From the NCBI GenBank assembly GCA_023213235.1, contig CP096137.1, forward strand, positions 1,437,587-1,501,586: DNA of 64,000 nt. Reading direction: 5' to 3'. The position numbers and the translations under genes were made by a program. The stretch comes from Elusimicrobiota bacterium (GTDB lineage Bacteria; Elusimicrobiota; Elusimicrobia; UBA1565; UBA9628). The notes beneath the pieces are model-generated. The model did not search any database and was not told the DNA's origin. It saw only the letters and a list, made by a program, of their open reading frames with translations. Below, piece after piece: positions 1 through 64,000 of this stretch. How positions within the stretch are numbered: position 1 is the stretch's first letter; each line of letters starts with the position of its first letter.

Positions 1-1
1 C

Positions 2-1525
<1,524 letters not shown>

Positions 1526-1546
1526 GCTCCGCCCCCGGAAACACGA

Positions 1547-1572
1547 GACCCCGGGGCTTTCGCCTCGGGGTC
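1547..1572. terminator. Intergenic GC hairpin (terminator-like)
   Basis: A 10-bp stem (one G-T wobble) lies 22 bases after the kinase stop codon. On the minus strand its loop contains GAAA, a stable tetraloop. There is no clear T-tract on the plus strand, so it may act as a weak or factor-assisted terminator. It directly precedes the conserved loop motif at 1577-1601. Confidence 0.5.
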
Positions 1573-1576
1573 GGGT

Positions 1577-1601
1577 CCCGACATTTCTGGTCTCGGGTTC
1601 G
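1577..1601. repeat. Conserved stem-loop motif, copy A
   Basis: A 5-bp stem (CCCGA/TCGGG) encloses an 11-base loop CATTTCTGGTC, followed by GTTCG. A second copy at 33158-33182 has the same loop with one change and a compensatory change in the stem (CCTGA/TCAGG). Both copies sit beside a GAAA-loop hairpin. The nature is unknown: an RNA element, a transposon-end remnant or a tRNA-flank repeat are all possible. Confidence 0.45.
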
Positions 1602-1712
1602 GTGACGACATGATAACGGACGCGCGTCTTCCCGGCCATGACGGCCGCGTCACGAACGCGCGACGATAAAAAACGCGACGCGCCGGATATGGGTCCCCGG
1701 CGGCGGCGGGGC

Positions 1713-1718
1713 TACACT
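1713..1718 (+). promoter_or_regulatory. -10 box of a leaderless promoter
   Basis: TACACT preceded by GC lies exactly 6 bases before the ATG at 1725. Transcription would begin at or next to the start codon. The same arrangement recurs upstream of many genes in this window. Confidence 0.6.
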
Positions 1719-1724
1719 GGGGGC

Positions 1725-1928
1725 ATGGACATCAGACCGAAGATCAAGGACATCGACGACCGCAAGCCCGAGGGAGGGCGCACGCGCCCGACCGACGAGC
1801 CGCTCGACGAGGGCGCCGGCAAGTCCTTCCGCGACACCCAGCCCGAGGGCTTCAAGGACAACGCGCGGCACTCCATCGACGCCGCCGCGACCGACCCCGA
1901 CGTGGATGACACCAAGGGCGGGGAATAA
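1725..1928 (+). CDS. Small hydrophilic protein of unknown function
   Basis: A 67-residue protein, very rich in Asp, Glu, Lys, Gly and Pro with no hydrophobic core, so probably intrinsically disordered. I chose the ATG at 1725 because a -10 box lies 6 bases upstream; a longer frame from 1638 would start inside the promoter region. The stop is 3 bases before the next gene, so it is likely co-transcribed with the dehydratase and OsmC genes. I do not recognise a family. Disordered acidic proteins of this type are sometimes stress-related, but nothing here proves that. Confidence 0.6.
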   Translation: MDIRPKIKDIDDRKPEGGRTRPTDEPLDEGAGKSFRDTQPEGFKDNARHSIDAAATDPDVDDTKGGE

Positions 1929-1931
1929 GGC

Positions 1932-2252
1932 ATGATCAAGGCCGTGGAGACCATCGGACCGAAGGAGGCGCGCGAGCGCCTGACCGCCCTGAAGGGCTGG
2001 ACGCTCCAGGGCAAGGCCCTGCGGCTCGAGCTCGCCCTGCGCGACTTCCCGGCGGCGATCGCCTTCATCCACGAGGTCGCCCAGCTCGCGGAGTCCGCCG
2101 ACCATCACCCCGATCTGCACCTGACGGGCTACCGGAACCTCGCGATCGAGCTGACCAGCCACGACGCGGGCGGCCTCACTCCGCGCGACTTCGCGCTCGC
2201 GGCGGAGATCGACGATTTGCCGCGACAGCTGAAAAAGGAGAAGCGAAGATGA
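1932..2252 (+). CDS. phhB: 4a-hydroxytetrahydrobiopterin (pterin-4a-carbinolamine) dehydratase
   Basis: A 106-residue protein matching the usual length of the PCD/DCoH family. It holds the diagnostic motif around residues 57-61 (ADHHPDL), whose His residues form the active site that dehydrates 4a-hydroxytetrahydropterin to quinonoid dihydropterin, and the family pattern of an acidic helix (FIHEVAQLAE) before it. It acts in the cytoplasm, in pterin recycling for aromatic amino-acid hydroxylases or in molybdopterin-related roles. No hydroxylase gene is seen here, so its physiological partner is unclear. It overlaps the OsmC start by 4 bases (ATGA). Confidence 0.9.
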   Translation: MIKAVETIGPKEARERLTALKGWTLQGKALRLELALRDFPAAIAFIHEVAQLAESADHHPDLHLTGYRNLAIELTSHDAGGLTPRDFALAAEIDDLPRQLKKEKRR

Positions 2253-2680
2253 AGCGAAGCGCCTCGGCGGAATGGAACGGCGGGCTCAAGGACGGAAAGG
2301 GCTCGATCACGACGGACAGCGGCGTGCTCTCGGGGACGCGCTACGGCTTCACGACCCGCTTCGGCGAGGAGAAGGGGACCAACCCCGAGGAGCTCATCGC
2401 CGCGGCCCACGCCGGCTGCTTCTCCATGGCGCTGTCGGGCAAGCTCGCCGAGGCGTCGCTGACGGCCGAGCGCATCGCGACGAAGGCCGAGGTCAGCCTC
2501 GAGAAGCTCGACGCGGGCTGGACCGTGACGGCGGTGCACCTCACGGTGAAGGCCAAGATCCCCGGCGCGTCGGCCGAGGCGTTCAAGGCCGCGGCGGAGA
2601 AGGCCGAGAAGGGCTGCCCGATCTCGCGGCTGCTGGGCGCCGCGGCCAAGATCACGATGGACGCCGCGCTCGAGCCTTAA
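2249..2680 (+). CDS. OsmC-family peroxiredoxin
   Basis: A 143-residue protein with the OsmC/Ohr fold signature: the first reactive cysteine at residue 57 (AAHAGCFSMAL) and the second at about residue 123 (KGCPISRLL). These two thiols reduce organic hydroperoxides in the cytoplasm, usually with dihydrolipoamide or a related thiol as reductant. N-terminal features (trp-containing strand, GTNPEELIAAAHAGCF) fit OsmC rather than Ohr. Its ATG overlaps the stop of the dehydratase gene, so the two are translationally coupled. The 3' end overlaps the convergent kinase gene by 4 bases. Confidence 0.92.
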   Translation: MKRSASAEWNGGLKDGKGSITTDSGVLSGTRYGFTTRFGEEKGTNPEELIAAAHAGCFSMALSGKLAEASLTAERIATKAEVSLEKLDAGWTVTAVHLTVKAKIPGASAEAFKAAAEKAEKGCPISRLLGAAAKITMDAALEP

Positions 2681-5370
2681 GCCGCGTCGAGCGCCGCCCG
2701 CACGCGGGCCGCGAGATCCTCGGCCGTGAACGGCTTGGGCAGGATGTCGGTCGTGTCGTCGAGTATGCACATGCCTTCGAACGTGTCGTCGGTGTAGCCG
2801 GACACGAAGAGCACGGGCAGGCCGGGGCGCTCCGCGCCGGCCTCGCGCGCGAGGTCCCAGCCGCTCATCACCGGCATGACCATGTCGGTCATCAGCAGCT
2901 CGACCTTCGCTCCCGCGGGGGAGCGTAACAGCGCGAGCCCTTGCGCCCCGTCGGCCGCCGCGAGGACCTCATAACCCAAAGAGCGGAGGATGCGGGCCGC
3001 CAGCCGGCGCACCGGCTCCTCGTCTTCCACGATGAGGACCGTCTCCCCGCCCTTGGCCGCGCTCCGCCGCGGCGAGGGCGCATCGCGGTCCGGGGCCGCC
3101 TCGACGCAGGGCAGCAGGATGCGGAACGTCGTGCCGGCGTTCTCGCGGCTCACGCACCGGATCTCGCCGCCGCTCTGCTTGACGACGCCGTAGACGGTGG
3201 CCAGGCCGAGCCCCGTCCCCTTGCCCTTCTCTTTGGTGGTGTAGAACGGCTCGAAGAGGTGGCTCTTGACCTCCGGCGTCATCCCCGTGCCCGTGTCCGC
3301 CACGCTCAAGACGACGTAGCGGCCCGCGGGCACGCCCTCGCGCCGCGCCTGCGCGGCGTCGAGCGAGGCGGCCTCGGTGCGGATCGTGATGCGGCCGCCC
3401 TTCGGCATCGCGTCCCGGGCGTTGACGACCAGATTCATCAGGAGCTGCTCGAGCTGTCCGGGATCGGCCTTCAGCGACGCGTCCGCCGCGCCGGGCTCGA
3501 TCCGGAGCTCGACGTGCTCGCCGATGATGCGCCCGAGCATCTTGGACAGGCCGGCGATCACCTCGTCGAGGGAGAGAATCCGGGGCGAGGTCACCTGGCG
3601 GCGGGAGAAGGCCAGGAGCTGCTGCGTCAGGTTCGCCGCGCGCAAGCCGGACTGGCGGATCTCCTCGACGTCGTCGCGCAGCGGGCTGTCCTTCGGCAGC
3701 GCCGCGATCGTCATCTCGGAAAGGCCCAGGATCGCGGTGAGGATGTTGTTGAAGTCGTGCGCCACGCCGCCGGCCAGCCGGCCCATGGCCTCCATCTTCT
3801 GCGCCTGCCGCAGCATGCTCTCCGTCTCGGCGAGGCGGCGCGCCCCTTCCACCTTGTCGGTGATGTCCTTGACGATGCCGAGGAGTTTGGAGCGGCCGTC
3901 GGCCTTGTCGACGACGAGCTCCGCGCGCGTGGTGACCCAGCGCTGGACGCCGTCCGGGCGGATGATGCGGTGCTCGCAGTTGAACGAGCCGCGCTCTCCG
4001 ATCGCGTGGGCCCGGGAGGAGGCGACGAGGGCGCGATCGTCCGGATGGACGAGCTCCATGAAGTCGGAGGCGGCGAGTCGCTTGTCCGGGGGCACCCCCA
4101 GGATGCGCCGGCACTCCTTGGACCAGACCATGTCCTCGCCCTCGTCGAGCGGGTTGATCCAGCTGCCGATGTTGGCCACCTCCTGTGCCTTCTCGAGGAA
4201 CTCCTGGCTGCGCAGGAGGGCGGCCTCGGCCAGAATCTCCTTCGTGACGTCCTGCGCCACGCCCGTGAGCTGCTGGACGACGTCGGCCTCGTCTTTCACG
4301 GGGAAAGCCCGGTCGCGGATCCAACGGATTTCGCCGTCGGGCCGCTTGATCCGGTAGGTCACGTCGTAGGCGCCGGCGATCTGCCGCGGGTGCGCCGCGA
4401 GGACCCTCGCGCGGTCCTCCGGGACGATCGCCTCGATCCAATTCCTGGGATCCCGGTAGAGGCTCTCGCAGGTCCGCCCCCAGATCGACTCATAGGCGGG
4501 GCTGACGTAGACCATCGTCTTCTGCTCGACGTCGGTCATCCAGAAGACCTGGCTGATGCTCTCCGCCATCCGCTTGAAGCGGCTGTTCGAGTCCTCGACC
4601 AGCCGCCGGGCCACCACGCGGTCGGTCACGTCCTGGCACGTGCCGACGGCGACGGTCCCGCCGTCCCGGATATGCCAGCGCTCCTCGAGCACCTTCAGCC
4701 GGCCGTCGCGGAGGACGATGCGGTGCTCGATCGCGTGCCGCCCCGGGACGCCGCGGGAGGCCAGGAACGCCGCGTCGACGCGTTCGCGGTCCTCCGGGTG
4801 AACGAGCGCGAGGAAGGCCGCGTGCGTAGGCTGGAAGGCGGCCGCGTCGGTCTCGAAGATGCGATGCGTTTCGTCGGACCAGAGCACGTTCATGGTGTCC
4901 AGGTCCGTCTCCCAGCTGCCGACCTTGGCGACGGACTGCGCCTCGACGAGGCGCGCGCGCTCGCGCGCGAGGTGCCCCGCCGACAGCTGACGCTCGATGG
5001 CGTGGCGGATGACGCGGGAGACGGCCTCCGCCGCGGGCTCGCCCTTGACGAGATAGTCCTGGGCGCCCTCCTGGACCGCGCGGACGCCCGTGTCCTCCCC
5101 GTCGAGCCCGGTGAGGATGACGACCGGAACCGCGGGGAAGGCCGCGCGCAGCCGCAGGAAGGTGTCGATGCCCCGCGAGTCCGGCAAGGTCAGGTCGAGC
5201 AGGACCGCGTCATGCGGCGAGGCCTTGAGCGCGGCGAGGGCCTCGTCGAGGCGGGCGGCGCGCGTGACGGCGAAACGGGTGAGCTTCGACTGGGACAGAG
5301 TCTCCTGGATCAGGCGCGCGTCGCCCGGATTGTCCTCGACGAGGAGCAGCGCGACGTGCTGGGGGCTCAT
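2677..5370 (-). CDS. Hybrid histidine kinase, REC-PAS-PAS-PAS-HisKA-HATPase-REC
   Basis: An 897-residue cytoplasmic sensor with no membrane segment. Order: receiver domain (1-120, Asp in AVLLDLTLP), three PAS domains (about 150-255, 265-385, 390-510), HisKA (H-box GGVAHDFNN near 535), HATPase (NARDAM, GKGTGLGLATVYG) and a second receiver (about 775-895, Asp in LLMTDMVMP). The N-terminal receiver suggests it is switched by another kinase and relays the phosphate internally. It starts 11 bases downstream of the response-regulator stop at 5381, so the two probably share an mRNA with the kinase gene at 5824-6921. Signals are unknown. Confidence 0.93.
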   Translation of the reverse strand: MSPQHVALLLVEDNPGDARLIQETLSQSKLTRFAVTRAARLDEALAALKASPHDAVLLDLTLPDSRGIDTFLRLRAAFPAVPVVILTGLDGEDTGVRAVQEGAQDYLVKGEPAAEAVSRVIRHAIERQLSAGHLARERARLVEAQSVAKVGSWETDLDTMNVLWSDETHRIFETDAAAFQPTHAAFLALVHPEDRERVDAAFLASRGVPGRHAIEHRIVLRDGRLKVLEERWHIRDGGTVAVGTCQDVTDRVVARRLVEDSNSRFKRMAESISQVFWMTDVEQKTMVYVSPAYESIWGRTCESLYRDPRNWIEAIVPEDRARVLAAHPRQIAGAYDVTYRIKRPDGEIRWIRDRAFPVKDEADVVQQLTGVAQDVTKEILAEAALLRSQEFLEKAQEVANIGSWINPLDEGEDMVWSKECRRILGVPPDKRLAASDFMELVHPDDRALVASSRAHAIGERGSFNCEHRIIRPDGVQRWVTTRAELVVDKADGRSKLLGIVKDITDKVEGARRLAETESMLRQAQKMEAMGRLAGGVAHDFNNILTAILGLSEMTIAALPKDSPLRDDVEEIRQSGLRAANLTQQLLAFSRRQVTSPRILSLDEVIAGLSKMLGRIIGEHVELRIEPGAADASLKADPGQLEQLLMNLVVNARDAMPKGGRITIRTEAASLDAAQARREGVPAGRYVVLSVADTGTGMTPEVKSHLFEPFYTTKEKGKGTGLGLATVYGVVKQSGGEIRCVSRENAGTTFRILLPCVEAAPDRDAPSPRRSAAKGGETVLIVEDEEPVRRLAARILRSLGYEVLAAADGAQGLALLRSPAGAKVELLMTDMVMPVMSGWDLAREAGAERPGLPVLFVSGYTDDTFEGMCILDDTTDILPKPFTAEDLAARVRAALDAA

Positions 5371-5380
5371 GACTCGGTCC

Positions 5381-5827
5381 TCACTCCTTGGGCAGTCTCA
5401 CGACGGTGAACCAGAAGTCCTCGATCGACTTCACGACCTTGATGAAGCCGTCGAGCTCGACGGGCTTGGAGATGTAGCAGTTGGCGTGGAGGTCGTAGCT
5501 CTGGAGGATGTCCTCCTCCGCCTTCGAGGTCGTCAGCACGACGACGGGGATCGAGCGAAGGGCGGCGTCGTTCTTGATCAGCCCCAGGAGCTCCCGGCCG
5601 CCCATGCGCGGCAGGTTCAAGTCGAGCAGGATGAGGTCGGGCCGCGCGGCGCCGGCGGCGGCTCCCTCCCGGCGCAGGTGGGCCAGGGCCGCGGCCCCGT
5701 CGCCCGCGACGGAGAGGTTGTTGTGGATCTTCGCGTCCTTGAGCGTCTCCCGGGTCAGGCGCACGTCGCCGGGGTTGTCCTCCACGAGCAGGATCTCGAT
5801 GGGCTGCGGCGCGGCGGCGGTCGTCAT
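5381..5827 (-). CDS. Single-domain response regulator (CheY/Rcp1-like)
   Basis: A 148-residue receiver domain only: acidic pocket EDN near residue 16, phospho-acceptor Asp69 (LILLDLNLP), Thr/Ser switch ([11 protein letters not shown]) and conserved Lys in CYISKPVE. This type is the usual partner of Cph1-like kinases and acts by protein-protein contact, not by DNA binding. The ATG at 5827 overlaps the stop of the upstream kinase gene (ATGA), which marks the pair as cognate. A longer open frame upstream in the same phase is only the shadow of the kinase gene. Confidence 0.93.
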
Positions 5828-6921
5828 TGGGAGGCTCCCTGCGGCACTGTGAACTGGAACACGGCGCCGCCCGAGGCGCCCGCTTCGATCCAGATGCGCC
5901 CGCCGTGGCGGTGGACGATCTTGCGGCACAGCGCGAGGCCGATGCCGCTGCCGGGCACGTCGACCCCGTGGAGGCGCTCGAAGATGATGAAGACCTTGTC
6001 GAAGTACCGGGGGTCGATGCCGATGCCGTTGTCCTCGACGCGGAAGCGCCAGAGCGCGCCCTCGCGCGCGGCGGACACCTTGACGACGGGCGGGCGCGCG
6101 GACCGGAACTTCAGCGCGTTGCCGACGAGGTTCTGGAACAGCTGGACGAGCTGGGAGTAGTCGACGGCGACCGCGGGCAGCGGCCCCGCCTCGACGGTCC
6201 CGCCGGCTTCCTCGAGCGCGGCGGCCAGGGCGCGGAGCGCGTCGGAGAGCGCCTCGCCCGCGGAGGCGGCCGGGGCGGGACCGGCGGAGCGGTCGAGGCG
6301 CGAGTAGGCCAGCAGATCGCTGATGAGCCGCTGCATGCGCTTGGCGCCGTCGACCGCGAAGCCGATGAACTCGTCGGCCTCGGGGCCGAGCTTGCCCTGG
6401 TAGCGCTTGGCGAGCAGCTGGGTGTAGCTGACGACCATGCGCAGCGGCTCCTGGAGGTCGTGGGAGGCCGCGTAGGCGAACTCCTCGAGGTCCCGGTTGG
6501 AGCGCGCGAGCTCCTCGGACTGCCGGCGCAGGAGCTCGGCGGCCTCGCGGCGCTCGGTCTCGTCCTCGATGGCGAGCAGGATCAGGGGCGCGCGGCCCTC
6601 GGGCTGGCGCAGCGGGCGGGCGTTGAGCGCCATCGCCCGGCGGCCGAGGCGGGGGTACACGCGCTCGACGACGAGGTCCTCGAAGGGGGCTTCGTCGGCC
6701 AGGACCTTCCTCAGCGCGGCGAGCAGGCCCGCGTCGTCCCACTGGCCGTCGCCGAGGGCGGCCAGTTCGCGGCCGACGGCCTCCTCCGGCGCCGTCTTGA
6801 ACACGCGGCGGAAGGCCCCGTTGACCCGGACGACGCGCAGGCCCGAGTCGAGCAGGACCAGCGGCTCGCGCACGGTGTCGATGATGGCCTCGGCGGTCGA
6901 CTCCAGCCGCTGGTCGTTCAC
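5824..6921 (-). CDS. PAS histidine kinase, partner of the 5381 regulator
   Basis: A 365-residue cytoplasmic kinase: one PAS domain (about 1-125), a short coiled linker, HisKA with H-box SHDLQEP (His154) and a HATPase domain ([20 protein letters not shown]). The start is a GTG at 6921, chosen because a TACAAT -10 box is 6 bases upstream and the PAS domain begins at once. SHDLQEP and the C-terminal [15 protein letters not shown] are typical of bacteriophytochrome-type kinases, but there is no bilin-binding GAF/PHY module, so a light role is not implied. Confidence 0.93.
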
Positions 6922-6927
6922 CCCGCT

Positions 6928-6933
6928 ATTGTA
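6928..6933 (-). promoter_or_regulatory. -10 box of a leaderless promoter
   Basis: TACAAT on the minus strand lies exactly 6 bases upstream of the GTG start at 6921. It probably drives the kinase-regulator-hybrid kinase cluster down to 2677. Confidence 0.65.
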
Positions 6934-6998
6934 GCCCTCGCTCGGTCCGAGCGAGTCCGCAACCCCGCAGGGGCCGCTCCGTAATACTGCGTACGGCG

Positions 6999-7658
6999 CT
7001 AACGAAGCTTGACGAGCCCGGCGGACAGGGCGTACCTCGTGAGGCCCGCCGTCGTGCGGACGTCGAGCTTGCGCATGAGGCGCTGGCGGTGGGTCTCGAC
7101 GGTGCGCACGCCGATCTTCAGGCGCGCGGCGATCTCCCGGCTGCGCAGGCCCTCGGCGACGAGCACGAGCACCTCGCGCTCCCGGGCGGTCAGGCCCGCG
7201 GCGTCGTCGTCCTTGACCCGCCCGCCGGCGACCACGACCTCGTCGAGCAGCGCCCGGCTGGCGGCGTCGCTGAAATGCGAGCGTCCCCGGAAAACGGTCT
7301 CGATGGCCTTGCTCAGCTCGTCGAGGGGCGCGTCCTTCTGGACGTAGCCCTTGGCGCCGGCGGCGACGGCCTGGCGGACGTAAACGCTGTCCTCGTGCAT
7401 GCTCAGGATGATCACGCGGCACGCGGGAACGGATTTCCGGATCCGCCGCGCGGCGTCGAGGCCGCCGAGCTTCGGCATGTCGACGTCGAGGAGGACGATG
7501 TCGGGCTTGAGCGCCAGCGCCAGCCGCACGGCCTGCTCGCCGTCGGCGGCCTCGGCGACGACGCGGATGCCGGGGTGCCGGGCCAGCTGGGCTTGGACGC
7601 CGAGGCGCACCAGGGGATGATCGTCGGCCAGCAGGACGCGTATGGGACGGGCGGTCAT
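6999..7658 (-). CDS. NarL/FixJ-family response regulator
   Basis: A 219-residue transcription factor: receiver domain (1-120; phospho-acceptor Asp58 in IVLLDVDMP, Lys in GYVQKDAP) and a LuxR-type helix-turn-helix near the C-terminus (LTAREREVLVLVAEG, SREIAARLKI, VETHRQRLMRKL). Phosphorylation by the NarX-like kinase encoded just upstream should control its DNA binding. The start at 7658 overlaps the kinase stop (ATGA). Target promoters are unknown. Confidence 0.95.
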   Translation of the reverse strand: MTARPIRVLLADDHPLVRLGVQAQLARHPGIRVVAEAADGEQAVRLALALKPDIVLLDVDMPKLGGLDAARRIRKSVPACRVIILSMHEDSVYVRQAVAAGAKGYVQKDAPLDELSKAIETVFRGRSHFSDAASRALLDEVVVAGGRVKDDDAAGLTAREREVLVLVAEGLRSREIAARLKIGVRTVETHRQRLMRKLDVRTTAGLTRYALSAGLVKLR

Positions 7659-9051
7659 GGGGTGGGCATGATGACGAGCACGCGGGTGCCGGCGCCGGGC
7701 CGGCTGTGGATCTCGCAGCGGCCGCCGAGGAACTGCGCGCGCTCCTGGATGTTCTTGAGGCCCGAGCCGGACATCGCCACGGTGAACCCCTTGCCGTCGT
7801 CGCGCACGCTCAGCAGTATGTTCGGTCCCCGGCGCAGGGCCTGGACCTCGACGCGCCGGGCCCCCGCGTGCCGGGCGGCGTTCGTGAGGGCCTCCTGAGT
7901 GATGCGGTACAGCATGAGCTCGGTCTCCTCGTCGAGCGCGGCCGGCAGGCGCGCGGCGTCGAGGCTGATCCGGGCGCCGGTCGCGCGCCGGAAGTCCGCG
8001 CAGGCGCCCGCCAGCGCGGCCTTGAGGCCGAATTCGTCGAGCGCAGCCGGGCGCAGGTTCTGCGAGATGCGGCGCACCTCCTGGATGGTCGAGTCGAGCA
8101 CGGCCCGGGCTTCGGCGAGGACCGGGCGCGGCGAGCCCCCGGCCGCCAGCCGCTCTTCGGCGTCCTGGACGCGGTGCTTCGCCGCGGCGAGCAGCTGATT
8201 GACGCCGTCGTGCAGTTCCCGCGCGATCCGCCGCCGCTCGGCCTCCTCGGCGCGCACGATGCTGCGGGAGAGTCCGACGGCCTCGGCGGCGCGGTCGCCG
8301 GCCGTCGTGTCGCGGGTCACCCGGGCGAAGCCGCGCAGGACGCCGGCGGCGTCGCGCGCGGGCGTGACCACGACCTCGGCCGGAAAGCGCGACCCGTCCT
8401 TGCGCACGATCTGGCAACGCTCCTCGGCGCGTCCGAACCGGAGCGCCCGGCGCAGTAAACGGGCCGGCAGGCCGCGCCGGACGTCGGCCGGCGTGTGGAA
8501 CAGGCTGCAGTGCCGCCCGAACACCTCGCCCTCCTCGTAGCCCTTGAGGCGGCGCGCGCCCTCGTGCCAGCTCCAGATGCGGCCGCCCGGATCGAGCATG
8601 AGGAAGGAGTAGTCCTTCGCGGCGTCGACTAGAAGGCGCAGGCGCGCCTCCGCGGCGAGAAGGTCGCGCGACTCCTTGTTCTGGGCGGTCACGTCGCGGA
8701 CGATCGCCAGCGCCGCCTTGCGGCCGCGGTACGAGAGGAAATGTGTGTTGATGACGGCGTCGAAGGGCGTGCCGTCGCTTCTTTGATGCGTGAAGCGGGC
8801 CTCTTTAAACGTTCGCCGGCGGCCGGTGAGCCGCCGACGCGCGCGCGCCGCCTCTGCGGGGGGCGGATGTCGAAGACCGTCATCGTGCGCAGGCGACGGA
8901 GGGGATAGCCGTACTGCCGGACGGCCGCGGCGTTGGCGTCGAGAATGCGGAAATTCAGGCGATCCCAGATGAGGATGGGCTGGGGGTGCTGCCGGAAGAC
9001 CTCGTGATAAGCGTCCGCCGACGTCGCCGGCGCCGCTCGTGTTGCGCGCAT
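7655..9051 (-). CDS. PAS-PAS-HisKA_3 sensor kinase (NarX-like), frameshifted
   Basis: The C-terminal part (7655-8692) has a PAS domain, the HisKA_3 H-box RRRIARELHDGVNQLL and a small HATPase domain, the pattern of NarX/DesK-type kinases that phosphorylate NarL regulators. The N-terminal part (to the ATG at 9051) begins another PAS domain (HPQPILIWDRLNFRILDAN) but leaves frame at the G-run 8858-8863. Adding one base there gives a continuous PAS domain that reads FDIRPPAEAARAR into RFTHQRSDGTPFDAV and joins the GTG at 8692. I therefore treat it as one gene with a probable consensus error. A palindrome TTACGTAA at 9060-9067 lies just upstream. Confidence 0.85.
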
Positions 9052-9093
9052 TACATACCTTACGTAATATGCGAGTTTCGCGCCTCCGTATTT

Positions 9094-9671
9094 TTACGGA
9101 ACGATCGCCTTCTCGTTCGGCGGCTCGAAGAGGAAGCCCGCCAGGTAGGGCGAGGACTTGCCGGCGGCCGAGAGGCGCAGCACCCGGTCGCGGAAGGCCT
9201 GCGCGTCGGCGACGCCCCTCTTCTCGGTGACGAGGTCGTCGGCCAGGTTGAGCAGCAGGAAGTTTTCGCGCTCGTCGAGCGCGGAGGCCGTGAGCTCGTT
9301 GGTGTCGGGGTTCGGCGCCACGCGCTCGTCGAAGCGGGGCAGGTCGCCGAGCTTGGCCGGGGAACGCGGTAGCCGATCGTCTGCTCGAGCGGGCGCGGGC
9401 CGTCGCGGCGCACGACGATCTTTTCCCAGGAGCCGCGCCGGATCCACGCCATCGAGCGGTCGTCCCAGCGGTCGGGCGAGCCGTAGCGCGTGATCATCGC
9501 GCGCGCGACGCCCTGCGGGACCTCGGGCCAGGCCAGCACGGCGTCGAGCGCGTGGCGCGTGGAGTGCTCGCGCTCGCGGGTCTCCGGCGGATGGGCCTCG
9601 AAGGGCGTCTGGGGCAGGCGGGCGACGGCGGGCGCGGCGAGGAGCAGCGCGGCGTAGGCGAAAGGCTTCAT
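9094..9671 (-). CDS. Secreted protein of unknown function, frameshifted
   Basis: The protein opens with a signal peptide (MKPFAYAALLLAAPAVA, then RLPQ) and continues through RYGSPDRWDDRSMAWIRRG, then leaves frame at the G-run 9359-9362. With one extra base it reads on through AKLGDLPRFDERVAPN and ends at the stop at 9094, giving about 192 residues. It seems to be exported to the periplasm. I do not recognise a family. The neighbour is a parvulin isomerase, which often helps fold exported proteins, but a link is only a guess. Confidence 0.7.
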
Positions 9672-9697
9672 GGTTTCTCCCGGGAGGCGGCGGCTAC

Positions 9698-9703
9698 ATT
9701 CTA
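9698..9703 (-). promoter_or_regulatory. -10 box upstream of the secreted-protein gene
   Basis: TAGAAT on the minus strand, 26 bases before the ATG at 9671, with a purine-rich stretch (GGGAG) in between. This is a conventional leader, unlike the leaderless starts elsewhere. Confidence 0.45.
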
Positions 9704-9745
9704 GCCGCCCCCGGGAGGGAGCCCATAGACGCCCCGTAACGCTTT

Positions 9746-10024
9746 TTAAGCGCGCTTGGTGATCTCGATGAGGTGGTAGCCGAACTGCGTCTTGACCGGG
9801 CCCTGCACGGTGTTGACCGGGGCGGAGAAGACGACGGTGTCGAACTCGGGGACCATCTGGCCGGGGCCGAACTCGCCGAGGTCGCCGCCGGAGCGGCCGG
9901 AGGGGCACTGCGAGTGCTTCTTCGCGAGGTCGGCGAAGCTGGCGCCGCCCTCGATGTCCTTCTTCAGCTTGCTGCACTCCTGCTCGGTCTTGACGAGGAT
10001 GTGGCGCGCCTGGGCTCTGGGCAT
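9746..10024 (-). CDS. ppiC: Parvulin-type peptidyl-prolyl cis-trans isomerase
   Basis: A 92-residue single rotamase domain of the PpiC size class without a signal peptide, so cytoplasmic. Family motifs are clear: [47 protein letters not shown] and QFGYHLIEI. It speeds cis-trans isomerisation of X-Pro bonds. A ribosome-binding site (AAAGGAGA) is 6 bases before the ATG and a TAGAAT -10 box is at 10049-10054. The stop is followed by a short gap before the next minus-strand promoter. Confidence 0.95.
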
Positions 10025-10057
10025 GGGAATCTCCTTTGGGTCGACGAGATTCTAGCG

Positions 10058-10342
10058 TTAGTCGCGGACGACTTTCCAGCCCATGAGGGCCGCGCTGCGC
10101 GAGTAGCCTTCGAGGAAGGACTGCGCGTCGCCGGGCGGCAGAGCGTACTCGACGCAGTGATAGGCGACCTCGTCGTTCTCCTTCCAGTGGGCGGCGGCCT
10201 TCGGCGGCCGCTTCTTGAAGTCCTTGACCAGCCGGTCGAGGAGATACGCGGTGGTGCCCGCGTAGATTTCCTTGCGCGTGAGGTTCGACGCCTCGAAAAC
10301 TGTGACGAGGACGCCGGCACGGTTCTTTTCTCGAGGGAGCAT
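10058..10342 (-). CDS. Conserved-looking small protein of unknown function
   Basis: A 94-residue soluble protein of mixed alpha/beta composition. The middle carries TRKEIYAGTTAYLLDRL and HWKENDEVAYHCVEYA, and it ends in GWKVVRD. There is no signal peptide or membrane segment. The phrase IYAGTT is faintly like a GIY-YIG start, but the catalytic Arg and Glu pattern is not evident, so I do not assign it. It has its own TATACT box 7 bases upstream. It is read in the same direction as ppiC and may run into it. Confidence 0.65.
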   Translation of the reverse strand: MLPREKNRAGVLVTVFEASNLTRKEIYAGTTAYLLDRLVKDFKKRPPKAAAHWKENDEVAYHCVEYALPPGDAQSFLEGYSRSAALMGWKVVRD

Positions 10343-10349
10343 GATCGCA

Positions 10350-10355
10350 AGTATA
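10350..10355 (-). promoter_or_regulatory. -10 box of a leaderless promoter
   Basis: TATACT on the minus strand, 7 bases upstream of the ATG at 10342. Confidence 0.6.
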
Positions 10356-10477
10356 CGGCGACGTCACGGATTTGTCTGTGGAGGACTCGCGCCGGGAGGG
10401 TGAACCTTTTGTGACGGTCGAGAAGGGGAGGCAAAACCGTCACCGGACGGCGACGGCGCCCGGCGGGGGCGCGGGGG

Positions 10478-10483
10478 TATACT
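10478..10483 (+). promoter_or_regulatory. -10 box for the DUF1328 gene
   Basis: TATACT followed by a 23-base leader with a strong ribosome-binding site (AAGGAGGG) before the ATG at 10507. Confidence 0.6.
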
Positions 10484-10506
10484 GGGGGCAGCCGCAAGGA
10501 GGGATT

Positions 10507-10731
10507 ATGCTGAGATGGTCATTCACGTTCCTGGTGGTGGCGCTGATCGCCGGAGCGCTGGGGATGACGGGGGTGGCGGGAGCCGCCGCGGGCATCGCGA
10601 AGGCGCTGTTCGTCGGCTTCCTGATCCTCTTCGCCGTCACGGCCTTCCTCGGGGTCTCGGCCGGCCGCCGCATCGCCGGACACCGGACGCCGTCGGTCCG
10701 TCGCGACCACGACCTCACGCACCATCGTTGA
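10507..10731 (+). CDS. DUF1328 family small membrane protein
   Basis: A 74-residue protein with two closely spaced hydrophobic segments (about 5-25 and 30-50) and the family pattern [33 protein letters not shown]1328 proteins (YtjA-like) are inner-membrane proteins of unknown role, often stress-induced. The C-terminal 25 residues are hydrophilic and basic. A Shine-Dalgarno sequence and a promoter lie upstream and an intrinsic terminator follows, so it forms its own transcription unit. Confidence 0.88.
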
Positions 10732-10750
10732 CGGCGCGGGAGGCTCGTAG

Positions 10751-10778
10751 GGCTCGGGGCTGCGCCCCGGGCCTTTTT
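10751..10778 (+). terminator. Rho-independent terminator
   Basis: Stem GGCTCGGGGC / GCCCCGGGCC (one wobble) with loop TGC followed by TTTTT. It ends the DUF1328 unit and lies between two convergent genes. Confidence 0.85.
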
Positions 10779-10788
10779 GCGCCCGGAC

Positions 10789-11311
10789 CTATTTCTTCGC
10801 GCGGAGCTCGTCGATGGCGGCCAGGACCTCGCCGGCGTGCGCGCCGGGGAGACCTTGAGCCAGCGCTTGGCGACGAACCCGCCGGGGAGAGCAGGAAGGT
10901 GTTGCGCGCCGAGAGCAGGCCGCCCAGCATCAGCGACCCGTAGGCGCGCGAGACCTCGCGCTTCTCGTCGGCGAGCAGGCGGAAGGAGAGGCTCTCCTTC
11001 TCGCAGAACTCCTTGTGGGACTTCGCGCTCTGCCCGCTCACGCCGACGACCGTCGCACCTCGCGTCTCGAACTCCGCGAGCTTCTTCTGGAATCCGCGGG
11101 CCTCGAGCGTGCAGCCGCCGGTGAAGTCCTTGGGGTAGAAGTACAGCACGACCCATTTCCCCTTGAGGCTCTCGAGGGAGACGGCGGTCCCGTCCTGCGA
11201 CGGCAGCGAGAACTCGGGCGCCTTGTCGCCCTCCTTCGGGGGCTCCGGGGATTTCGCGGCCGCGGGAAGCGCCAGGACGAGCGACAGGGCCATGGGAAGA
11301 AGTTGTCTCAT
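10789..11311 (-). CDS. Exported Bcp/PrxQ-type thiol peroxidase, two frameshifts
   Basis: After a signal peptide (MRQLLPMALSLVLALPAAA) comes a thioredoxin fold of the AhpC/Bcp group with the peroxidatic Cys67 (KDFTGGCTLEA). It would reduce peroxides outside the cytoplasm. The usual PrxQ resolving cysteine five residues later is replaced by Arg; another Cys lies near residue 104. The C-terminus breaks at two G-runs, 10884-10887 and 10846-10849. One extra base in each restores PGGFVAKRWLKVSPGAHAG followed by EVLAAIDELRAKK and the stop at 10789. As printed, the frame runs on with meaningless Arg-rich sequence. Confidence 0.85.
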
Positions 11312-11317
11312 GGCCCT

Positions 11318-11323
11318 ATTAAA
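11318..11323 (-). promoter_or_regulatory. -10 box of a leaderless promoter
   Basis: TTTAAT on the minus strand, 6 bases upstream of the ATG at 11311. Confidence 0.5.
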
Positions 11324-11947
11324 CTAATTCGCGGCCACCGAGGCGCGCTCGAGCCCGGCGGCGACGGCGCGGTCATGCTCCTCGACGGCGCGCACGCGCA
11401 TGACGGCCAGCGCGTCGGCGGCCTCGGGCGTCGGGGCGACGGCCTCGGTCTCGAGGTTCACCTCGAACGCGTACGCCGGGACGCCGGCGGGCTCGCGGTA
11501 GATCACGAGGTAGGAGTCGTCGCCCGTCTTCTCCGCGCTCCAGGCGCGGGCCGCGCCGTCGGCGTGGCGGCGGACGCCGCCCAAGCGGGCGAGGACGGCG
11601 GAGTCGTCGCCGGCCATGACCGAGCCCTGCACCAGGAAAATCGCGTCGCGGGCGTCCTCGTCGACGACGTACGAGGGGCGGGCGACGAGGTGCGGCGCGG
11701 CGTTGACCTCGGCGACGAAGTCGACGCCGCCGATGAAGGAGAGCAGGAGCGCCCCGGTCGTCAGGGCCGCCTTCATGTGCCAGCGGTAGGCGTCGGGGTC
11801 CTGGGGGATCGGGCCCAGGCCGAGCTTCTGCTTCATCTCGGACTTCAGCCAGGCGGGGGCCTCGCCGCCGGTGCGGGAGAGGGCCTGCGCGATCGCGAGC
11901 AGCTCGACGTCGGTTCTCGGGGCCTTGTCGGCGGGGTTGTTGTCCAT
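11324..11947 (-). CDS. Single-pass membrane protein of unknown function
   Basis: A 207-residue protein with a cytoplasmic N-terminal segment of about 60 residues (PRTDVELLAIAQALSRTG, AWLKSEMKQKLGLG), one membrane helix (ALTTGALLLSFIGGVDFV) and an outer domain of about 120 residues. The N-terminal layout, with a helical cytoplasmic stretch before one helix, resembles anti-sigma or FecR-type regulators, but no sigma factor is adjacent and I do not see a family signature. Its stop is 12 bases before the peroxiredoxin ATG, so the two may be expressed together. Confidence 0.75.
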   Translation of the reverse strand: MDNNPADKAPRTDVELLAIAQALSRTGGEAPAWLKSEMKQKLGLGPIPQDPDAYRWHMKAALTTGALLLSFIGGVDFVAEVNAAPHLVARPSYVVDEDARDAIFLVQGSVMAGDDSAVLARLGGVRRHADGAARAWSAEKTGDDSYLVIYREPAGVPAYAFEVNLETEAVAPTPEAADALAVMRVRAVEEHDRAVAAGLERASVAAN

Positions 11948-11953
11948 GCCTTG

Positions 11954-11959
11954 AGCGTA
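11954..11959 (-). promoter_or_regulatory. -10 box of a leaderless promoter
   Basis: TACGCT on the minus strand, 6 bases upstream of the ATG at 11947. Confidence 0.45.
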
Positions 11960-12072
11960 GCCCCGAAGACTCCGGTTCTCAACGAAAAGCGGGGTGAATC
12001 CCCGGCGACGGAAAAGTGAACGGTCACACGCCCTCCATATGACGGCCCCCGCAATATGGTTTCCTAGGGGGA

Positions 12073-13191
12073 GTGGAGAACAGGAAGCCGGGCGCCGAGC
12101 GTCTCATCGCGAAGGAGGATGTGTTCCGCCTCCTGGTGCAGACCGTCAAGGACTACGCGATCTTCATGCTCGACCCTGAGGGCAACGTCGCGAGTTGGAA
12201 CGAGGGCGCCGAGCGCATCAAGGGCTGGAGGGCCGAGGAGATCATCGGCCGTCACTTCTCGACGTTCTACCCGAAGGAGGACATCGACGCCGGCAAGCCC
12301 GAGATGGAGCTGCGGGTCGCGACGGCCGAGGGCCGCTTCGAGGACGAGGGCTGGCGCCTGCGCAAGGACGGCACGCGCATCTGGGCCAACGTCGTCATCA
12401 CCGCGGTGTGGAGCGAGGAAACGCCCCGGCGGCTGATCGGCTTCGCCAAGGTCACGCGGGACCTCACCGAGCGCCGCCTGGCCGAGGAGTCCCTGCGCCG
12501 CAGCAACCAGCAGCTCGAGCGCTACGCCGCCTTCGTCTCCCACGACCTGCAGGAGCCGCTGCGCAAGATGGCGAGCTTCGCCGAGCTGCTCAAGCTGCGC
12601 TACGGCGGCAAGCTCGACGACGAGGCCGACGACTACATCCGGCGCATCGTCGACGCGGCCAAACGGATGCGCGTGCTCGTCACCGACGTCCTCGAGTTCT
12701 CGCGGCTGACCCAGCACAAGCGCGGCGAGGGCCCCGTCGCGCTCGACGGCGTGCTGGCCGCGGTCCTGCGCGACCTCGAACTGCAGATCCGCGAGGCCGG
12801 CGCGGAGGTCGCGCACGCGCCGCTGCCCCGCGTCAAGGGCGACCCCGTCCTTCTCGGCCGTCTCCTGCAGAACCTCGTCTCCAACGCGATCAAGTTCCGC
12901 TCCCCGGACCGCCGCCCGAAAGTCGAGGTCGCGGCCGAGCCGCGCGGCTCCGACTGGCTGATCTCGGTGGCCGACAACGGCATCGGCGTCGAGCCGCAGT
13001 ACACGGCGGCGATCTTCGAGCCGTTCAAGCGGCTGCACTCGAAGGAGAAGTACCCGGGCTCCGGCCTGGGCCTGGCCGCGAGCAAGGTCATCGTGGAGTC
13101 CCACGCCGGCCGGATCTGGGCCGAGCCGCGCCCCGGCGGCGGCACGACGTTCAAGGTCCTCCTCAAGGGCGCCGACGGGGCCGCCCGATGA
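12073..13191 (+). CDS. PAS histidine kinase (phytochrome-kinase type)
   Basis: A 372-residue cytoplasmic sensor: PAS domain (15-135, with the IFMLDPEGNVASWNEGAERI signature), HisKA with H-box SHDLQEP (His157) and HATPase (NLVSNAIKF, DNGIGVEP, GSGLGLAASK). It starts with GTG at 12073. The stop overlaps the ATG of the next regulator gene, so they form a two-component pair of the same kind as at 5381-6921. The PAS domain belongs to the group that often holds a flavin or haem, but ligand residues cannot be judged here. Confidence 0.95.
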   Translation: MENRKPGAERLIAKEDVFRLLVQTVKDYAIFMLDPEGNVASWNEGAERIKGWRAEEIIGRHFSTFYPKEDIDAGKPEMELRVATAEGRFEDEGWRLRKDGTRIWANVVITAVWSEETPRRLIGFAKVTRDLTERRLAEESLRRSNQQLERYAAFVSHDLQEPLRKMASFAELLKLRYGGKLDDEADDYIRRIVDAAKRMRVLVTDVLEFSRLTQHKRGEGPVALDGVLAAVLRDLELQIREAGAEVAHAPLPRVKGDPVLLGRLLQNLVSNAIKFRSPDRRPKVEVAAEPRGSDWLISVADNGIGVEPQYTAAIFEPFKRLHSKEKYPGSGLGLAASKVIVESHAGRIWAEPRPGGGTTFKVLLKGADGAAR

Positions 13192-13625
13192 GGACGATCC
13201 TCGCCGTCGACGACTCCACCGAGGACGCCGCGCTCCTGCGCATGGCCTTCGAGCACGCGGGCACGACCTGCCGCCTGAGCACGGTCGACGGCGGCGAGGC
13301 CGCGCTCGCCTACCTGCAGGGCGAGGGCCCGTACGCCGACCGGCGCAAGCACCCGTTCCCCGACCTCATGCTCCTCGACATCCAGATGCCGGGGCGCGAC
13401 GGCTTCGACGTGCTCGAGTGGGTCCGCGCCCAGAAGGCGGACTGGAGCCGCCTGCCCATCATCATGCTGACGACCTCGCACGACCTCGCCGACGTCAAGC
13501 GCGCCTACGACCTGGGCGCCAACTCCTTCCTCGTCAAGCCGACCGGCTTCGCGGAGTTCTCCGGCATGATCGCCAACATGCTCGCCTACTGGCTGCCGTA
13601 CAACCGCCCCGCGCGCCTCGACTAG
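13188..13625 (+). CDS. Single-domain response regulator (Rcp1-like)
   Basis: A 145-residue receiver with acidic pocket VDDSTED, phospho-acceptor Asp64 (LMLLDIQMPGRDG), switch IIMLTTSHD and Lys in FLVKPTG. It has no output domain. It overlaps the kinase gene by 4 bases (ATGA) and is surely its partner. The C-terminal extension (AYWLPYNRPARLD) is typical of Cph1-associated regulators. Confidence 0.95.
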   Translation: MRTILAVDDSTEDAALLRMAFEHAGTTCRLSTVDGGEAALAYLQGEGPYADRRKHPFPDLMLLDIQMPGRDGFDVLEWVRAQKADWSRLPIIMLTTSHDLADVKRAYDLGANSFLVKPTGFAEFSGMIANMLAYWLPYNRPARLD

Positions 13626-13628
13626 GCC

Positions 13629-13656
13629 TTGACCCCGGCGCCGCCGGGGCTACACT
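13629..13656 (+). promoter_or_regulatory. Sigma70-type promoter, leaderless
   Basis: TTGACC (-35) and TACACT (-10) are separated by 16 bases. The ATG at 13664 begins 7 bases after the -10 box. The promoter lies in the 38-base gap after the regulator gene. Confidence 0.7.
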
Positions 13657-13663
13657 AAGGAAG

Positions 13664-14079
13664 ATGACGCGCTTGGCCCTCCTGACGGCCCTTCTCCTCG
13701 TCTCGGCCCCGGCTCTGCGCGCGGGCGACGAGGGCAAGGGCGACCACAACGAGGACGGGCATCCCGACAACGGGCACGGTCGCGGCTTCCGCGGGGGCGG
13801 CCGGCGTTGGTGGTGGTCCCGCGCGCGAAGCGAACCGGCTCCGCAAACCGTGGTCGTCACGGTCCCGGAGGGGAGACTCCGTACCGCCGCTACGCGTGGG
13901 GCCGTATGACCGCGACGACGGCGTCGAACTACAAGGCGAAGGTGAAGGACTGCGGGGGCCCGGGCTGCGCGGTGTGGCAGACGACGGCGGTCGCCGTGGC
14001 CCTTCCCGTGAGCGTCGCGCTCGACGTGCCGTTCTTCGTCGGCCGCGTCATCGCCTGGCCGTTTCGCCGGCGCTCCTAG
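13664..14079 (+). CDS. Small secreted His/Gly-rich protein, frameshifted
   Basis: The protein has a signal peptide (MTRLALLTALLLVSAPALRA), a hydrophilic stretch rich in Gly, Asp and His (GDHNEDGHPDNGHGRGF) that could bind metal, and a C-terminal part with a hydrophobic segment (VAVALPVSVALDVPFFVGRVI). The frame breaks in the G-run 13870-13873; one extra base joins TVVVTVPEG to ETPYRRYAWGRM and reaches the stop at 14079, giving about 138 residues. I do not recognise a family. The location is probably periplasmic or membrane-attached. Confidence 0.65.
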
Positions 14080-14092
14080 TCCGGTCCCGCGC

Positions 14093-14538
14093 CTAGCCGC
14101 AGCGGGGAACTCCACCGTCTTCAGCCAGAACGCGTCGATGCGCCGCGCGATCTCGACGAGCTCGGCCGACGACGTGGGCTTGACCAGGAAGGCGTTGATC
14201 CCGAGCGCGTAGGCGGTCTCGACGTCGCCCGGCGCGTTGGAGGCGGTCAGCAGGATCACGGGGACGCAGCGCCACCGCTTCGAGGCGCGGATCCAGCGCA
14301 GCGCGTCGAAGCCGTCCATGCGCGGCATCTTCAGGTCCAGGATCACGAGGCCGGGCTCGTGGGGCCGCGCCGCGCCCGCGTGCGCTCCGGTCCGCGAGAG
14401 ATAGGCGACGGCCTGCTCTCCGTCCTCGACGACGGCGAGCCTGCCGCCGATGCCGGCGGCGGCGAACGCCTCGCGCAGCAGGAACCGGTCGTCGGGGCTG
14501 TCGTCGGCGTACAGCACGCCCAGGCCGTTAGGCAGCAT
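14093..14538 (-). CDS. Single-domain response regulator, C-terminal frameshift
   Basis: A receiver domain with acidic pocket ADDSPDD, phospho-acceptor Asp68 (LVILDLKMP), switch VILLTASNAPGD and Lys in FLVKPTSS. It overlaps the start of the kinase gene upstream by 11 bases and is its partner. As printed, the frame runs about 180 residues too far, across the opposite-strand secreted-protein gene. One extra base in the run 14104-14107 stops it at 14093 with the ending VEFPRCG, giving the normal length of about 148 residues. Confidence 0.88.
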
Positions 14539-16465
14539 CGGGAGCCCTCCTCAACTCGATCCAGAAGCGGCTTCCGTCGCCGGGCTTGGACTCGACGCCG
14601 GCGGTGCCGCCCATGCGCTCGGCGGCCTTCTTGACGATGGCCAGGCCGATGCCCGTCCCCTCGTACTCGCCGCGCGGGTGCAGGCGGGAGAACGGCCGGA
14701 AGAGCTTCGAGCGCATGTCCTCGGGGATGCCGAGCCCGTTGTCCTCGACGACGAGGCGCGTGCGCCCGGGCCCGGCGGGCTCGGCGCTCACCGCGACGGC
14801 GGCCCGCCGCCCCTTGGGCACGAACTTCACCGCGTTGACGAGCAGGTTCGAGAGCGCCTGCGTCAGCAGCGAGTCCTGGGCCATCACGCGCCCGAGCGGG
14901 CGGCGCACGGTCACGTCGGCCTTGTCGAAGCCCGGGTAGTGGGAGAGCACGTGGTCGACGACCGGCTCGGGGTCGACCGGGGACAGGACCTGCTCGCCGC
15001 GCGAGAGGCGACCGAGAGCGAGGAGGTCCATGATCATCCGGTCCATGCGCATCGTCGACGCGGAGATGCGCTCGAGCAGGCCGCGCGTCTCCTCGTCGAG
15101 CAGGGCGCTCGCGCGGTCGAGGACGATCGTCGCGTAGCCCTGGATCGCGCGCAGCGGCGCGCGCAGGTCGTGCGAGACGGTGTAGGAGAAGGCCTCGAGC
15201 TCCGCGTTCGAGCGCGCGAGCTCGGCCGTGCGCGCGGAGACGGCCTCCTTGAGCGTCTCCTCCTGGCGACGCGCGCCGGTGATGTCCGTGACGAACGCGA
15301 AGAGGCCCCGGACCGCGCCGCCGGGCTCCGGATCGGGGATGAACTCGCAGTGGACCCAGCGCCGGCGGTCCGGGTACTCGATCTCGGCGTCGAAGGCGAC
15401 GGTCTCGCCCGCGAGCGCCCGCCGCAGCCTGCCCTCGACGACCGCCCAGCGCGCGGGACCGAGAAGGTCCTCGACGCGCGTGCCCTTGAGCCGTTCGGGC
15501 GATACCCCGTACCAATCGAGATAGCGCTTGTTGTTGTAGACGTAGCGCAGCTCCCGGTCGATGTAGGAGATCAGCGCGGGCATCTCGTCGATGATCGTTC
15601 CGAGGTGGCGTTCGCCGCGGGCGAGCGCGGCCGCCGTGGCCATGCGCTCGGTGACGTCCTTGAACAGCACGGCCACCTGGCGCCGCGCGGCGTCGCCGAA
15701 GCGCCAGGCGAGGACCTCGTAGAAGCGGCCGAGCCGCGAAGCGGGCGCCTCGACGCGCAGCGTCTCGCCGGTCTCGACGACCTTGCCGTACAGCGCGAAC
15801 CACTGCGGCTCGTGGCCCGGCGCGAGCCGGGTCATGCGCTTGCCGATCGGATCGACGAGCCCGGTCTGTCGCTCGAACGCCGGGTTGACCTCGCGGAAGA
15901 CGTAGTCGACGGGGACGCCGGCCTCGTAGATCATCTCGATGATGCAGAACCCCTCGTCCATCGAGTCGAACAGGGTCCGGTACTTGGCCTCCGTGCGGTC
16001 GTTGCGGGCGGCCTCCGCCGCGAGGCCCGCCTCCGCGCGGCGCGCCGCGCGGACGGCGGAGTGCAGGACGTGGTTGACATAGCTGAGCAGGGCGCAGACG
16101 CCGGTGAAGAGGAGCAGGCGCAGGCGGTCGTCATGCGCGCCCACGTCCGGGCCCGGCGGCGGCAGGTTGAGCCAGGCGACGGCCAGAGCGCTGAGCCCGG
16201 TCGCCGCGAGTCCCGGCCCGAAGCCGCCGATGAAGCCGGAGAGGACGACCGCGGGAAAGTACACGAAGAAGGGGACCGGCTGGCCGATGAGCGCGGGCGC
16301 GGCGACGTTGGCGGCGACCGAGAGTCCCACGAGCGCCGCGGCCGCGGCGTAGCGGGCGGCCCAGTGCGGCCCGCCCGCGCCGGGGACGGGGTCGAGATCG
16401 GGGCGGCGCGCGCGGCGCTGGAGCTGGATGAGGCGCATCCCCGGCGCGCGCGTGGTGTCGATCAC
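14528..16465 (-). CDS. Membrane histidine kinase with DUF4118-like sensor and two PAS domains
   Basis: A 645-residue kinase. Residues 35-150 form a compact multi-helix membrane domain resembling the DUF4118 region of KdpD-type kinases (AAAALVGLSVAANVAAPALIG, FFVYFPAVVLSGFIGGFGPG). Two PAS domains follow (about 165-280 and 285-400), then HisKA with H-box SHDLRAPLRAI and HATPase (NLLVNAVKF, GTGIGLAIVKK). It starts with GTG at 16465 right behind a TAAACT box. It passes phosphate to the receiver encoded immediately downstream. Confidence 0.92.
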   Translation of the reverse strand: MIDTTRAPGMRLIQLQRRARRPDLDPVPGAGGPHWAARYAAAAALVGLSVAANVAAPALIGQPVPFFVYFPAVVLSGFIGGFGPGLAATGLSALAVAWLNLPPPGPDVGAHDDRLRLLLFTGVCALLSYVNHVLHSAVRAARRAEAGLAAEAARNDRTEAKYRTLFDSMDEGFCIIEMIYEAGVPVDYVFREVNPAFERQTGLVDPIGKRMTRLAPGHEPQWFALYGKVVETGETLRVEAPASRLGRFYEVLAWRFGDAARRQVAVLFKDVTERMATAAALARGERHLGTIIDEMPALISYIDRELRYVYNNKRYLDWYGVSPERLKGTRVEDLLGPARWAVVEGRLRRALAGETVAFDAEIEYPDRRRWVHCEFIPDPEPGGAVRGLFAFVTDITGARRQEETLKEAVSARTAELARSNAELEAFSYTVSHDLRAPLRAIQGYATIVLDRASALLDEETRGLLERISASTMRMDRMIMDLLALGRLSRGEQVLSPVDPEPVVDHVLSHYPGFDKADVTVRRPLGRVMAQDSLLTQALSNLLVNAVKFVPKGRRAAVAVSAEPAGPGRTRLVVEDNGLGIPEDMRSKLFRPFSRLHPRGEYEGTGIGLAIVKKAAERMGGTAGVESKPGDGSRFWIELRRAPDAA

Positions 16466-16471
16466 GCGGGC

Positions 16472-16477
16472 AGTTTA
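16472..16477 (-). promoter_or_regulatory. -10 box of a leaderless promoter
   Basis: TAAACT on the minus strand, exactly 6 bases upstream of the GTG at 16465. Confidence 0.55.
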
Positions 16478-16533
16478 CAACGCGCGCGCGGCCGGGGCTG
16501 TGGAAGCCGGGTAACGGAATCTGGAACGGCGCG

Positions 16534-17436
16534 TCAGAGCCGCAGGACGCTCTTCGCGTCGGCGCCGCAGCGCACGCCGAGCGCCTCGAGCGCGGCCGCG
16601 TGCCGGTCGAAGGGGTTCGACCCGGGCCACAGCACGGGCAGCGGGTAGTCGCTGCCGAAGAGGAGGCGCTCGAAGGTCTCGGGGTGGCGGCGCAGATGCC
16701 GCGCGATGCCCACGCGGTTGGGCAGCGTGAGGGCCGAGGCGTCCATGAAGAAGCGCGGCTGCTCGCGCACGAGGCGCACCATCGTCTCGACGTGCGGCTG
16801 GGAGATCACGTGGCCCGAGCTGCACGCGTGCGCGGCGATGACGGTCGCGCCCTCCTTGAGCGCCCGCTCGAGCCGCTCCGGGTTGCCGACCGCCTGGTCG
16901 CGCGCCTTGACGCTGTACTCGACGCCGATGTGCGAGAGCAGGGGGATCTTGTGGCGGGCGAGCGCGCGGTAGAACGCGGTGAAGCGCTTCGCCGCGGGAT
17001 CGAAGACCTGCGCGTTGGGCAGGACCTTGATGAGGACCGCGCCCCTGGCCGCGCAGCGCTCGAGCTCGTCGAGCGCGTCGCGCCGCGCCGGGTTGATCGA
17101 CGCGCCCGGCAGGAGCCTGCCGCCCGAGCGCGCGCACGCGTCGAACATCGCGTCGTTGGAGATCAGCATGTGCGTGCGCGCCTCGTCGAGGCGGCCGTCG
17201 TCCCCGTAGATCCCGTCGAGCGCGAGCAGGACGCCCTTCTCGACGCGCGTCGACGCCTTCATCTTCTCGATCACGCGGTCGACGAAGATCGCGTTCGCGC
17301 GCTCGGGCTCGTCCAACGGAAGCCCCTGGTGCCAGGCGACGAGCTTGGCGAGCGCGCCGCCGAGCATGTCCTTGGACAGCAGGCAGCCGTTGGCCTTCGT
17401 GGGCAGCGCGGCGAGGTGGACGTGGACGTCGATCAT
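16534..17436 (-). CDS. Amidohydrolase-family metal-dependent hydrolase
   Basis: A 300-residue TIM-barrel enzyme of the amidohydrolase 2 group. Metal-ligand motifs are visible: the N-terminal HVHLA (MIDVHVHLAALP), a middle Lys (LIKVLPNAQ), a His in LLSHIG, AAHACSSGH and a C-terminal Asp in LLFGSDYPLP. Family members hydrolyse or decarboxylate small carboxylates or lactones in the cytoplasm; the substrate cannot be told. No clear promoter box precedes it and no neighbour hints at a pathway. Confidence 0.88.
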   Translation of the reverse strand: MIDVHVHLAALPTKANGCLLSKDMLGGALAKLVAWHQGLPLDEPERANAIFVDRVIEKMKASTRVEKGVLLALDGIYGDDGRLDEARTHMLISNDAMFDACARSGGRLLPGASINPARRDALDELERCAARGAVLIKVLPNAQVFDPAAKRFTAFYRALARHKIPLLSHIGVEYSVKARDQAVGNPERLERALKEGATVIAAHACSSGHVISQPHVETMVRLVREQPRFFMDASALTLPNRVGIARHLRRHPETFERLLFGSDYPLPVLWPGSNPFDRHAAALEALGVRCGADAKSVLRL

Positions 17437-17467
17437 GAGACGCCCGGGCGGGCCCGGGCCGAAGCGG

Positions 17468-17620
17468 CTACGCCGCCGCTTTGACGGCCTCTTCGGCGCT
17501 GTGCGCCTGGAAGGTCTCGCGGATCAGCTTGTCCTCGGACGACTTGAGCGTGCGTTCCCAACCGCAGCTGCACTTGAGCTTCTTCTTCTCGCTGCGGAAC
17601 TCGTAGACGTGCATTCTCAT
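17468..17620 (-). CDS. Small basic protein with a CxCGW motif
   Basis: A 50-residue protein with a good ribosome-binding site (AGGAGA 5 bases upstream of the ATG at 17620). It reads MRMHVYEFRSEKKKLKCSCG at the start, then a helical tail. Only two cysteines are present (CSCGW), so a zinc site would need a dimer or other ligands. It is too short for most ORF callers. It may be a small RNA- or DNA-binding or zinc-ribbon-like protein; no family is recognised. Confidence 0.6.
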   Translation of the reverse strand: MRMHVYEFRSEKKKLKCSCGWERTLKSSEDKLIRETFQAHSAEEAVKAAA

Positions 17621-17683
17621 GGGGTCTCCTGAAAGCTGCGGACCGGTCAGTTTAGCACTATTGGGCGGCGGCGCGGCCTGGCC

Positions 17684-18530
17684 TTACGCGGGGACGGCCG
17701 TCCGGGCGGGGGCCGGAAGCAGGGCGGGCAGCGCCGCGAGCGCGTCGCGCTCGCCGAGCTCGACGGCGGGCAGGCAGTTCCTCGTGACGAAGCCGAGCAT
17801 GCTGAAGTCGAGCGTCTTCGACGGGATGATCTCCACGATGCGCGGGGGCGCGGCAGGGCGCGCAGCGAGGCGAGGCCCTGGTCGACCTCGTTCAAGTTGG
17901 CCTCTCGGACCTGCTGCTCGCGCCGCGCGAGCGGCCCCAGTGCCGGCGGCCGCGCTCGTCGGGGCGCACGGGGCGGATCGCGACGACGGTCTCGCAGCCG
18001 GCGAGGTCGAGGAAGTGGGCGCCGTCGACGCCGGCCGTGCCGCCGTCGCGGTAGTAGTGCGGGCCCACGCGCACGCGCGGGTAGACGAGCGGGATCGCGC
18101 AGGACGCGACGAGCCGGTCGGCGAGCGGCCCGTCCCAGCCGCGCGCGCCCTTCGGCGTGAAGCGGGAATAGACGGTGCGCCGGTCGTGATCGCGCAGGCT
18201 CAGCACGGTCAGGTCGCAGATCGCGTCGCGGCGCGCGCGCTCGTCGTCGGCCGCGTACGAGACGAGCTCCCACGCGGGATCGCTCGAGAACACGCTCGCC
18301 GGAAAGAGGCGCGGGCGCAGGCGCAGGGCGCGGATCGAGTCGGCGTCGCGCCAGTGGCGCATCTCCTCGGGCAGGCGGCCCGTGAAATAGGCGCCGCCGT
18401 TGAGGGCGCCGGCGCTGACGCCGACGATCTTGTCGAAGCGCAGAGACTTCGAGAGAGTCTCGAGCGCGCCTCCCTGCCACGAGCAGAGGGCGCCGCCGCC
18501 GGGAAGGACCAGGCCGAGGGGACCGTTCAT
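17684..18530 (-). CDS. Patatin-like phospholipase, two frameshifts
   Basis: The patatin signature is clear: an oxyanion glycine loop (LPGGGALCSWQGG), the nucleophile elbow GVSAGALNGG and the catalytic Asp in YRDGGTAGVDG. Such enzymes hydrolyse acyl chains from phospholipids. The C-terminus leaves frame at 17935-17938 and again at 17844-17848. Adding one base in each gives a smooth reading through LARREQQVREANLNEVDQGL and RIVEIIPSKTLDFSMLG to the stop at 17684, about 283 residues in all. The start at 18530 is preceded by a TACAAT box. Confidence 0.85.
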
Positions 18531-18538
18531 CCGCCTAC

Positions 18539-18544
18539 ATTGTA
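18539..18544 (-). promoter_or_regulatory. -10 box upstream of the patatin gene
   Basis: TACAAT on the minus strand, 8 bases before the ATG at 18530; a nearly leaderless start. Confidence 0.55.
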
Positions 18545-18586
18545 GCAACGTGACGGTCCGGCCGCCTGGGGCATAAGGCCCAGGGG

Positions 18587-19240
18587 TTAAAAGAGCGTCG
18601 GCTGGTCCGGAACAGGCTCGATGAGGGCCGCGTCGTCGGCCTTCGTCGAGTTCACGCGGGGGAGACCGGGTAGGCCTCGAGCGCGCCCGCGTAGGGCGCC
18701 AGCAGGGCCTTGAGCGCCGCGGGGAAGCGGCCGGGTCGAGCCACGCCGCCTCGTCGTCGGGTCTGAGGATGACGGGCATCCGTCCGTGTATCGTCTTCAT
18801 CAGTTCGTTGGGCCCCGTCGTCACGATCGTGAACGTGCGCCGCCCCTCCCACGTCTCCCAGAGCCCCGCCATCGCGAACGGCGCGCGGTCGGGGCGGACG
18901 ATGCGCATCGGGTCTTGGCCCTTCCACTCGTAGAACCCGTCGGCGGGCACGAGGCAGCGCTTGGACTCGAAGGAGCGCTTGAAGCTCGGCTTCTCGGCGA
19001 CCGTCTCGGAGCGCGCGTTGACGAGCTTGTGCGCGACGTTCGGGTCCTTCGCCCACGCGGGGATCAGGCCCCAGCCGTGATGGCGCAGGACGCGCCCCTC
19101 GGGCTCGAGCACGATCACCGGCGCCTTCTGCGACGGCGCGACGTTGTAGCGCAGGGGAGTTCGTCCACGTCCGCGGCCTTCAGGCCGAAGCGTTCGCGCA
19201 GGAGCGTCATGCTCTGGGCCACGGTGTAGCGCGCGCACAT
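18587..19240 (-). CDS. yedK: SOS response-associated peptidase (SRAP, YedK/HMCES), three frameshifts
   Basis: SRAP proteins form a covalent thiazolidine link to abasic sites in single-stranded DNA through Cys2 and protect them. Here Cys2 (MCARYTV), the NVAPSQ motif, NARSETVAEKPSF, CLVPADGFYEW and the active-site HGRMPVILRPDDEAAWLD are all visible. Single-base gaps occur at 19154-19157, 18733-18735 and 18658-18662. With them repaired the protein runs from 19240 to the stop at 18587, about 218 residues, the normal size. It is divergent from the polymerase operon across a LexA-type box. Confidence 0.92.
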
Positions 19241-19246
19241 GGGGAA

Positions 19247-19252
19247 ACGCTA
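19247..19252 (-). promoter_or_regulatory. -10 box for SRAP (weak match)
   Basis: TAGCGT on the minus strand is exactly 6 bases from the ATG at 19240, as in other leaderless starts here. The LexA-type box lies 26 bases further upstream. Confidence 0.35.
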
Positions 19253-19271
19253 TCAAAAAACCGTCTGGGTC

Positions 19272-19300
19272 TTGCGATCGAACGGATGTTCGATTATACT
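19272..19300 (+). promoter_or_regulatory. Sigma70-type promoter of the polymerase operon
   Basis: TTGCGA (19272-19277) and TATACT (19295-19300) are separated by an ideal 17 bases. The ATG at 19307 follows after 6 bases, so the transcript is probably leaderless. The spacer holds the LexA-type box. Confidence 0.8.
19279..19292. promoter_or_regulatory. LexA-type SOS operator
   Basis: CGAACGGATGTTCG is a perfect inverted repeat of the form CGAAC-N4-GTTCG, the consensus of the Bacillus-type LexA (DinR) box. It sits between the -35 and -10 boxes of the polymerase operon and just upstream of the divergent SRAP promoter, a position where repressor binding would block transcription. Confidence 0.8.
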
Positions 19301-19306
19301 GTCTGC

Positions 19307-19891
19307 ATGAAGTTCCTCTCCGACGGGCGACTGCCTCCCGGGCGTCACGCGGTCTCCGGCCCCGGCGACCTGTGCGGGCGGTTCCTGACCGCGCTGTGCC
19401 CGGCGCTGCTGCGCGGCGCGCGCGTGCTGTGGCTCGACGGCGGCAACTCCTTCAACGCCTACGGCGCGGGCTACGCCTCGCGCGCGCTCGGCGCGGGCGC
19501 GCGGGACGCGCTCTCGCGCGTCGAGCTCGCGCGGCCCTTCAACCTCCACCAGCTCGAGACGATGGTCAAGGTGAAGGTGCCCGAGCGCTGGCGCGGCGAG
19601 CCGGTGATCGTCGCCGATCCGCTGCCCTTGTTCTACGACCCGGACGTTCCCGCCGCCGCCGCGCGCCGCGTCTGGGAGCGCGTGCAGGAGGGGATGGACG
19701 CCTTGCCCGCGGCGTGGGTCGTGCTCCTGCCGGAGCGCCGGGCGCCGGACGACAGGCTGGGCTGGGACGAGAATTTCATCCGTCTCGCCGACGGTTTCAC
19801 GAGGTTCCATGGGACGAACGCTTCCGACGATCGTGCAGACGCTCCAGGCCGAGGAAGAGGCCTGGAAGCTTTTCCGCCGGGCTCTCCGTAA
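19307..19891 (+). CDS. RecA-fold-like protein of the polymerase operon
   Basis: About 194 residues. The central part (RGARVLWLDGGNSFNAYG, then YASRALGAGARDAL, PVIVADPLPLFYDPD, AWVVLLPERRA) follows the strand order of RecA/RadA-type cores, with a GNxFNxY phrase like the one in archaeal Rad proteins. I see no Walker A loop, so ATP hydrolysis is doubtful. I chose the ATG at 19307, set by the promoter; the frame begins slightly earlier. The last 80 bases overlap the next gene, and the tail there looks out of phase, so a small frameshift near 19800 is possible. It may be a recombination accessory factor. Confidence 0.6.
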   Translation: MKFLSDGRLPPGRHAVSGPGDLCGRFLTALCPALLRGARVLWLDGGNSFNAYGAGYASRALGAGARDALSRVELARPFNLHQLETMVKVKVPERWRGEPVIVADPLPLFYDPDVPAAAARRVWERVQEGMDALPAAWVVLLPERRAPDDRLGWDENFIRLADGFTRFHGTNASDDRADAPGRGRGLEAFPPGSP

Positions 19892-20072
19892 GGAAGACCA
19901 GGAGGCGTTCGACGCGCTGTGGCGCTTCGCGCGCTACCACGCCGCGCCCGCCTCGATGGCCAGCCGCCCGATGCCGTTCGAGGCGGCCGTGATGGCCATG
20001 CTCGTCGCCGTCGAGCGCCAGGTCATCGACATGCGCCGGGAAAAGGAAGAGGATGGACGCGTGGATCTTTGA
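19809..20072 (+). CDS. Small helical protein of the polymerase operon
   Basis: An 87-residue, largely helical protein (EEEAWKLFRRALRKEDQEAF, AVMAMLVAVERQVIDM) without membrane segments. It overlaps the genes on both sides (83 and 20 bases), which points to translational coupling in an operon with the family-B polymerase. No family is recognised. It could be a small polymerase-binding subunit. Confidence 0.65.
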   Translation: MGRTLPTIVQTLQAEEEAWKLFRRALRKEDQEAFDALWRFARYHAAPASMASRPMPFEAAVMAMLVAVERQVIDMRREKEEDGRVDL

Positions 20073-22265
20073 CGCGTACCCCGAGGACGCGGGCATGCGC
20101 GTCTGGCTCGTCGAGCGGGGCGGCGGCCGCCGCTCGGTCCTCGATCCGTGGCGCCCGTTCTTCCACGTCGGCGGCGACCGCTCCCAGCTGACGCGCGTCC
20201 TCAAGCTCCTGCGGAGCCTGCCGTTCCCGGTCGAGACGGCGGGCGTCGACCGCGCGGAGCTGTTCTCCGGGGATTCCCTGCGCGTCCTGCGGGTCACGGT
20301 CCCCGTGTTGGAGCGCGACCGCCTCGTCAAGCGCCTCGCCGCGCTCGAGGTCCCGCTCTACGACGCCGACGTGCACCTGGTCCAGACCTGGCACTACGAC
20401 CGCGGCCACTTCCCGCTGGCGCTGTGCCGCTTCACGCTGGAGGGCGACCGCCTCGTCTCCTTCGAGCCGCTCGACGACCCGTGGGCGCTCGACTACGAGC
20501 TGCCGTCCCTGCGCTTCCTCCACCTCTCGCCCGCGCCGTCCGAGGTCGCGGGCCGGCTCGATCCCAACCACGCGCCGGGCCTGCGCCTGCTCCTCACGAT
20601 GGACGGGCGCGTCTCCGAGCTCGAGGGCCCGGTCCGCCAGCAGCTGGAGACCCTGGCGCGGCGCATCAAGTCCTGGGACCCCGACGTGATCACCACCGAC
20701 TGGGGCGACAGCGTGCTGATGCCGCAATTGGAAGACCTCGCGCGCGAGCACCGCGTCCCGCTCGGCTTCTCGCGCGACGTCCTGCGCCCGGCGGGCAGCC
20801 GAAAGGAGAGGACGTTCTACACGTACGGCCGCGCGGTGTATCAAGGCGGGGCGCGCTATCTCTCCGGCCGCTGGCACCTCGACGTGAAGAACTCCTTCAT
20901 GATGCGCGAGACCGGCCTGTCCGGGCTGCTCGAGATCGCGCGCATCGCGCAGATCCCGGTCCAGCGCGCGGCGCGCTGCACGATCGGCACGAGCCTGTCC
21001 TCCATGCAGACCTCCTGGGCGTGGCGGCGGGGAATCCTGATCCCGATGGACAAGCAGCAGGCCGAGGACTTCCGCCCGGCCGGGGACCTGCTCGTCGCCG
21101 ACAAGGGCGGCCTCGTCTACGAGCCCGAGGTGGGCTGGCACCGGAATGTCGCCGAGTACGACTTCACGTCGATGTACCCCGAGATGATGGTGCGCCGGAA
21201 CATCTCGCCCGAGACCGTGAACTGCGCGTGCTGTCCCGACGCGTCGACGCCGGAGATCGGCCACAGGCTGTGCGCGCGGCGCCGGGGACTCGTGCCGTCG
21301 GTGCTCGAGCCGATCCTGCGCAAGCGCGCGAAGTACAAAGCCCTGTACAAGGCGGGCGGTCCGGACGCGGCCGAGCACAAGCGCCGCGCCGACGCGCACA
21401 AGTGGTGCCTCGTCACCTGCTTCGGCTACCTCGGCTTCAAGAACGCGCGCTTCGGCAAGATCGAGGCGCACGAGTGCGTCACCGCGTGGGGCCGCGAGGT
21501 CCTCCTGCGCGCCAAGGACGCGGCCGAGAGGCGCGGCGCACGCCTGCACCACGCCCTCGTCGACGCGCTGTGGGTCACGGTTCCGGCGGGAACGGACCTG
21601 GAAGAGCTTCGAACAGCCATCGAGGCCGAGGCCGAGTGTCCGCTGGCCCTCGAGGGCGTCTACGAGTGGATCCGTTTCTGCCCGTCGAAGCGAGACAAGC
21701 TCGCGGGCGTCCCGGGCCGCTACTTCGGCGCCTTCACGGACGGCAAGCTGAAGATACGCGGCATCGCCGCGCGCCGGCGCGACACGCCGGGCCTTCTGAA
21801 GTCCATGCAGTCGGACCTGCTGTCGCGGCTGGCGCGCGTGGCGCCGGGCGGGAGCCTCGAGGCGCTCGTGCCGGAGCTGCGCGACATCGTGGACGACTAC
21901 CGCTTTCGTTTGAAAGAAGGACAGGTGACGGCCGACGAGCTCGCGATCACCTTCCATCTCTCCCGCGAGCCCGAGGACTACGTGCACGACACCGTGTCCG
22001 CGCTCGCGGCCAAGCAGCTCGCGGCCGCGGGGTGAAGCTCCATATCGGAGAGGGGATGCGCTACGTGATCACGAGCGCGGGAGACTCCGTGAAGGAATGG
22101 CGCTCGAAGCCGCTGAGCCTGATGGAGAACGGGCTCGAGTACGACGTGAAGAAGTACCTCGAGCTGCTGGAGCGCGCGGCGGAGGAGATTCTGGACGGGC
22201 TCGCGCCGAAGCAGCGCCCGCGTCCGCGCGGCGAGCTGGAACTGCCCCTGCTATTTGGAGGCTAG
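20053..22265 (+). CDS. Family-B DNA polymerase, compact, frameshifted near 3' end
   Basis: An archaeal-type polymerase of about 737 residues. Polymerase motif A is DFTSMYPEMM, motif B is KWCLVTCFGYLGFKNARFG, and motif C is HALVDALWV, which keeps the essential second Asp but has Leu for the first of the usual DTD. The exonuclease region is degenerate: Exo I lacks the DxE pair, so proofreading is probably lost. The thumb ends with KLHIGEGMRYVI and YDVKKYLELLERAAEEIL, reached only if one G is added in the run 22029-22032; as printed the frame stops at 22035. An SOS-regulated, proofreading-deficient enzyme suggests translesion synthesis. Confidence 0.88.
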
Positions 22266-22825
22266 AGCCTGGGTGATCTTGCGGCGCGAGGCCTGGAGGA
22301 GTCGATCACGGAGTCGGCCTGGCGCTCGAGGCGCCGGAACTTGCCGGCGGCGCACTCGGTCTTGATCGCCTGCGCGGCCTCGATGGACTTCGTCATCGGC
22401 TCGAGCAGGCGCTCGAGCTCGGCGGCGATGCGGGCCTTGTCGCTCTCGGCCGGCTTTCCCGCGAGGTTCGCGCCGACGGACTGAAGCTCGTCCTTCACCG
22501 CCGTCAGCCGCTCCTGCAGCTCGGCCTGGCGCTCGCTCCTCTTCTGGATGAGCGTCGCGCGGCCGGCGATGAGGCGCGTCGAGGCCTCGGCCTGGTCGCG
22601 GGCCTCCTGGAGCGCGGCGCCGAACTGCTGCATGGCGGCGGCCAGGCCCTCGCCGCTCGCGGCGACGCGCGAGAGGATCTTCAGCCCCTCGTCGAGGCCG
22701 CCGTCGGTCTCGACGTCGAGCCGGTCCATGTCGGCGGCGGCTCTCCCCAAGTCGCGGAATTCCGCGTCGAGCTTCAGCGCGAGGCGGCCGAACGGGGTCA
22801 GGTCTTCCGGTCGGATGGCGGCCAT
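22262..22825 (-). CDS. Coiled-coil helical protein of unknown function
   Basis: About 187 residues, almost wholly alpha-helical with heptad-like stretches (RLIAGRATLIQKRSERQAEL, ERLLEPMTKSIEAAQAIK) and no membrane segment or signal. The ATG at 22825 shares a base with the protease stop (TGATG), so the two are coupled. The last 18 residues (DSSRPRAARSPRL) look out of phase. One added base near 22306 would give a helical ending (LLQASRRKITQALASK) and a stop at 22251. It may be a cytoplasmic partner of the exported protease, but this is unproven. Confidence 0.65.
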   Translation of the reverse strand: MAAIRPEDLTPFGRLALKLDAEFRDLGRAAADMDRLDVETDGGLDEGLKILSRVAASGEGLAAAMQQFGAALQEARDQAEASTRLIAGRATLIQKRSERQAELQERLTAVKDELQSVGANLAGKPAESDKARIAAELERLLEPMTKSIEAAQAIKTECAAGKFRRLERQADSVIDSSRPRAARSPRL

Positions 22826-24655
22826 CAGCTCTTGGAGTCCTTCAGGAGCTTCGCCGCGTACTGGAACGCCGCCCAGACGTTGATGAAGCCGTCGCCGACC
22901 TCGTCGGCCGGGGCGACCTTCTCCGCCGTCTGCGTCATCGCGTAGCGCGCGAGGTCCATCGCGAGCCGGGTGCGCGCCTCGGACGGGCCTTCCGGCAGGC
23001 CGTCCTTCAGCAGCACCAGGATGCCGCGCGTCAGCAGCAGGAACGCGCCGAACACGCCGGGATTGCTCATCGAGGTCCCGGACATCGCCGCTCCGGGGCC
23101 GCCGAGCTCGGGCACCGTCGCGCCGGTCGGCACGGCGGCGATCAGATTGACGCCCACGCCCGACTCGTCGGGCTTCTGCGGGTAGTCCTTGTACTCGGGC
23201 TTGGTGGACGTGATGCGGCTGCCGGGCCCGCGCGAGGAGAACGACGCGGTCCTCTTGTCGGCGTCGGAGGCCGCGATCGCCTTGATGCGCTCGACCTTGC
23301 CGATGACCTTGCCGTTGATCACGAGGTCCGTCGTGTAGACCGCGATCGCGGGGCCGCCGATCGTGTTCTTGCGGCTGCCGGAGTTGCCCGCGGAGACGGA
23401 GTGGTGGATGCCGGACTCCGCGCCCTTGACGAAGAGCTTCTCGATGGCGCCCGCGGGGTTGCCGGAGCCGTCGCCCCACGAGTGCGTCGTGCCGACCGCG
23501 CCGTCCTCCTGGGCCATGTTCATCTTGAAGAGGATGTCGCTCTCCGAGGCGCGGCCGCCGGGGAAGATGTTGTAGGCGCGGCCCTCGTAGTTCCAGCGGT
23601 CGACGCCGACGACCGTGCTGGCCGTGTGCGTGCCGTGCGTCTCGCTGTCGGCGTTGTTGTCGACGCCCTTGGTGAAGCGGCCCGCGAGGTAGGGATGCGT
23701 GGCCGACGCGACCCACGTGTCGAGCACGGCCCACGGGAGCTTGGGATTCTCCACGGCGGTGCCGAGGACCTTCCCCAGCCACGCCTTCGCCTTCGCGAAG
23801 AACGACGGCTTGGCGTCGGGATCTCCGAGCACCTTCGCGAGCTCCGCCTGGAGCTTGTCGGCGCCGATGATCCTGGACATCTCCTTGAGGCCGACGCTCC
23901 GGGCCATGGGCTCCGCCAGCTGGGGACGGGGCACCTCGAACGTGCGGCCGCGCTGGACGGTGAGGCCCTGGGCGGCGAGCGCGGCGGAGAGCAGGTCGGC
24001 GTCGGCGGCGCTCACCTTGAGGACCGCGGTGTTGATCTTGGAGACCGCGCCGATGGCGCGCGCGTTGTGCGCCTCGAGCGTGCGGGGAGACGCCGAGCCG
24101 CTCCAGCTGCCGCTCCATCGCGGCGGCCTGGGACCGGAACGTGACGCCGGGCAGCGACATCGACACGGGGTAGACGTCCTCGGTCATGACCTGGCCGGCG
24201 CCCTCGGGGGCGGAGAGCAGCAGCTCGACCTCGCCCTCGCTCTGGCCGATGCGCCGGGCGAAGTCCTGGCCGGCCTGCGCGCCGGCGACGTCGGCGCCCT
24301 TGTCGCCGGCGTCGGCCGACGGGGCCGCCAGGGCGCTCATCGTGAGGGCGAACGGCGTCGGCTCGCCTTTGGCGGTGCGATAGATGGGAGCGAGCGCCGC
24401 GGGGACGGCGGCGGCAACGGGCGCGGGAGCGATCGAGGCCGCGCCGAGCGTCGGCGCCATCAAGCCGCTGTTGAGAGAAAGCGGGGCGTTGAACAGCGCG
24501 GGGGCCGGGGCGAGCGTCGGGAGGTTCAGCGCGGGGAGCGCGGGGGCGCCGGCCCTGGAGGCGGCGGAGACCTGCGCGAGCGCCGACGGAGCGGCGGGTC
24601 CCATGCTCGCGGCGAGCATGGCGGCGGCGATGGACAGCGAAAGAACGCGTTTCAT
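22825..24655 (-). CDS. Secreted subtilisin-like serine protease (S8), frameshifted
   Basis: The N-terminus is a signal peptide (MKRVLSLSIAAAMLAASMG) followed by about 90 residues of Ala/Pro-rich linker and a propeptide-like region. The S8 domain has the full triad: Asp in AVLDTWV, His in ETHGTHTAS and Ser in SGTSMSNPG, with the oxyanion Asn in SAGNSGS. The frame changes at the run 24084-24087. The two halves fit if one base there is extra, or two are missing: they read RQLERLGVS then RTLEAHNARAIG. The mature enzyme would act outside the cell or in the periplasm. A ribosome-binding site precedes the ATG at 24655. Confidence 0.88.
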
Positions 24656-24775
24656 GGAGGTCTCCCTGCGGCGGCTACGCGCGCATCGTAGCGAAACCCG
24701 CTCTCCGTCTTGGAGGGCCGAAGGGCCGCGTCGAGCGCGGCCTTTGGGCCCTCCCTCGGGTGGGCCCTGAGACGA

Positions 24776-25857
24776 CTAGAGGCGGACGGTCCGCGGCGGG
24801 CCGCCGCCCTCGGCGTCCTCGACGACGGAAAAGTCGATGCGCCCCAGCTCGCGGCCGTCCGACGTCCGCACCTTCACGCGCCAGCGCCCGGGCTGATAGC
24901 GGCTCTTGACCGTGACGCCGCGAAAGCCGCCGTCGCGCCCGCCGGCGATCTCGAAGGGCAGGGTGTCGGACTCCTGCCAGCCCGCGACGGGATCCTTGAA
25001 CAGCCACTGCACCTGCAGGCGCTCCTTGAAGCGCGCCGGCGAGAAGACGCTGACGAAGCAGTGGATCCTGTCGCCGGGGCGCGCCGCGAAGGTCTGGTCG
25101 CCCTTCTGCCAGAACTTCCAGCGCGGGCGCGTCATCGTCAGGACATACTCGTCGCCCTCGCGCGCCGCGTCGTGGTAGATCCCGATCGCGGAGATCGACA
25201 GCGGCACGGGAGGGATGAGCTTGGCGAAGTACAGCGCGGCGAAGCCGAGCGCGACGGCGGCGAAGGGGCGCCGCACGTGCTGGAGTATGACGTGCGGATG
25301 CGCCGGCACGCGCCGCGACAGGCGCCGCTCCAAGGCCCAGACCGCCGCCGCCGCGAGGAGGATCGAGCCCAGGAACGGCAGCGTCCCGATCGAGCCGACG
25401 AGCATGGGAACCAGGTACGTGAAATAAGAGATGAGGCACAGGCTGAACAGCGCCATGCGCATCGTCACGGCCGAATGCTCGAAGGGCCGCAGCTCGTTGA
25501 TCGCGAGCAGGCCGGCCAGGAGCGCCAGGAAGAGGAACGAGGCGCTCAGCGAGGCGCTCTTGAAGTAGAACAAGGTGTAGATGTTGAGCAAGGTGCCCAG
25601 CATGAAGTGCGTGACGCCGGCCTGGTAGAGCCAGGCGCGCTCGAAGCGGGGCGGGGGGCGAACTCGCCGCACAGCTCGCGGATCTCGAGGCCGATGAACC
25701 ACGCGCAAAGCCCGAGGTAGACCGCCTGATGGATGACATTGTGGAGCCGGTCGATGCGCCCGACGGCGAGCGTGTCGAACAGGAAGCCCGCGACGAAGAG
25801 TCCCGCCGTGCAGGCGGGCTCGTGATCGCGATAGAACCGCTTGGCCTTGTCGAGCAT
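24776..25857 (-). CDS. Multi-pass membrane protein with C-terminal DUF2914 domain, frameshifted
   Basis: About seven hydrophobic segments fill residues 15-230 (for example CTAGLFVAGFLFDTLAVG, AVYLGLCAWFIGLEI, SLCLISYFTYLVPMLVG). The C-terminal outer domain matches the DUF2914 pattern (WKFWQKGDQTF, GDRIHCFVSVFSPARFKERL, VQWLFKDP, GRWRVKVRTSDGRELG). The frame breaks in the G-rich stretch 25648-25658; one extra base joins EIRELCGEFAP to RFERAWLYQAG. The start at ATG 25857 is chosen because the protein sequence becomes sensible there. Function is unknown. Confidence 0.82.
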
Positions 25858-25967
25858 GGTCCCCGAGAACACATAGCATGTTATGGCCGGCGGGAGTGAT
25901 TCCTCGTCGGAGAAATCGTAGACCGCGACGCTACCCCGGCGACATGGCCCGCGGCCGGAGAACGGGC

Positions 25968-25973
25968 TACACT
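25968..25973 (+). promoter_or_regulatory. -10 box for the 25994 kinase
   Basis: TACACT, then a 20-base leader containing AAGGAGG before the ATG at 25994. Confidence 0.6.
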
Positions 25974-25993
25974 GATTATTAAGGAGGCCCACC

Positions 25994-27617
25994 ATGAGAG
26001 CTCAGGCGACGCGGGCCGCCAGCCGCCGGATGAAGGGGCGCTTTTCCGGGCGCCTGTCCAACCGAAAGTCGGGCGGGCGCTTCCTGAGCTTCCGGGTCGT
26101 CCCCGAATACTACCGCCTGGCCGTCGAGAGCCTGAAGGAATACGCCCTGATCACGATGGACAAGGACCTGATCATCGGGGGTGGAGCGGGCCCGCCGCGG
26201 CGATGTTCGGCTACACGGAGAAGGAGATCATCGGCCGGAACATCTCCCTGCTCTTCACCCGCGAGGACCGGGCCAAGGGCATCGACGAGTCGGAGTTCGC
26301 CAAGGCGCTGAAGAACGGGCGCGAGGACGACGAGCGGTGGCACCTGCGCAAGGACGGCAAGCGCATCTGGTGCTACGGGATCTCGTTCCCGCTCGAAGAC
26401 GAGAAGGGCAAGGTGCGGGGATTCGTCAAGCTCATCCGCGACGACACGGAGCGCAAGCTGCTCGCCGACCTCTCGCGTGAGAACGAGGAGCGCCTGAGCC
26501 TCGCCGCCGAGTCCACGGGCCTCGGCACCTGGGATTTCGACGTCGCGCGCCGCACCTTGCATCTCTCCGAGCGCGCGGCGGTCCTCTTCGGCCTGGGCAC
26601 GGCCCCGACGGACGCCGGCTTCGAGCAGTTCCTCGAGCGCATCCACGGCGACGACCGCCCCGAGATCGCCGCGAAGTTCCAGAAGTGCCTGGAGGCGGGC
26701 GGCACGCGCCGCTCCAACATGGAGTACCGCATCACCATGCCCGACGGCTCCGTCCGGTCGGTCCTGACGCTCGCCCGGGCGTTCATGGCCCTCGGCGCGG
26801 AGCCCGGAGGGGCGGTGACCCGCCTCATCGGGACCGTCGTCGACATCACCGAGCAGAAGCGCCGGCAGGTCGCGGCCGAGGCCGTCAACGAGGAACTGGA
26901 GCTGAAGGTCAAGGAAAGGACCGCGTCGCTGACCTCGGTGAACAAGGAGCTCGAGACCTTCGCGTACTCCGCGTCGCACGATCTCCGGGCGCCGATCCGC
27001 AAGATCGCGGCGTTCGCCCAGGCGGTCCTCCAGGCCGACGCCGACCGATTGAGCCCCGAGGGCCGCCATTACTTCGACCGGATCTCGGCGGCGGCGCTCA
27101 AGATGGAGCGGCTGATCGACGACATCCTCAACCTCGCGCGAGCCACGAGGAAGTCGATCGCCTACGTCGACTGCGACCTGACCGCGATCGTCAAGGAGAT
27201 CGCCGCGGAGCTCCAGGCTTCCGAGCCCGGCCGCCGGGTCGAGCTCGTCATCGCCGCAGGCGCCGAGGCCCGCGGCGACCGCGAGCTCCTCGAGATCGCG
27301 CTGCGCAACCTCCTGGCCAACGCGTGGAAGTTCACGAGCAAGCACCCCAAGGCGCGCATCGAATTCGGCGCGAAGACGGTCGAAGGCCGGCGCGTCTATT
27401 TCGTCAAGGACGACGGGGCCGGCTTCGACATGCGCTACGCCCACAAGCTCTTCGGCGCCTTCCAGCGCCTCCATCCCGAGGAGGAGTTCCCGGGAACCGG
27501 GGTCGGCCTCGGCATGGTGGAGCGGATCATCCGCCGTCATCGCGGCCGCCTGTGGGCCGAAGGCCGCGTCGAAGGGGGGCCTCGTTCTTCTTCACGCTGA
27601 ACACGGAGGACGTATGA
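25994..27617 (+). CDS. PAS-PAS histidine kinase, two frameshifts
   Basis: A basic N-terminal stretch of about 35 residues, two PAS domains (about 40-165 and 170-290), a coiled linker, HisKA with H-box SHDLRAPIRKI and HATPase (NLLANAWKF, DDGAGFDM, GTGVGLGMVE). Frame breaks occur in the G-runs 26177-26181 and 27574-27579. Repair gives ITMDKDLIIGGWSGPAAAMF in the first PAS and ends the protein with FFFTLNTEDV at 27617. The stop then overlaps the ATG of the regulator (ATGA), which supports the repair. Confidence 0.88.
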
Positions 27618-28036
27618 CCTTGCTCTTCGTCGAGGACGACGGCGACGACGTGGAGCTGACGATGCTCGGCTTTCGCTCCGAGGGCTTCGAGCACGAGATC
27701 GTCGTCGCGCGGGACGGCCAGGCGGCGCTCGATCTCCTCCGCTCCGATTACGCGGCGGCGCGCCCGCTTCCGGGCGCGATCATGACCGACCTGAAGATGA
27801 CCCGCATGGACGGCCTGGAGATGCTCCACCGCCTCAAGGAGGACCCGCGCCTTCGGAACATCCCGGTCGTGTTCCTCACCTCGTCGGGGGACGAGAACGA
27901 CCGCTCGGAGGCGATGCGCCTCGGCGCCGGCCATTACCTCCGCAAGCCGTCGAACCTGGACAGCTACGCCGGGATCGTCGACCGCATCCGGGAGGTCATG
28001 GGCACGACCGCGCCGGACGGGCGAAGATCGGGCTGA
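27614..28036 (+). CDS. Single-domain response regulator
   Basis: A 140-residue receiver with acidic pocket EDDGDD, phospho-acceptor Asp59 (AIMTDLKMTRMDG), switch VVFLTSSGDEND and Lys in YLRKPSN. Partner of the overlapping kinase gene. No output domain. Confidence 0.95.
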   Translation: MTLLFVEDDGDDVELTMLGFRSEGFEHEIVVARDGQAALDLLRSDYAAARPLPGAIMTDLKMTRMDGLEMLHRLKEDPRLRNIPVVFLTSSGDENDRSEAMRLGAGHYLRKPSNLDSYAGIVDRIREVMGTTAPDGRRSG

Positions 28037-28078
28037 CGTCCCGTAGAGGAAAGGTCCGCCTTTCGCGGATGGACGCGC

Positions 28079-29887
28079 TCATCGCCCGTCTTCCGGCAAA
28101 GTGAACGTGAACGTCGCGCCGCCCCCGGCCTTGGAGTCCGCCCAGATGCGGCCCCCGTGCCGCTCCACGATCCGTCGGCAGATGGCCAGGCCGAGACCCG
28201 AGCCGGGGAAATCCTTCTGGCTGTGGAACCGCTGGAAGGGCTGGAACAGACGCGAGATCTTTTCCGGGTCGAAGCCCGCGCCGTTGTCGCGGACGCGAAA
28301 GATCCCGGGTCCCGCGCGCTCGACCGCGACGAACGGAGCCGCGGCCGTGGCCGTGAACTTCCAGGCGTTGGACATGAGGTTCTGCAGCAGGATGCGCAGC
28401 AGCTTGCGGTCGCCCCTGACCTTCATCCCGTCCTCGACCGCGAGCTCGACGGCCCTGTCGGGGGATCCCGCGCGCAGTTCGCCGCCGATCTCGCGCGCCA
28501 GGCCGGTCAGGTCGACGGCCTCGGTGGCCATCTGCTGCGTGGTGAGCCTGCCCAGGCTCAGCAGGCCGTCGATCGTCTCCGACATCTTCACGACCTGCGA
28601 CAGCGCGGTGGCGAGATGCTCCGCGGCGGCCGGGGGCAGCGCCGCGCCCGCCTTGTCGCGCGCGAGCTCCACGAACGAGCCGATGCGGCGCAGGGGCGCG
28701 CGCAGGTCGTGCGCCGCGGAGTACGAGAACGACTCGAGCTCGTCGGCGTAGCGCCGGAGGTCGCGCGTCTGCGTCGCGACCAGCTCGACCTTGTCGTGGA
28801 TGTCGGTGTTCGTTCCGAACCAGCGCAGCACGCGCCCCTCCGAGTCCTTGAACGGCGTCACGCGCGTGAGGAACCAGCGGAAGCGGCCGTCGGCGGCGCG
28901 CAGGGGGAACTCCATCTCGAAGGGGCGTCCCGTCGCGATGGAGGCCTTCCAGTTCTCGAGGACCCGCGGGAGCACCTTCGGGTCGTGCACGCTCTGCCAC
29001 CCCCAGCCCTCCATGTCCTTCGGCGTCGTGCCCGTGAACTCGTACCAGCGGCGGTTGTACCAGTAGATGAAGCCGTCCGGCTGGGCGATCCAGGCGAGCT
29101 GCGGAAAGGTGTCGACCATCGACTCGAGCGACTCCATGAGCGCGCCCACCTGGCGCTTGCGCTCCGAGATGTCCTCGGAGAAGATGATGAGGCCGCCGAT
29201 CTCGGCGCCGCGCCGCCACGGCCGCACCTCCCAGCGCAGCCACTGCGTCGTCCCGTCCGCGCGACGGAACGGCTCCTCGTCCGACCTCAGCACCTCTCCG
29301 GCGAGCGCGCGGCGGTGGATCTCCTTCCAGTGCTCCGGCATGTCCGGGAACAGCTCGTAGTGCGACCGCCCCTCGAGAGGCCCGGCGAGCTTGAAGTCGC
29401 TCAGCCAGCGGCGGCTGGCGGAGACGTAGCGCATCTCGCGGTCGAACATCGCCAGCGCCACGGGCGCGTGCTCGATGAAGACCTTCAGCAGTTCGCTCGC
29501 CTGCGCGAGGCCCTCCTCGGACTCCCGCCGGCGGGTGACGTCGTCGACGAACACATGAAAGCCCTCGACGTTGCCGCCGGCGTCCCGGCGCGGGACGTAC
29601 CGGACGTGCACGACGCGCGGTCCTCCGGCGCGGTAGGGCACCTCCGTCTCGAACTCCTGCGGGACGCCCGCCAGCGCGGCCGACACCTTCTCCTCGACGC
29701 GCGCGTACGCCTCGCCGCCCAGCACCTCGCGCATGTGCCGGCCGCGGGTCTCGCCGGGGCCTCCGCCGAACCATTTTTCGTACGTCCGGTTGTGGACCAC
29801 GTACCGGCGGTCGCGGTCGACGAAGGAGACCAGGCCGTTCATCTCGTCGAGCGCCGACAGCAGAAGCTCCGTTTCGCGGGCGTTCAT
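28079..29887 (-). CDS. Multi-PAS histidine kinase
   Basis: A 602-residue cytoplasmic sensor: three PAS domains (about 5-120, 125-245, 255-370; the third has the PAS/PAC tetrad GWGWQSVHDPKVLPRVLENW), HisKA with H-box SAAHDLRAPLRRI and HATPase (NLMSNAWKF, DNGAGFDPE, GSGLGLAICRR). No regulator gene is adjacent on this strand; it is convergent with the regulator at 27614, which may serve both. The start at 29887 is set by a TAAAAT box 6 bases upstream. Confidence 0.93.
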   Translation of the reverse strand: MNARETELLLSALDEMNGLVSFVDRDRRYVVHNRTYEKWFGGGPGETRGRHMREVLGGEAYARVEEKVSAALAGVPQEFETEVPYRAGGPRVVHVRYVPRRDAGGNVEGFHVFVDDVTRRRESEEGLAQASELLKVFIEHAPVALAMFDREMRYVSASRRWLSDFKLAGPLEGRSHYELFPDMPEHWKEIHRRALAGEVLRSDEEPFRRADGTTQWLRWEVRPWRRGAEIGGLIIFSEDISERKRQVGALMESLESMVDTFPQLAWIAQPDGFIYWYNRRWYEFTGTTPKDMEGWGWQSVHDPKVLPRVLENWKASIATGRPFEMEFPLRAADGRFRWFLTRVTPFKDSEGRVLRWFGTNTDIHDKVELVATQTRDLRRYADELESFSYSAAHDLRAPLRRIGSFVELARDKAGAALPPAAAEHLATALSQVVKMSETIDGLLSLGRLTTQQMATEAVDLTGLAREIGGELRAGSPDRAVELAVEDGMKVRGDRKLLRILLQNLMSNAWKFTATAAAPFVAVERAGPGIFRVRDNGAGFDPEKISRLFQPFQRFHSQKDFPGSGLGLAICRRIVERHGGRIWADSKAGGGATFTFTLPEDGR

Positions 29888-29893
29888 GGGCAG

Positions 29894-29899
29894 ATTTTA
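29894..29899 (-). promoter_or_regulatory. -10 box of a leaderless promoter
   Basis: TAAAAT on the minus strand, exactly 6 bases upstream of the ATG at 29887. Confidence 0.6.
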
Positions 29900-29922
29900 T
29901 CTCATGAGCGGAACTTATATCA

Positions 29923-32638
29923 TTGTACATTCCGTTAATTCTCGACGCCGGTTTCGCGCGCGGGCGCCTCTTCGTCTGGGGGACGCCGCCTCCGGCCCCG
30001 ACGCGCTCGAGGCCGCGCTGCGCGCGTCCGGCGTCGCGCGGCCGCTCTCCTACGACAGCGTTCCGCCCTGGTCGGAGCGCGCCGTTGCGCTCGACGCCGC
30101 CGAGGCCGTCGACTTCCTGGCCGCCGGCGCCGCCAAGAGCGGCGCGACGCTCGGTCCCGGCCTCTCATTTTGGATCGCCGCGCTCGAGTTCTGCGCCTCG
30201 CTCGTCGTCCGCCAGCGCTTCGTGCAGGCGTACGCGCTTGAGAACAGCCGCTTCAAATCCTATTGGAAACCGCTCTGCACGGGTCCCGACGAGCAGACCT
30301 TCCGGGAGCTCTCCGCCCGCCTTCCGGACGCGCCGCTCGCGGAGTTCATGCGCGACTTCGCGGCCCACCTCATGCGCCGCGAACCCCGCCCCGCGAGCGC
30401 TCCTACCGCGCCGGCCCCGGCGCCGGCCGGCCCCTTCAAGCTGTGCTTCCGCCTGGAGGAGCCCGAGACGGCGAGCGGCGCCTGGCGCATGAGCTGCCTC
30501 CTCCAATCGACGAGCGACCCGAGCCTGCTCCTGCCCCCGGGCCTCTCGTTGGGCGCGGGCTCCGGCGCTCCCAAAATCCTGCGGCGCGAGCACTACGAGG
30601 TGCGCGAGCGCCTCCTCACCGCCCTCGACCACGCGGGCCGCGTTTATCCCGTCGCCCGCCGTTCCTTCGAAGCGCCCGCGCTCGACGGCTTCGAGCTCGA
30701 CGCGCACGAGGCCCACGACTTCCTTACGCACTTCGCCGCCCCGCTCGAGGCCGCCGGCTTCGGCGTCCTCCTTCCCGCCTGGTGGACGCGCCCGGGCGCC
30801 CGTCCCCGCCTCTGGGCCCGCGCCAAGGCCTCGCGCACCGGCCTCCAGGGCGCCCAAGGCCTGACCCTCGACGACGCGATCCGCCTCGACTACGAGGTCG
30901 CGCTGGGCGCCGACGCTCTCACCAAAGAAGAGCTCGACGCCTTGGCGGAGGCCAAGGCGCCGCTGGTTCGCCTGCGCGGCCGCTGGGTCGAGGCCGACGG
31001 CGAGGCCATCCGCGCCGCGCTCGCGTTCTGGAAAAGCACGCAGAAGGGCACGGTCCGCGACCTCGTCCGCCTGTCCCTCGGCGGCGCGCGGGCTCCGACC
31101 GGCCTCGAGATCGAGGACGTCTCCGCCGAGGGGAGCTGGGCCGGTTCCTGGATCGTCTTCAGGGAAAAGAGCGCTACGAGACCCTTCGGGCGCCCAAGAC
31201 TCTCGCCGGCCGCCTGCGCCCTTACCAGCTCCGGGGCTTCTCCTGGCTCGCCTACCTCCGCCGCTACGGCCTCGGCGCCTGCCTCGCCGACGACATGGGC
31301 CTGGGCAAGACCGTCCAGGCCCTGGCCCTGATCCTCGCCGACCGCGAGGCCGGCGTCCGCCGTCCCGTCCTCATCGCCTGCCCCGTCTCCGTCGTCTCCA
31401 ACTGGAAGAAAGAAGCCGAGCGCTTCACGCCCGGCCTGCCGGTCCTCGTCCACCACGGCGTCGACCGGTCGAAGTCCTCCGACTTCGCGCGCCTCGTCGC
31501 CGATCACGCCGTCGTCATCACGAGCTACGCGCTCCTCGGCCGCGACTTCGAGACTTTGCGCGAGGTCCGCTGGGGCGGCGTCATCCTCGACGAGGCCCAG
31601 AACGTCAAGAACCCGCGCACGATGCAGTCGCGCGCCGCGCGCGCGCTCCAGGCCGACTACCGCATCGCGCTGACGGGCACTCCGGTCGAGAACCACGTCG
31701 GCGATCTCTGGTCCATCATGGAGTTCCTCAACCCCGCTCTTCTGGGCACCGAGGCGGACTTCAAGAAAAACTTCTTCACGCCGATCGAGTCCGGCGACAA
31801 GGAAGCCGCCGAGCGCCTCTCGCGCCTGACGCGGCCCTTCGTCCTGCGCCGCCTCAAGTCCGACAAGACCATCATCCGCGACCTCCCCGACAAGCTCGAG
31901 ATGAAGGTCTTCTGCAACCTCACGCGCGAGCAGGCGTCGTTGTACGCCGCCGTGGGCCGCGAGGCGGAATCCTCCATCGAGGGCGTCGACGGCATCAAGC
32001 GCCGCGGCCTCATCATCGCCGCCCTGACGCGCTTAAAGCAGATCTGCAACCACCCGGCGCATTTTCTGGGGGACGACTCCGTCTTGGAGGGCCGCTCGGG
32101 CAAGCTGGCGCGCCTGGGCGAGATGCTGGAAGAAGTCCTCGAGTCGGGGGAACGCGCGCTCGTCTTCACGCAGTACGCCGAGATGGGCAAGCTCCTGCAG
32201 AGCCACCTCGCATCGGTCTTCGGGCAAGAAGTCCTGTTCCTGCACGGCGGCGTGCCTCGCGCGCAGCGCGACGAGATGGTCGCGAAGTTTCAGGACCCGG
32301 GTTCGGGCCCCTCGATCTTCGTCCTCTCGTTGAAGGCCGGCGGCTCGGGCCTCAATTTGACGCGCGCGACGCACGTCTTCCACTACGACCGGTGGTGGAA
32401 CCCGGCGGTGGAGAACCAGGCGACGGACCGGGCGCACCGCATCGGGCAGACGAGCCGGGTGCAGGTCCACAAATTCGTCTGCGCGGGGACGCTCGAGGAG
32501 AAGATCGACGCGATGCTGGAGCGCAAGAAGGGCGTCGCGGAGCGGATCGTCGGGGCGGGGGAGGGGTGGCTGACCGAGCTGTCGAACGCGGAGCTGCGCG
32601 AGGTGTTCGCGCTCAGCGCGGAGGCGACGGGGGACTAG
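29923..32638 (+). CDS. SNF2/Rad54-family DNA-dependent ATPase, two frameshifts
   Basis: About 905 residues. The N-terminal 430 residues are the SNF2-associated region of bacterial HepA-like proteins. The C-terminal motor has Walker A (DDMGLGKTVQALAL), the DEAQ-type motif II (VILDEAQNVKNP), TGTPVENHVGDLWS, SLKAGGSGLNLT and DRAHRIGQ. It would remodel protein-DNA or RNA polymerase complexes. Frame breaks lie at 29978-29982 and 31130-31133; repair gives RGRLFVWGDAASGPDAL and AEGELGRFLDRLQGKERY. The start is uncertain: the best fit is the TTG at 29923. Confidence 0.88.
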
Positions 32639-33072
32639 AACGGCCGCTTGGCGTCACGCGTCCGGCTCGCGGTCAGTACTCGCTCCGCGGCGAAGCGCGC
32701 GTGCATCTGGTCCAGCGAATCGAGCCTCACGATGCGGACGTCGCTTCGGTCGAGCTTGACCGCGACGCCGGTCCGCGCGAGAAGGAGCTCCTCGACGGCC
32801 GCGGCGCCCCCGGCCTTGTCGAACTTGACCTCGGACAGGATGCCCCTGCCTCCGCCCGGGAGATAGATCGTCCCGTTGCTGAAGTCGACCGCGAACGCGA
32901 TGACGCCCGGGATGATGAAGAACAAGAGGCCGATCGCGTCGAGGATGACGATGCCGACGTCCAGGCGCCCTCCGCGCTGTCCGCGTCGCTCGGGATGGAT
33001 GATGGTCCCGCAGGCGGCCGTCTGGAAGCAAATCGCCGCGACGAGCATGAAGCTCACGTAATTGTTCATCAT
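32635..33072 (-). CDS. Small predicted lipoprotein
   Basis: A 145-residue protein. The N-terminus is a lipoprotein signal (MMNNYVSFMLVAAICFQTA, then ACGTI with the lipid Cys). A second hydrophobic segment (DAIGLLFFIIPGVIAFAVDF) is followed by NGTIYLPGG, and the C-terminal part is soluble. It would be anchored in a membrane facing the periplasm. The pattern HPERRG...GRLDVGIVILDAIGLLFF is a familiar one among small uncharacterised lipoproteins, but I cannot give a function. Its stop overlaps the stop of the SNF2 gene (CTAG). Confidence 0.78.
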   Translation of the reverse strand: MMNNYVSFMLVAAICFQTAACGTIIHPERRGQRGGRLDVGIVILDAIGLLFFIIPGVIAFAVDFSNGTIYLPGGGRGILSEVKFDKAGGAAAVEELLLARTGVAVKLDRSDVRIVRLDSLDQMHARFAAERVLTASRTRDAKRPF

Positions 33073-33078
33073 GGGCGG

Positions 33079-33084
33079 ATTGTA
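33079..33084 (-). promoter_or_regulatory. -10 box of a leaderless promoter
   Basis: TACAAT on the minus strand, exactly 6 bases upstream of the first ATG at 33072. Confidence 0.65.
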
Positions 33085-33134
33085 TCCCACGAGCGCGCCC
33101 ACAGCCATGCGGAATTCTACGTATAAACACAAAA

Positions 33135-33150
33135 CCCACCTTTCGGTGGG
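33135..33150 (-). terminator. Rho-independent terminator, minus strand
   Basis: On the minus strand: CCCACC, loop GAAA, GGTGGG, then TTTTGTGTTTAT. It would end a transcript coming from the right, which before island insertion was the tRNA gene now cut off at 33198. Confidence 0.75.
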
Positions 33151-33157
33151 TGGAGGT

Positions 33158-33182
33158 CCTGACATTTCTCGTCTCAGGTTCG
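33158..33182. repeat. Conserved stem-loop motif, copy B
   Basis: Stem CCTGA/TCAGG with loop CATTTCTCGTC, followed by TTCG. It matches copy A at 1577-1601 with a compensatory pair change in the stem and one loop change, and likewise sits next to a GAAA-loop hairpin. Confidence 0.45.
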
Positions 33183-33195
33183 AATTCGTCTAAAT

Positions 33196-33210
33196 TGGTT
33201 GCGGGGGCCG
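33196..33210 (-). other. tRNA 3'-end fragment and left attachment site of the island
   Basis: On the minus strand the bases read CGGCCCCCGCAACCA, the acceptor end of a Met-type tRNA with encoded CCA. Upstream of it the tRNA body is missing and island sequence begins. The 11 bases GTTGCGGGGGC (plus strand, 33198-33208) recur at 53382-53392, so these are the likely direct repeats of the insertion. Confidence 0.6.
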
Positions 33211-33384
33211 AATTAGTCCTTGGCGGAGAAAACCTCTACGACCTTCGCTACCTTCCTCTCCGGCCCTGGAAAGAGAGTAGCAAATCCGGAGGCCGCCAGG
33301 GGCCCTAGAATCGCGCTAGAGGCGTCTTTGTGGGCCGAGTCGAGGTCGGGCTGTCGGGCTCTGTAACGAGCGCCAGGGCGCAGC
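33211..33384. other. Island edge without a convincing gene
   Basis: Short open frames occur on the minus strand here, but none has a ribosome-binding site or a recognisable protein. Nothing else is seen between the left attachment site and the end of the restriction gene. Confidence 0.4.
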
Positions 33385-36300
33385 CTAGGACGTCTTTGCG
33401 CGCTTCTCCGATGCCGCCGCTTCAATCGCCTGGACGACAGCCTCGGGCTTCTTCACGATGGCGTAGCTCCAACGACCGTGACTGCCATCGGCATTGACCG
33501 CCGCGACCCAACGCTCCGCCGCCGCAGTCTTGATTTCTTCCGTGTCATCGAAGCCCTTGGTCTCCAGGATGAGGTGGTGCGGCTCGGCCCCTTGAGACGG
33601 ATGATGAAGTCGGGGAGATAGTCGTGTGGCTGGCCGTTGTGAAAATACGGAATCGCAAAGCCGAGTCCCGCGTTTTTCACGAAAGCCTCCGTAAGAGGAT
33701 GCTTGTCGATAAAATAGGCGGCGGTCTGCTCCCACTTCTTTGTGTCCGCGACGACGTAGTTGATGTGGCTCTTCGTCACCTCGCGCACGTCACGGCTCGT
33801 CCAGAGGTCAACGTCTGCCGTAGAGCCTGGCCCACGGCCCTTCTCGTAGCGCGGCACCTCTGGAGTCTCACCTTGGGCCGTGTCTGGGCGGATGGCGTCG
33901 CGGAGCTTCTCGATGAGCCAGCCGTAGTAGGGCGAGAGGAAGAGGTCTTTAACGTCAGCGGGCTTGTGAACCTTCACCTTCTCGTCGATATAGCGCTTCA
34001 CTATGGCACCGAGTTGCGGGAAGAGCACGTGAGCAGGAGCCTCGTAGCGTCCCTGTGCCACGTAGTCCTTGGTCAGAGCCCCAGCTAGGTCGAAAACAAG
34101 TTCCTGGAGGCGTCTCTGGGAACGGAACGCATCAAGAGAGGCCGTGCTCGTCTTGCTCGGGCCGCTCAGTGAGAGCCTGCCCTTGTTGTTGACGTTGAGG
34201 CCCTTCATCTCGACTTCGGGCGGAATCTTGCCGGGCTCAAGCGTCAGAGTGGGCACGGACTTCCAATCGACCGTGACCTTGTTGCGAATAGCCTGGGTGT
34301 AGCCCTCGACGCGCGGGAAGGTGATAGCGAACTTCTCCTTCGAGGGGATGGCATGAACGTGATTCTGCTTGGGCCGTGGCGGCTGGGGCCCGGTCGGGTT
34401 CGCCTTGAACGGGATGACCTCGAATGGGACGCCGAGAACCTGAGCGACCTCCTCGGTAAATTTCCCGTCGGGACCGACTTCGTAGCTGGCTCGGCGAAGA
34501 CCGCGTCCGACCACCTGCTCGCAGAGCAACTGCGACATGAAAGGGCGTAGGCCGATGATATGCGTAACCGTGTTACAGTCCCAACCCTCGGTCAGCATGC
34601 CCACCGAGATGATGCACCGGATGTCCTTCCCGGGAGGGGTCAAAGGCTTCTGGAGCTTGGTTGCCAGCGCCTCAAAGCCTACGGGGTAGATAGGGCGACC
34701 CTGACGGTCGAACGGCCAAGCGGCCTTGCCCACAGTGTCCAGAGTCGACCTCATCCATTGGACTTCGTCGCTCTTAGCCTCGCCCGTGTCCGTCTCGTGG
34801 ACAACCTTGGTATCGACGCGAATCGTATTGATTTGGCCCTTCTTGTTCCGGAAGCCGTCGATTTTCGCTGGCGGCAATCCGCCAGCCGTCGAACCTTCGG
34901 CAATCCACTCGTAGAGGAGCTTGGCGATTTTCGTGTTCTTGCAGACTATGATGAAAACTGGCGGACGCTTATCGTCCGCCTTAGTCTTCTGCCACGCCGT
35001 GAGGAGTTCTTCCCAAAGACCGCCCAGCATGGCGATAGGATGATGGGCATACTTGAGCACGGCCTCTGGCTTCGGGCTCGCCTTCTTGCCGCCGCGTTCT
35101 GCGGGGGTGAGCTTCTCATCCATAAGCCATTTCCAGATGTTGAAATACCCCGGAATCTGCGCGCCCGTCGTGTCGCGCACGGCCAACTGAGGAATCTTCA
35201 CCAGGCCAGACTCGATAGCGTCAACGAGCCCGAAGTCGCTGACGACCCAGGGGAATGGCTTGTTTGTGTCACGCCCCACGCGGCCCAAGAAGAACGGCGT
35301 GGCAGAGAGGTCGACAGCGAAGTTGATGCCCCGCTGTTTCTGGATGCGGTCGAGGCCGTCAATCCAGACCGTCGCCTCCTTGAAGAAATCCTCGGCCTCC
35401 TCGTCTTCTTCCTCGTCTTCATCAGGCTCGGGCTTGCGGATGCGGTAGGCGTGGTGCGCCTCGTCGTTCATGACGAGGATATTCTTCTTGCCCCCGACTT
35501 CACGACCCAGGATGCGCTCGATGAGATGCGCGTCGCTTTCGACGTAGCGGAACGCCTCAACATGGACCTTGGTCAAGTTCCCAGACGCATCTCGTTTCTC
35601 TTCCAGGACACGGAGCATGCCTGCCGCGACCTGGCGATTGAAGTCGTCCTCGGTCAGGTAGCGCGTCCCGCGTGCAGTCGTAGTCTTTGCGGCAATCGAA
35701 ATCGTCTCGCGGACCTGGACTGGAACCCCGGCCTTCACGACCTTGGAACTCACACCGCCGACCTGGATGCCTTGTGGCTCGAAGACGTGCCAGTTCGTAA
35801 CTAGGACCCGTCCTCGCGTGAGACTGGGCATTAAGTGCGGCGGAACGATGTCGCGCGTGCGGTAAACGCTCGACTCACCGTTCTCAGGGTTAAGCTCCTG
35901 GAGTCGGTTACGGATGGTGACGTTAGGGCAGACCACCAAAACAACATCAGAAAACCGTGCATCGCTTCGGTCGTTGACCTTGTTCAGGATGCTCCAGGCA
36001 GCGACCATCGCCATGACAGTGGTCTTTCCGGAGCCTGTGGCCATCTTGCAGGCGTAGCGTTGGAACCCCGCCTTACCCTCGGACTTCTGCTGTTCGCTAG
36101 GCTCGTCCCGAGGAACGTTGATTCCCTGGAGGAAATCTTGCCGCGCCTCACGGAGAAAGATAATGGTCTCGACTGCTTCAAGCTGCGCAAAGAATAGACG
36201 TGCTTGCCTGCCTTCCCGGTGCCACCACTGCAACAACTCGTGAGTGGTGCGAGTCACGCCGGGATAGCCCTGCTTGCGCCAGGACGCCACACGCTCGCGC

Positions 36301-36526
36301 AGGTGGTTGACTAGCACCATCTCGTAGGCGGGCTTGTATGTTTTTGACAGCGCCAGCATCCCATCGGTGAGGTCCCAGGCGATGTTGCCTTCTCTGGGGG
36401 ATACACCAACGCAGGCCGACGCCCATCGAGACGCTCTGGAGCCTCGCCCTCCTGGATGAACCAGTGGGCAGTGGGTTCCGCAAACGGAGTGTTAAGTATC
36501 GGCTCGCCTACTTCGTAGCCACTCAT
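33385..36526 (-). CDS. res: Type III restriction enzyme, Res subunit, two frameshifts
   Basis: About 1,047 residues. The helicase part has Walker A (CKMATGSGKTTVMAM), a DEAH-type box (VMNDEAHHAYR), VDLSATPFFLGRVG and the motif VI region (CEQVVGRGLRRASY). The C-terminal nuclease is PD-(D/E)xK type, with PDF in YLPDFIIRLKG and ExK in HLILETKGFDD. This second half is reached only if one base is added at 33588-33591. The N-terminus (MSGYEVGEPILNTPFAEPTA) joins at 36396-36400 in the same way. It needs the Mod subunit, encoded upstream with an ATGA overlap, to cleave DNA between two inversely oriented sites. Confidence 0.92.
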
Positions 36527-39201
36527 TTCGCGGCCTTGAGGTCCTTAACGACGAGAAGTTCGTTGCCACGGTCATCGATGACCTTGACGGCGATTTTCTG
36601 ATGTTCGCCCGCCGCGAAGGGCGCGCTCGTGGTCCCAGCGAGATGTTCCCAGACCTCTGCGGAGTATTCGGATTTCAGCGCCTTTTTGAGGTTGTCCCAC
36701 GCACTCGTCCTCGGGAAGAACGCCTGTGAAACGTGAAAGCAGAGGTCGTTGTAGTTGGTATCCAGGAACCAGGCTGGCACGTCATCACCACCGCGATGCC
36801 CCACATCCATACTTACCGGGTCAAACACATCGAATCCTAGAAGCTCGACCTGGTGCAACGTCTCCTTGCCATCTTTTTTGGAGTGGACTTTAATCTCAGG
36901 GAGCCCACAGACGCTAAATATCTGGCTACTCCTCATGTTTTTCAGAAGGTCGCCCATCATCAGGTCCGGGGTAGCCTGGATATATATGGCCGGGATTCCG
37001 ACGATGCTTTCGCACTTCTCGATAAGCACTCGCGCGTTGGCCTGAATGGCGAAGCCGATGACGTAGAGTGTTGCATACCCTTTAACATTTGCTTCTTTCG
37101 CCGCCTCAAAAATGAGCTTCTCGCTCACCGCGCCATTTTCGGGCCCAAAAACAAGCGCGACGGGCTTATCTTTTCCATTGACGATTACGCCTTCTGCCGA
37201 GAGTGACAGAGTCTTTGCCGGGAGTCGGAGGTTTTTTAGCGTTACTGACTTCCTTCCATCGAGGTGCAGCACAGGACTCTTCCGCAAGACCTCTAACATC
37301 CTATCGACGAATGAGCCCTGCTCCGTCGCCGTGGATGTCTTAGAAGACGCCGACTCCGACTCTTCCCAATCAAGAGGGGTCGGGATTGTCGCCTCGACAG
37401 TGAACGGCCCGCTAATACGAATCACATCGGCTGACTCCTCGGGGCGGTCGAAAAGAACCTCCTCGTCCGGAAGCTCATTATTGGCGATACTCTTGAGCGT
37501 GACATGCGGGATAATCCCGCCCACTTCCGAGCCCTTTCGATTTTGGCGGCGCTTATACACCAGGCCGCCAGCCGGGCCTCTCGATTCGTCCCGAAGCTGA
37601 TAGAACGGGAAGGTCGCAGTGAGTAGGCGCTGACGAGCAAGCGCGAGCGGAACCCTGCTGGTATCAACCGTCATCCATCTGCGGCCCCAACTTTCGGCGA
37701 CGTAGGCGGTCGTCCCGCTTCCGCAAGTCGGGTCAAGGACCAGGTCTCCCGGGTCAGTTGCCATCAACAAACATCGTTGAATGACCTTAGTTGTCGTCTG
37801 GACCACGTAGAGTTGCGGGTCATTGAAGCCACCGGACTGCGTGTCAGTCCAGATGTTCGAGAGTCTCTCTGCCGCGAAATCATCCCAGTAGAGTTTGTAG
37901 GCAAGCCCTTTCCCAGACCTCAAAATTCTGCCCTTCGCGGCGAGCGCCTTCATTCCGTCAATGCTCGTCTTCCAGTGAGAGTTGGCCTGCGGTCGGAACG
38001 ATTCGCCGTCAAACTTGAATGTCTGGTCAGAGGAAGCAGCACCAGCGGAGGTAATGGGGCCGTAGCGAAAAATCTTTGCGCCCGCCGGAAGCGGCACTTC
38101 GCGCCGTCGTTCTTCGGGGGTCATGGAGCGCAATGTCCCGTCGGGTAATTCCAGGTGGATGTAGTTGGGGTCGCTCGGTTCAGGATTGGGGTGCAAGACG
38201 AAGGCAGGCCGAAATTTCAAGAGCGACTTATCCTTGGCATACCACAAAATGGTGTCGTAGATGGCCGAAAGGTGGGTGGGACTCTGGCCGCCAGTCTTCT
38301 GAAAAACGATTGAGGAAACAAAGTTCTCTTCTCCAAAGACATCGTCAAGGAGTTCTCGGACATGATGAGCGTTCTCATCGCCGATTTGGACGAACATGCT
38401 TCCGCTCTCGGAGAGCAATTCCCGCGACAGCAATAGCCTGTCTCGAAGGTAGGTAAGGTAGGAGTGTGGTCCAAGCTCCCAAGTGTCACGATACGCCTGA
38501 ATGACCTCGGGCTCACGAGTCATATCTTCATCGTCGCCATGCTTTACTTCCCGCGCGCGAACGAACGGCTGGAAGTTGCTACCGAACTTCACACCGTAAG
38601 GCGGGTCCATGTAAATCATCTGAACCTGCCCACCAAGCCCCTCGTAGTGAATCAGAGAGTTCATCACTACTAACGAGTCCCCGAGCACCATGCGGTTGAC
38701 CCATTTATCGCGGTGCTCGTAGGACTTGAGCACCTGGTCCGCGATGGAGTGGCGCGGGTCGCCGAAGAGGTCGTCCATGAAATCTATCTGCTTGTCCGAG
38801 CGATGCCCCTTGATGGTCTCCAAGATGGCCTTGGTCGAGAGGCGCTCGTGGACGAATAACGGCAAGGTGGGCACGTCGAACGAGAGTCGCTCGGCCTTCC
38901 CGGCCCAGTTCAGGAAGGGCTTGCTGAGCCCCTTGAGCTTCGCGGCGGCGGCCTTGGCTCCTTCCAGGGTCTTCGCGTCGAGGACCTCTCGGATGGCCGC
39001 TTCACCTTCTTCACGGGCGGGGTTCTTAGAGTCGAAGTCGAGGGCCGGAGCGAGCGAAGAGTCGTAGCGGTAAGTCTTGGGGGCCTTCGTCTTCTTGAAC
39101 TGCGCCTGCGTGCCCACGTCAGGGCGCATGGGGCTATCCGCGTCAGGATGCCTGTAAGTCTCAGTCCGCGTGCTATCCGTGCTCTTCTTGCCTCGCGCCA
39201 T
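36523..39201 (-). CDS. mod: Type III DNA methyltransferase, Mod subunit
   Basis: An 892-residue adenine-N6 methyltransferase. Catalytic motif IV is MIYMDPPYGVKFG near residue 200. The AdoMet-binding motif I, LDPTCGSGTTAYVAE, lies further on near residue 480, so the order is that of beta-class enzymes. The long middle and C-terminal parts hold the target-recognition region. It methylates one strand of an asymmetric site and gives specificity to the Res subunit encoded immediately downstream. The unusually long C-terminus (about 300 residues after motif I) is typical of this Mod group. The gene is intact. Confidence 0.94.
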   Translation of the reverse strand: MARGKKSTDSTRTETYRHPDADSPMRPDVGTQAQFKKTKAPKTYRYDSSLAPALDFDSKNPAREEGEAAIREVLDAKTLEGAKAAAAKLKGLSKPFLNWAGKAERLSFDVPTLPLFVHERLSTKAILETIKGHRSDKQIDFMDDLFGDPRHSIADQVLKSYEHRDKWVNRMVLGDSLVVMNSLIHYEGLGGQVQMIYMDPPYGVKFGSNFQPFVRAREVKHGDDEDMTREPEVIQAYRDTWELGPHSYLTYLRDRLLLSRELLSESGSMFVQIGDENAHHVRELLDDVFGEENFVSSIVFQKTGGQSPTHLSAIYDTILWYAKDKSLLKFRPAFVLHPNPEPSDPNYIHLELPDGTLRSMTPEERRREVPLPAGAKIFRYGPITSAGAASSDQTFKFDGESFRPQANSHWKTSIDGMKALAAKGRILRSGKGLAYKLYWDDFAAERLSNIWTDTQSGGFNDPQLYVVQTTTKVIQRCLLMATDPGDLVLDPTCGSGTTAYVAESWGRRWMTVDTSRVPLALARQRLLTATFPFYQLRDESRGPAGGLVYKRRQNRKGSEVGGIIPHVTLKSIANNELPDEEVLFDRPEESADVIRISGPFTVEATIPTPLDWEESESASSKTSTATEQGSFVDRMLEVLRKSPVLHLDGRKSVTLKNLRLPAKTLSLSAEGVIVNGKDKPVALVFGPENGAVSEKLIFEAAKEANVKGYATLYVIGFAIQANARVLIEKCESIVGIPAIYIQATPDLMMGDLLKNMRSSQIFSVCGLPEIKVHSKKDGKETLHQVELLGFDVFDPVSMDVGHRGGDDVPAWFLDTNYNDLCFHVSQAFFPRTSAWDNLKKALKSEYSAEVWEHLAGTTSAPFAAGEHQKIAVKVIDDRGNELLVVKDLKAAK

Positions 39202-39321
39202 GCCGTTCGCTCCCTGCGACCCGCAAATAGTGGTGGCAGATTATTCCAAAAATTGGGTAGAGGGGCTACAAATTGTTCACGGGTAGGTCATGGAAGATAC
39301 ACCTGGTTAGCTAATCTGTGT

Positions 39322-39327
39322 TATACT
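39322..39327 (+). promoter_or_regulatory. Extended -10 promoter for the TIR operon
   Basis: TGTTATACT carries the TGn extension before TATACT, and no clear -35 is seen. A leader of about 140 bases with a terminator hairpin separates it from the TIR gene. Confidence 0.6.
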
Positions 39328-39404
39328 ACCGCTCGTCGGGGATTGGTCAGTAGCGTCCTACTCCAAACCCCGACCCGGCACTGGCATTGACCGGACGTTT
39401 CGGC

Positions 39405-39434
39405 CCCCACCGTCGGATGCGGTGGGGATTTTTT
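39405..39434 (+). terminator. Leader attenuator upstream of the TIR gene
   Basis: CCCCACCG / CGGTGGGG with a 7-base loop, followed by ATTTTTT, is a good intrinsic terminator. It lies inside the 5' leader, not after a gene, so it may limit transcription into the TIR-ATPase operon. The earlier part of the leader (from 39335) can form a competing CGGGG/CCCCG stem. A second GC hairpin covers the region just before the ribosome-binding site. Confidence 0.65.
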
Positions 39435-39468
39435 ATGCCCGGGGCGGAACCCCGGGCGGGAGAACGAG

Positions 39469-39945
39469 ATGGCCTACAAGATTTTCGTCAGTCACAGCAT
39501 GGCGCATGAGGACCGCGACCTGCTCACGAGCTTCGTCTCGTTACTCAAAACCAAGGGCATCGACTCCTACCTCGCCGAGCGAGACTGGCAGCCCGGCACG
39601 CCTCTCCCCGAGAAAATTAAGACGGCCATCCGCACCTCCGACTGCATGGTCGCCTTCTTGACTAAGGCGGGCGACCATTCTCGGTGGGTTCACCAGGAAA
39701 TCGGATTCGCGGAGGCCATCCCTCTCAAGAGAATCCCCATCGTCGAGAAGGGTGTCGATACTGCTGGTTTCGACCTCGGACGCGAGTATGTCTCACTCGA
39801 CAGGGACGCGCCCGTGGACACGCTCCATAACCTGACCACGTTCTTGGACGGTCTCAAGGCGAAGAAGGAGCAGACTGAGGGCATCTTTGTCGTCGGCGCG
39901 TTGTTGCTGGGGCTTGTCGCCCTCTCCGGTAGCGCGAAAAACTAG
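39469..39945 (+). CDS. TIR-domain protein with C-terminal membrane segment
   Basis: A 158-residue protein. Residues 3-115 form a TIR domain: the strand-A motif YKIFVSHSMAHEDRD, the second-helix region RDWQPGTPLPEKIKTAI, SDCMVAFLTKAG and the motif WVHQEIGFAEA, with the putative catalytic Glu of bacterial TIR NAD-consuming enzymes. A single hydrophobic segment (FVVG ALLLGLVALSG) is at the C-terminus, so it may sit at the membrane. TIR proteins in phage defence cleave NAD or make signal molecules. It is 6 bases from the ATPase gene and shares its transcript. No ThsA-like partner is present. Confidence 0.85.
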   Translation: MAYKIFVSHSMAHEDRDLLTSFVSLLKTKGIDSYLAERDWQPGTPLPEKIKTAIRTSDCMVAFLTKAGDHSRWVHQEIGFAEAIPLKRIPIVEKGVDTAGFDLGREYVSLDRDAPVDTLHNLTTFLDGLKAKKEQTEGIFVVGALLLGLVALSGSAKN

Positions 39946-39951
39946 ACCACC

Positions 39952-42678
39952 ATGCCTACTGCTCCACAGCCTGCTGGCGAAGCTCCTAGAGACCCTAGCC
40001 AGGAAATTCTCCGCTTCGCCGAGGGACGTCCGGACTGGCAGCGTGACGCTCTGCGACGTCTCGCCGAACAGGGCGCACTGCGTGAGGAGGACCGTGCGGT
40101 GATGCTCGCCGCAGTAAAAGCCCTGCACGGCATCGGCGCGGCCCCTGCTGGGGGTCTGAGACCGCTTGGCGCTGAGCATCTCACGAGCACTTCGGCGGCT
40201 ACATCCCGGCTGGCTATCGAGAAGCTCACGGATGCACAGAACGTCAATATGCTCAAGCCCGGGGAGACTCTGGGCCTCTCCACGAACGGTCTCACGTTGA
40301 TTTACGGGGCCAACGGCAGCGGCAAGTCGGGCTACACGCGCATCTTCAAGAAAGCGTGTGCCGCCAGGACCGCCGAGGACATTCTCGCCAACGTATTCGA
40401 CCGCGATTACAAGACCAAGCCTCCGGCCACCGCGACATTTCACTTGTCGCTAACCGCCGCAGGGGTTGAGACCAAGAAGGAGGTCACGTGGGCCGCGAAT
40501 ACCGATTGCCCGCCCGAGCTGCGCCAGGTCAGAGTTTTCGACCGAAAGGCTGCGGCCATTTACGTGGAAGAAGAGGCGGCGCTGGCGTTCGTGCCGTTCA
40601 ACCTCGACCTCCTCGACAAGCTCAGCGACTTGTGTGAGCGTTTGAAGGCGACGTTGGCGGCAGAGATTGCGACTCTGGACACCGCGTATGGAGCATCTCA
40701 GAACGCAATTCCTGCCAGAGGAGACGCACAAACTATTGCCCGTAGCATCACCGCGTCGACCACGCCCGAAGCAATCGAGGGGATGTCGAAGTGGGAGCCC
40801 GCCGATGATGCCAAACTGGCGTCGGTCGCGGAGCTACTCGACAGCCCGGGCAAAGCCATCGCGGAAGTCCGGGCGCGGCGCACGCGGTGCGACGGCTTGC
40901 TCGCTCGAATCGCTCGCATCGAGAGCGCGCTGTCGCAGGAGAAGCTCGGACTGCTTGAGGAGCACTGCAAGCTCGCACGCGAGACGAAGCAGGCTGCGGA
41001 CGCGGCATCGCAGAAGTCCTTCTCGACAGACCCCAGCCTCCTTCCCGGCGTTGGTGGCGGCCCATGGAAGCAGCTCTGGGAGGCTGCGCGTAATTACTCC
41101 ACCCAGGCGTATCCCGGGATGGACTATCCCGTCGTCGCGGACTCCGGTGGCAAGGAGCCACAGTGTGTCCTCTGCCACCAGCCGCTGAGTGAGGACGCAT
41201 GTAAGCGCTTCCAGGGCTTCGAGGAGTTCGTGCGCGGAGACGTGGCGAACCGGGCGCGCGTCGCGGAATCAGCGCGGGCCGAAGCGGTGCGCGTCATTGA
41301 ACAGGTTTCGGCGGTGCTCAGCCCGGATGACCACGCCCTGCTGTCGGAGTTGCAGACTGATGCACCTGCGCTCGCGGCATCCATCGAGCCCTTCATCGCG
41401 GCTGCCGTCGCGCGGAAAGCTGCAATCATGGCCGCTGTGCCTTCTGGGAACTTCACCACTGTCCCTGCCGAGCCTGCGAAATGCTCGACCGCGCTCAAGG
41501 CTCACATCGACGCGCTGGATGTGAAGATGAAGGAGATTGAGAACTCCCTGACGCCCGAGAGAAAGGCGGCGCTCAAGCTCGAACAGACGGCGCTCATCAC
41601 GCGAAAGACCTTGGCTGAGCACAAGACGACGCTGCTTCGGCTCATCGAGAATCGCGCCGCCAAGAAGAAGCTGGACGATTGCATCAAGGAAGTCGCTGTC
41701 CGCGCGATTTCCGAGGCCAAGAAGAAGCTCAACCAGCTATTTGTCGACGACTTGTTCAAGAAAACGCTCCAGGAAGAACTGGACGCCGTGGGCGTGACGC
41801 GCAAGGTCACGCTGGACTTCGCTGTCTCCAAGGGTATCGCCTACCAGAAGGCAATCTTCGGTGACTCTGCTTTCCCGAACCTCGACCTGGTCTTGAGCGA
41901 GGGAGAACACCGCGCCGTCGCCATCGCCTGCTTCTTGGCAGAGGCGCGCATGCTCGGGGAGACCCAGCCCCTGGTCATCGACGACCCAGTCTCCTCGCTC
42001 GACCACATTCGCCGGGAACGCCTCACGCGCCGCATCATCGCGGAGGCCCGGAAGCGGCAGGTCGTGATTTTCACGCACGACATTGTCTTTTGGGCCGACG
42101 TTGGCCGCATCGCCGAGGAGAACCACGTCACTGTCACGCTGAGGGACATTCGACCCGAAGCTGGCCTGTGCGGAAAGGTCGGAGACGGCGAGACGCCTTG
42201 GGTCATCCTCCCCGTTGCCAACAAACTCCAGTATCTAGAGGGCACGCGCTTGCCCGAGCTGCGTGCACTCGATGCGAACTCGCAGACGTATGCCGACAGG
42301 ACGAAGGACGTTGGCGGCAAGCTGCGTGACACCTGGGAACAGCTCATCGAGGAGAACCTCTTTCAAGACACTCTAGGACGCCTGCGGCCCAACATCAAGT
42401 CGCAGAACTTGGACAAGGTGAAGGTCCTGGATGAGGACTGGGAACGCATCTATCACGGCATGACGCGCTGTTCCTTCTGGGCGCACTCGACCCCAGTGGC
42501 CGCAGGAACTCCGCCGCCCTCAGTGGACGACTTGAAGAAGGAAATCGACGAGATTCGCAACCTCATGACCAAGCTCAAGGCGGACGGTAATGCAACTCGC
42601 AAGGCGCGCGGTGAGCGTCTTTCCAACCCGGCGGTTCCTCCCGTCGCTCTTGGCGCGACTCCTCCGGCTGCCAGCTAG
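39952..42678 (+). CDS. Zinc-hook SMC-like ATPase, RloC/PrrC-like, with HEPN-type motif
   Basis: A 908-residue AAA_13-type protein. Walker A is YGANGSGKSGYTR (residues 118-130). Long coiled coils flank a CVLC zinc hook near residue 405, and the ABC-type signature region and Walker B (LVIDDPVSSLDHIRR) are near 675. The N-terminal WQRDALRRLAEQGALREED is a common feature of this family. Near residue 838 the phrase RCSFWAH fits the R-x(4-6)-H motif of HEPN ribonucleases. RloC and PrrC are zinc-hook or related ATPases that cut tRNA anticodon loops when restriction is inhibited. The next-door Type III system fits that role, which remains an inference. Confidence 0.8.
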   Translation: MPTAPQPAGEAPRDPSQEILRFAEGRPDWQRDALRRLAEQGALREEDRAVMLAAVKALHGIGAAPAGGLRPLGAEHLTSTSAATSRLAIEKLTDAQNVNMLKPGETLGLSTNGLTLIYGANGSGKSGYTRIFKKACAARTAEDILANVFDRDYKTKPPATATFHLSLTAAGVETKKEVTWAANTDCPPELRQVRVFDRKAAAIYVEEEAALAFVPFNLDLLDKLSDLCERLKATLAAEIATLDTAYGASQNAIPARGDAQTIARSITASTTPEAIEGMSKWEPADDAKLASVAELLDSPGKAIAEVRARRTRCDGLLARIARIESALSQEKLGLLEEHCKLARETKQAADAASQKSFSTDPSLLPGVGGGPWKQLWEAARNYSTQAYPGMDYPVVADSGGKEPQCVLCHQPLSEDACKRFQGFEEFVRGDVANRARVAESARAEAVRVIEQVSAVLSPDDHALLSELQTDAPALAASIEPFIAAAVARKAAIMAAVPSGNFTTVPAEPAKCSTALKAHIDALDVKMKEIENSLTPERKAALKLEQTALITRKTLAEHKTTLLRLIENRAAKKKLDDCIKEVAVRAISEAKKKLNQLFVDDLFKKTLQEELDAVGVTRKVTLDFAVSKGIAYQKAIFGDSAFPNLDLVLSEGEHRAVAIACFLAEARMLGETQPLVIDDPVSSLDHIRRERLTRRIIAEARKRQVVIFTHDIVFWADVGRIAEENHVTVTLRDIRPEAGLCGKVGDGETPWVILPVANKLQYLEGTRLPELRALDANSQTYADRTKDVGGKLRDTWEQLIEENLFQDTLGRLRPNIKSQNLDKVKVLDEDWERIYHGMTRCSFWAHSTPVAAGTPPPSVDDLKKEIDEIRNLMTKLKADGNATRKARGERLSNPAVPPVALGATPPAAS

Positions 42679-42684
42679 GGTTTC

Positions 42685-43281
42685 ATGTTCGACTTTCGCG
42701 GCGCTGTATATATCTTTGAGAATCCCGAAGTGCAGCGGGTGAAAGTTGGCACAACCTGGAACCCCATCGCGTCGCGGCTCGATGCTATTAACGACATGTG
42801 GCTGGGTCGGAAGGTCACTTGCCAGGTTTGTGCGGGTCGGTTGGTCAACTTGAGCGGTTATGTCCCTCAGCATGTCGTCAGCGGCAACCGTTGCCCCGGC
42901 GGCAACGCGCTGCCGTTGGAGAGGGATATTGCGGTCGCCGAGTCGCACCTAGCGAGCCTAGAAGGGCGTCATGGCGAGCTTTCTGGTGACGAGATGGGCT
43001 CAAACACCAGAAGAATCAAAACCCTCAAGAGGCGTATTGAACTGTATCGGGATTTCGTTAGGGCAGCAGGGTCGTGGAAATACAGGGTCGGGTTTTACAC
43101 GAAATCTGCTGGCGACGTTGAGTCGCGCGCGCATGCGATTCTGGCGGAGCGGCTGGACAAGCGGGCCCCATTTGGTGAGGTGTTTAGCTGCTCGGTAGCA
43201 GAAGCTGCGGAAGCGGTTGAATCGGCCCTCAACCAGTTGGGGTTGTCAGACTCAGCCAGGCGCGAAGACAAGCTGGCATAG
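42685..43281 (+). CDS. GIY-YIG-type (T5orf172-like) protein
   Basis: A 198-residue protein. The start GAVYIFENPEVQRVKVGTT, with NPIASRLDAIN next, matches the GIY-YIG fold of the T5 Orf172 / MUG113 group. It is interrupted by a cysteine-containing insert (TCQVCAGRL and SGNRCPGG) that could bind zinc. The C-terminal half resumes with GFYTKSAGDVESRAHAIL and GEVFSCSVAEA, as in the family. Members bind or cut DNA. It is 6 bases downstream of the ATPase gene, so it belongs to the same operon and may be a third part of the same defence unit. Confidence 0.7.
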   Translation: MFDFRGAVYIFENPEVQRVKVGTTWNPIASRLDAINDMWLGRKVTCQVCAGRLVNLSGYVPQHVVSGNRCPGGNALPLERDIAVAESHLASLEGRHGELSGDEMGSNTRRIKTLKRRIELYRDFVRAAGSWKYRVGFYTKSAGDVESRAHAILAERLDKRAPFGEVFSCSVAEAAEAVESALNQLGLSDSARREDKLA

Positions 43282-43295
43282 TATCGGTCTCAGAG

Positions 43296-43325
43296 GGACT
43301 CAGATGAGTCCAGCATGCTGGACTC
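43296..43325. repeat. Overlapping palindromes with the GAGTCCAGCATGCTGGACTC core
   Basis: A perfect 20-base palindrome (43306-43325) follows and overlaps a second inverted repeat, GGACTC-AGAT-GAGTCC (43296-43311). The 18-base core recurs at 50245-50262 and in a modified form at 50016-50055. It may be an operator, a recombination site or a partition site. Confidence 0.75.
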
Positions 43326-43356
43326 TGATTCCGAGAGCGCCGGGACGACGTCGCGT

Positions 43357-43362
43357 TATACT
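43357..43362 (+). promoter_or_regulatory. -10-like box at the head of the non-coding region
   Basis: TTATACT at 43356-43362, about 30 bases after the palindromes. If active, its product would span the whole 455-base non-coding region before the LAGLIDADG gene. Confidence 0.4.
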
Positions 43363-43565
43363 GCGCTCCGTCGAGAAAGCAGCAGTAGCCATACGAGCTA
43401 GAGTGCGCCGAAGCCGCGTTAAACGGACTCGCCTACTGCGGTGCGAAATCCCGGTCCCGGTTGCTTGCGAGGCCCGATGTCCGTAAACGAGGTCGCTGCG
43501 GTTGACCCCTAGGCGTTTCGGGGCTAAACTACTTGGGCCCGGGCGCAGCTTCGGGCATATTCTGT

Positions 43566-43571
43566 TATACC
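43566..43571 (+). promoter_or_regulatory. Extended -10-like box before the structured region
   Basis: TGTTATACC has the TGn extension before TATACC. It lies just upstream of the segment with the strongest base pairing. Confidence 0.4.
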
Positions 43572-43574
43572 GGA

Positions 43575-43817
43575 GAAATCAAAGAGACAAATTTTAGCTG
43601 ACGTTCGAGTTTAGGCACACTCCGAGTCGCGCCTGGGCGCGACTGAGCTTTGGGCGGAAGCCCGGAGGCACACTGCAAGCGGGGAAGATGTCGCTAGATA
43701 GCGGGACCGCAAGGTCTCGTGAAAGCGGCGGTTGGATTCTTCCTGGTTACTTGCAGTGGCTAGGAGTGGCTGGCCGCCGCCGTTGTTTTCGGTGGCGGTG
43801 AAAACTCCCGGCCACCG
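43575..43817 (+). ncRNA. Candidate structured RNA upstream of the homing endonuclease gene
   Basis: Several perfect complementary pairs suggest an RNA fold. A long-range helix pairs CACTGCAAG (43671-43679) with CTTGCAGTG (43750-43758). Inside it GGAAGA (43683-43688) pairs with TCTTCC (43738-43743) and encloses hairpins CGCTA/TAGCG (43692-43703) and GACC-GCAA-GGTC (43705-43716). Before it stands an 8-bp hairpin AGTCGCGC/GCGCGACT (43625-43644) and one with a GGAA loop near 43655. After it a GC-rich hairpin covers the gene start. The rest of the 43282-43817 gap holds no gene. A long leader, a riboregulator or an intron-like RNA are options; no known class is recognised. Confidence 0.5.
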
Positions 43818-44965
43818 ATGAGCGAAGAAGAAGCCTTAGCAGCCTGGCGAGACGTCTACAGCGGCAAGCGCGAGCGATTGCCTAATGGCTTTGGGCAGGT
43901 GCCGCTGGTCGCACCCGCGCCGTTGCCCTCCTGCGCTACGCTCTCAAGAAGCGCCTACCACAAGTTCTCCGGCTTCTCAAGCTCGATGGCGCAAGCCAGA
44001 CCTGCTTCCGCTCCCCAGCGGACTACCTCCTAGCCGCGCTTCCGCGACTTCGCCGTGATGATGTCCGAGATGCCCTCGAGCAATACGCAAAGAAACACCG
44101 CTACTTCGAGCGAATCGACACGGAGGAGAAAGCGTATTTGCTCGGCCTCTTGGCCACCGACGGAAACGTAAGCGGTGGCACCATCAGTCTCGCGCTCAAG
44201 GACCGCGACCGTGTTCTGCTTGAGCGTTTCGAGCGCGCCGTCGGGCTGAGGCCCTCGGCAATTCGCCCGATGGTGAAGGGCATGCTCCGAACGAGTATCA
44301 CCTCTGCTGAGATGGCCCGAGACCTCGCCCAGCACGGCGTTGTCCCGGGAAAGACCTGGACGCTCGACTGGCCCAAGGGCCTGCCAAAGCACCTTGAGCG
44401 GCACTACCTTCGCGGCGTCTTCGATGGCGACGGCGGGATTTCGGGGCGGCAGTGGAGCATCGTGAGCGCGAGCAAGCGCTTCATCCTGCGCACGAAGGCG
44501 CGTCTCGATGCAGTCGTGGGCAGAAAGCTGCCTGTAAATCGCGCAGGCCCCAGCAAGGCATCTTTCGTCGTTACTGGCGGGCTCAATGACTGGTACGCGC
44601 TCGACTGGTTCTACCAGGGCGCAACTATCTTCCTGCCTCGAAAACACCGACTCTATCGTGCTCTCGTGCCGAGAATCCGTCTCTTCCCGGCTGTCGTGCT
44701 CCGTCGCCGCCCCGGGAAGCGTCGACTCGGGCAGGATTCCCGTGGCCGCTTCGCGGCGAGCGCCTCGAAGTCGGATGTCGTGGTTTTTAATGGCGCAGTC
44801 CTGACGCTACGCTGCTCACACTGCCGTCGCGTATTCGACCGGGAGGCGTCGGCGGTCTCGCTGTCGAGCTACCAGTTCTGTCCCGCCTGCCGAGCTAAGC
44901 GCATCATCCAGCGCGCGATTCACACCCAGGGTTATTTCCAGCGCAGAGGAGCACAGCATGCCTAG
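43818..44965 (+). CDS. LAGLIDADG homing endonuclease, frameshifted
   Basis: About 382 residues. The two LAGLIDADG helices are YLLGLLATDGNV and YLRGVFDGDGGI, each ending in the catalytic acidic residue, so this is a two-motif monomeric enzyme. A helical N-terminal domain of about 100 residues precedes them and a CxxC...CxxC zinc finger (CSHC and CPAC) ends the protein. The start (MSEEEALAAWRDVYSGKRER) is in another frame; one extra C near 43920 joins VPLVAPA to VALLRYALKKRLPQVLRLLK. Whether it is a free-standing homing enzyme or a domesticated regulator is unclear. The gene follows a candidate structured RNA. Confidence 0.8.
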
Positions 44966-45188
44966 AGTGAAGCGCCGAGCGAAGCGAATCGGCAAGTCGT
45001 GGAATTTATATTTGCCTGGTGAGCTGGGGTGGATTCGAGAGCGAGCGGAGGTCGAAGCGCAGAGCCAGCGGCGGAGCGTGTCCGAAGTCGTCCTGCTCAT
45101 CCTCGAAGCGTATTTCAAGGCTAATCCCGTCACGAAGAGGCGGGCTCTCGAATTGCCTGCCTGGGTGACAGAGAAGGTGCCCGACTGA
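44958..45188 (+). CDS. Small ribbon-helix-helix-like protein
   Basis: A 76-residue basic protein. The pattern KRIGKSWNLYLPGELGWIRE, followed by QRRSVSEVVLLILEAYF, fits a beta strand and two helices as in Arc/CopG-type DNA-binding proteins. Its ATG overlaps the end of the endonuclease gene by 8 bases, so it is coupled to it. It could be a repressor of the island's promoters or palindromes. Confidence 0.6.
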   Translation: MPRVKRRAKRIGKSWNLYLPGELGWIRERAEVEAQSQRRSVSEVVLLILEAYFKANPVTKRRALELPAWVTEKVPD

Positions 45189-45226
45189 TGCCCTCCCAAG
45201 CCCTGGCGGTCTCACAAAACGTCTGT

Positions 45227-45232
45227 TACACT
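45227..45232 (+). promoter_or_regulatory. Extended -10 promoter for the RepA-like operon
   Basis: TGTTACACT carries the TGn extension. A 140-base leader with a terminator hairpin follows, the same plan as upstream of the TIR gene. Confidence 0.6.
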
Positions 45233-45311
45233 ATGTGCAACAGGCGAGGCTTTACTCCGACTTGGTCGCGGCCTAGTTTCAACAGCGACCTAAAAGGGAA
45301 ACCATCCGTCT

Positions 45312-45338
45312 CGGGTCTCCCAGACCCGGGACTTTTTA
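45312..45338 (+). terminator. Leader attenuator upstream of the RepA-like gene
   Basis: CGGGTCT / AGACCCG with a CCC loop, followed by GGACTTTTT. It stands inside the 5' leader, 35 bases before the ATG at 45373. The next bases form a GC-rich stretch holding the ribosome-binding site (GGAGGAAA). Confidence 0.65.
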
Positions 45339-45372
45339 TTTCCTGGGAAGCCCGCCTGCCGGAGGAAACGGC

Positions 45373-46203
45373 ATGGCAATCATAGACGTAGGCGACCTGC
45401 TTCCGCGCGCCAACGACGCGGAGGAATCCAAGTGGCTCGTTGAAGGGCTCGTAGCCCGCTCCTCGCTTGGGCTCTGCGGGGCCAGTCCGAAAACGGGGAA
45501 AACATGGCTCGGGCTCCAGATGGCACTCGCAGTTTCTACCGGGACACCGTTCCTGGGACACTTCAAGACCTGCAAGTCTCGTGTCCTTTTCTGGGAGTGC
45601 GAGGATTCCGAAAAGCTCTTGGCCGAGCGAACAAGCGCCCTGATGCGTGGGCACGGCCTCTCCAGCCCGGAGCCTGGATACTTGCAATTCGCCGTGGAGC
45701 CCGCACGAATAGACACGGCAGACGGACTGCGCCGTCTGCGACAGGTCCTCGCTGAGACGAAGGCGGAGATTCTACTCCTAGACACGCTTAACCGCAGTCA
45801 CGGGCTCAACGAGAGTCTCCAGACGCACGCGAGTCAGCTAATCACCGCGTTTGATGGTCTGCGGCGGGAGTTCGGGGTCGCGGTGCTGGCCACTCATCAC
45901 GTTAGCAAGGCCGGGAGGAGCGGCCAGGGCGGCAAAGCGCTGCGTGGAAGCAGTGTCATCCATGCCGGGCTGGAGAACTCAATCTACATCTGGGCGACTG
46001 AGACTCCAGGAATCATCCGCGCAGAGCCCGAGTCGAAATACGGTGCGCCTGAGCCGTTCATCTACGAGCAGGTCTCAGGTGAGGGCTCTATGCGTCTTAC
46101 GCGCGTCGAAGACGCCTCACGGCTCGCGCCGTTTGTCACTAAGCGCACGAAGCGGCTTGAGCGCGAGCGCCGCAAGAAGCGAGCGCACGTGGGCGGGAGG
46201 TAG
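45373..46203 (+). CDS. RepA-like replicative helicase (AAA_25 type)
   Basis: A 276-residue RecA-fold ATPase. Walker A is GASPKTGKTWLGLQMA, Walker B is AEILLLDTLNRSHG and a sensor-like loop is VLATHHVSKAG. It resembles the plasmid RSF1010 RepA helicase and the AAA_25 proteins carried by integrative elements. It would unwind DNA during replication or maintenance of the island. The C-terminus is strongly basic (KRLERERRKKRAHVGGR). No primase is present. Confidence 0.8.
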   Translation: MAIIDVGDLLPRANDAEESKWLVEGLVARSSLGLCGASPKTGKTWLGLQMALAVSTGTPFLGHFKTCKSRVLFWECEDSEKLLAERTSALMRGHGLSSPEPGYLQFAVEPARIDTADGLRRLRQVLAETKAEILLLDTLNRSHGLNESLQTHASQLITAFDGLRREFGVAVLATHHVSKAGRSGQGGKALRGSSVIHAGLENSIYIWATETPGIIRAEPESKYGAPEPFIYEQVSGEGSMRLTRVEDASRLAPFVTKRTKRLERERRKKRAHVGGR

Positions 46204-46204
46204 C

Positions 46205-46432
46205 GTGTCCTACAGTCTCGTAGGTGAGAAGACCGGGAGGACGACGCACCGCCAGGTCTACTGGGTCACTCCGGCGTCGATGCCCGGGCCTTTTAAGTGC
46301 TGGAGCATCAAGATAGTCGACTCAGTATTGCGCGGCCCCAAGGCAGGAGCAGTCCGCGAGAAGCACAAGACCTGCCACTCGCTCCAGGAAGCGCAGAAGC
46401 ACATCCAAACACGTCTGAGGCACGTCCCATGA
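46205..46432 (+). CDS. Small basic protein of unknown function
   Basis: A 75-residue protein starting with GTG 2 bases after the helicase stop and overlapping the TPR gene (ATGA). It reads YSLVGEKTGRTTHRQVYWVT at the start and ends in a basic helix (HSLQEAQKHIQTRLRHV). Position and couplings suggest a real gene of the operon. No family is recognised. Confidence 0.55.
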   Translation: MSYSLVGEKTGRTTHRQVYWVTPASMPGPFKCWSIKIVDSVLRGPKAGAVREKHKTCHSLQEAQKHIQTRLRHVP

Positions 46433-47760
46433 AGAATAGCGACGATTTCGAGAAAGAAGCCATCGGCCTACTGAACCGAGGCGAGGCCGACACTGCACTG
46501 CGCGTTCTGCGCGATGGTCTCGCGCTGTTCCCAGGAGACAAGGACCTCCTGCTCTGCGTGGCTATGGTGCAAATCAATCTCGGTAACTACGTCCCGGCAA
46601 TTCAAGTTCTGGAGCCGCTCCGCGCGGAGCACCCGACGTGGGGTGACGTGCATCAAGGACTCGTCGAAGCCCTTCTTGCGATGGGGCGACAGAAACAGGC
46701 TATCGAAGCTGCCATGCAGGCTATTGGTCCCCACGAGACCGATGCCGAGTTTGTTCATGGCATAGGCGTCATGCTCTACGAACGTGGCATATTTCGTGAG
46801 GCGAGACGGTGCTACCAGCGAGCCTTCGACCTGAACCCGAAGCACGCCGTGGCGCTTTTGGCGGCAGGAGTATGCACGCACAAGCTCGGCGACGTCGACA
46901 CGGCCATCCGCTCCGTGAACGAGGCACTGCGAATCAACCCGACCTACTGGGAAGCGGCAAGCTACCTCGGCCATTTATTCTACGACTCCAAGCGACGTGA
47001 CGAGGCGCGGCAGGTCTGGAGCGCCATCCCGGAGGTCAAATTCCACGACCCGATAGCGCTCAAGCGACTGCTCACACTTCTAACGGGTCCAGCGTGGGCC
47101 GAGAAGCGGAAGGCACTGCGCGCCCAGCAGAGGGCCCTAGAGAAGGCACGCGCGGAGGAGCCGAAGCCCGAGAAGGCGGATGCCCTCATGGAGAAGCTCG
47201 ATGAGAAGATGGAGCAGGGGTCTTTGGCTCAGCATCCGCATGGAAATGCCGGATGGGGCGGCATGCCAACTGCGCTCGAACCTGCTGTTTGCGAAACGGG
47301 ATTTGCCCTCGGAAAGATTCTCTCCCGAGTGTTTGAGCGGCGCGTGAATTTCAACAAAGGCGATTCGGCCCGCATCGTCCGCCTCGACAAGAACCTCGCC
47401 GAGACCTACCTCAACGGGCTCGCGGGGTATCTCGACGAGTTTCCGTGGCTATTCGATGCCGAGAACAACGGCGCGCAGTATGGTCTTGACCACAAGTCCG
47501 GCCACACAGCTTCCATCTCGCCCGATGAGCGCCTCAAGGGTATCCTCAAGATTTATGAGTTTGCCGACACTGTTGCGCTCATGCTCTACGCGAAACACAT
47601 CGTCGTTGCCTCCCGGAAAAAGCTCGCCAAGGAGGTCTTTCCGCAGGTCGCTGTCGTCAGGCTCCGTGAGGCGCTTGAGCGCCTCAAGCCGAACGTGCCG
47701 CTCAAGACACTCGTCTATGAGGCGTGGCTTGAGCTTCGCGCTGCCCTAGAGCCGCAGTGA
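46429..47760 (+). CDS. TPR-repeat protein
   Basis: A 443-residue soluble protein. Residues 1-190 hold about five tetratricopeptide repeats (for example LNRGEADTALRVLRDGLALF, GIFREARRCYQRAFDLNPKH, LGDVDTAIRSVNEALRINP). The C-terminal 200 residues form a helical domain without a known signature. TPR repeats mediate protein contacts. It lies in the helicase operon, ahead of the recombinase genes. A role in element maintenance or in the defence system cannot be decided. Confidence 0.8.
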   Translation: MKNSDDFEKEAIGLLNRGEADTALRVLRDGLALFPGDKDLLLCVAMVQINLGNYVPAIQVLEPLRAEHPTWGDVHQGLVEALLAMGRQKQAIEAAMQAIGPHETDAEFVHGIGVMLYERGIFREARRCYQRAFDLNPKHAVALLAAGVCTHKLGDVDTAIRSVNEALRINPTYWEAASYLGHLFYDSKRRDEARQVWSAIPEVKFHDPIALKRLLTLLTGPAWAEKRKALRAQQRALEKARAEEPKPEKADALMEKLDEKMEQGSLAQHPHGNAGWGGMPTALEPAVCETGFALGKILSRVFERRVNFNKGDSARIVRLDKNLAETYLNGLAGYLDEFPWLFDAENNGAQYGLDHKSGHTASISPDERLKGILKIYEFADTVALMLYAKHIVVASRKKLAKEVFPQVAVVRLREALERLKPNVPLKTLVYEAWLELRAALEPQ

Positions 47761-47965
47761 GGTGAAACGTGGAAACGAAACGAGTAGCGATATACGCGCG
47801 TGTCAGCACCAAGGAGCAGGAGCCCGAGAATCAGCTCATTGCTCTCCGAGACTACGCGAAGGCGCGCGGCTGGACGACAGTCAGCGAGTTCGTGGACAAG
47901 GGCATATCGGGAGCGAAGGAGCGTCGCCCGGCACTTGATAGCCTGATGGACTTGGCGCGCAAGCG

Positions 47966-49390
47966 GGCGGCGTCCCGAAAGCTGTGGAAATTGTCGTAGC
48001 CTTTGGTTGAGTTCCTGATTCTACTCGATTCGTTTCTCTTTTTCATCTCACGCCACTGCCAACGCCTTGAGATCCGCATGCTCGACGGTCTTGCCGCCTG
48101 TCGTCATCGTCTCGTAGCCGCCGATCTTGCGCATCCGGACCATCCCCGAGGCGACCAACCCAAACAACAGCACCAAGATCGAAGACTGGGTTGGAAACAC
48201 GCCTTGAGTCTTCGTGCGGCGACGGAACTCGAGGTTGAGACGCTCGACGATGTTCGTGGTCTTCAGCGAGCGCCACTGCTCCTTCGGGAAGCTCATGAAG
48301 CTCAGTAGGTCCATCCCCGCGTCCTCGAGCGATCTCGCCACGCTCTCGGCCTTCCTGCTCCATTTACGCATGAACGCGGCGTACGCCGCTTTCGCCGTCT
48401 CGATGTCGTCGGCGTTGATGATCGCGTCGTAGTCGGCCTTCACCTCGCCTTGCAGCGACTTCGGCGCGTGCCCGAGCAGGTTCCAGAGCTTGTGCACGGT
48501 GCAGCGCTGGATCGGCAGGTTCGGCCACAATTCGAGAAGCGCCCGCGTCAGCCCTTTGTTGCCGTCCACAATGGCCAGCTCGATGCGCTTGAGCCCGCGG
48601 TCGGCTAGATTCGTCACAAACCCGCTCCAGGCCGCCGTGCTCTCAACGCCCATCACCGCCAAGCTCAGAAGGACCTTCTCGCCCGTCGAGCGCACGCCGA
48701 TGGCGACCATGATCGGGAGCCTCTCGGCCTTGCCGCCGCATCTGACTGGCATGAAGGTCGCGTCCAGGTACACGTAGCGGATATCCTCGCCGGACAGATC
48801 CCGCTTGCTCCAGTTCTCAAAGTACGCCTGGAGTTGCACGATCACGCGCGAGATCGACGACTTCGACAGCGGCGAGTTCTTGAGCAGCGGCCGGATGGCC
48901 TGCTTTACTCGTCGCGTGTTGACGCCGCCGAAGTAGAGGCCCAGCAGCGCCGCGTCCACCTCCCGCGTGCGCCTGGCGTAGCGCGGGACGATCTGCGATT
49001 GCCATTCCCGGCTCCGTTCTCCGTCGAAGACGAGCGCGCGCGGCACGACGAGCTCCGTGGGGCCAAACGACGTGCTCAGCGTTCTGGTCTTGGTGCCGTT
49101 GCGGTAGCCCCGGCGCGTCTCGGTCCTCGCGTAGACGCCGGCGCCGAGGAAGGCGGTCAGTTCTTCTTGGGCAACTCGTCCGAGGGCCTGACGGATGTGA
49201 TCACGGGCAGCATCACTGAGGACGTCCAGCGAAAACGGCAACGCCACGGCTGTTGTACGAACGGGTACGGCCTTGATAGACTTCATGTGAGCGTAACCTC
49301 CTGGTCGCCAGCTGATAACTGGCGCGGTTGTTTGACTTCTTCAACCAGAGGTTACGCTTTTCAATTTTCCACAACAACCGGGACGGTGCC
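47966..49390. mobile_element. IS256-family insertion sequence, 1,425 bp
   Basis: The element is flanked by CGCAAGCG at 47958-47965 and 49391-49398 (8-bp target duplication, as expected for IS256). Its ends are imperfect inverted repeats sharing CGTCCCG, TGTGGAAA and CTGGTTGA or TTGGTTGA. It carries one transposase gene on the minus strand. Confidence 0.92.
48048..49286 (-). CDS. IS256-family (Mutator-type) transposase
   Basis: A 412-residue DDE transposase. Typical features are YLDATFMPVRCGG (first Asp), AIVDGNKGL (second Asp), the CxxH motif in IQRCTVHKLWNLL and the C-terminal block WRSLKTTNIVERLNLEFRRR with the catalytic Glu. The length is normal, so the copy may be active. It catalyses cut-out-and-insert movement of the element. 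Confidence 0.96.
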   Translation of the reverse strand: MKSIKAVPVRTTAVALPFSLDVLSDAARDHIRQALGRVAQEELTAFLGAGVYARTETRRGYRNGTKTRTLSTSFGPTELVVPRALVFDGERSREWQSQIVPRYARRTREVDAALLGLYFGGVNTRRVKQAIRPLLKNSPLSKSSISRVIVQLQAYFENWSKRDLSGEDIRYVYLDATFMPVRCGGKAERLPIMVAIGVRSTGEKVLLSLAVMGVESTAAWSGFVTNLADRGLKRIELAIVDGNKGLTRALLELWPNLPIQRCTVHKLWNLLGHAPKSLQGEVKADYDAIINADDIETAKAAYAAFMRKWSRKAESVARSLEDAGMDLLSFMSFPKEQWRSLKTTNIVERLNLEFRRRTKTQGVFPTQSSILVLLFGLVASGMVRMRKIGGYETMTTGGKTVEHADLKALAVA

Positions 49391-49877
49391 CGCAAGCGGC
49401 GCGTTGACGTTGTTCTCGTCTGGCGGTTCGACCGCTTTGCGCGTAGCTCGCGGCATCTTCTGAATGTGCTGGAGGAGTTCCGAGCGCTGGGCGTCGACTT
49501 CGTCTCCTTCCAGGAAGCCATCGACACGACCACCCCTGCCGGGAAAATGGTCTTTGCGATGGTCGCCGCCATCGCCGAGTTCGAGCGAGCGCTCATCCGT
49601 GAGAGGGTTCTGGCGGGGCTCCAGAGGGCCCGCGTGAAGGGCAAGACGCTGGGAAGGCCGCGTCTGACCCCCAAGGAGGACCTTGGAGCCCTCCGTGCCA
49701 CCGGGATGAGCGTTAGGGCCATTGCTGAGCGCCTGGGCTTGTCCAAGAGCTGGGTGGCGGGGACCTTGGCGCTGTCCAGAAATCCCGGTCGAAATCCGGG
49801 GGCGACTTCCTCGGAGGTCCGGACTAGAAATCGGCGTCCAGGAATCAGTTGTTTAATGGACAACGGCTGCACCCTAC

Positions 49878-50015
49878 CGTGACGGGAATGGTCCGTTTTT
49901 CTGCGCGTCGCACACCGCTCGTGACGAGAATCGACGTTTATCTCCTTCTACGTCGCCGATTGTGGCGTATAACGTGACGGGAAGTCCCCGTTTTCTGAGG
50001 CGCTCGTGACGAAAA
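49878..50015 (+). repeat. Iteron-like direct repeats
   Basis: Four copies of CGTGACGRGAA or a close variant occur at 49878, 49920, 49973 and 50005. Two of them continue into a GTCCGTTTTTCTG-like tail. The spacing is 42, 53 and 32 bases. Together with the adjacent palindromes and the nearby RepA-like gene this suggests a replication or control region of the island. The 49883-50260 gap holds no gene. Confidence 0.55.
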
Positions 50016-50055
50016 AGTCCAGCATGCTAGACTCGGCTGTCTAGCATGCTGGACT
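50016..50055. repeat. Long inverted repeat of the TCCAGCATGC family
   Basis: Two 17-base arms, 50016-50032 and 50039-50055, are perfectly complementary around a 6-base centre. Each arm is a variant of the 18-base palindrome found at 43307 and 50245, with G-to-A change CTAGAC in place of CTGGAC. Confidence 0.75.
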
Positions 50056-50244
50056 CAGAGAGAACGGCTCAGGATGCTCTATAAGGACTTCGAGAGTCTC
50101 CGGGCGGGGCGAACATGCGCAGGCAGATAAAGCCCGTCAGACGCGAACCTGCGCAGTTCTGCGTAGTCCGGCGAACCCACCAGGCTGCCTTGCCCAGGAG
50201 GGCAGTGGTCGGGGTCGGATGCGCCCCGAGATTTTCAACTTTTC

Positions 50245-50262
50245 AGTCCAGCATGCTGGACT
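50245..50262. repeat. Palindrome AGTCCAGCATGCTGGACT
   Basis: Perfect 18-base palindrome, identical to the core at 43307-43324. It touches the 3' end of the gene at 50261. Confidence 0.75.
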
Positions 50263-51079
50263 ATTCGAGGGCCGTCTTGTTCACCACTTCCGAGTAGCCT
50301 GATGGAACCCGTCGGAGTTTCATCTCACGGGGCATGCAGTCGTAGTAGTCCTGGAGAGATTTCTGAGTCACGGGCTTACGGCCCAGGAAGTCAAAGGCTC
50401 TAAGGACGCCCCTATCGGCGAATCTCGCCTCTTCGGGAGTCCTGAGAAGATGCTCCATCGTAAGGACTTCGGTGATGTCACCGCGCTGCGCCGCTGGCCG
50501 CTTGATGCGCAAGAAGCGAACGTATGCCAGCGAAGCCGTGATGAACTGCCAGTCGACGAGGCGACGAACGACTCCCCGGCTCGTTGAAATAGCTTTCGCC
50601 TTCGTGGACCTCGCCTCCATGGTTACAGCGCCCGTGGAGACCGTCTCAAGACTCTTGGTCCACCACTGACGAAGCGTCTCCTCATCGAGCGACGTGCCCT
50701 CCAGAACGTAGACCCAAGATGCCAGCCACCTCCAATTCGGAGCGTCTCGCTTAAACGTCATGTAGGGGACCAGCGCGAAGAACCACATCCAGCGCTCTGC
50801 CCACTTGAGCGGGCGGCCATACCAGATACGAAGTAGACGTCTACGAGCGTCGGCGCGCTTGTCGGGGATTGTGAGAGCGTATTCGAGCTTTTTGACAGCG
50901 GCCCTCGACGCGCGCTTGAAATCCTTCTGGGGGTCCTTCCAGGAGGGCGCTTCGCGCTCGTAGAGATACCGCAGAAAGTCGACGTCACCCTGGCATTGCG
51001 ACGTGAAAGACTTAACAAGCTCCTCGTGGCGTATGAGAAGGTCTGCCCAGGCTTGCCGCTTAGAGTGATTTTTCTCCAC
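50261..51079 (-). CDS. Island protein of unknown function
   Basis: A 272-residue, basic, Trp-rich and mainly helical protein (ADLLIRHEELVKSFTSQCQG, GRPLKWAERWMWFFALVPYM, RWLASWVYVLEGTSLDEETL). There is no signal peptide and no clear membrane span apart from a short hydrophobic stretch near 105. It starts with GTG at 51079. I do not recognise a family. It is transcribed towards the repeat region, away from the recombinase. Confidence 0.65.
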   Translation of the reverse strand: MEKNHSKRQAWADLLIRHEELVKSFTSQCQGDVDFLRYLYEREAPSWKDPQKDFKRASRAAVKKLEYALTIPDKRADARRRLLRIWYGRPLKWAERWMWFFALVPYMTFKRDAPNWRWLASWVYVLEGTSLDEETLRQWWTKSLETVSTGAVTMEARSTKAKAISTSRGVVRRLVDWQFITASLAYVRFLRIKRPAAQRGDITEVLTMEHLLRTPEEARFADRGVLRAFDFLGRKPVTQKSLQDYYDCMPREMKLRRVPSGYSEVVNKTALE

Positions 51080-51526
51080 TTGGTATACGGGCCAATTCTA
51101 GCAATCGCGCCATCATGTAGGTGCGCGCCCGGACGTCGCGCTGAAAGACTCGACGCATCGTCGGGTCAGACTCGAAACAATGGCTCCGGTTCTGAGCGAA
51201 GTGCTCAGTGGACCTGCACCCGACATCGGAAAATGTCCTGCTCTGGGGTCGACACCCAACAGGCGACTGGGGTCGTGGCGAAAGCCACACAAGCGAGTTA
51301 ATGTGCGGCGCGTCAATTCGTGAAGGCCGACGCGAACCGCAGACCGGAGGCTCGCCCGATGATAGGTTGCACGAGCGGCGCGCGGCGCACCGTGCTCTTC
51401 TCGTGAGTGCTGCTGGGGTTGGATTGGCTGGGCTGGCCAGGCTGGTTCCTGGGCCGCCCTACCGGATACCCCAGGAGTAATGGTCGGGGGTGCGCCCGGA
51501 TGAGGTTTTCATAGGTCAGAGGTCCC
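51080..51526. other. Non-coding stretch upstream of the recombinase
   Basis: No convincing gene is seen. One hairpin, CTGAGC-GAAGT-GCTCAG, lies near 51194. It may hold the control region of the two divergent units. Confidence 0.35.
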
Positions 51527-51718
51527 TTGCAGGCGAGAAGAGTCGGCGCAAAACTTAATGCTAGTTCTAGGCGGGGTAGGAAATCTGCCCGCGTTGACGT
51601 CTCGCTTTCGTCTGTGACGATTGAGCAGGAGAACTTGGACGGCCTGACGCAAGCGCTAAGAATCTTAATCCAGTGCGCCGCAGCGAAGTGGAAACGCGAA
51701 CACGAGGTAACCCAATGA
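51527..51718 (+). CDS. Small protein coupled to the recombinase gene
   Basis: A 63-residue protein that ends with an ATGA overlap with the recombinase start. It has a basic N-terminus and a helical C-terminus (ENLDGLTQALRILIQCAAAK). The start is uncertain; TTG at 51527 is the first candidate after an in-frame stop. It may be an accessory factor, for example controlling direction of recombination, but no family is recognised. Confidence 0.5.
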   Translation: MQARRVGAKLNASSRRGRKSARVDVSLSSVTIEQENLDGLTQALRILIQCAAAKWKREHEVTQ

Positions 51719-53331
51719 ACAGCAACAGCCCCGCGCCGATTCGTGCTTGGGCCTTCTACCGAAGGTCTACGGACAAGCAGGAGGCCTCGTTCGAGGTTCA
51801 GAAGACAGCGTGCTGGGAGCGCGCGGAGCAAATGCGCGTCGAAATCGTCCGTGAGTTCACCCCGGCAAAGGGCTTCGCCTCGGGAAGGACGCTTGACCGT
51901 GATTCGGTTTTCATGGAGATGGTTCGACTCGCAGAGCAAGGGCGACACGGAGTTCGATACCTCTTCGTCTATAGCGTCAGCCGAATAGGACGGCAAGGGT
52001 CCGAGGAGAAAATCTATTGGGAATACCGTTTTAAAAAAGCGGGGATTCAGATTATCTCGGTGACAGACGACTTTAAGAATGACGGCTCCATCGGCGACGT
52101 CGTGACAAAGGTCGTGAAGCACGAGGAGGCGCATCAATATCTGGAAAAGCTCTCCCGGGACACGCTTGCGGGTTGCCTGGTCCACTCTAAGAAGGGGCGA
52201 AGTTGTGGCGGCGCGGCTCCATACGGCTATGACCGGATGCTGGTCGACGAGTCCGGGAAGCACCTCGGAGTTCTGGAGACGGGCAAGCCCAAGGCAGACA
52301 AGACACAGCGCATCGTTTTCGTTCCCGGCGACCCGGGAAGAATCGGAACGGTGAAGCGTATTTTTGCGACCTTCGAGCGCGGAGTCGGATTGTGGACCAT
52401 CGTCGACATGCTTAACCGCGAGGGCATCGCCTCACCTCGCGGAAAGTCATGGGCCAAGTCGCAAGTGCGCAGCCTGCTCCAGAACGTCGCCTACATTGGA
52501 CGGAAGGTCTACAACAAGCGCGACTACACGTCCTGGCGGAAGTTCGGTTCTCGTTTGATGAAGCCGCAGTCGGAGTGGGTCATCGTCGAGAACGCGCATG
52601 CTGCAATCATCGAGAAGGACCTCTTCGACCGCGTCCAGGCACGCTTTAAGACTCGGAAGATGAGCAGCGGTCGGCCTTACCACACTCCTTATCTGCTCTC
52701 GGCACGACTCAAATGCACCTGCAATCACAACTACCAGGGAATCTCAAAGTATCACGAGGGCAAGTTCGTGCGCTCCTATTCCTGCGGAGGCTATCATAAC
52801 AAGGGCAAATACATTTGCACTGGACTGAGCTTCCCTGCCAGTGTTGCCGACGACTATGTCCTGGAGCAGGTCGACAAGAAGCTGCGCGACTTGCGCTCCA
52901 CTAGCTTCCTGCGCGACCTCGTCGAGGAGTTCGTGGGCACGGACTTGGCGGCAGCCCCGGACACCGCAAAGGCACTGGAGTCCGAGCTTCGGCAGGTGGA
53001 GAAGGAAATAGTCCGCGTCATCGACGGCGTCAAAGCGGGTCTACCTCCGGCGTCACTCCAGGCCGAGCTTGAACGCCTGGAGTCGCGTCGTGCGTCGCTG
53101 GAGAAGCTCTTGCAGGAAGAGCGCCGCAAGCCGCAGGCGCTCTTGGACCCTTCCCGGGTAGCCGATGAAGTCACGGCGCACCTCAAGGACGTGCGCTACC
53201 TCCTGGAAGAAGGCAGACCGGAGGAAAAGAAGGCTTGCCTGGCGGGCTTCCTGCACGATGGCCAGGTCAACCCGAAGAACCCGGGCATAACCTTCCGGTT
53301 CTTCAAGGTCCCGTTCCTACAAAAGAATTGA
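51715..53331 (+). CDS. Large serine recombinase (integrase of the island)
   Basis: A 538-residue protein with a catalytic domain (1-150; catalytic Ser in AWAFYRRSTDKQ, YSVSRIGRQG, RDTLAGCLVHSK), a recombinase domain (about 190-300; GGAAPYGYDRM, IVDMLNREGIASPRGKSWA), a zinc ribbon (CTCNHNY and CGG...YICTG) and a coiled coil (residues 420-490) that controls integration versus excision. Large serine integrases join short attP and attB sites. Its place next to the right boundary supports a role in inserting this island. The ATG at 51715 is chosen for the overlap with the small upstream gene. Confidence 0.94.
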   Translation: MNSNSPAPIRAWAFYRRSTDKQEASFEVQKTACWERAEQMRVEIVREFTPAKGFASGRTLDRDSVFMEMVRLAEQGRHGVRYLFVYSVSRIGRQGSEEKIYWEYRFKKAGIQIISVTDDFKNDGSIGDVVTKVVKHEEAHQYLEKLSRDTLAGCLVHSKKGRSCGGAAPYGYDRMLVDESGKHLGVLETGKPKADKTQRIVFVPGDPGRIGTVKRIFATFERGVGLWTIVDMLNREGIASPRGKSWAKSQVRSLLQNVAYIGRKVYNKRDYTSWRKFGSRLMKPQSEWVIVENAHAAIIEKDLFDRVQARFKTRKMSSGRPYHTPYLLSARLKCTCNHNYQGISKYHEGKFVRSYSCGGYHNKGKYICTGLSFPASVADDYVLEQVDKKLRDLRSTSFLRDLVEEFVGTDLAAAPDTAKALESELRQVEKEIVRVIDGVKAGLPPASLQAELERLESRRASLEKLLQEERRKPQALLDPSRVADEVTAHLKDVRYLLEEGRPEEKKACLAGFLHDGQVNPKNPGITFRFFKVPFLQKN

Positions 53332-53360
53332 CCGAGTCGGCGCTAGGCCAACTCGGTCAA
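53328..53360 (+). terminator. Terminator-like hairpin after the recombinase
   Basis: Perfect 10-bp stem TTGACCGAGT / ACTCGGTCAA with a 13-base loop, beginning inside the last codons of the recombinase. The tail is only moderately T-rich (TCTCTATT). Confidence 0.55.
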
Positions 53361-53381
53361 TCTCTATTATCAGCTAAGACC

Positions 53382-53434
53382 GTTGCGGGGGCTGGATTTG
53401 AACCAGCGACCTCAAGGTTATGAGCTTCACCCGT
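53382..53434 (-). tRNA. 3' part of a Met-type (CAT) tRNA, with right attachment site
   Basis: On the minus strand the sequence holds an anticodon loop CTCATAA, variable bases, a perfect T arm (GCTGG-TTCAAAT-CCAGC) and the acceptor 3' strand CCCCGCA with discriminator A. A matching 5' half (TGCGGGG plus D arm) is not found in the next 100 bases, and the anticodon stem does not pair well. So this is a partial or rearranged tRNA rather than a normal gene. A TACACT box at 53512-53517 points towards it. The repeat GTTGCGGGGGC (53382-53392) is shared with the left boundary. Confidence 0.5.
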
Positions 53435-53751
53435 TTCCAGGAAACGCTCTCCGTCGAGGACCAACCCCCAAACCCACGCGGCTAACGACTCAACCTTGTG
53501 GTCTTGTCGTCAGTGTAGCATGTTGGGGAGACTTCTAACGGGTTATTTCCAGCACTCCACACCACGACCCGCCGTTGCGGGGCTGGATTTCATCCTGGTG
53601 TGCAAACAGCGTCTTGAAATTGCCCGAGACGGCATTGAAAAGATTCCGCTCGCGCTCATCTAAGGGCAAAGCTTGACCGGTCACCATTCCGGCTTGATTG
53701 AAGAGAATGTGCGTGAATCCGTTCTTCAACAGCTTTTTGCGAACCCCGCGT

Positions 53752-54729
53752 TCAACCGGCAAGTGCAACACTTTGACGGAAGGCTTCCGCCGCAGTTTTA
53801 AATTTCAGGCACTTCCTGGGTAAGCCGTTAAGCCAACGCTCCGTTTTTTTGACTTGTTCGAACGACACCATACTAAAGTCGGTCTTCTTGGGCCAGTGTC
53901 GGCGCACGAGTCCGGCGGCGTTCTCGACGGAACCCTTTTCCCAACTATGCATAGGCTCGCAGAAGTACGACACGGTGCCAAGCCGCTTGTTGACCTGGAG
54001 GTGCTGGACGTTCTCGCTGCCGTTGTCGTAGGTGATGCTGCGACGCAGATGCTTCGGGTAGCGCGCGAGCGCGCGGTTGGTGGCCCTGCGCATCGACGTC
54101 GCGTCCTTCGCTGGGAGCTTGCGTAGGCGCGTGTAGCGGGTCTTGCGCTCCACCAGGATCTGAAGGGCCGGTCGGCTTTTACGGCTGACGATCGTGTCAC
54201 CCTCCCAGTGTCCAGGCTGTTCGCGACGCTCAATAATCGCCGGCCGCTGAGAAATCGGCGTTCTCGACGGGATATGCGACGATTTATGCTTGCTGCTGTG
54301 GCCGCGTCGAAGGCGCTTTCGACGCGCTCGAACCAGAAAGGGGATCAGTTCTCGGGCCCCGATATAGACCCACTGGTAGATCGCCTCGTGGCTGATCGGC
54401 TCGGCGCTGAACGTATTCCAACGCCCCGCAATGCGCTCAGGCGACCACCCGCGGCGAAGCATGCGGCCCGCATAGGCCCTCAATCCTGGCTTGCGCAGGC
54501 GCTCACGCTCGTGCGCCACGGCCTTACGGACATCAGCGCGCTCCTGAGCTCTGTGCGGAAGGTAGTAGCCCTGGCGAATTGGCGGCGCGTTACGCTTCAA
54601 CTCCCGCGATACGGTGCTTACGTCACGACCGATCAGCCCTGCTATCTCACGCAATGATTTCCCATGAGCTTTGAACAACGACAACCGGTCTCGTTCGTCT
54701 TCCGTCAGGTGCTTGTAGGTTTTCGGCAT
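53752..54729 (-). CDS. IS30-family transposase
   Basis: A 325-residue DDE transposase: an N-terminal helix-turn-helix (SLREIAGLIGRDVSTVSREL), the IS30 block GHWEGDTIVSRK with the first Asp, SITYDNGSEN with the second Asp, and WEKGSVENAAGLVRRHWPK with the catalytic Glu. Full length and intact. The stop codon lies about 10 bases outside the inverted repeat, in the host gene. Confidence 0.95.
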   Translation of the reverse strand: MPKTYKHLTEDERDRLSLFKAHGKSLREIAGLIGRDVSTVSRELKRNAPPIRQGYYLPHRAQERADVRKAVAHERERLRKPGLRAYAGRMLRRGWSPERIAGRWNTFSAEPISHEAIYQWVYIGARELIPFLVRARRKRLRRGHSSKHKSSHIPSRTPISQRPAIIERREQPGHWEGDTIVSRKSRPALQILVERKTRYTRLRKLPAKDATSMRRATNRALARYPKHLRRSITYDNGSENVQHLQVNKRLGTVSYFCEPMHSWEKGSVENAAGLVRRHWPKKTDFSMVSFEQVKKTERWLNGLPRKCLKFKTAAEAFRQSVALAG

Positions 54730-54774
54730 CTCGCCTCATCATAGCGGACGCCTTGACCGTCAAGTGTTGCACTT
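53762..54774. mobile_element. IS30-family insertion sequence, about 1.0 kb
   Basis: Inverted ends AAGTGCAACACTT (53762-53774) and AAGTGTTGCACTT (54762-54774) are perfect complements, and each is followed inward by a GACGG block. The element holds one minus-strand transposase gene whose last codons extend a few bases beyond the left end. I could not define the short target duplication. Confidence 0.88.
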
Positions 54775-56713
54775 CGAAATTGAACTTGGGAACTTCTTCG
54801 GGCGTCGTGCTCTCTCGGAGATATCCGACCAATGGATTTTCGCTGAAGCGCGAGCTCGCGACGAAATCTCGACCGATGCCGAATCCGCGGCCGTCTCCCA
54901 GAACGAGAACGCGGGATTCGGGCGGAAGCTTCGCGCGAATGAACTCGGCCGCGGCATAGTGCGTTTGACCGTAAGACGGATGTACACGCCCGAGATAACT
55001 GGGAACCGACTCCGCCCCCGTGACAACGCCTTCCGCCTCGTACAAACGGAACCAGTTTGCCGTCGTCAGAAAATTATCGAGCAAGACGATCGACAGCAGG
55101 GCATAGGCCAGCGTTTTGGCCGGTTTGGAGAGCAATGCCTCAAATGAAACCGCGTACAGAAACATAACGAGCGCGAAGACGGGCAGAAAAAAGCGCGCCA
55201 TATCCGTCGTGAGGCCCCATATCGCCCATAGAGAGAGTGCCGCCAGGAAGATGGTGCGCGTGCTATCCGTCACAAATCGCGTGACGACAAGCAGCGGCAG
55301 TCCCAAAATCAAGATCGGGCCCATCATATCCACATCGGAGCGCCCGAGCGTCAATTCACTCCAAGGGTGCAGAATAAATCCCCATGCGCCATTCCAGCTG
55401 CCGAACGCCGTCGTCAGGTTCCGAGAATGGGCGTCCAGCATCAAGCCTTTCCAATCGGCATGCGGTCCAAGGGGCGCCATCGAATCTTGGTAAAACGGAA
55501 AAATCGGATTCCCATAGAAGAGAAGATTGCGCAACGGCCAGATGCTGACGATCCCGAGCGCGAATAGTGCCGGCGCGACGGATTGTCCGGCGATCGATGA
55601 GAACGACTCGCCCTTAGCGCGAAGCCTCCAGACGATGAGGGCGGCAAGAACCCCCGCAAGCGGCCACGCCGTGTATTTCGTGCTCAGGGCGAACCCCAGA
55701 CAGATTCCCATGAGCCACCATTTGCGCGGATTCGTCGCGGATTCTTCCAAACCCACGATCACTGCGTAGACGGCCAAAAGCTGATAGAAGGTCCAGCTCA
55801 GCTCGACAGATGCTTTCCATGAGAGTAGGCCGACCAGTGGCGTCGAATAGAAAAGCAGCGCGGCCAACAGCCCGGCACGAACGCTGCCTTGACGGCGACC
55901 CAAGTACACCAGCATCCAGGCCGTGCCCAGGCCCAGACTCCAATTGATCAAGTGGGCCAACCTGTCGCCGCCCAACGGCAAGGCCAGTCCGTAAAGCATC
56001 TCCGTGAGCATAGGGATGCCGGAATAAATATTGTGCGGGGTCGCGACGAACCCATGCCGTATCCAGTAAAGCTCGGGCAGCGCCAGGTGATAGACCAGGG
56101 CGTCGTAAAAGTTTCGGGCACGAAGGCGCAGAACAGATTGAGCGCGCCGAAGGTCAAGATCAGCCCACCCAACACCCGGTCAAGGGACTCAAGTCGGAGC
56201 GTGGCGGCGCGTCCTTTGTTCGGCTGTTCGCGTCTCATGTCGATGACGCCCCAAACCGTCAGGACGACAAGGGCGCCGTACACCACGGGCAGTCGCCATA
56301 ACCCGAGCAGGCCCAGCACGGCCAGGGCGGTCGCCATGACGCCCCATCCGACGCCGAGACTGAACCCGAGACGCTCCAGGTCGTCCAGGCTTTCGATGTC
56401 GAGGCGATCGATGATCGCGGAGCCGATCCGAACTCCCACGAATATCAGCCATCCCAAGGAAGTAAGGATGCCACAGTATCTTAGGAGCAGCGACGATTGA
56501 AGGAGGAACGGATTGGGCAACAGGTCGAATGTCGCGCGCCAATGATGTCCGTGATACGGGTCGCGGTAGAAATAAAAACCGACAACGACGGCCGCGCACA
56601 GAAAGAGGCTCGTCCCCGCGAGACTGGGAACGCGCCACTGAATCGATCGGTGTTCATCGGGCCGCGCAGCCGCTTTTATTTCTTTCGTACGCTTGATGGT
56701 GTCGCCTCGCGTC

Positions 56714-57250
56714 TCAGAGTTTGAGTCGTTTCAGTTTCTTGCTGATCGGGGCCCGATCGAATTTTTCCGGGTCGAACTTCCCGCCGACCCAATCGAGGCG
56801 ATCTTTGTGCTCAGGATGATTCGGGTCAGCCAGGATCGAGAGCAAGTCCGCGTAGCCCCCTGGCCCGCCGCAGTCCTCCGGCGGGCAGGCTCTTTCGCCA
56901 CTCAGACAATCAAAGAAGGCCGGGTAAGGCGCTGAGTCGATGACCTGTTCGAGCACGACCAAGTGGATCCAATTGTCCCCGGTATCGTACTCGTAGTAAA
57001 AACTGGAGCCTGGACCTTTGGTTTTGGCGACATCGCTGAGCCGCAGGAATTTTTCATGTTTAGCCTTCATCGGCCCGGCGGAGTCCGAGGTGAACTGGTG
57101 AAGGTGGCAGTCTTTCCAGCCCATCGCGATTTGGATGACCTTATGCAGCTTGGCAAAGGTAATGGAACTGGGCACGAGGACTCGCCGCCCAATGAGCGGC
57201 TTGATGTCTTGCAGAACAATCAAGAGTTGGTAGGCCTTGGAATCTTTCAT
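56714..57250 (-). CDS. Plasmid pRiA4b ORF-3 family protein
   Basis: A 178-residue soluble protein with the family signature: YQLLIVLQDIKPLIGRRVLV, LHKVIQIAMGWKDCHLHQF, YYEYDTGDNWIHLVVLE and CPPEDCGGPGGYADLLSILA. Members are small proteins found on plasmids and mobile elements; the activity is unknown. The gene ends 57 bases before the glycosyltransferase start and follows the AbiE toxin gene by 11 bases, so it may be the last gene of that unit. Confidence 0.88.
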   Translation of the reverse strand: MKDSKAYQLLIVLQDIKPLIGRRVLVPSSITFAKLHKVIQIAMGWKDCHLHQFTSDSAGPMKAKHEKFLRLSDVAKTKGPGSSFYYEYDTGDNWIHLVVLEQVIDSAPYPAFFDCLSGERACPPEDCGGPGGYADLLSILADPNHPEHKDRLDWVGGKFDPEKFDRAPISKKLKRLKL

Positions 57251-57261
57251 CTGGCTGGACG

Positions 57262-58203
57262 CTAGATCCTCGGGGCGTATTCCCGAAGTCTGACGAGGAC
57301 TTCTTTGAACTTCGGTCCCGGTCCCAGAAGCAAAGTGTTCATCGCGTCGAATTCCTTGTCGAAGAGCGCGGAGGTTTTGGCGTCCGGGAGAGTGAAAGGC
57401 GTCCGGGCGGCGAACTCCGTCGCGTCGGCGCCCCTGATCTTTTCGGCCTTGTAAACCGCATAGTCTTCCGTGCCGATGAACGCTTGGACGCGCTCGACGC
57501 CGAGGAGCATGAACAGGTCGTAGTAATGCCGCATGAATTGACGCGGGCGGTCCCGCTCCGCGTCGTTGCGGTCTCGGTGCTGCCGGAAGCGCCGGCAGAT
57601 GGTCTGCAGCTTATCCACGAAGGTGTACTCGGGGTTGAAGCACTTCACGGCCGGGGCGCGATTGTCGATGACGGGGAGCCCGGCGGAGAGAGCCTTGTCC
57701 AGCGCCCAACTGCTGAAGTCCCGCGGCTCGTTGGGCGCGGTCTTCGCGAACCCCGCTTCGAGGAGCACTTCGGGCTTGAGGCCCGGAAGCGGGTCGAAGT
57801 ATGGATCGTACTTGAGGCTGATCCCGCCGTTCTGCGCCTTCTCGTCGTCGAAGGCTTTATTGCGTTCGGTCTTGATTCCCGGGATGGAGATCTTCGCGGC
57901 CAAATCATCGTAGAAGCCGAAACGCGCCGCGATGTGCGCGGGCTTCTCGCCTTTGATGTTGAGACCCTCGGGGGGATTGAAGCGGATGTCGATGTCCTCT
58001 GAGAAGCGCTGGATGATGTCCCAACCCTTGGAGAGCGATGTCCCGCCCTTCATCTCGAATTGGAGGCCGTTCTTCTGCAGGCCCCAAAGGCAATGCATGA
58101 CCCAATAGTCTTTCTCGACCACGGCCGCCGGGTATCCCTTCTCGGCAGCCAAGGTCTCGAAGAGCGCTTTGGCGTCTTTCCTGTCGTGAAAGAACTCAGG
58201 CAT
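57262..58203 (-). CDS. AbiEii/AbiGii-family nucleotidyltransferase toxin
   Basis: A 313-residue protein of the type IV toxin group. The nucleotidyltransferase motif is GGTSLSKGWDIIQRFSEDID (Gly-Ser pocket and the two Asp), with later conserved GLPVIDNRAP, KCFNPEYTFVDKLQTICRR and DLFMLLG. AbiEii proteins modify tRNA acceptor ends and stop growth during phage attack. The ATG at 58203 overlaps the antitoxin stop by 8 bases, as is usual for abiE operons. Confidence 0.92.
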   Translation of the reverse strand: MPEFFHDRKDAKALFETLAAEKGYPAAVVEKDYWVMHCLWGLQKNGLQFEMKGGTSLSKGWDIIQRFSEDIDIRFNPPEGLNIKGEKPAHIAARFGFYDDLAAKISIPGIKTERNKAFDDEKAQNGGISLKYDPYFDPLPGLKPEVLLEAGFAKTAPNEPRDFSSWALDKALSAGLPVIDNRAPAVKCFNPEYTFVDKLQTICRRFRQHRDRNDAERDRPRQFMRHYYDLFMLLGVERVQAFIGTEDYAVYKAEKIRGADATEFAARTPFTLPDAKTSALFDKEFDAMNTLLLGPGPKFKEVLVRLREYAPRI

Positions 58204-58768
58204 AGGCTTCTTGCAGGACTCTCCGCGCACCGGGATTTCCGTAGCGTTCCAGGCAGTCTTTGACCTTGTCGTGATCGAAGGCCTTCAGGTTCGTGCCCAG
58301 GTTTTTCAGGACGGACGCCGTGTTGTCCGGCAGGCGCTTCAGGTTGTTGAACAGGTCAACCAGGAGGAACTCCTTGCTCAGCTTCGCGGGGTAGGTCGGG
58401 ACCAGGCGGAAAGTGAAGCGCTTGCCGCCGAGCGTGAAGTCGCCCGCCCGCTTGTGATTGTAGACGACGTAGTTGTTGTAGACCTGCGTCAGCCCGAGGC
58501 CGAGCCGGTTGAAGTGGTTGTAGGAGGTCAGTAGGAAATCGTCCGTTTTTAAGAAGGAGCGGACGAGATCCCGGTCCTCGGGCGGCGCGGAGCCGAAGGC
58601 GTTCTTCTGCGGACGATAGTAAAGCCCGCCGGAGAGCTTTCGGACCTCCCCGGAGGTGACGAGGGCCTTCAGGTCTCGGTCGACGGCGGTCGAAAGCTCC
58701 GCGAGCTCCAAACGCCGGTAGACCTTGCCCGGACGCATGCCGTTCTTGAGTTTCTCGACGTTCTTCAT
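58196..58768 (-). CDS. AbiEi-like (DUF6088) antitoxin
   Basis: A 190-residue protein. The N-terminal winged-helix part (LSTAVDRDLKALVTSGEVRK, LSGGLYYRP) should bind the operon promoter. The C-terminal domain (TSYNHFNRLGLGLTQVYNNY, GKRFTFRLVPTYP) is the antitoxin part. The ATG at 58768 is chosen because the promoter ends only 9 bases upstream; a longer frame to 58861 would run through the promoter. Confidence 0.88.
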   Translation of the reverse strand: MKNVEKLKNGMRPGKVYRRLELAELSTAVDRDLKALVTSGEVRKLSGGLYYRPQKNAFGSAPPEDRDLVRSFLKTDDFLLTSYNHFNRLGLGLTQVYNNYVVYNHKRAGDFTLGGKRFTFRLVPTYPAKLSKEFLLVDLFNNLKRLPDNTASVLKNLGTNLKAFDHDKVKDCLERYGNPGARRVLQEAYA

Positions 58769-58777
58769 GGCACACTC

Positions 58778-58806
58778 AGTATAGGCTGTTTCGAGCTTAA
58801 TTGCAA
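58778..58806 (-). promoter_or_regulatory. Promoter of the AbiE operon
   Basis: On the minus strand TTGCAA (58801-58806) and TATACT (58778-58783) are separated by exactly 17 bases. The ATG follows 9 bases after the -10 box, so the leader is at most a few bases long. The region upstream is AT-rich, unlike the core chromosome. Confidence 0.8.
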
Positions 58807-58902
58807 GTATTTTATGTAAAAATTCATGCATATATTCCTGTCGGGAGTTTTTCGCAGGCATATATCCTCAATGTTGTTGAGGAATCGTGCTTTGAAACGC
58901 GT

Positions 58903-59836
58903 TTAAATCAATGTATTAACCCGGAGGGGCACGCTTCTTACGGCGGCCCCCTGTAAAAGCATTCCCATCGGTGAAAACTTCTTGTGCTGCTCGGCCACGT
59001 CCCGCCGCGCCAAGTTCACGTATTGCCGGGTCATCTCCAGCGTCGAATGCCCGAGGATTTCCTGGAGGCTGAAGGAGTCTCCGCCGTTGCGGACGTAGAG
59101 CACGGCGAAGGTATGCCTCAGCGTATGGGGGGAGAGCCGCACGCCTTCGATCCCGGCCGCCCGGCCATAACGCAGGATGAGCTTCCTGGCCTTACTGCGG
59201 CAGACGGGCTTGCCGGTGCGCCCAAGGAAGAGCTGCGGGGCCTTGGCGGGCCTCTGCGCGCGCGCGCGCGTACTCCAGCAAGGTCTGCGCCGTGCGCGCG
59301 CTGAAGGGCACCGAGCGCTCCTTGCGGCCCTTGCCCATGACCGTGGCCGTTCCCGTCATCCAGTCCACGCGGCCGGCCTCCATGGACAGGATCTCGGAGA
59401 TGCGCAGGCCGGAGTCGAGCATCAGCATCATCATGGCACGGTCTCGTAGACCGTCCGTGGTCCGGGCGTCGGGCATCTCGAGGAGCTTGGCCGCCTGCTC
59501 GAGGCTCATAGGCCGGATGAGCGTGCGCTCTCGCCGCGGCCGCTCGACCAGCTCCATGGGGTTGCTCGTGATCATGCCCTCGCGTTTCCAGAAGCGGAAT
59601 GCGCAGCGGATGCCGCCGTAGGTCCGGAAGACGGTCTCGGAGGAGTGTCCCTTGCGCCTCAGCGCCGACAGGTGATCGCGCAAGGAGGTCGACGCAACCT
59701 GACCGAGCTCTCGGACTCCACGCTCGGCTAGGGACGTTCTCAGGCCGCGCAGGATGTGCCGGTACCAGGCCACGCTTCCGGCGGCCAGGTTCAACGCCAG
59801 GCAACGCGACAGGAAGGACTCGCAGGCGGCTTCCAT
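58903..59836 (-). CDS. Tyrosine recombinase (XerC/D-type), frameshifted
   Basis: About 311 residues: an N-terminal SAM-like DNA-binding domain (SRCLALNLAAGSVAWYRHIL) and a catalytic domain with Arg in DSGLRISEIL, Lys in MGKGRKERSVP, HTLRHTF, His in LGHSTLEMTRQY and the nucleophile Tyr within that motif. The frame breaks in a (GC)n tract near 59255-59270; adding one CG pair reads RARAQRPAKAPQLFLGRTGK and joins the two halves. It starts 9 bases after the replication-relaxation gene, so both form one unit. A close relative ends the window at 63791. Confidence 0.88.
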
Positions 59837-59844
59837 GGTGATGT

Positions 59845-60663
59845 TCAGGCGGCCACCTCCGCGCGAGGCGGCTCTTGGATCGTCGAGACTGCCGGCAGTA
59901 AGAACTTCTGGATACCGCCCATGCTGTGTCGCCGCAGGTATTCGCAGCGCCTCGGGTCCGCCCCGAAAACGGCGAGGTTCGCGGCGTAGATGGAGGACGA
60001 CTGAGCCTTTGCGGCGAGATGGATGATGTGCTCGCGCCCGGTTGGCCATCCGGTCAGGTACAGAATCATCCCGCCCCAGGTGCTGCGCGGGCGGCTACGG
60101 AACATCTCCCGGTAGCGCTGTCGGGACTTCGCCGTCAGCTCGACTTCAACCGCGTGTCGCGGGCCGCCGGCGTCGGAGACGAGAAGGTCCGGCAGCGTCA
60201 GCTTGGAGAATCCCTCGCGCAACAAGCCGCGGCGGCGTAGCTCCTCAAAAGTCTGCCGGGCGGTCTGAACCCTCAGGCCGAGTAGCTCGGTCAGGGCCAA
60301 CCCGACCCCGCAAACCGTGATCTCGTGCCGCAGATAAGCTTCGCCGACGCCTCGGATCGGATGGGGAAACCTAGCCTGCTGGTGCTTCCTCAGCTGCTCA
60401 TGGCCCCGGCCTGTCAGCATGTAAACCTGCCAGTAATTCGTCGGCCTAAAGGTCCTGACCATCCCCTCGTTGACCAAGGTCCGGAGCCTCTTGTACGCTC
60501 CGCCCCAGTGGTCCTCGCGCTTCAAGTCGTTGAAGAAAAGTCTCACTCGCTCGGCCTCTGGAAGCCCGGTTCTAAACAGCAACCCATCCACTTGACCCAG
60601 TCCCATCACGCCCCATTTCTCCAGTGCCGCCAATATTCCCACATCCCTTTTTGTTAATTCCAT
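59845..60663 (-). CDS. Replication-relaxation-like winged-helix protein
   Basis: A 272-residue protein. An N-terminal winged helix (TKRDVGILAALEKWGVMGL, AYKRLRTLVNEGMVRTF) is followed by a middle region and a PD-(D/E)xK-like segment (LTLPDLLVSDAGG, AVEVELTAKSRQRY). This is the layout of the replication-relaxation family on plasmids and integrative elements, which relaxes DNA or regulates transfer. A good ribosome-binding site (AAAGGAGAAG) precedes the ATG at 60663. Confidence 0.78.
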   Translation of the reverse strand: MELTKRDVGILAALEKWGVMGLGQVDGLLFRTGLPEAERVRLFFNDLKREDHWGGAYKRLRTLVNEGMVRTFRPTNYWQVYMLTGRGHEQLRKHQQARFPHPIRGVGEAYLRHEITVCGVGLALTELLGLRVQTARQTFEELRRRGLLREGFSKLTLPDLLVSDAGGPRHAVEVELTAKSRQRYREMFRSRPRSTWGGMILYLTGWPTGREHIIHLAAKAQSSSIYAANLAVFGADPRRCEYLRRHSMGGIQKFLLPAVSTIQEPPRAEVAA

Positions 60664-60726
60664 TCTTCTCCTTTCAAATTTCTCATCATTATTTTTCTAC
60701 CCCAGCCCACCACCTTCCCGACCCCT

Positions 60727-60840
60727 CTACCACAACCACTCTGTATGGTTGGGGGAGAGGGGTCGGGAAGCGTCATCGGCCTCATCGATGACGAGGTGGG
60801 CGACCTTGGGCAGAAAATATCGATACTTTTTGATGCGGCA
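60727..60840 (-). pseudogene. Possible remnant of a transfer ATPase gene (Walker B-like)
   Basis: In one minus-strand frame the region reads KKYRYFLPKVAHLVIDEADD and ends in a stop at 60727. The four hydrophobic residues plus DEADD look like a Walker B motif of a type IV coupling or transfer ATPase. No start and no other domain remain. Chance is possible. Confidence 0.25.
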
Positions 60841-60890
60841 CTTTTCCCTACCCCCGCCAACGCGTTGGCGGGTCTGTTGGCGGCTTCCTA

Positions 60891-61345
60891 GCCCTTACTT
60901 ACCTATCGGACGAGAGGTGAAATCGCTGACAAGCCCTCACTTACATATCCCGCGAGAGACCGAAATCCGCACATGGCCCCCACTGATATATTCGTTTGAG
61001 GGGGCCGAATTCCCGCCAGGCCCCTACATACATATGCGTTTCAGCAGGGCAGTTTCCGACGAAACCCAGCGCCTTTCTTATCCCGATCGGGGGGATAACT
61101 CCGTACGCGGCCCCCACTTATATATGCGTTTGAGGAGGGCAAATTCCCTCCAGGCCTTCTACTTACATATTCGTTTGAGCGGGACATATTCCGACCGCCC
61201 TCACTCTCTAATGCAATCCAGCAGGCCTATTCCCTACCGCGCGAGGAGGCAAACCGGCACAATACGCTCTACTTATGTATTCGTTTGAGCGGGCGCTTTC
61301 GCGACGTTGATCGTACGGGGCCCCTCCTTACCTATCGAACGAGGC
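60891..61345. repeat. Degenerate array of about ten 43-bp repeats
   Basis: The core CTTACATATNCGTTTGAG or a variant recurs with starts near 60899, 60941, 60984, 61028, 61075, 61118, 61163, 61205, 61273 and 61328. Each unit continues with a G-rich block and an ATTCC-like block and begins with a C-rich CCCNCAC. The main spacing is 42-47 bases, near four helix turns. Units differ too much for a CRISPR. The rest of the 60664-61571 gap holds no gene. It may be an origin, operator or partition array of the element. Confidence 0.7.
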
Positions 61346-61571
61346 GACCGAATCCGCACAAATATGTGGCGCAAACTGCAGGGGGCGCGTTCCTTGACGT
61401 CTCCGCACAAAACTAGGCCGCTTCGGCGGGTCGGTCCGCACGCGCCACCTCGCTGCGCGAGGTCCAACGACACGGCGGCCGAATGGGAAGAATCGGGCAA
61501 GGATTTGTGCGCGTCGGTCTCAAAGGGCTTGAGGAGACGCCGTGAACTTGGCCCCGCGCTCGATCAAGAAA

Positions 61572-63647
61572 CTAGCGAGGTCGTCGAGTGCGCAGAGCGA
61601 GGGCTTCGGCTAGTTCGTGTTGTATCCGGGCGTCCTTGGGAGCTATGCGAGCCGCAGCTTGATAACTTATGATCGCCTCATCAAGTTCGCCCTTGAGCCG
61701 GAGCACTCCGCCTAAGTTGGTGTGATATTCCGCCTTGCCCGGCGATATTTCGAGCGCGGTCCTGAAATGGATGATTGCATCGTCCGCGCGGCCGGATGTC
61801 GCAAAGATTATGCCCAGGTTATTGTGCAGAGCGGCGTTATTCGGTTTGAGCGCTAACGCCTGGGTGTAGTGATCAGCGGCTTCGGCGTTTCTGCCTTGCC
61901 TTTGCAGGATAACTCCGAGTTGCCGATGGGCCGGCTCATATCGCGGGTCCAGTTCCACCGTTTTTAGATACTGGTCGAGTGCCTCATTGACCTTCCCCTG
62001 CTTTTCCAATGTCCCGCCTAAGAAGAAATAGCTCAGTGGATAATGCGGCTTCAGGCGAATCGCAATTTTGAACTCATTAGCAGCTTCGTCAAGCTTTCCT
62101 TCGCGTCTGTATATGGTTCCCAGATTGAAATGTGGGTTCATGTAGCCCGGATCGGTTTCTGCCGCTACCTCATAATGTTGGATAGCCTCCTCGGTCCTGC
62201 CTTTTTCATCCAATGTCCTCCCTAGATTGAAATTGGCGATTCGATGGGATGGCTGCATGTTCAAAACTCGGCTCCAAAGTGTCTCATCATCATGCCAAGT
62301 CTCGGCTTGGCGCCAAGTCAATACGCACAAACAGATGAGGATCGGAAGTGGCGCAAGCTTTGCTGCGGTTCGTAGTAGATCAACCGGGCTTTCCAGCCCT
62401 CTAAAAACCATGGCCCCCAACAAGAGCGGCCAACCGAGACAAGAAAGATATGCGTAGCGATCCGCGGCGACTTGCGGTCCGCTTTGAGCCAAGCCTGAAA
62501 CGGGGATTAGCACGATGAGTTGAAATACCCAGACGGCGAGAGCAGCCGGAAAGCGGCGTCTGAACTTGAAGGTGATCGCCCCGATTGCGAAGAACGCCGT
62601 CGTCGATAAATTGAACGGAAAATTTCCGACGCTAATTTGGCGAGGCATCTCGTAAAAATGCGACAACCCCAACGGGAGAAGGGTTTTCCATAAATAGAAG
62701 ACCGAGCCATACATGGACACCAGAAGGCGAGCGGCGACGCCGTGTTGTTCTACATCGGCGATGTCGCCGAGGGTCGCGCGTGAGGCCAACATCACCCCTG
62801 CTCCGGCGCCGGCGAGGAGGAAAAATGGAATCTTCTCGATCAGGAGTATGCGCATGTTTGACCGCCACGACTGCTCCTTGGTGTCCAAGCGTCCCAGCGG
62901 ATATGCGTCCAATATCAACAGAATGAAAGGGAGCATCATCCCAATTGGAAATGACAACAAGGAGAGGGCGAATGCCGCCAGGGCCATCAAGAAATTGCGC
63001 CTTTGTCCGGTTCTTTGGGCCGCCAGGTAATAGTGGATGCAGGCCAGGAAAAATATCGCCGCAAGCGTATAGTGAAGGCCGGACACCCAGGCGACCACCT
63101 CAACCCGGAGCGGATGGATTGAAAAGAGTAGAGCTGCGAATGCGGCGCATACATTGAGGCGCCGCTCCTGCTCGCCGTCCGGTCTTATTACGAGCCGAAG
63201 AATCTGCCGAGCTACGACAAAGAATAGTCCCGCAGCTGCGACGTGGAGAAGAATCCCGACGAGATGATACGCCTTGGGATTCATGCCGCCCAGGCTGTAG
63301 GTCAGGCCGAATATAAGCCAATTCAGCGGCTCATAGTTTCCTTTCCTGAATGAGTCGACGAACATCCATTTCAACTGTTCGAATCCCAGGCCTCTGAAGT
63401 CGGGATTCTGGACGAAATTGGGTGTGTCGTCCCAGACGAACTGTCCACTTAGTGCCGGTAAAAAGGCGAGAAACGTCACCAGGGCGATCGCGAAGATAAG
63501 CCGCCAATCGAGCGGCTGCCGCGATTCGTCATAAGTCCTGGGAGTAACGGGTGTTGATCCCCCAGATAAATTTCCCCTGGGAGCGCAGCACCGTTTATAC
63601 TTTTGGCCGCTGCCGCACGGGCAGGGTTCATTCTTTGATGGCTTCAT
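61572..63647 (-). CDS. SEC-C / membrane glycosyltransferase-like / TPR fusion protein
   Basis: A 691-residue protein in three parts. Residues 1-25 form a SEC-C zinc motif (PCPCGSGQKYKRCC). Residues 45-440 hold about ten membrane helices with the pattern of TMTC/PMT-type transferases (FVWDDTPNFVQNPDF in the first loop with the acidic pair, and YEPLNWLIFGLTYSLGG). Residues 465-690 are six TPR units (for example PHFNLGTIYRREGKLDEAAN, HNNLGIIFATSGRADDAIIH). TMTC-like proteins glycosylate or bind exported proteins. A SEC-C motif on such a protein is unusual. The ATG at 63647 begins exactly at SEC-C. Confidence 0.85.
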   Translation of the reverse strand: MKPSKNEPCPCGSGQKYKRCCAPRGNLSGGSTPVTPRTYDESRQPLDWRLIFAIALVTFLAFLPALSGQFVWDDTPNFVQNPDFRGLGFEQLKWMFVDSFRKGNYEPLNWLIFGLTYSLGGMNPKAYHLVGILLHVAAAGLFFVVARQILRLVIRPDGEQERRLNVCAAFAALLFSIHPLRVEVVAWVSGLHYTLAAIFFLACIHYYLAAQRTGQRRNFLMALAAFALSLLSFPIGMMLPFILLILDAYPLGRLDTKEQSWRSNMRILLIEKIPFFLLAGAGAGVMLASRATLGDIADVEQHGVAARLLVSMYGSVFYLWKTLLPLGLSHFYEMPRQISVGNFPFNLSTTAFFAIGAITFKFRRRFPAALAVWVFQLIVLIPVSGLAQSGPQVAADRYAYLSCLGWPLLLGAMVFRGLESPVDLLRTAAKLAPLPILICLCVLTWRQAETWHDDETLWSRVLNMQPSHRIANFNLGRTLDEKGRTEEAIQHYEVAAETDPGYMNPHFNLGTIYRREGKLDEAANEFKIAIRLKPHYPLSYFFLGGTLEKQGKVNEALDQYLKTVELDPRYEPAHRQLGVILQRQGRNAEAADHYTQALALKPNNAALHNNLGIIFATSGRADDAIIHFRTALEISPGKAEYHTNLGGVLRLKGELDEAIISYQAAARIAPKDARIQHELAEALALRTRRPR

Positions 63648-63695
63648 GAACGACGCGCCGCAAGGCTCGCCCTGTCAAAGTGTACATATTCGCCT

Positions 63696-63767
63696 ATGCT
63701 GAAAGACTCCTGGGAATGCGAGGCGTACAACGAACGGCCGCATGAGGCGCTGAAAAATGTTTCCTGA
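63696..63767 (+). pseudogene. Transposase C-terminal remnant (IS3/IS481-type)
   Basis: The frame reads LKDSWECEAYNERPHEALKN and stops after VS. The YNERPHEAL phrase is the hallmark of the end of the rve integrase core in IS3- and IS481-group transposases. No upstream part is present; a truncated scrap. Confidence 0.7.
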
Positions 63768-63790
63768 ACGACGTATGCGCGGCAGTTCGG

Positions 63791-64000
63791 CTACCTTACC
63801 ACCACTCGGCGGCGTCCTCCGGGCACGAGGCACATGCGGTCCATCGGGCTGAATTTGCGATGTAGCTCTGCCACGTCGCGGTTCGCCAGGCCGACATAGA
63901 CTTTCACCATGTCGAGCGTCGAGTGCCCGAGGATCTGTTGAAGACTGAACGCGTCGCCTCCGTTCATGATGTATTGCGTCGCGAAGGTGTGGCGCAGCGT
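63791..64000 (-). CDS. Tyrosine recombinase, C-terminal part (5' end outside the window)
   Basis: Seventy codons on the minus strand, open to the right edge: TLRHTFATQYIMNGGDAFSL, then QILGHSTLDMVKVYVGLANR with the catalytic His and nucleophile Tyr, and the ending PGGRRRVVVR. It is clearly related to the recombinase at 58903 (same SLQ-ILGHSTL-M and FSPM blocks). It follows a transposase scrap. Confidence 0.85.
   Translation of the reverse strand, partial: TLRHTFATQYIMNGGDAFSLQQILGHSTLDMVKVYVGLANRDVAELHRKFSPMDRMCLVPGGRRRVVVR

Follow-up and report, generated by a model that had tools for sequence, protein, structure and literature searches.

Comparative sequence evidence for LexA control of a PolB2 mutasome operon in Elusimicrobiota

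Introduction

In the genome of an Elusimicrobiota bacterium, an operon that includes a gene for a family-B DNA polymerase stands next to a divergent gene for an SRAP protein, with a LexA-type box between them. The arrangement raises the questions of whether the polymerase operon belongs to the SOS response and whether the SRAP gene belongs with it. The locus lies in a stretch of 64,000 nucleotides (contig CP096137.1, positions 1,437,587 to 1,501,586), here called the window.

PolB2 is a translesion polymerase of archaeal origin that has passed into bacteria. There the genes of the PolB2 mutasome stand in the order iRadA-PPB2-PolB2, with an enrichment in the neighbourhood of lexA and to some extent also of SRAP genes (Timinskas 2025, PMC11791011); its heteropentameric complex is a model prediction (PMC11791011). 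Bacterial PolB2 has been listed as group G2, with Pol II as G1 (PMC12926913). The contexts of SRAP genes given by Aravind 2013 are umuDC, dinB, and imuAB-dnaE2 (PMC3765255). SOS control of PolB2 had been suggested by adjoining lexA genes, and the Elusimicrobiota operators described below supply concrete promoters on which LexA control can be tested. A sequence-only reading of the window had held that SOS-controlled family-B polymerases with degenerate proofreading, outside Pol II, are sparsely described in bacteria. This has to be qualified, as the three-gene PolB2 set itself was published in 2025; what is new here is the comparative evidence on its regulation.

Identity of the operon genes

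The features of the locus are given in Table 1. The operon has the order iRadA-PPB2-PolB2 on one strand, and successive genes overlap. The gene order given by the sequence-only reading, a RecA-fold-like protein, a small helical protein, and a family-B polymerase with a divergent SRAP gene, stands.

Table 1. Features of the SRAP-PolB2 intergenic region and the flanking genes, in window coordinates.
Feature	Position	Strand	Basis
SRAP (abasic-site-shielding SOS-associated protein)	18587–19240	-	PF02586 core 18738–19172, E 5e-54
-35 hexamer TTGCGA	19272–19277	+	promoter scan
LexA box CGAACGGATGTTCG (CGAAC-N4-GTTCG, perfect)	19279–19292	+	exact-match search; sits in promoter spacer
-10 hexamer TATACT	19295–19300	+	promoter scan
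iRadA (RadA/Rad51-fold protein without ATPase motifs)	19307–19891	+	profile search, AlphaFold model
PPB2 (small helical partner, MGRT N-terminal arm)	19809–20072	+	agrees with the definition in PMC11791011
PolB2 (family-B polymerase, degenerate exonuclease region)	20053–22265	+	NCBIfam and Pfam family-B matches

The iRadA product (194 aa) matches archaeal RadA in a profile search (E 4e-8) and has no Pfam match, and no Walker A motif was seen in its sequence. RadA/Rad51 proteins are the top structural matches of its AlphaFold model (pLDDT 84.5). A RadA fold lacking the ATPase active site and the N-terminal domain is the published mark of iRadA, and this is what was found. The profile and structural matches make the earlier label of a RecA-fold-like protein more exact: it is an inactive RadA. 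Identification of the first gene as imuA was rejected, since the profile matches RadA/Rad51 and imuB and dnaE2 are missing from the genome.

PPB2 begins with MGRTLPT, which is unchanged across 13 loci. It also weakly matches two phage protein families (phrog_26583 and phrog_30126), and a tblastn search of phage records with PPB2 gave no match.

The main frame of polB2 extends over 20053–22035, and a homologous tail continues in another frame to the end of the gene. The product scores 354 bits against NF004416, which is under the equivalog cut-off, and also matches PF00136. Alignment with 11 relatives placed motif A (DFTSMYP), motif B around K450, and MDK at 332–334, and showed that LVD at 502–504 replaces DxD, the first Asp being gone. 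No exonuclease-domain match was obtained in the profile search, in which the PF00136 match covers the polymerase part only. These features bear out the earlier description of a family-B polymerase with degenerate proofreading.

Because the gene order, the MGRT arm, the PolB2 motifs, and the RadA-like partner are the published marks of the system, the three genes are assigned from their sequences to a PolB2 mutasome operon. Known here from sequence alone, the operon resembles the described PolB2 mutasome (PMC11791011; archaeal type Dpo2, Sulfolobus islandicus) in these marks, including the DK motif and the missing first Asp of DxD, as well as in its lost proofreading and its lexA and SRAP neighbourhood. 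It differs in that lexA lies outside the operon, the operon has its own LexA box, and SRAP is divergent. E. coli Pol II (polB) is likewise a LexA-controlled family-B polymerase, but it has active proofreading, is not accompanied by iRadA or PPB2, and belongs to a group separate from PolB2.

Promoter and LexA box

The TTGCGA and TATACT hexamers are separated by a spacer of 17 bases that is filled by the box. They form the only promoter-like site in 18500–22500, against 0.1 expected in shuffled sequence. The box is the sole exact CGAAC-N4-GTTCG match within the window, and its chance of occurrence is ~2e-4 per 60-bp promoter. Exact matching and the promoter scan confirmed the earlier placement of a perfect box between the -35 and -10 hexamers of the operon and beside the start of the divergent SRAP gene. 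The -35 hexamer of most sister operons, and of most lexA genes, reads TTGACA. The start codon follows close behind the -10 box (window 19295–19307), as it does at several sister lexA and operon promoters, which suggests that 5' untranslated leaders at these promoters are very short or absent.

Nine exact boxes were found in the whole genome, a number that is not above chance (dinucleotide expectation ~11); hence the meaning of the box comes from its position and conservation. Five of the nine stand at promoters, namely those of lexA, recA, umuDC, a PA0069-family radical SAM gene, and the PolB2 operon, and the other four fall inside genes. The lexA gene (TIGR00498 above cut-off) has an identical box 15 bp before its start. 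The sequence-only reading had named absence of the box upstream of recA and lexA as grounds for giving up SOS control; it is present at both. The recA promoter region (L018 near 4066) contains several overlapping CGAAC/GTTCG half-sites, more than one box. Chance as the origin of the operon box was rejected: a single box and the genome count are compatible with chance, but position and conservation rule it out.

Conservation of the box and covariation with LexA

The exact box is present in 8 of 9 operons from the window's genus and one neighbouring genus, and the ninth has one mismatch. The sister operons share the layout TTGACA-TCGAAC-N4-GTTCGA-TATACT, which is also the layout at their lexA genes. 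In other Elusimicrobiota, whose PolB2 operons often begin with lexA, the same promoter position is occupied by lineage-specific palindromes such as CACTACAAATGTAGTG, CTGGACAATTGTCCAG, and CCCTACATATGTAGGG.

The palindromes vary together with the recognition helix of LexA. Helices of the form SSPDT(I/V)QYHL or KSPDTVQYHL pair with the TCGAAC/GTTCGA box, SVGTxQDQ pairs with CTAC/GTAG arms, and SSVAYH or SSVDYH pairs with GnACA/TGTnC arms. In two genomes (G225 and G274; loci L190, L191, L112, and L115) the operon is split into separate lexA, iRadA, and PPB2-PolB2 units, and each unit carries TTGACA and a -10 box along with a palindrome matching the LexA type of the genome concerned. Within the open-access literature, nothing was found on Elusimicrobiota LexA boxes or on PolB2 with LexA beyond the 2025 paper (PMC11791011), and we know of no earlier report there of such covariation with operators on the pieces of a split operon.

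The proposal that the Bacillus-type GAAC-N4-GTTC box is common to all bacterial PolB2 operons was rejected, as it was found at 7 of the 66 loci scanned and at none outside the window's genus and the one neighbouring genus. Other PolB2 lineages use other boxes. In Nitrospirota (L119, L123, and L130), the lexA start codon lies at or close to the centre of perfect palindromes such as GGTAGTCATATGACTACC, which possibly represent another type of LexA box.

LexA control of the PolB2 operon is well supported because the box stands at lexA and recA, is kept in sister operons, and covaries with the LexA helix. The operon is thus very probably LexA-controlled, and the earlier assignment to the SOS response is upheld. 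Given the operator evidence, direct LexA control would be the expected state for PolB2 operons in Elusimicrobiota, and the phylum would offer a case of a bacterial SOS response whose LexA box has been replaced several times over on an unchanged promoter design.

Proposed role and other SOS polymerases

We are highly confident that the operon encodes a PolB2 mutasome, with PolB2, iRadA, and a PPB2 trimer expressed from one LexA-repressed promoter for lesion bypass. In undamaged cells, LexA bound to the box between the -35 and -10 hexamers would block RNA polymerase. Formation of RecA filaments on damaged DNA would lead to self-cleavage of LexA, and its loss would allow expression of the operon along with recA, lexA, umuDC, and the PA0069-family radical SAM gene. 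The error-prone PolB2, without proofreading, would form a complex with the inactive RadA paralogue iRadA and the PPB2 trimer, and this complex would extend primers across lesions, probably while anchored to the beta clamp through a C-terminal motif. SRAP, whose gene diverges from the shared promoter region, may be induced along with the operon and shield abasic sites, but as an optional companion.

No imuB was found in the genome, where the sole Y-family match is UmuC-like, and no dnaE2 was found, a single DnaE being present. A umuD-umuC pair with an SOS box is present. The genome thus has two SOS-boxed mutasomes, one Pol V-like and one PolB2, and no ImuB-DnaE2. The suggestion that the operon stands in place of the imuB/dnaE2 mutasome therefore holds as far as the absence of the latter is concerned, but the operon is not the sole SOS mutasome, as umuDC is also boxed. 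Like ImuA-ImuB-DnaE2, the operon is SOS-controlled and combines a recombinase-fold accessory protein with an error-prone polymerase; it differs in having a family-B rather than a family-C polymerase, a RadA-like rather than a RecA/SulA-like accessory protein, and no ImuB.

Frame breaks in SRAP and polB2

The SRAP gene is not one open frame: three different frames carry its N-terminal, core, and C-terminal parts, with breaks at about 19155, 18725, and 18660. There is one further break near 22030 in polB2. Such breaks could mean that the cassette is decaying and that both proteins have lost function. However, all of them fall in G/C runs and each fits one missing base, the three in SRAP share the same sign, and homology continues beyond every break. 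The umuDC genes of this one-contig genome are likewise broken (L019 2513–4048), and its completeness is 84% versus 91–97% in polB2-bearing congeners. Decay is thus very improbable. Because of the G/C-run positions, the broken umuDC, and the low completeness, assembly errors of the homopolymer type known from long-read assembly are the most likely cause.

Linkage of SRAP to the PolB2 operon

Across the frame breaks, the SRAP protein begins with MCARYT, Cys2 being present, ends with DQPTLF, and belongs to PF02586. Its domain, MC start, and SOS-gene neighbour are as in SRAP/YedK/HMCES proteins. A polB2 neighbour, as found here, is outside the contexts of PMC3765255 and is an enrichment reported in 2025 (PMC11791011).

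Conserved linkage of SRAP with the polymerase in relatives, the lack of which the sequence-only reading had named as counting against its cassette, was not found within the phylum: SRAP adjoins the operon in 1 of 15 polB2-bearing genomes, namely this one, with short flanks at a few loci. This SRAP belongs to a lineage different from that of the congeners' SRAP, which stands elsewhere in the sister genomes, and no LexA box was found at the SRAP genes retrieved for relatives. The idea that the phylum inherited the linkage from its ancestor was rejected on the grounds of adjacency in one genome only and the different SRAP lineage. Nor did the promoter scan of 18500–22500 find a promoter-like site facing SRAP.

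These observations are those expected if SRAP came to adjoin the operon through an incidental rearrangement and only the polymerase operon is LexA-controlled, a reading to which we give a little less than an even chance. It has to be set against recurrence of the adjacency in other phyla, where it arose independently: SRAP is divergent from iRadA in four Ignavibacteriota/Bacteroidota loci (L137, L141, L142, and L143) and downstream of PolB2 in two Nitrospirota loci (L122 and L124), and the SRAP genes concerned belong to separate SRAP lineages. The published enrichment of SRAP near polB2 (PMC11791011) also speaks against an incidental origin.

The same recurrence and enrichment favour a second reading, that SRAP and PolB2 are one dedicated abasic-site tolerance unit, with both genes under LexA control from the intergenic region that they share and both proteins bound to the beta clamp. 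SRAP would crosslink to single-stranded DNA at abasic sites, and PolB2 would then take over the stalled end. In favour of this reading, the SRAP start is 38 bp from the LexA box and several SRAP proteins have QxxLF-like tails. An SRAP gene is also carried by 13 of the 15 genomes with polB2, compared with 53 of the 280 other genomes (Fisher p 9e-8, uncorrected for phylogeny). With the adjacency private to this genome within the phylum, the sister SRAP genes boxless, elsewhere, and of another lineage, and no promoter-like site towards SRAP, we consider the dedicated unit somewhat unlikely. The earlier claim that the genes act together on damaged DNA thus keeps its part concerning a translesion role of the degenerate family-B polymerase, and a functional tie of SRAP to PolB2 is plausible but loose, not that of a fixed cassette.

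C-terminal tails and SRAP domain structure

PolB2 ends with ELPLLF in the window, [DE]LPLxW in sister genomes, QLRLF in G225, and QIPLF in Ignavibacteriota. SRAP ends with AQGDLF in congeners and DQPSLF or GQRELF in other Elusimicrobiota. The tails of both proteins resemble beta-clamp-binding motifs. Such a motif has already been reported for PolB2 (PMC11791011), and no report of one in SRAP was found in the literature. On a speculative and, in our view, unlikely reading, bacteria have several times combined SRAP and the PolB2 mutasome into an abasic-site tolerance unit that is tethered to the clamp and controlled by LexA; SRAP (QxxLF) and PolB2 (ELPLLF/QIPLF/QLRLF) would then meet at the same stalled clamp.

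In several SRAP genes (family f5; G045, G081, G115, G221, and others), the PF02586 match is broken into two parts, which gives the impression of an insertion within the SRAP domain.

Follow-up and report, generated by a model that had tools for sequence, protein, structure and literature searches.

Why should a non-coding stretch in front of a LAGLIDADG endonuclease gene fold into an elaborate RNA, and does this RNA belong to the gene that follows it? The question was raised by contig CP096137.1 of an Elusimicrobiota bacterium, of which we analysed 64,000 nucleotides of the forward strand; this whole stretch is referred to as the window, and the features of the RNA described below all lie on its plus strand. 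A structured RNA had originally been predicted at 43575-43817, with a nesting of helices deemed unlikely to arise by chance. Folding energies agree with this view, as the minimum free energy of 43575-43820 was −115.7 kcal/mol compared to −91.3 ± 4.5 kcal/mol in 200 dinucleotide shuffles (z = −5.48), none of which was as good, and nearly all paired bases of the RNA had a base-pairing probability above 0.9. The predicted perfect helix of 9 bp was recovered (CACTGCAAG, 43671-43679, with CTTGCAGTG, 43750-43758), along with the second helix enclosed by it (43682-43688/43738-43744, extended by 43689-43695/43724-43730) and, inside the 9-bp helix, the GNRA-type hairpin P5 with a GCAA tetraloop (43701-43720). 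Two hairpins, P2 (43625-43644) and P3 (43648-43667), lie outside this helix, and one more was found at 43773-43799. From 43575 to the ATG at 43818 the sequence holds no convincing gene, in line with the non-coding character claimed for it, ARAGORN detected neither tRNA nor tmRNA genes in the window, and the promoter-like box expected in front of the RNA is present as TGTTATAC (43563-43570), a putative −10 element. While a structured element was thus correctly located, its boundaries were drawn slightly off and cut the element: the covarying 5′ strand, designated V, begins near 43592, and the 3′ hairpin finishes at 43817.

The RNA has no counterpart in Rfam 15. No match reached the gathering score in the window, and none covered the element on this strand at E values up to 10; four weak matches in 43200-45400 (E up to 10) all lay off the element. 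Likewise, no match over the RNA was obtained for 18 homologous loci (L107-L116; L183, L184, L187, L190-L194). Among the papers listed by full-text literature searches, none described a riboswitch or structured RNA of this kind from Elusimicrobiota or Endomicrobium, and the string Elusimicrob- is absent from the main text of PMC8040213. We regard the RNA family as undescribed, a novelty that rests mainly on Rfam 15 and the literature search, with the 2017 collection of 224 candidate RNAs outside the comparison. HEARO/OMEGA RNAs of IscB nucleases are structured, approximately 200 nt long and situated directly before an endonuclease gene. The same can be said of the window RNA, but only the window copy precedes a homing-type nuclease, Rfam gave no match, and neither IscB nor TnpB was found among the tested downstream proteins. 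The termite hindgut is a habitat of some Elusimicrobiota. From its metagenome, and from this habitat only, come two other structured RNA candidates, the Termite-flg and Termite-leu motifs (RF01729 and RF01730), and the passages on these motifs in PMC2864571 mention neither Elusimicrob- nor Endomicrob-. Cmscan yielded no match of either motif to the window or to the 18 homologous loci.

A covariance search seeded with the window RNA, as suggested with the original prediction, matched over the full length of the RNA in 10 of the 340 Elusimicrobiota genomes searched, namely the source genome and nine others. E values of this single-sequence model (R1) went down to 4e-8 per genome, and the ten other R1 copies have common motifs for which, taken as a whole, R1 could not have selected. 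A pattern built from these motifs and scanned over 84,980 species occurred in 17 stretches, 12 of which were also R1 matches and stem from ten Elusimicrobia MAGs and two assemblies labelled only ‘bacterium’ (YF2); the other five, from other groups, gave no R1 match. With a model of 12 sequences (R2) and a limit of E = 0.001, matches were found in at least 65 of the 340 Elusimicrobiota genomes, spread over 32 of 100 genera, a lower bound as few candidates were scored per genome. A model of 42 sequences (R3) detected one to three copies in 33 of 40 chosen genomes and none in the other seven (G007, G016 and G018 among them), so that congeners of carriers lack copies. As E values of R2 and R3 are circular for their own training copies, the independent evidence is provided by R1 and by hold-out copies. 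R3 found no copy in 250 genomes from the order of an Azonexaceae genome, in 249 genomes from the phylum of a Syntrophomonas genome or in five whole genomes containing chance pattern stretches; among mostly viral loci totalling about 600 kb, the window alone scored E below 1. The motif pattern had no match in IMG/VR, and blastn with the DNA of the window RNA gave no match in phages, only pieces with E of 0.3 or worse in plasmids and, apart from the window itself, only chance-like pieces in 235 genomes (E up to 10). As far as searched, the family is limited to one phylum, the Elusimicrobiota.

Paired segments that vary without compensation had been named at the outset as the sign of a wrong prediction; across 63 copies, they vary with compensation. 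When these copies were aligned to R3, 86.0% of 4100 cells held a standard pair, compared to 36-43% with partners slid by one to three columns, changes on both sides were seen in 69 of 74 pairs, and the covariation score was 0.604 as opposed to at most 0.108 in the slid versions. Hairpins P2, P3 and P5 were paired in 90.6%, 92.3% and 93.6% of the cells, and helix P4a (5′ strand at 43668-43679, including the 9-bp arm; 3′ strand at 43750-43760) in 99.4%. In P4a, both sides changed in 8 of 10 pairs, with all four Watson-Crick types at its inner positions. The short helix P1 (43618-43623 with 43763-43768) covaries, yet is paired in only 71% of the cells across the family. Positions that are near-invariant are concentrated at the base of P4a (GGC-A, GGUUA and GGCU) and ahead of P3 (GAGCU); in the window, the GTTA at 43746-43749 is the end of the GGTTA joint (43745-43749), identified by the consensus of one alignment and by invariant columns of two others. 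In well-aligned helices, 182 G.U cells were counted against 21 A.C cells, indicating that the folding molecule is RNA, and RNA of this strand. The alignment leans towards the structure because it was fitted to it, and the tests independent of it are the R1 search and a permutation test of strands. Model-based alignments were used since first MAFFT alignments misplaced the hairpin loops and the RNAalifold structure remained partial.

A few copies deserve mention for their arrangement. L186:4035-4170 and L168:2394-2579 lack the distal P4 arm (strand Y, P5, strand X and the GGUUA joint) and break at nearly the same place; the arm-less copy of L186 is still situated ahead of the same kind of gene as the copies in L163 and L165. 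Tandem copies, 73 nt apart, precede a response regulator gene (L189:3965-4168 and 4242-4451), and L168 carries its second copy (3995-4193) about 1.4 kb from the first on the same contig.

Side-by-side reading of the copies first revealed that several of their strands can form overlapping, mutually exclusive helices, namely V:Y, Y:X, X:Z and Z:W. In the window, V (43592-43624) forms an interrupted helix with Y (−15.0 kcal/mol for the duplex with 43679-43699), while Y itself (43681-43696) can alternatively pair with X (43723-43745; −17.6 kcal/mol). Z (43761-43782) has the choice between X (−26.2 kcal/mol), giving a terminator-like helix, and W (43789-43817; −32.1 kcal/mol), which ends one base before the ATG at 43818. 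The U-tract TTGTTTT (43783-43789) follows immediately 3′ of Z, so that X:Z adjoins it in the manner of an intrinsic terminator; in L172, X and Z match perfectly over 12 bp as judged by eye. Such a U-tract was found 3′ of Z in 58 of 63 copies, compared to 403 of 1624 background windows (25%). Averaged over 39 of 42 copies (L183, L186 and L188 were left out), duplex energies were −16.4 kcal/mol for V:Y and −23.0 kcal/mol for X:Z versus −18.0 kcal/mol for Y:X and −17.8 kcal/mol for Z:W; the two compatible sets of helices are thus close in mean energy, as expected of a switch.

The fit of each strand to its partner within the same RNA was compared to the fit after swapping partners among RNAs in 20000 permutations, using 61 of the 63 copies; L186 and L168:2394-2579 were left out due to the deletion of their P4 arm. 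In the discovery set of 41 copies, none of the 20000 permutations was as good for any of the four helices. The same was true for V:Y, Y:X and X:Z in 20 hold-out copies fetched later, in which 167 of 20000 permutations equalled Z:W. Six control pairings were far from these values, though the lowest of them, V:Z (317/20000) and V:W (527/20000) in the discovery set, were slightly above chance. V:Y and X:Z were part of none of the models that gathered the copies, while Y:X was part of the search model. As the hold-out copies were found by a model containing Y:X and Z:W, only V:Y and X:Z are unbiased there. A looser duplex test gave a modest difference between native and permuted partners because its segments were overlong, and the defined segments were used instead. 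P4a can stay formed in both states and, judging from the order of the strands, may combine with V:Y and X:Z into a kissing-type pseudoknot.

What, then, could such an RNA do? Computation reveals a family with a common structure, covarying competing helices, a U-tract and a position before same-strand genes. We consider it likely that the window RNA is a copy of an Elusimicrobiota-specific 5′ leader of about 200-225 nt, which would most probably control transcription by attenuation. Transcribed from its presumed promoter, the leader would have a constant core made up of hairpins P2, P3 and P5 and the strongly covarying helix P4a, whose GGC-A and GGUUA joints are near-invariant; within this core, four strands would compete for partners. 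If V:Y formed, X would be free to pair with Z, and X:Z together with the U-tract would act as an intrinsic terminator, leaving the gene off. If Y:X formed, Z would be free, polymerase would read through and Z:W would form behind the U-tract, with the gene on. We infer this assignment of on and off states from the helices. The balance would be tipped by a signal, be it a small molecule, a protein, an ion or temperature; given the near-invariant core, a ligand-binding pocket appears plausible, and the leader is perhaps a riboswitch.

Transcription-attenuating riboswitches are 5′ leaders on the strand of their gene, with exclusive terminator and antiterminator helices and a compact conserved core. 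The Elusimicrobiota RNA resembles them in its position and strand, in an antiterminator-like Y:X opposed to a terminator-like X:Z with U-tract, and in its conserved core. It differs in the presence of the covarying Z:W behind the U-tract, in being confined to one phylum as far as searched, in a ligand that is only presumed, and in downstream genes that belong to no common pathway, unlike those of most riboswitches. Diverse downstream genes fit a metabolite riboswitch of a single pathway poorly. Further points count against attenuation: the U-tract background of 25%, the V:Z and V:W controls slightly above chance, the two copies without Y, P5 and X, the few copies with no same-strand ORF nearby, and an extra terminator-like hairpin between RNA and gene in four copies. 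In the latter (L156, L157, L159 and L160), this second hairpin is conserved and reads CCCC-TACGGTGAAGTC-...-GGGG-TTTT, with a conserved loop GGTGAAGT.

In 33 of the 39 copies with enough flanking sequence, an ORF of at least 100 aa on the strand of the RNA has its start −45 to +110 nt from the 3′ end of the RNA, whereas the mirror arrangement at the 5′ end, which served as control, was seen in 6 of 39; a random-position baseline of 42% at 100 aa is inflated as it counts starts inside genes, which is why the mirror control was used. A near same-strand ORF is missing in four of the 39 copies at 60 aa (L156, L166, L188 and L189b) and in six at 100 aa, the window included. Pfam analysis of 29 proteins encoded downstream of other copies yielded two CsgG-like proteins, two response regulators and single cases of sigma-70, PLD, HSDR_N, MmeI, methyltransferase, FGE-sulfatase, zinc ribbon, ankyrin, GT8 and UbiA; the remainder had no match above the cut-off. 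Directly upstream of the RNA in L168, L179 and L182, i.e. in three genomes, we observed same-strand ORFs of one family (MKALIPLEGIEQRIYLMRGHKVML...), which resembles ORF6N.

The gene behind the window copy (43818-44965) has the LAGLIDADG_3 domain expected of it, but its intactness is doubtful. The frame starting at 43818 (MSEEE; N-terminus MSEEEALAAWRDVYSGKRERLPNGFGQ) ends early, and the LAGLIDADG body is encoded in another frame, open from 43886 to the stop ending at 44965. Judging from the reading frames, the gene may be truly frameshifted, mis-assembled or equipped with a later start; the source genome is a single contig, 83.6% complete. No relatives of the N-terminal piece (43818-43910) were found among the collected loci. 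A partnership between RNA and LAGLIDADG gene, which the prediction had entertained, finds no support in the relatives: no LAGLIDADG family appeared among the 29 other downstream proteins, and R1 and R3 found the RNA in none of 80 viral LAGLIDADG loci (L007-L086), with blast and nhmmer also giving nothing. LAGLIDADG proteins related to that of the window by about 30-40% identity have no RNA in common, and a scan of genome contigs revealed no relative. The LAGLIDADG link of the window RNA is incidental; copies precede many kinds of genes, on the same strand and usually within about 110 nt.

Could the leader act on translation instead? In such a scheme, Z:W or a CCUCC near the 3′ end would mask the ribosome-binding site, and W of the window does reach the base before the ATG. 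GGAGG occurs within 90 nt upstream of the RNA in 23 of 42 copies (28-54 nt upstream), compared to 485 of 5360 background windows (9%), and several copies combine it with a 3′ CCUCC. At the same site the window has CCGGAG (43570-43575), here only GGAG, which by eye could pair with CTCCCGG at 43806-43812. ATG, GTG or TTG follows GGAGG at a distance of 3-11 nt in just 1 of 28 copies, as opposed to a shuffle expectation of 21%, which is in keeping with masking and carries no signal of a leader peptide; a leader-peptide attenuator was rejected on this ground. We nevertheless consider translational control unlikely, in view of the U-tract directly 3′ of Z in 58 of 63 copies and of the gene's own Shine-Dalgarno sequence, which in other copies lies well behind W.

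Another explanation is a small RNA acting on its own, in trans or by binding a protein, with an intrinsic terminator at the U-tract as its end and the gene as a mere neighbour. This would account for the U-tract, for a TANANT-like box at −130 to −20 in 37 of 62 copies (462 of 3431 background windows, 13%), for the additional terminator-like hairpin that separates RNA and gene in four copies and for the limit of three copies per genome. It would leave unexplained the strong bias in orientation and distance of the gene (33/39 versus 6/39) and the competing helices, for which a static RNA has no need. W covaries with Z from behind the U-tract, yet a terminated RNA would lack W. We hence regard a small RNA as rather improbable.

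Gain and loss of copies bring a further explanation into play, a mobile cassette in which the RNA, or the folded DNA strand, mobilises the adjacent gene with regulation being secondary. In genus g6, the RNA and an outer-membrane-protein-like gene lie between one gene and tRNA-Arg(UCU) in G031 and G040, while in G035 only about 90 nt separate these flanks, with neither RNA nor gene between them, showing that both are present or absent together at this site. In G023 and G038 the site is occupied by other inserts, which include a partial tRNA copy, and in G023 the RNA and the outer-membrane-protein-like gene are located on another contig. The inserts in L229 and L231, of about 1.3 and 0.9 kb, lie between two tRNA-Arg(UCU) genes, one a 5′ partial and the other complete, and this locus is an integration hot spot. 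A cassette would also account for the patchy distribution with absence from congeners and for cargo that varies by copy, and the window copy itself resides in an island with genes for TIR, DNA methylase, AAA and serine recombinase proteins. We did not call the g6 insert a mobile element since the site showed neither a recombinase nor a duplication or common end, and at the copies read in general we found no ends that are conserved, no duplicated target site and no recombinase associated with the RNA. Enrichment at contig ends was tried as a sign of mobility and is weak (8 of 40 copies, 4.3 expected; simulated p = 0.04). The competing helices by the U-tract point to transcription and the G.U bias fits RNA, so that mobilisation as the primary role strikes us as very unlikely.

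The idea of a degenerate group I intron, or of some other RNA that belongs with a LAGLIDADG endonuclease, is refuted for the family and has next to no chance in the window. A LAGLIDADG_3 gene does follow, and the pseudoknot type of P4a and X:Z may resemble P3/P7, though only in outline. The original prediction had called the group I core not evident; no Rfam family, group I included, matched the RNA at the gathering score or at E up to 10 (43200-45400), the 80 viral loci lack the RNA and its relatives precede other genes.

Returning to the attenuating leader, why should one RNA be placed before such unrelated genes? The targets are unusual in that they are single and unrelated genes, in many cases accessory ones, and in that close relatives lack the copies, which suggests a general signal rather than the metabolite of one pathway. 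Tentatively, and with less confidence than in attenuation as such, we propose a new riboswitch-like class of Elusimicrobiota that serves no single pathway but comes and goes with accessory genes, gating them by a relay of four strands (V:Y, Y:X, X:Z, Z:W) built about a kissing-type pseudoknot in response to one common cellular signal. Should this hold, a phylum that has been little studied and is for the most part uncultured would possess a class of RNA switch to itself, present in at least 65 of the 340 genomes searched, with structural evidence on par with that for accepted RNA families, and the control of newly acquired genes by their host would become a directly testable question. The conserved core and the ready-made terminator would make ligand searches and transcription assays straightforward.

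Two other parts of the window caught our attention. The non-coding stretch 45220-45345, located before an AAA_25 gene and not matched by R3, contains TGTTACACTAT as well as a GC-rich hairpin with TTTTTA behind it, and is possibly another leader or a terminator. Upstream of the RNA, 36523-42678 encodes an N6_N4_Mtase DNA methylase, a TIR domain protein and an AAA_13 ATPase and looks like a defence island.
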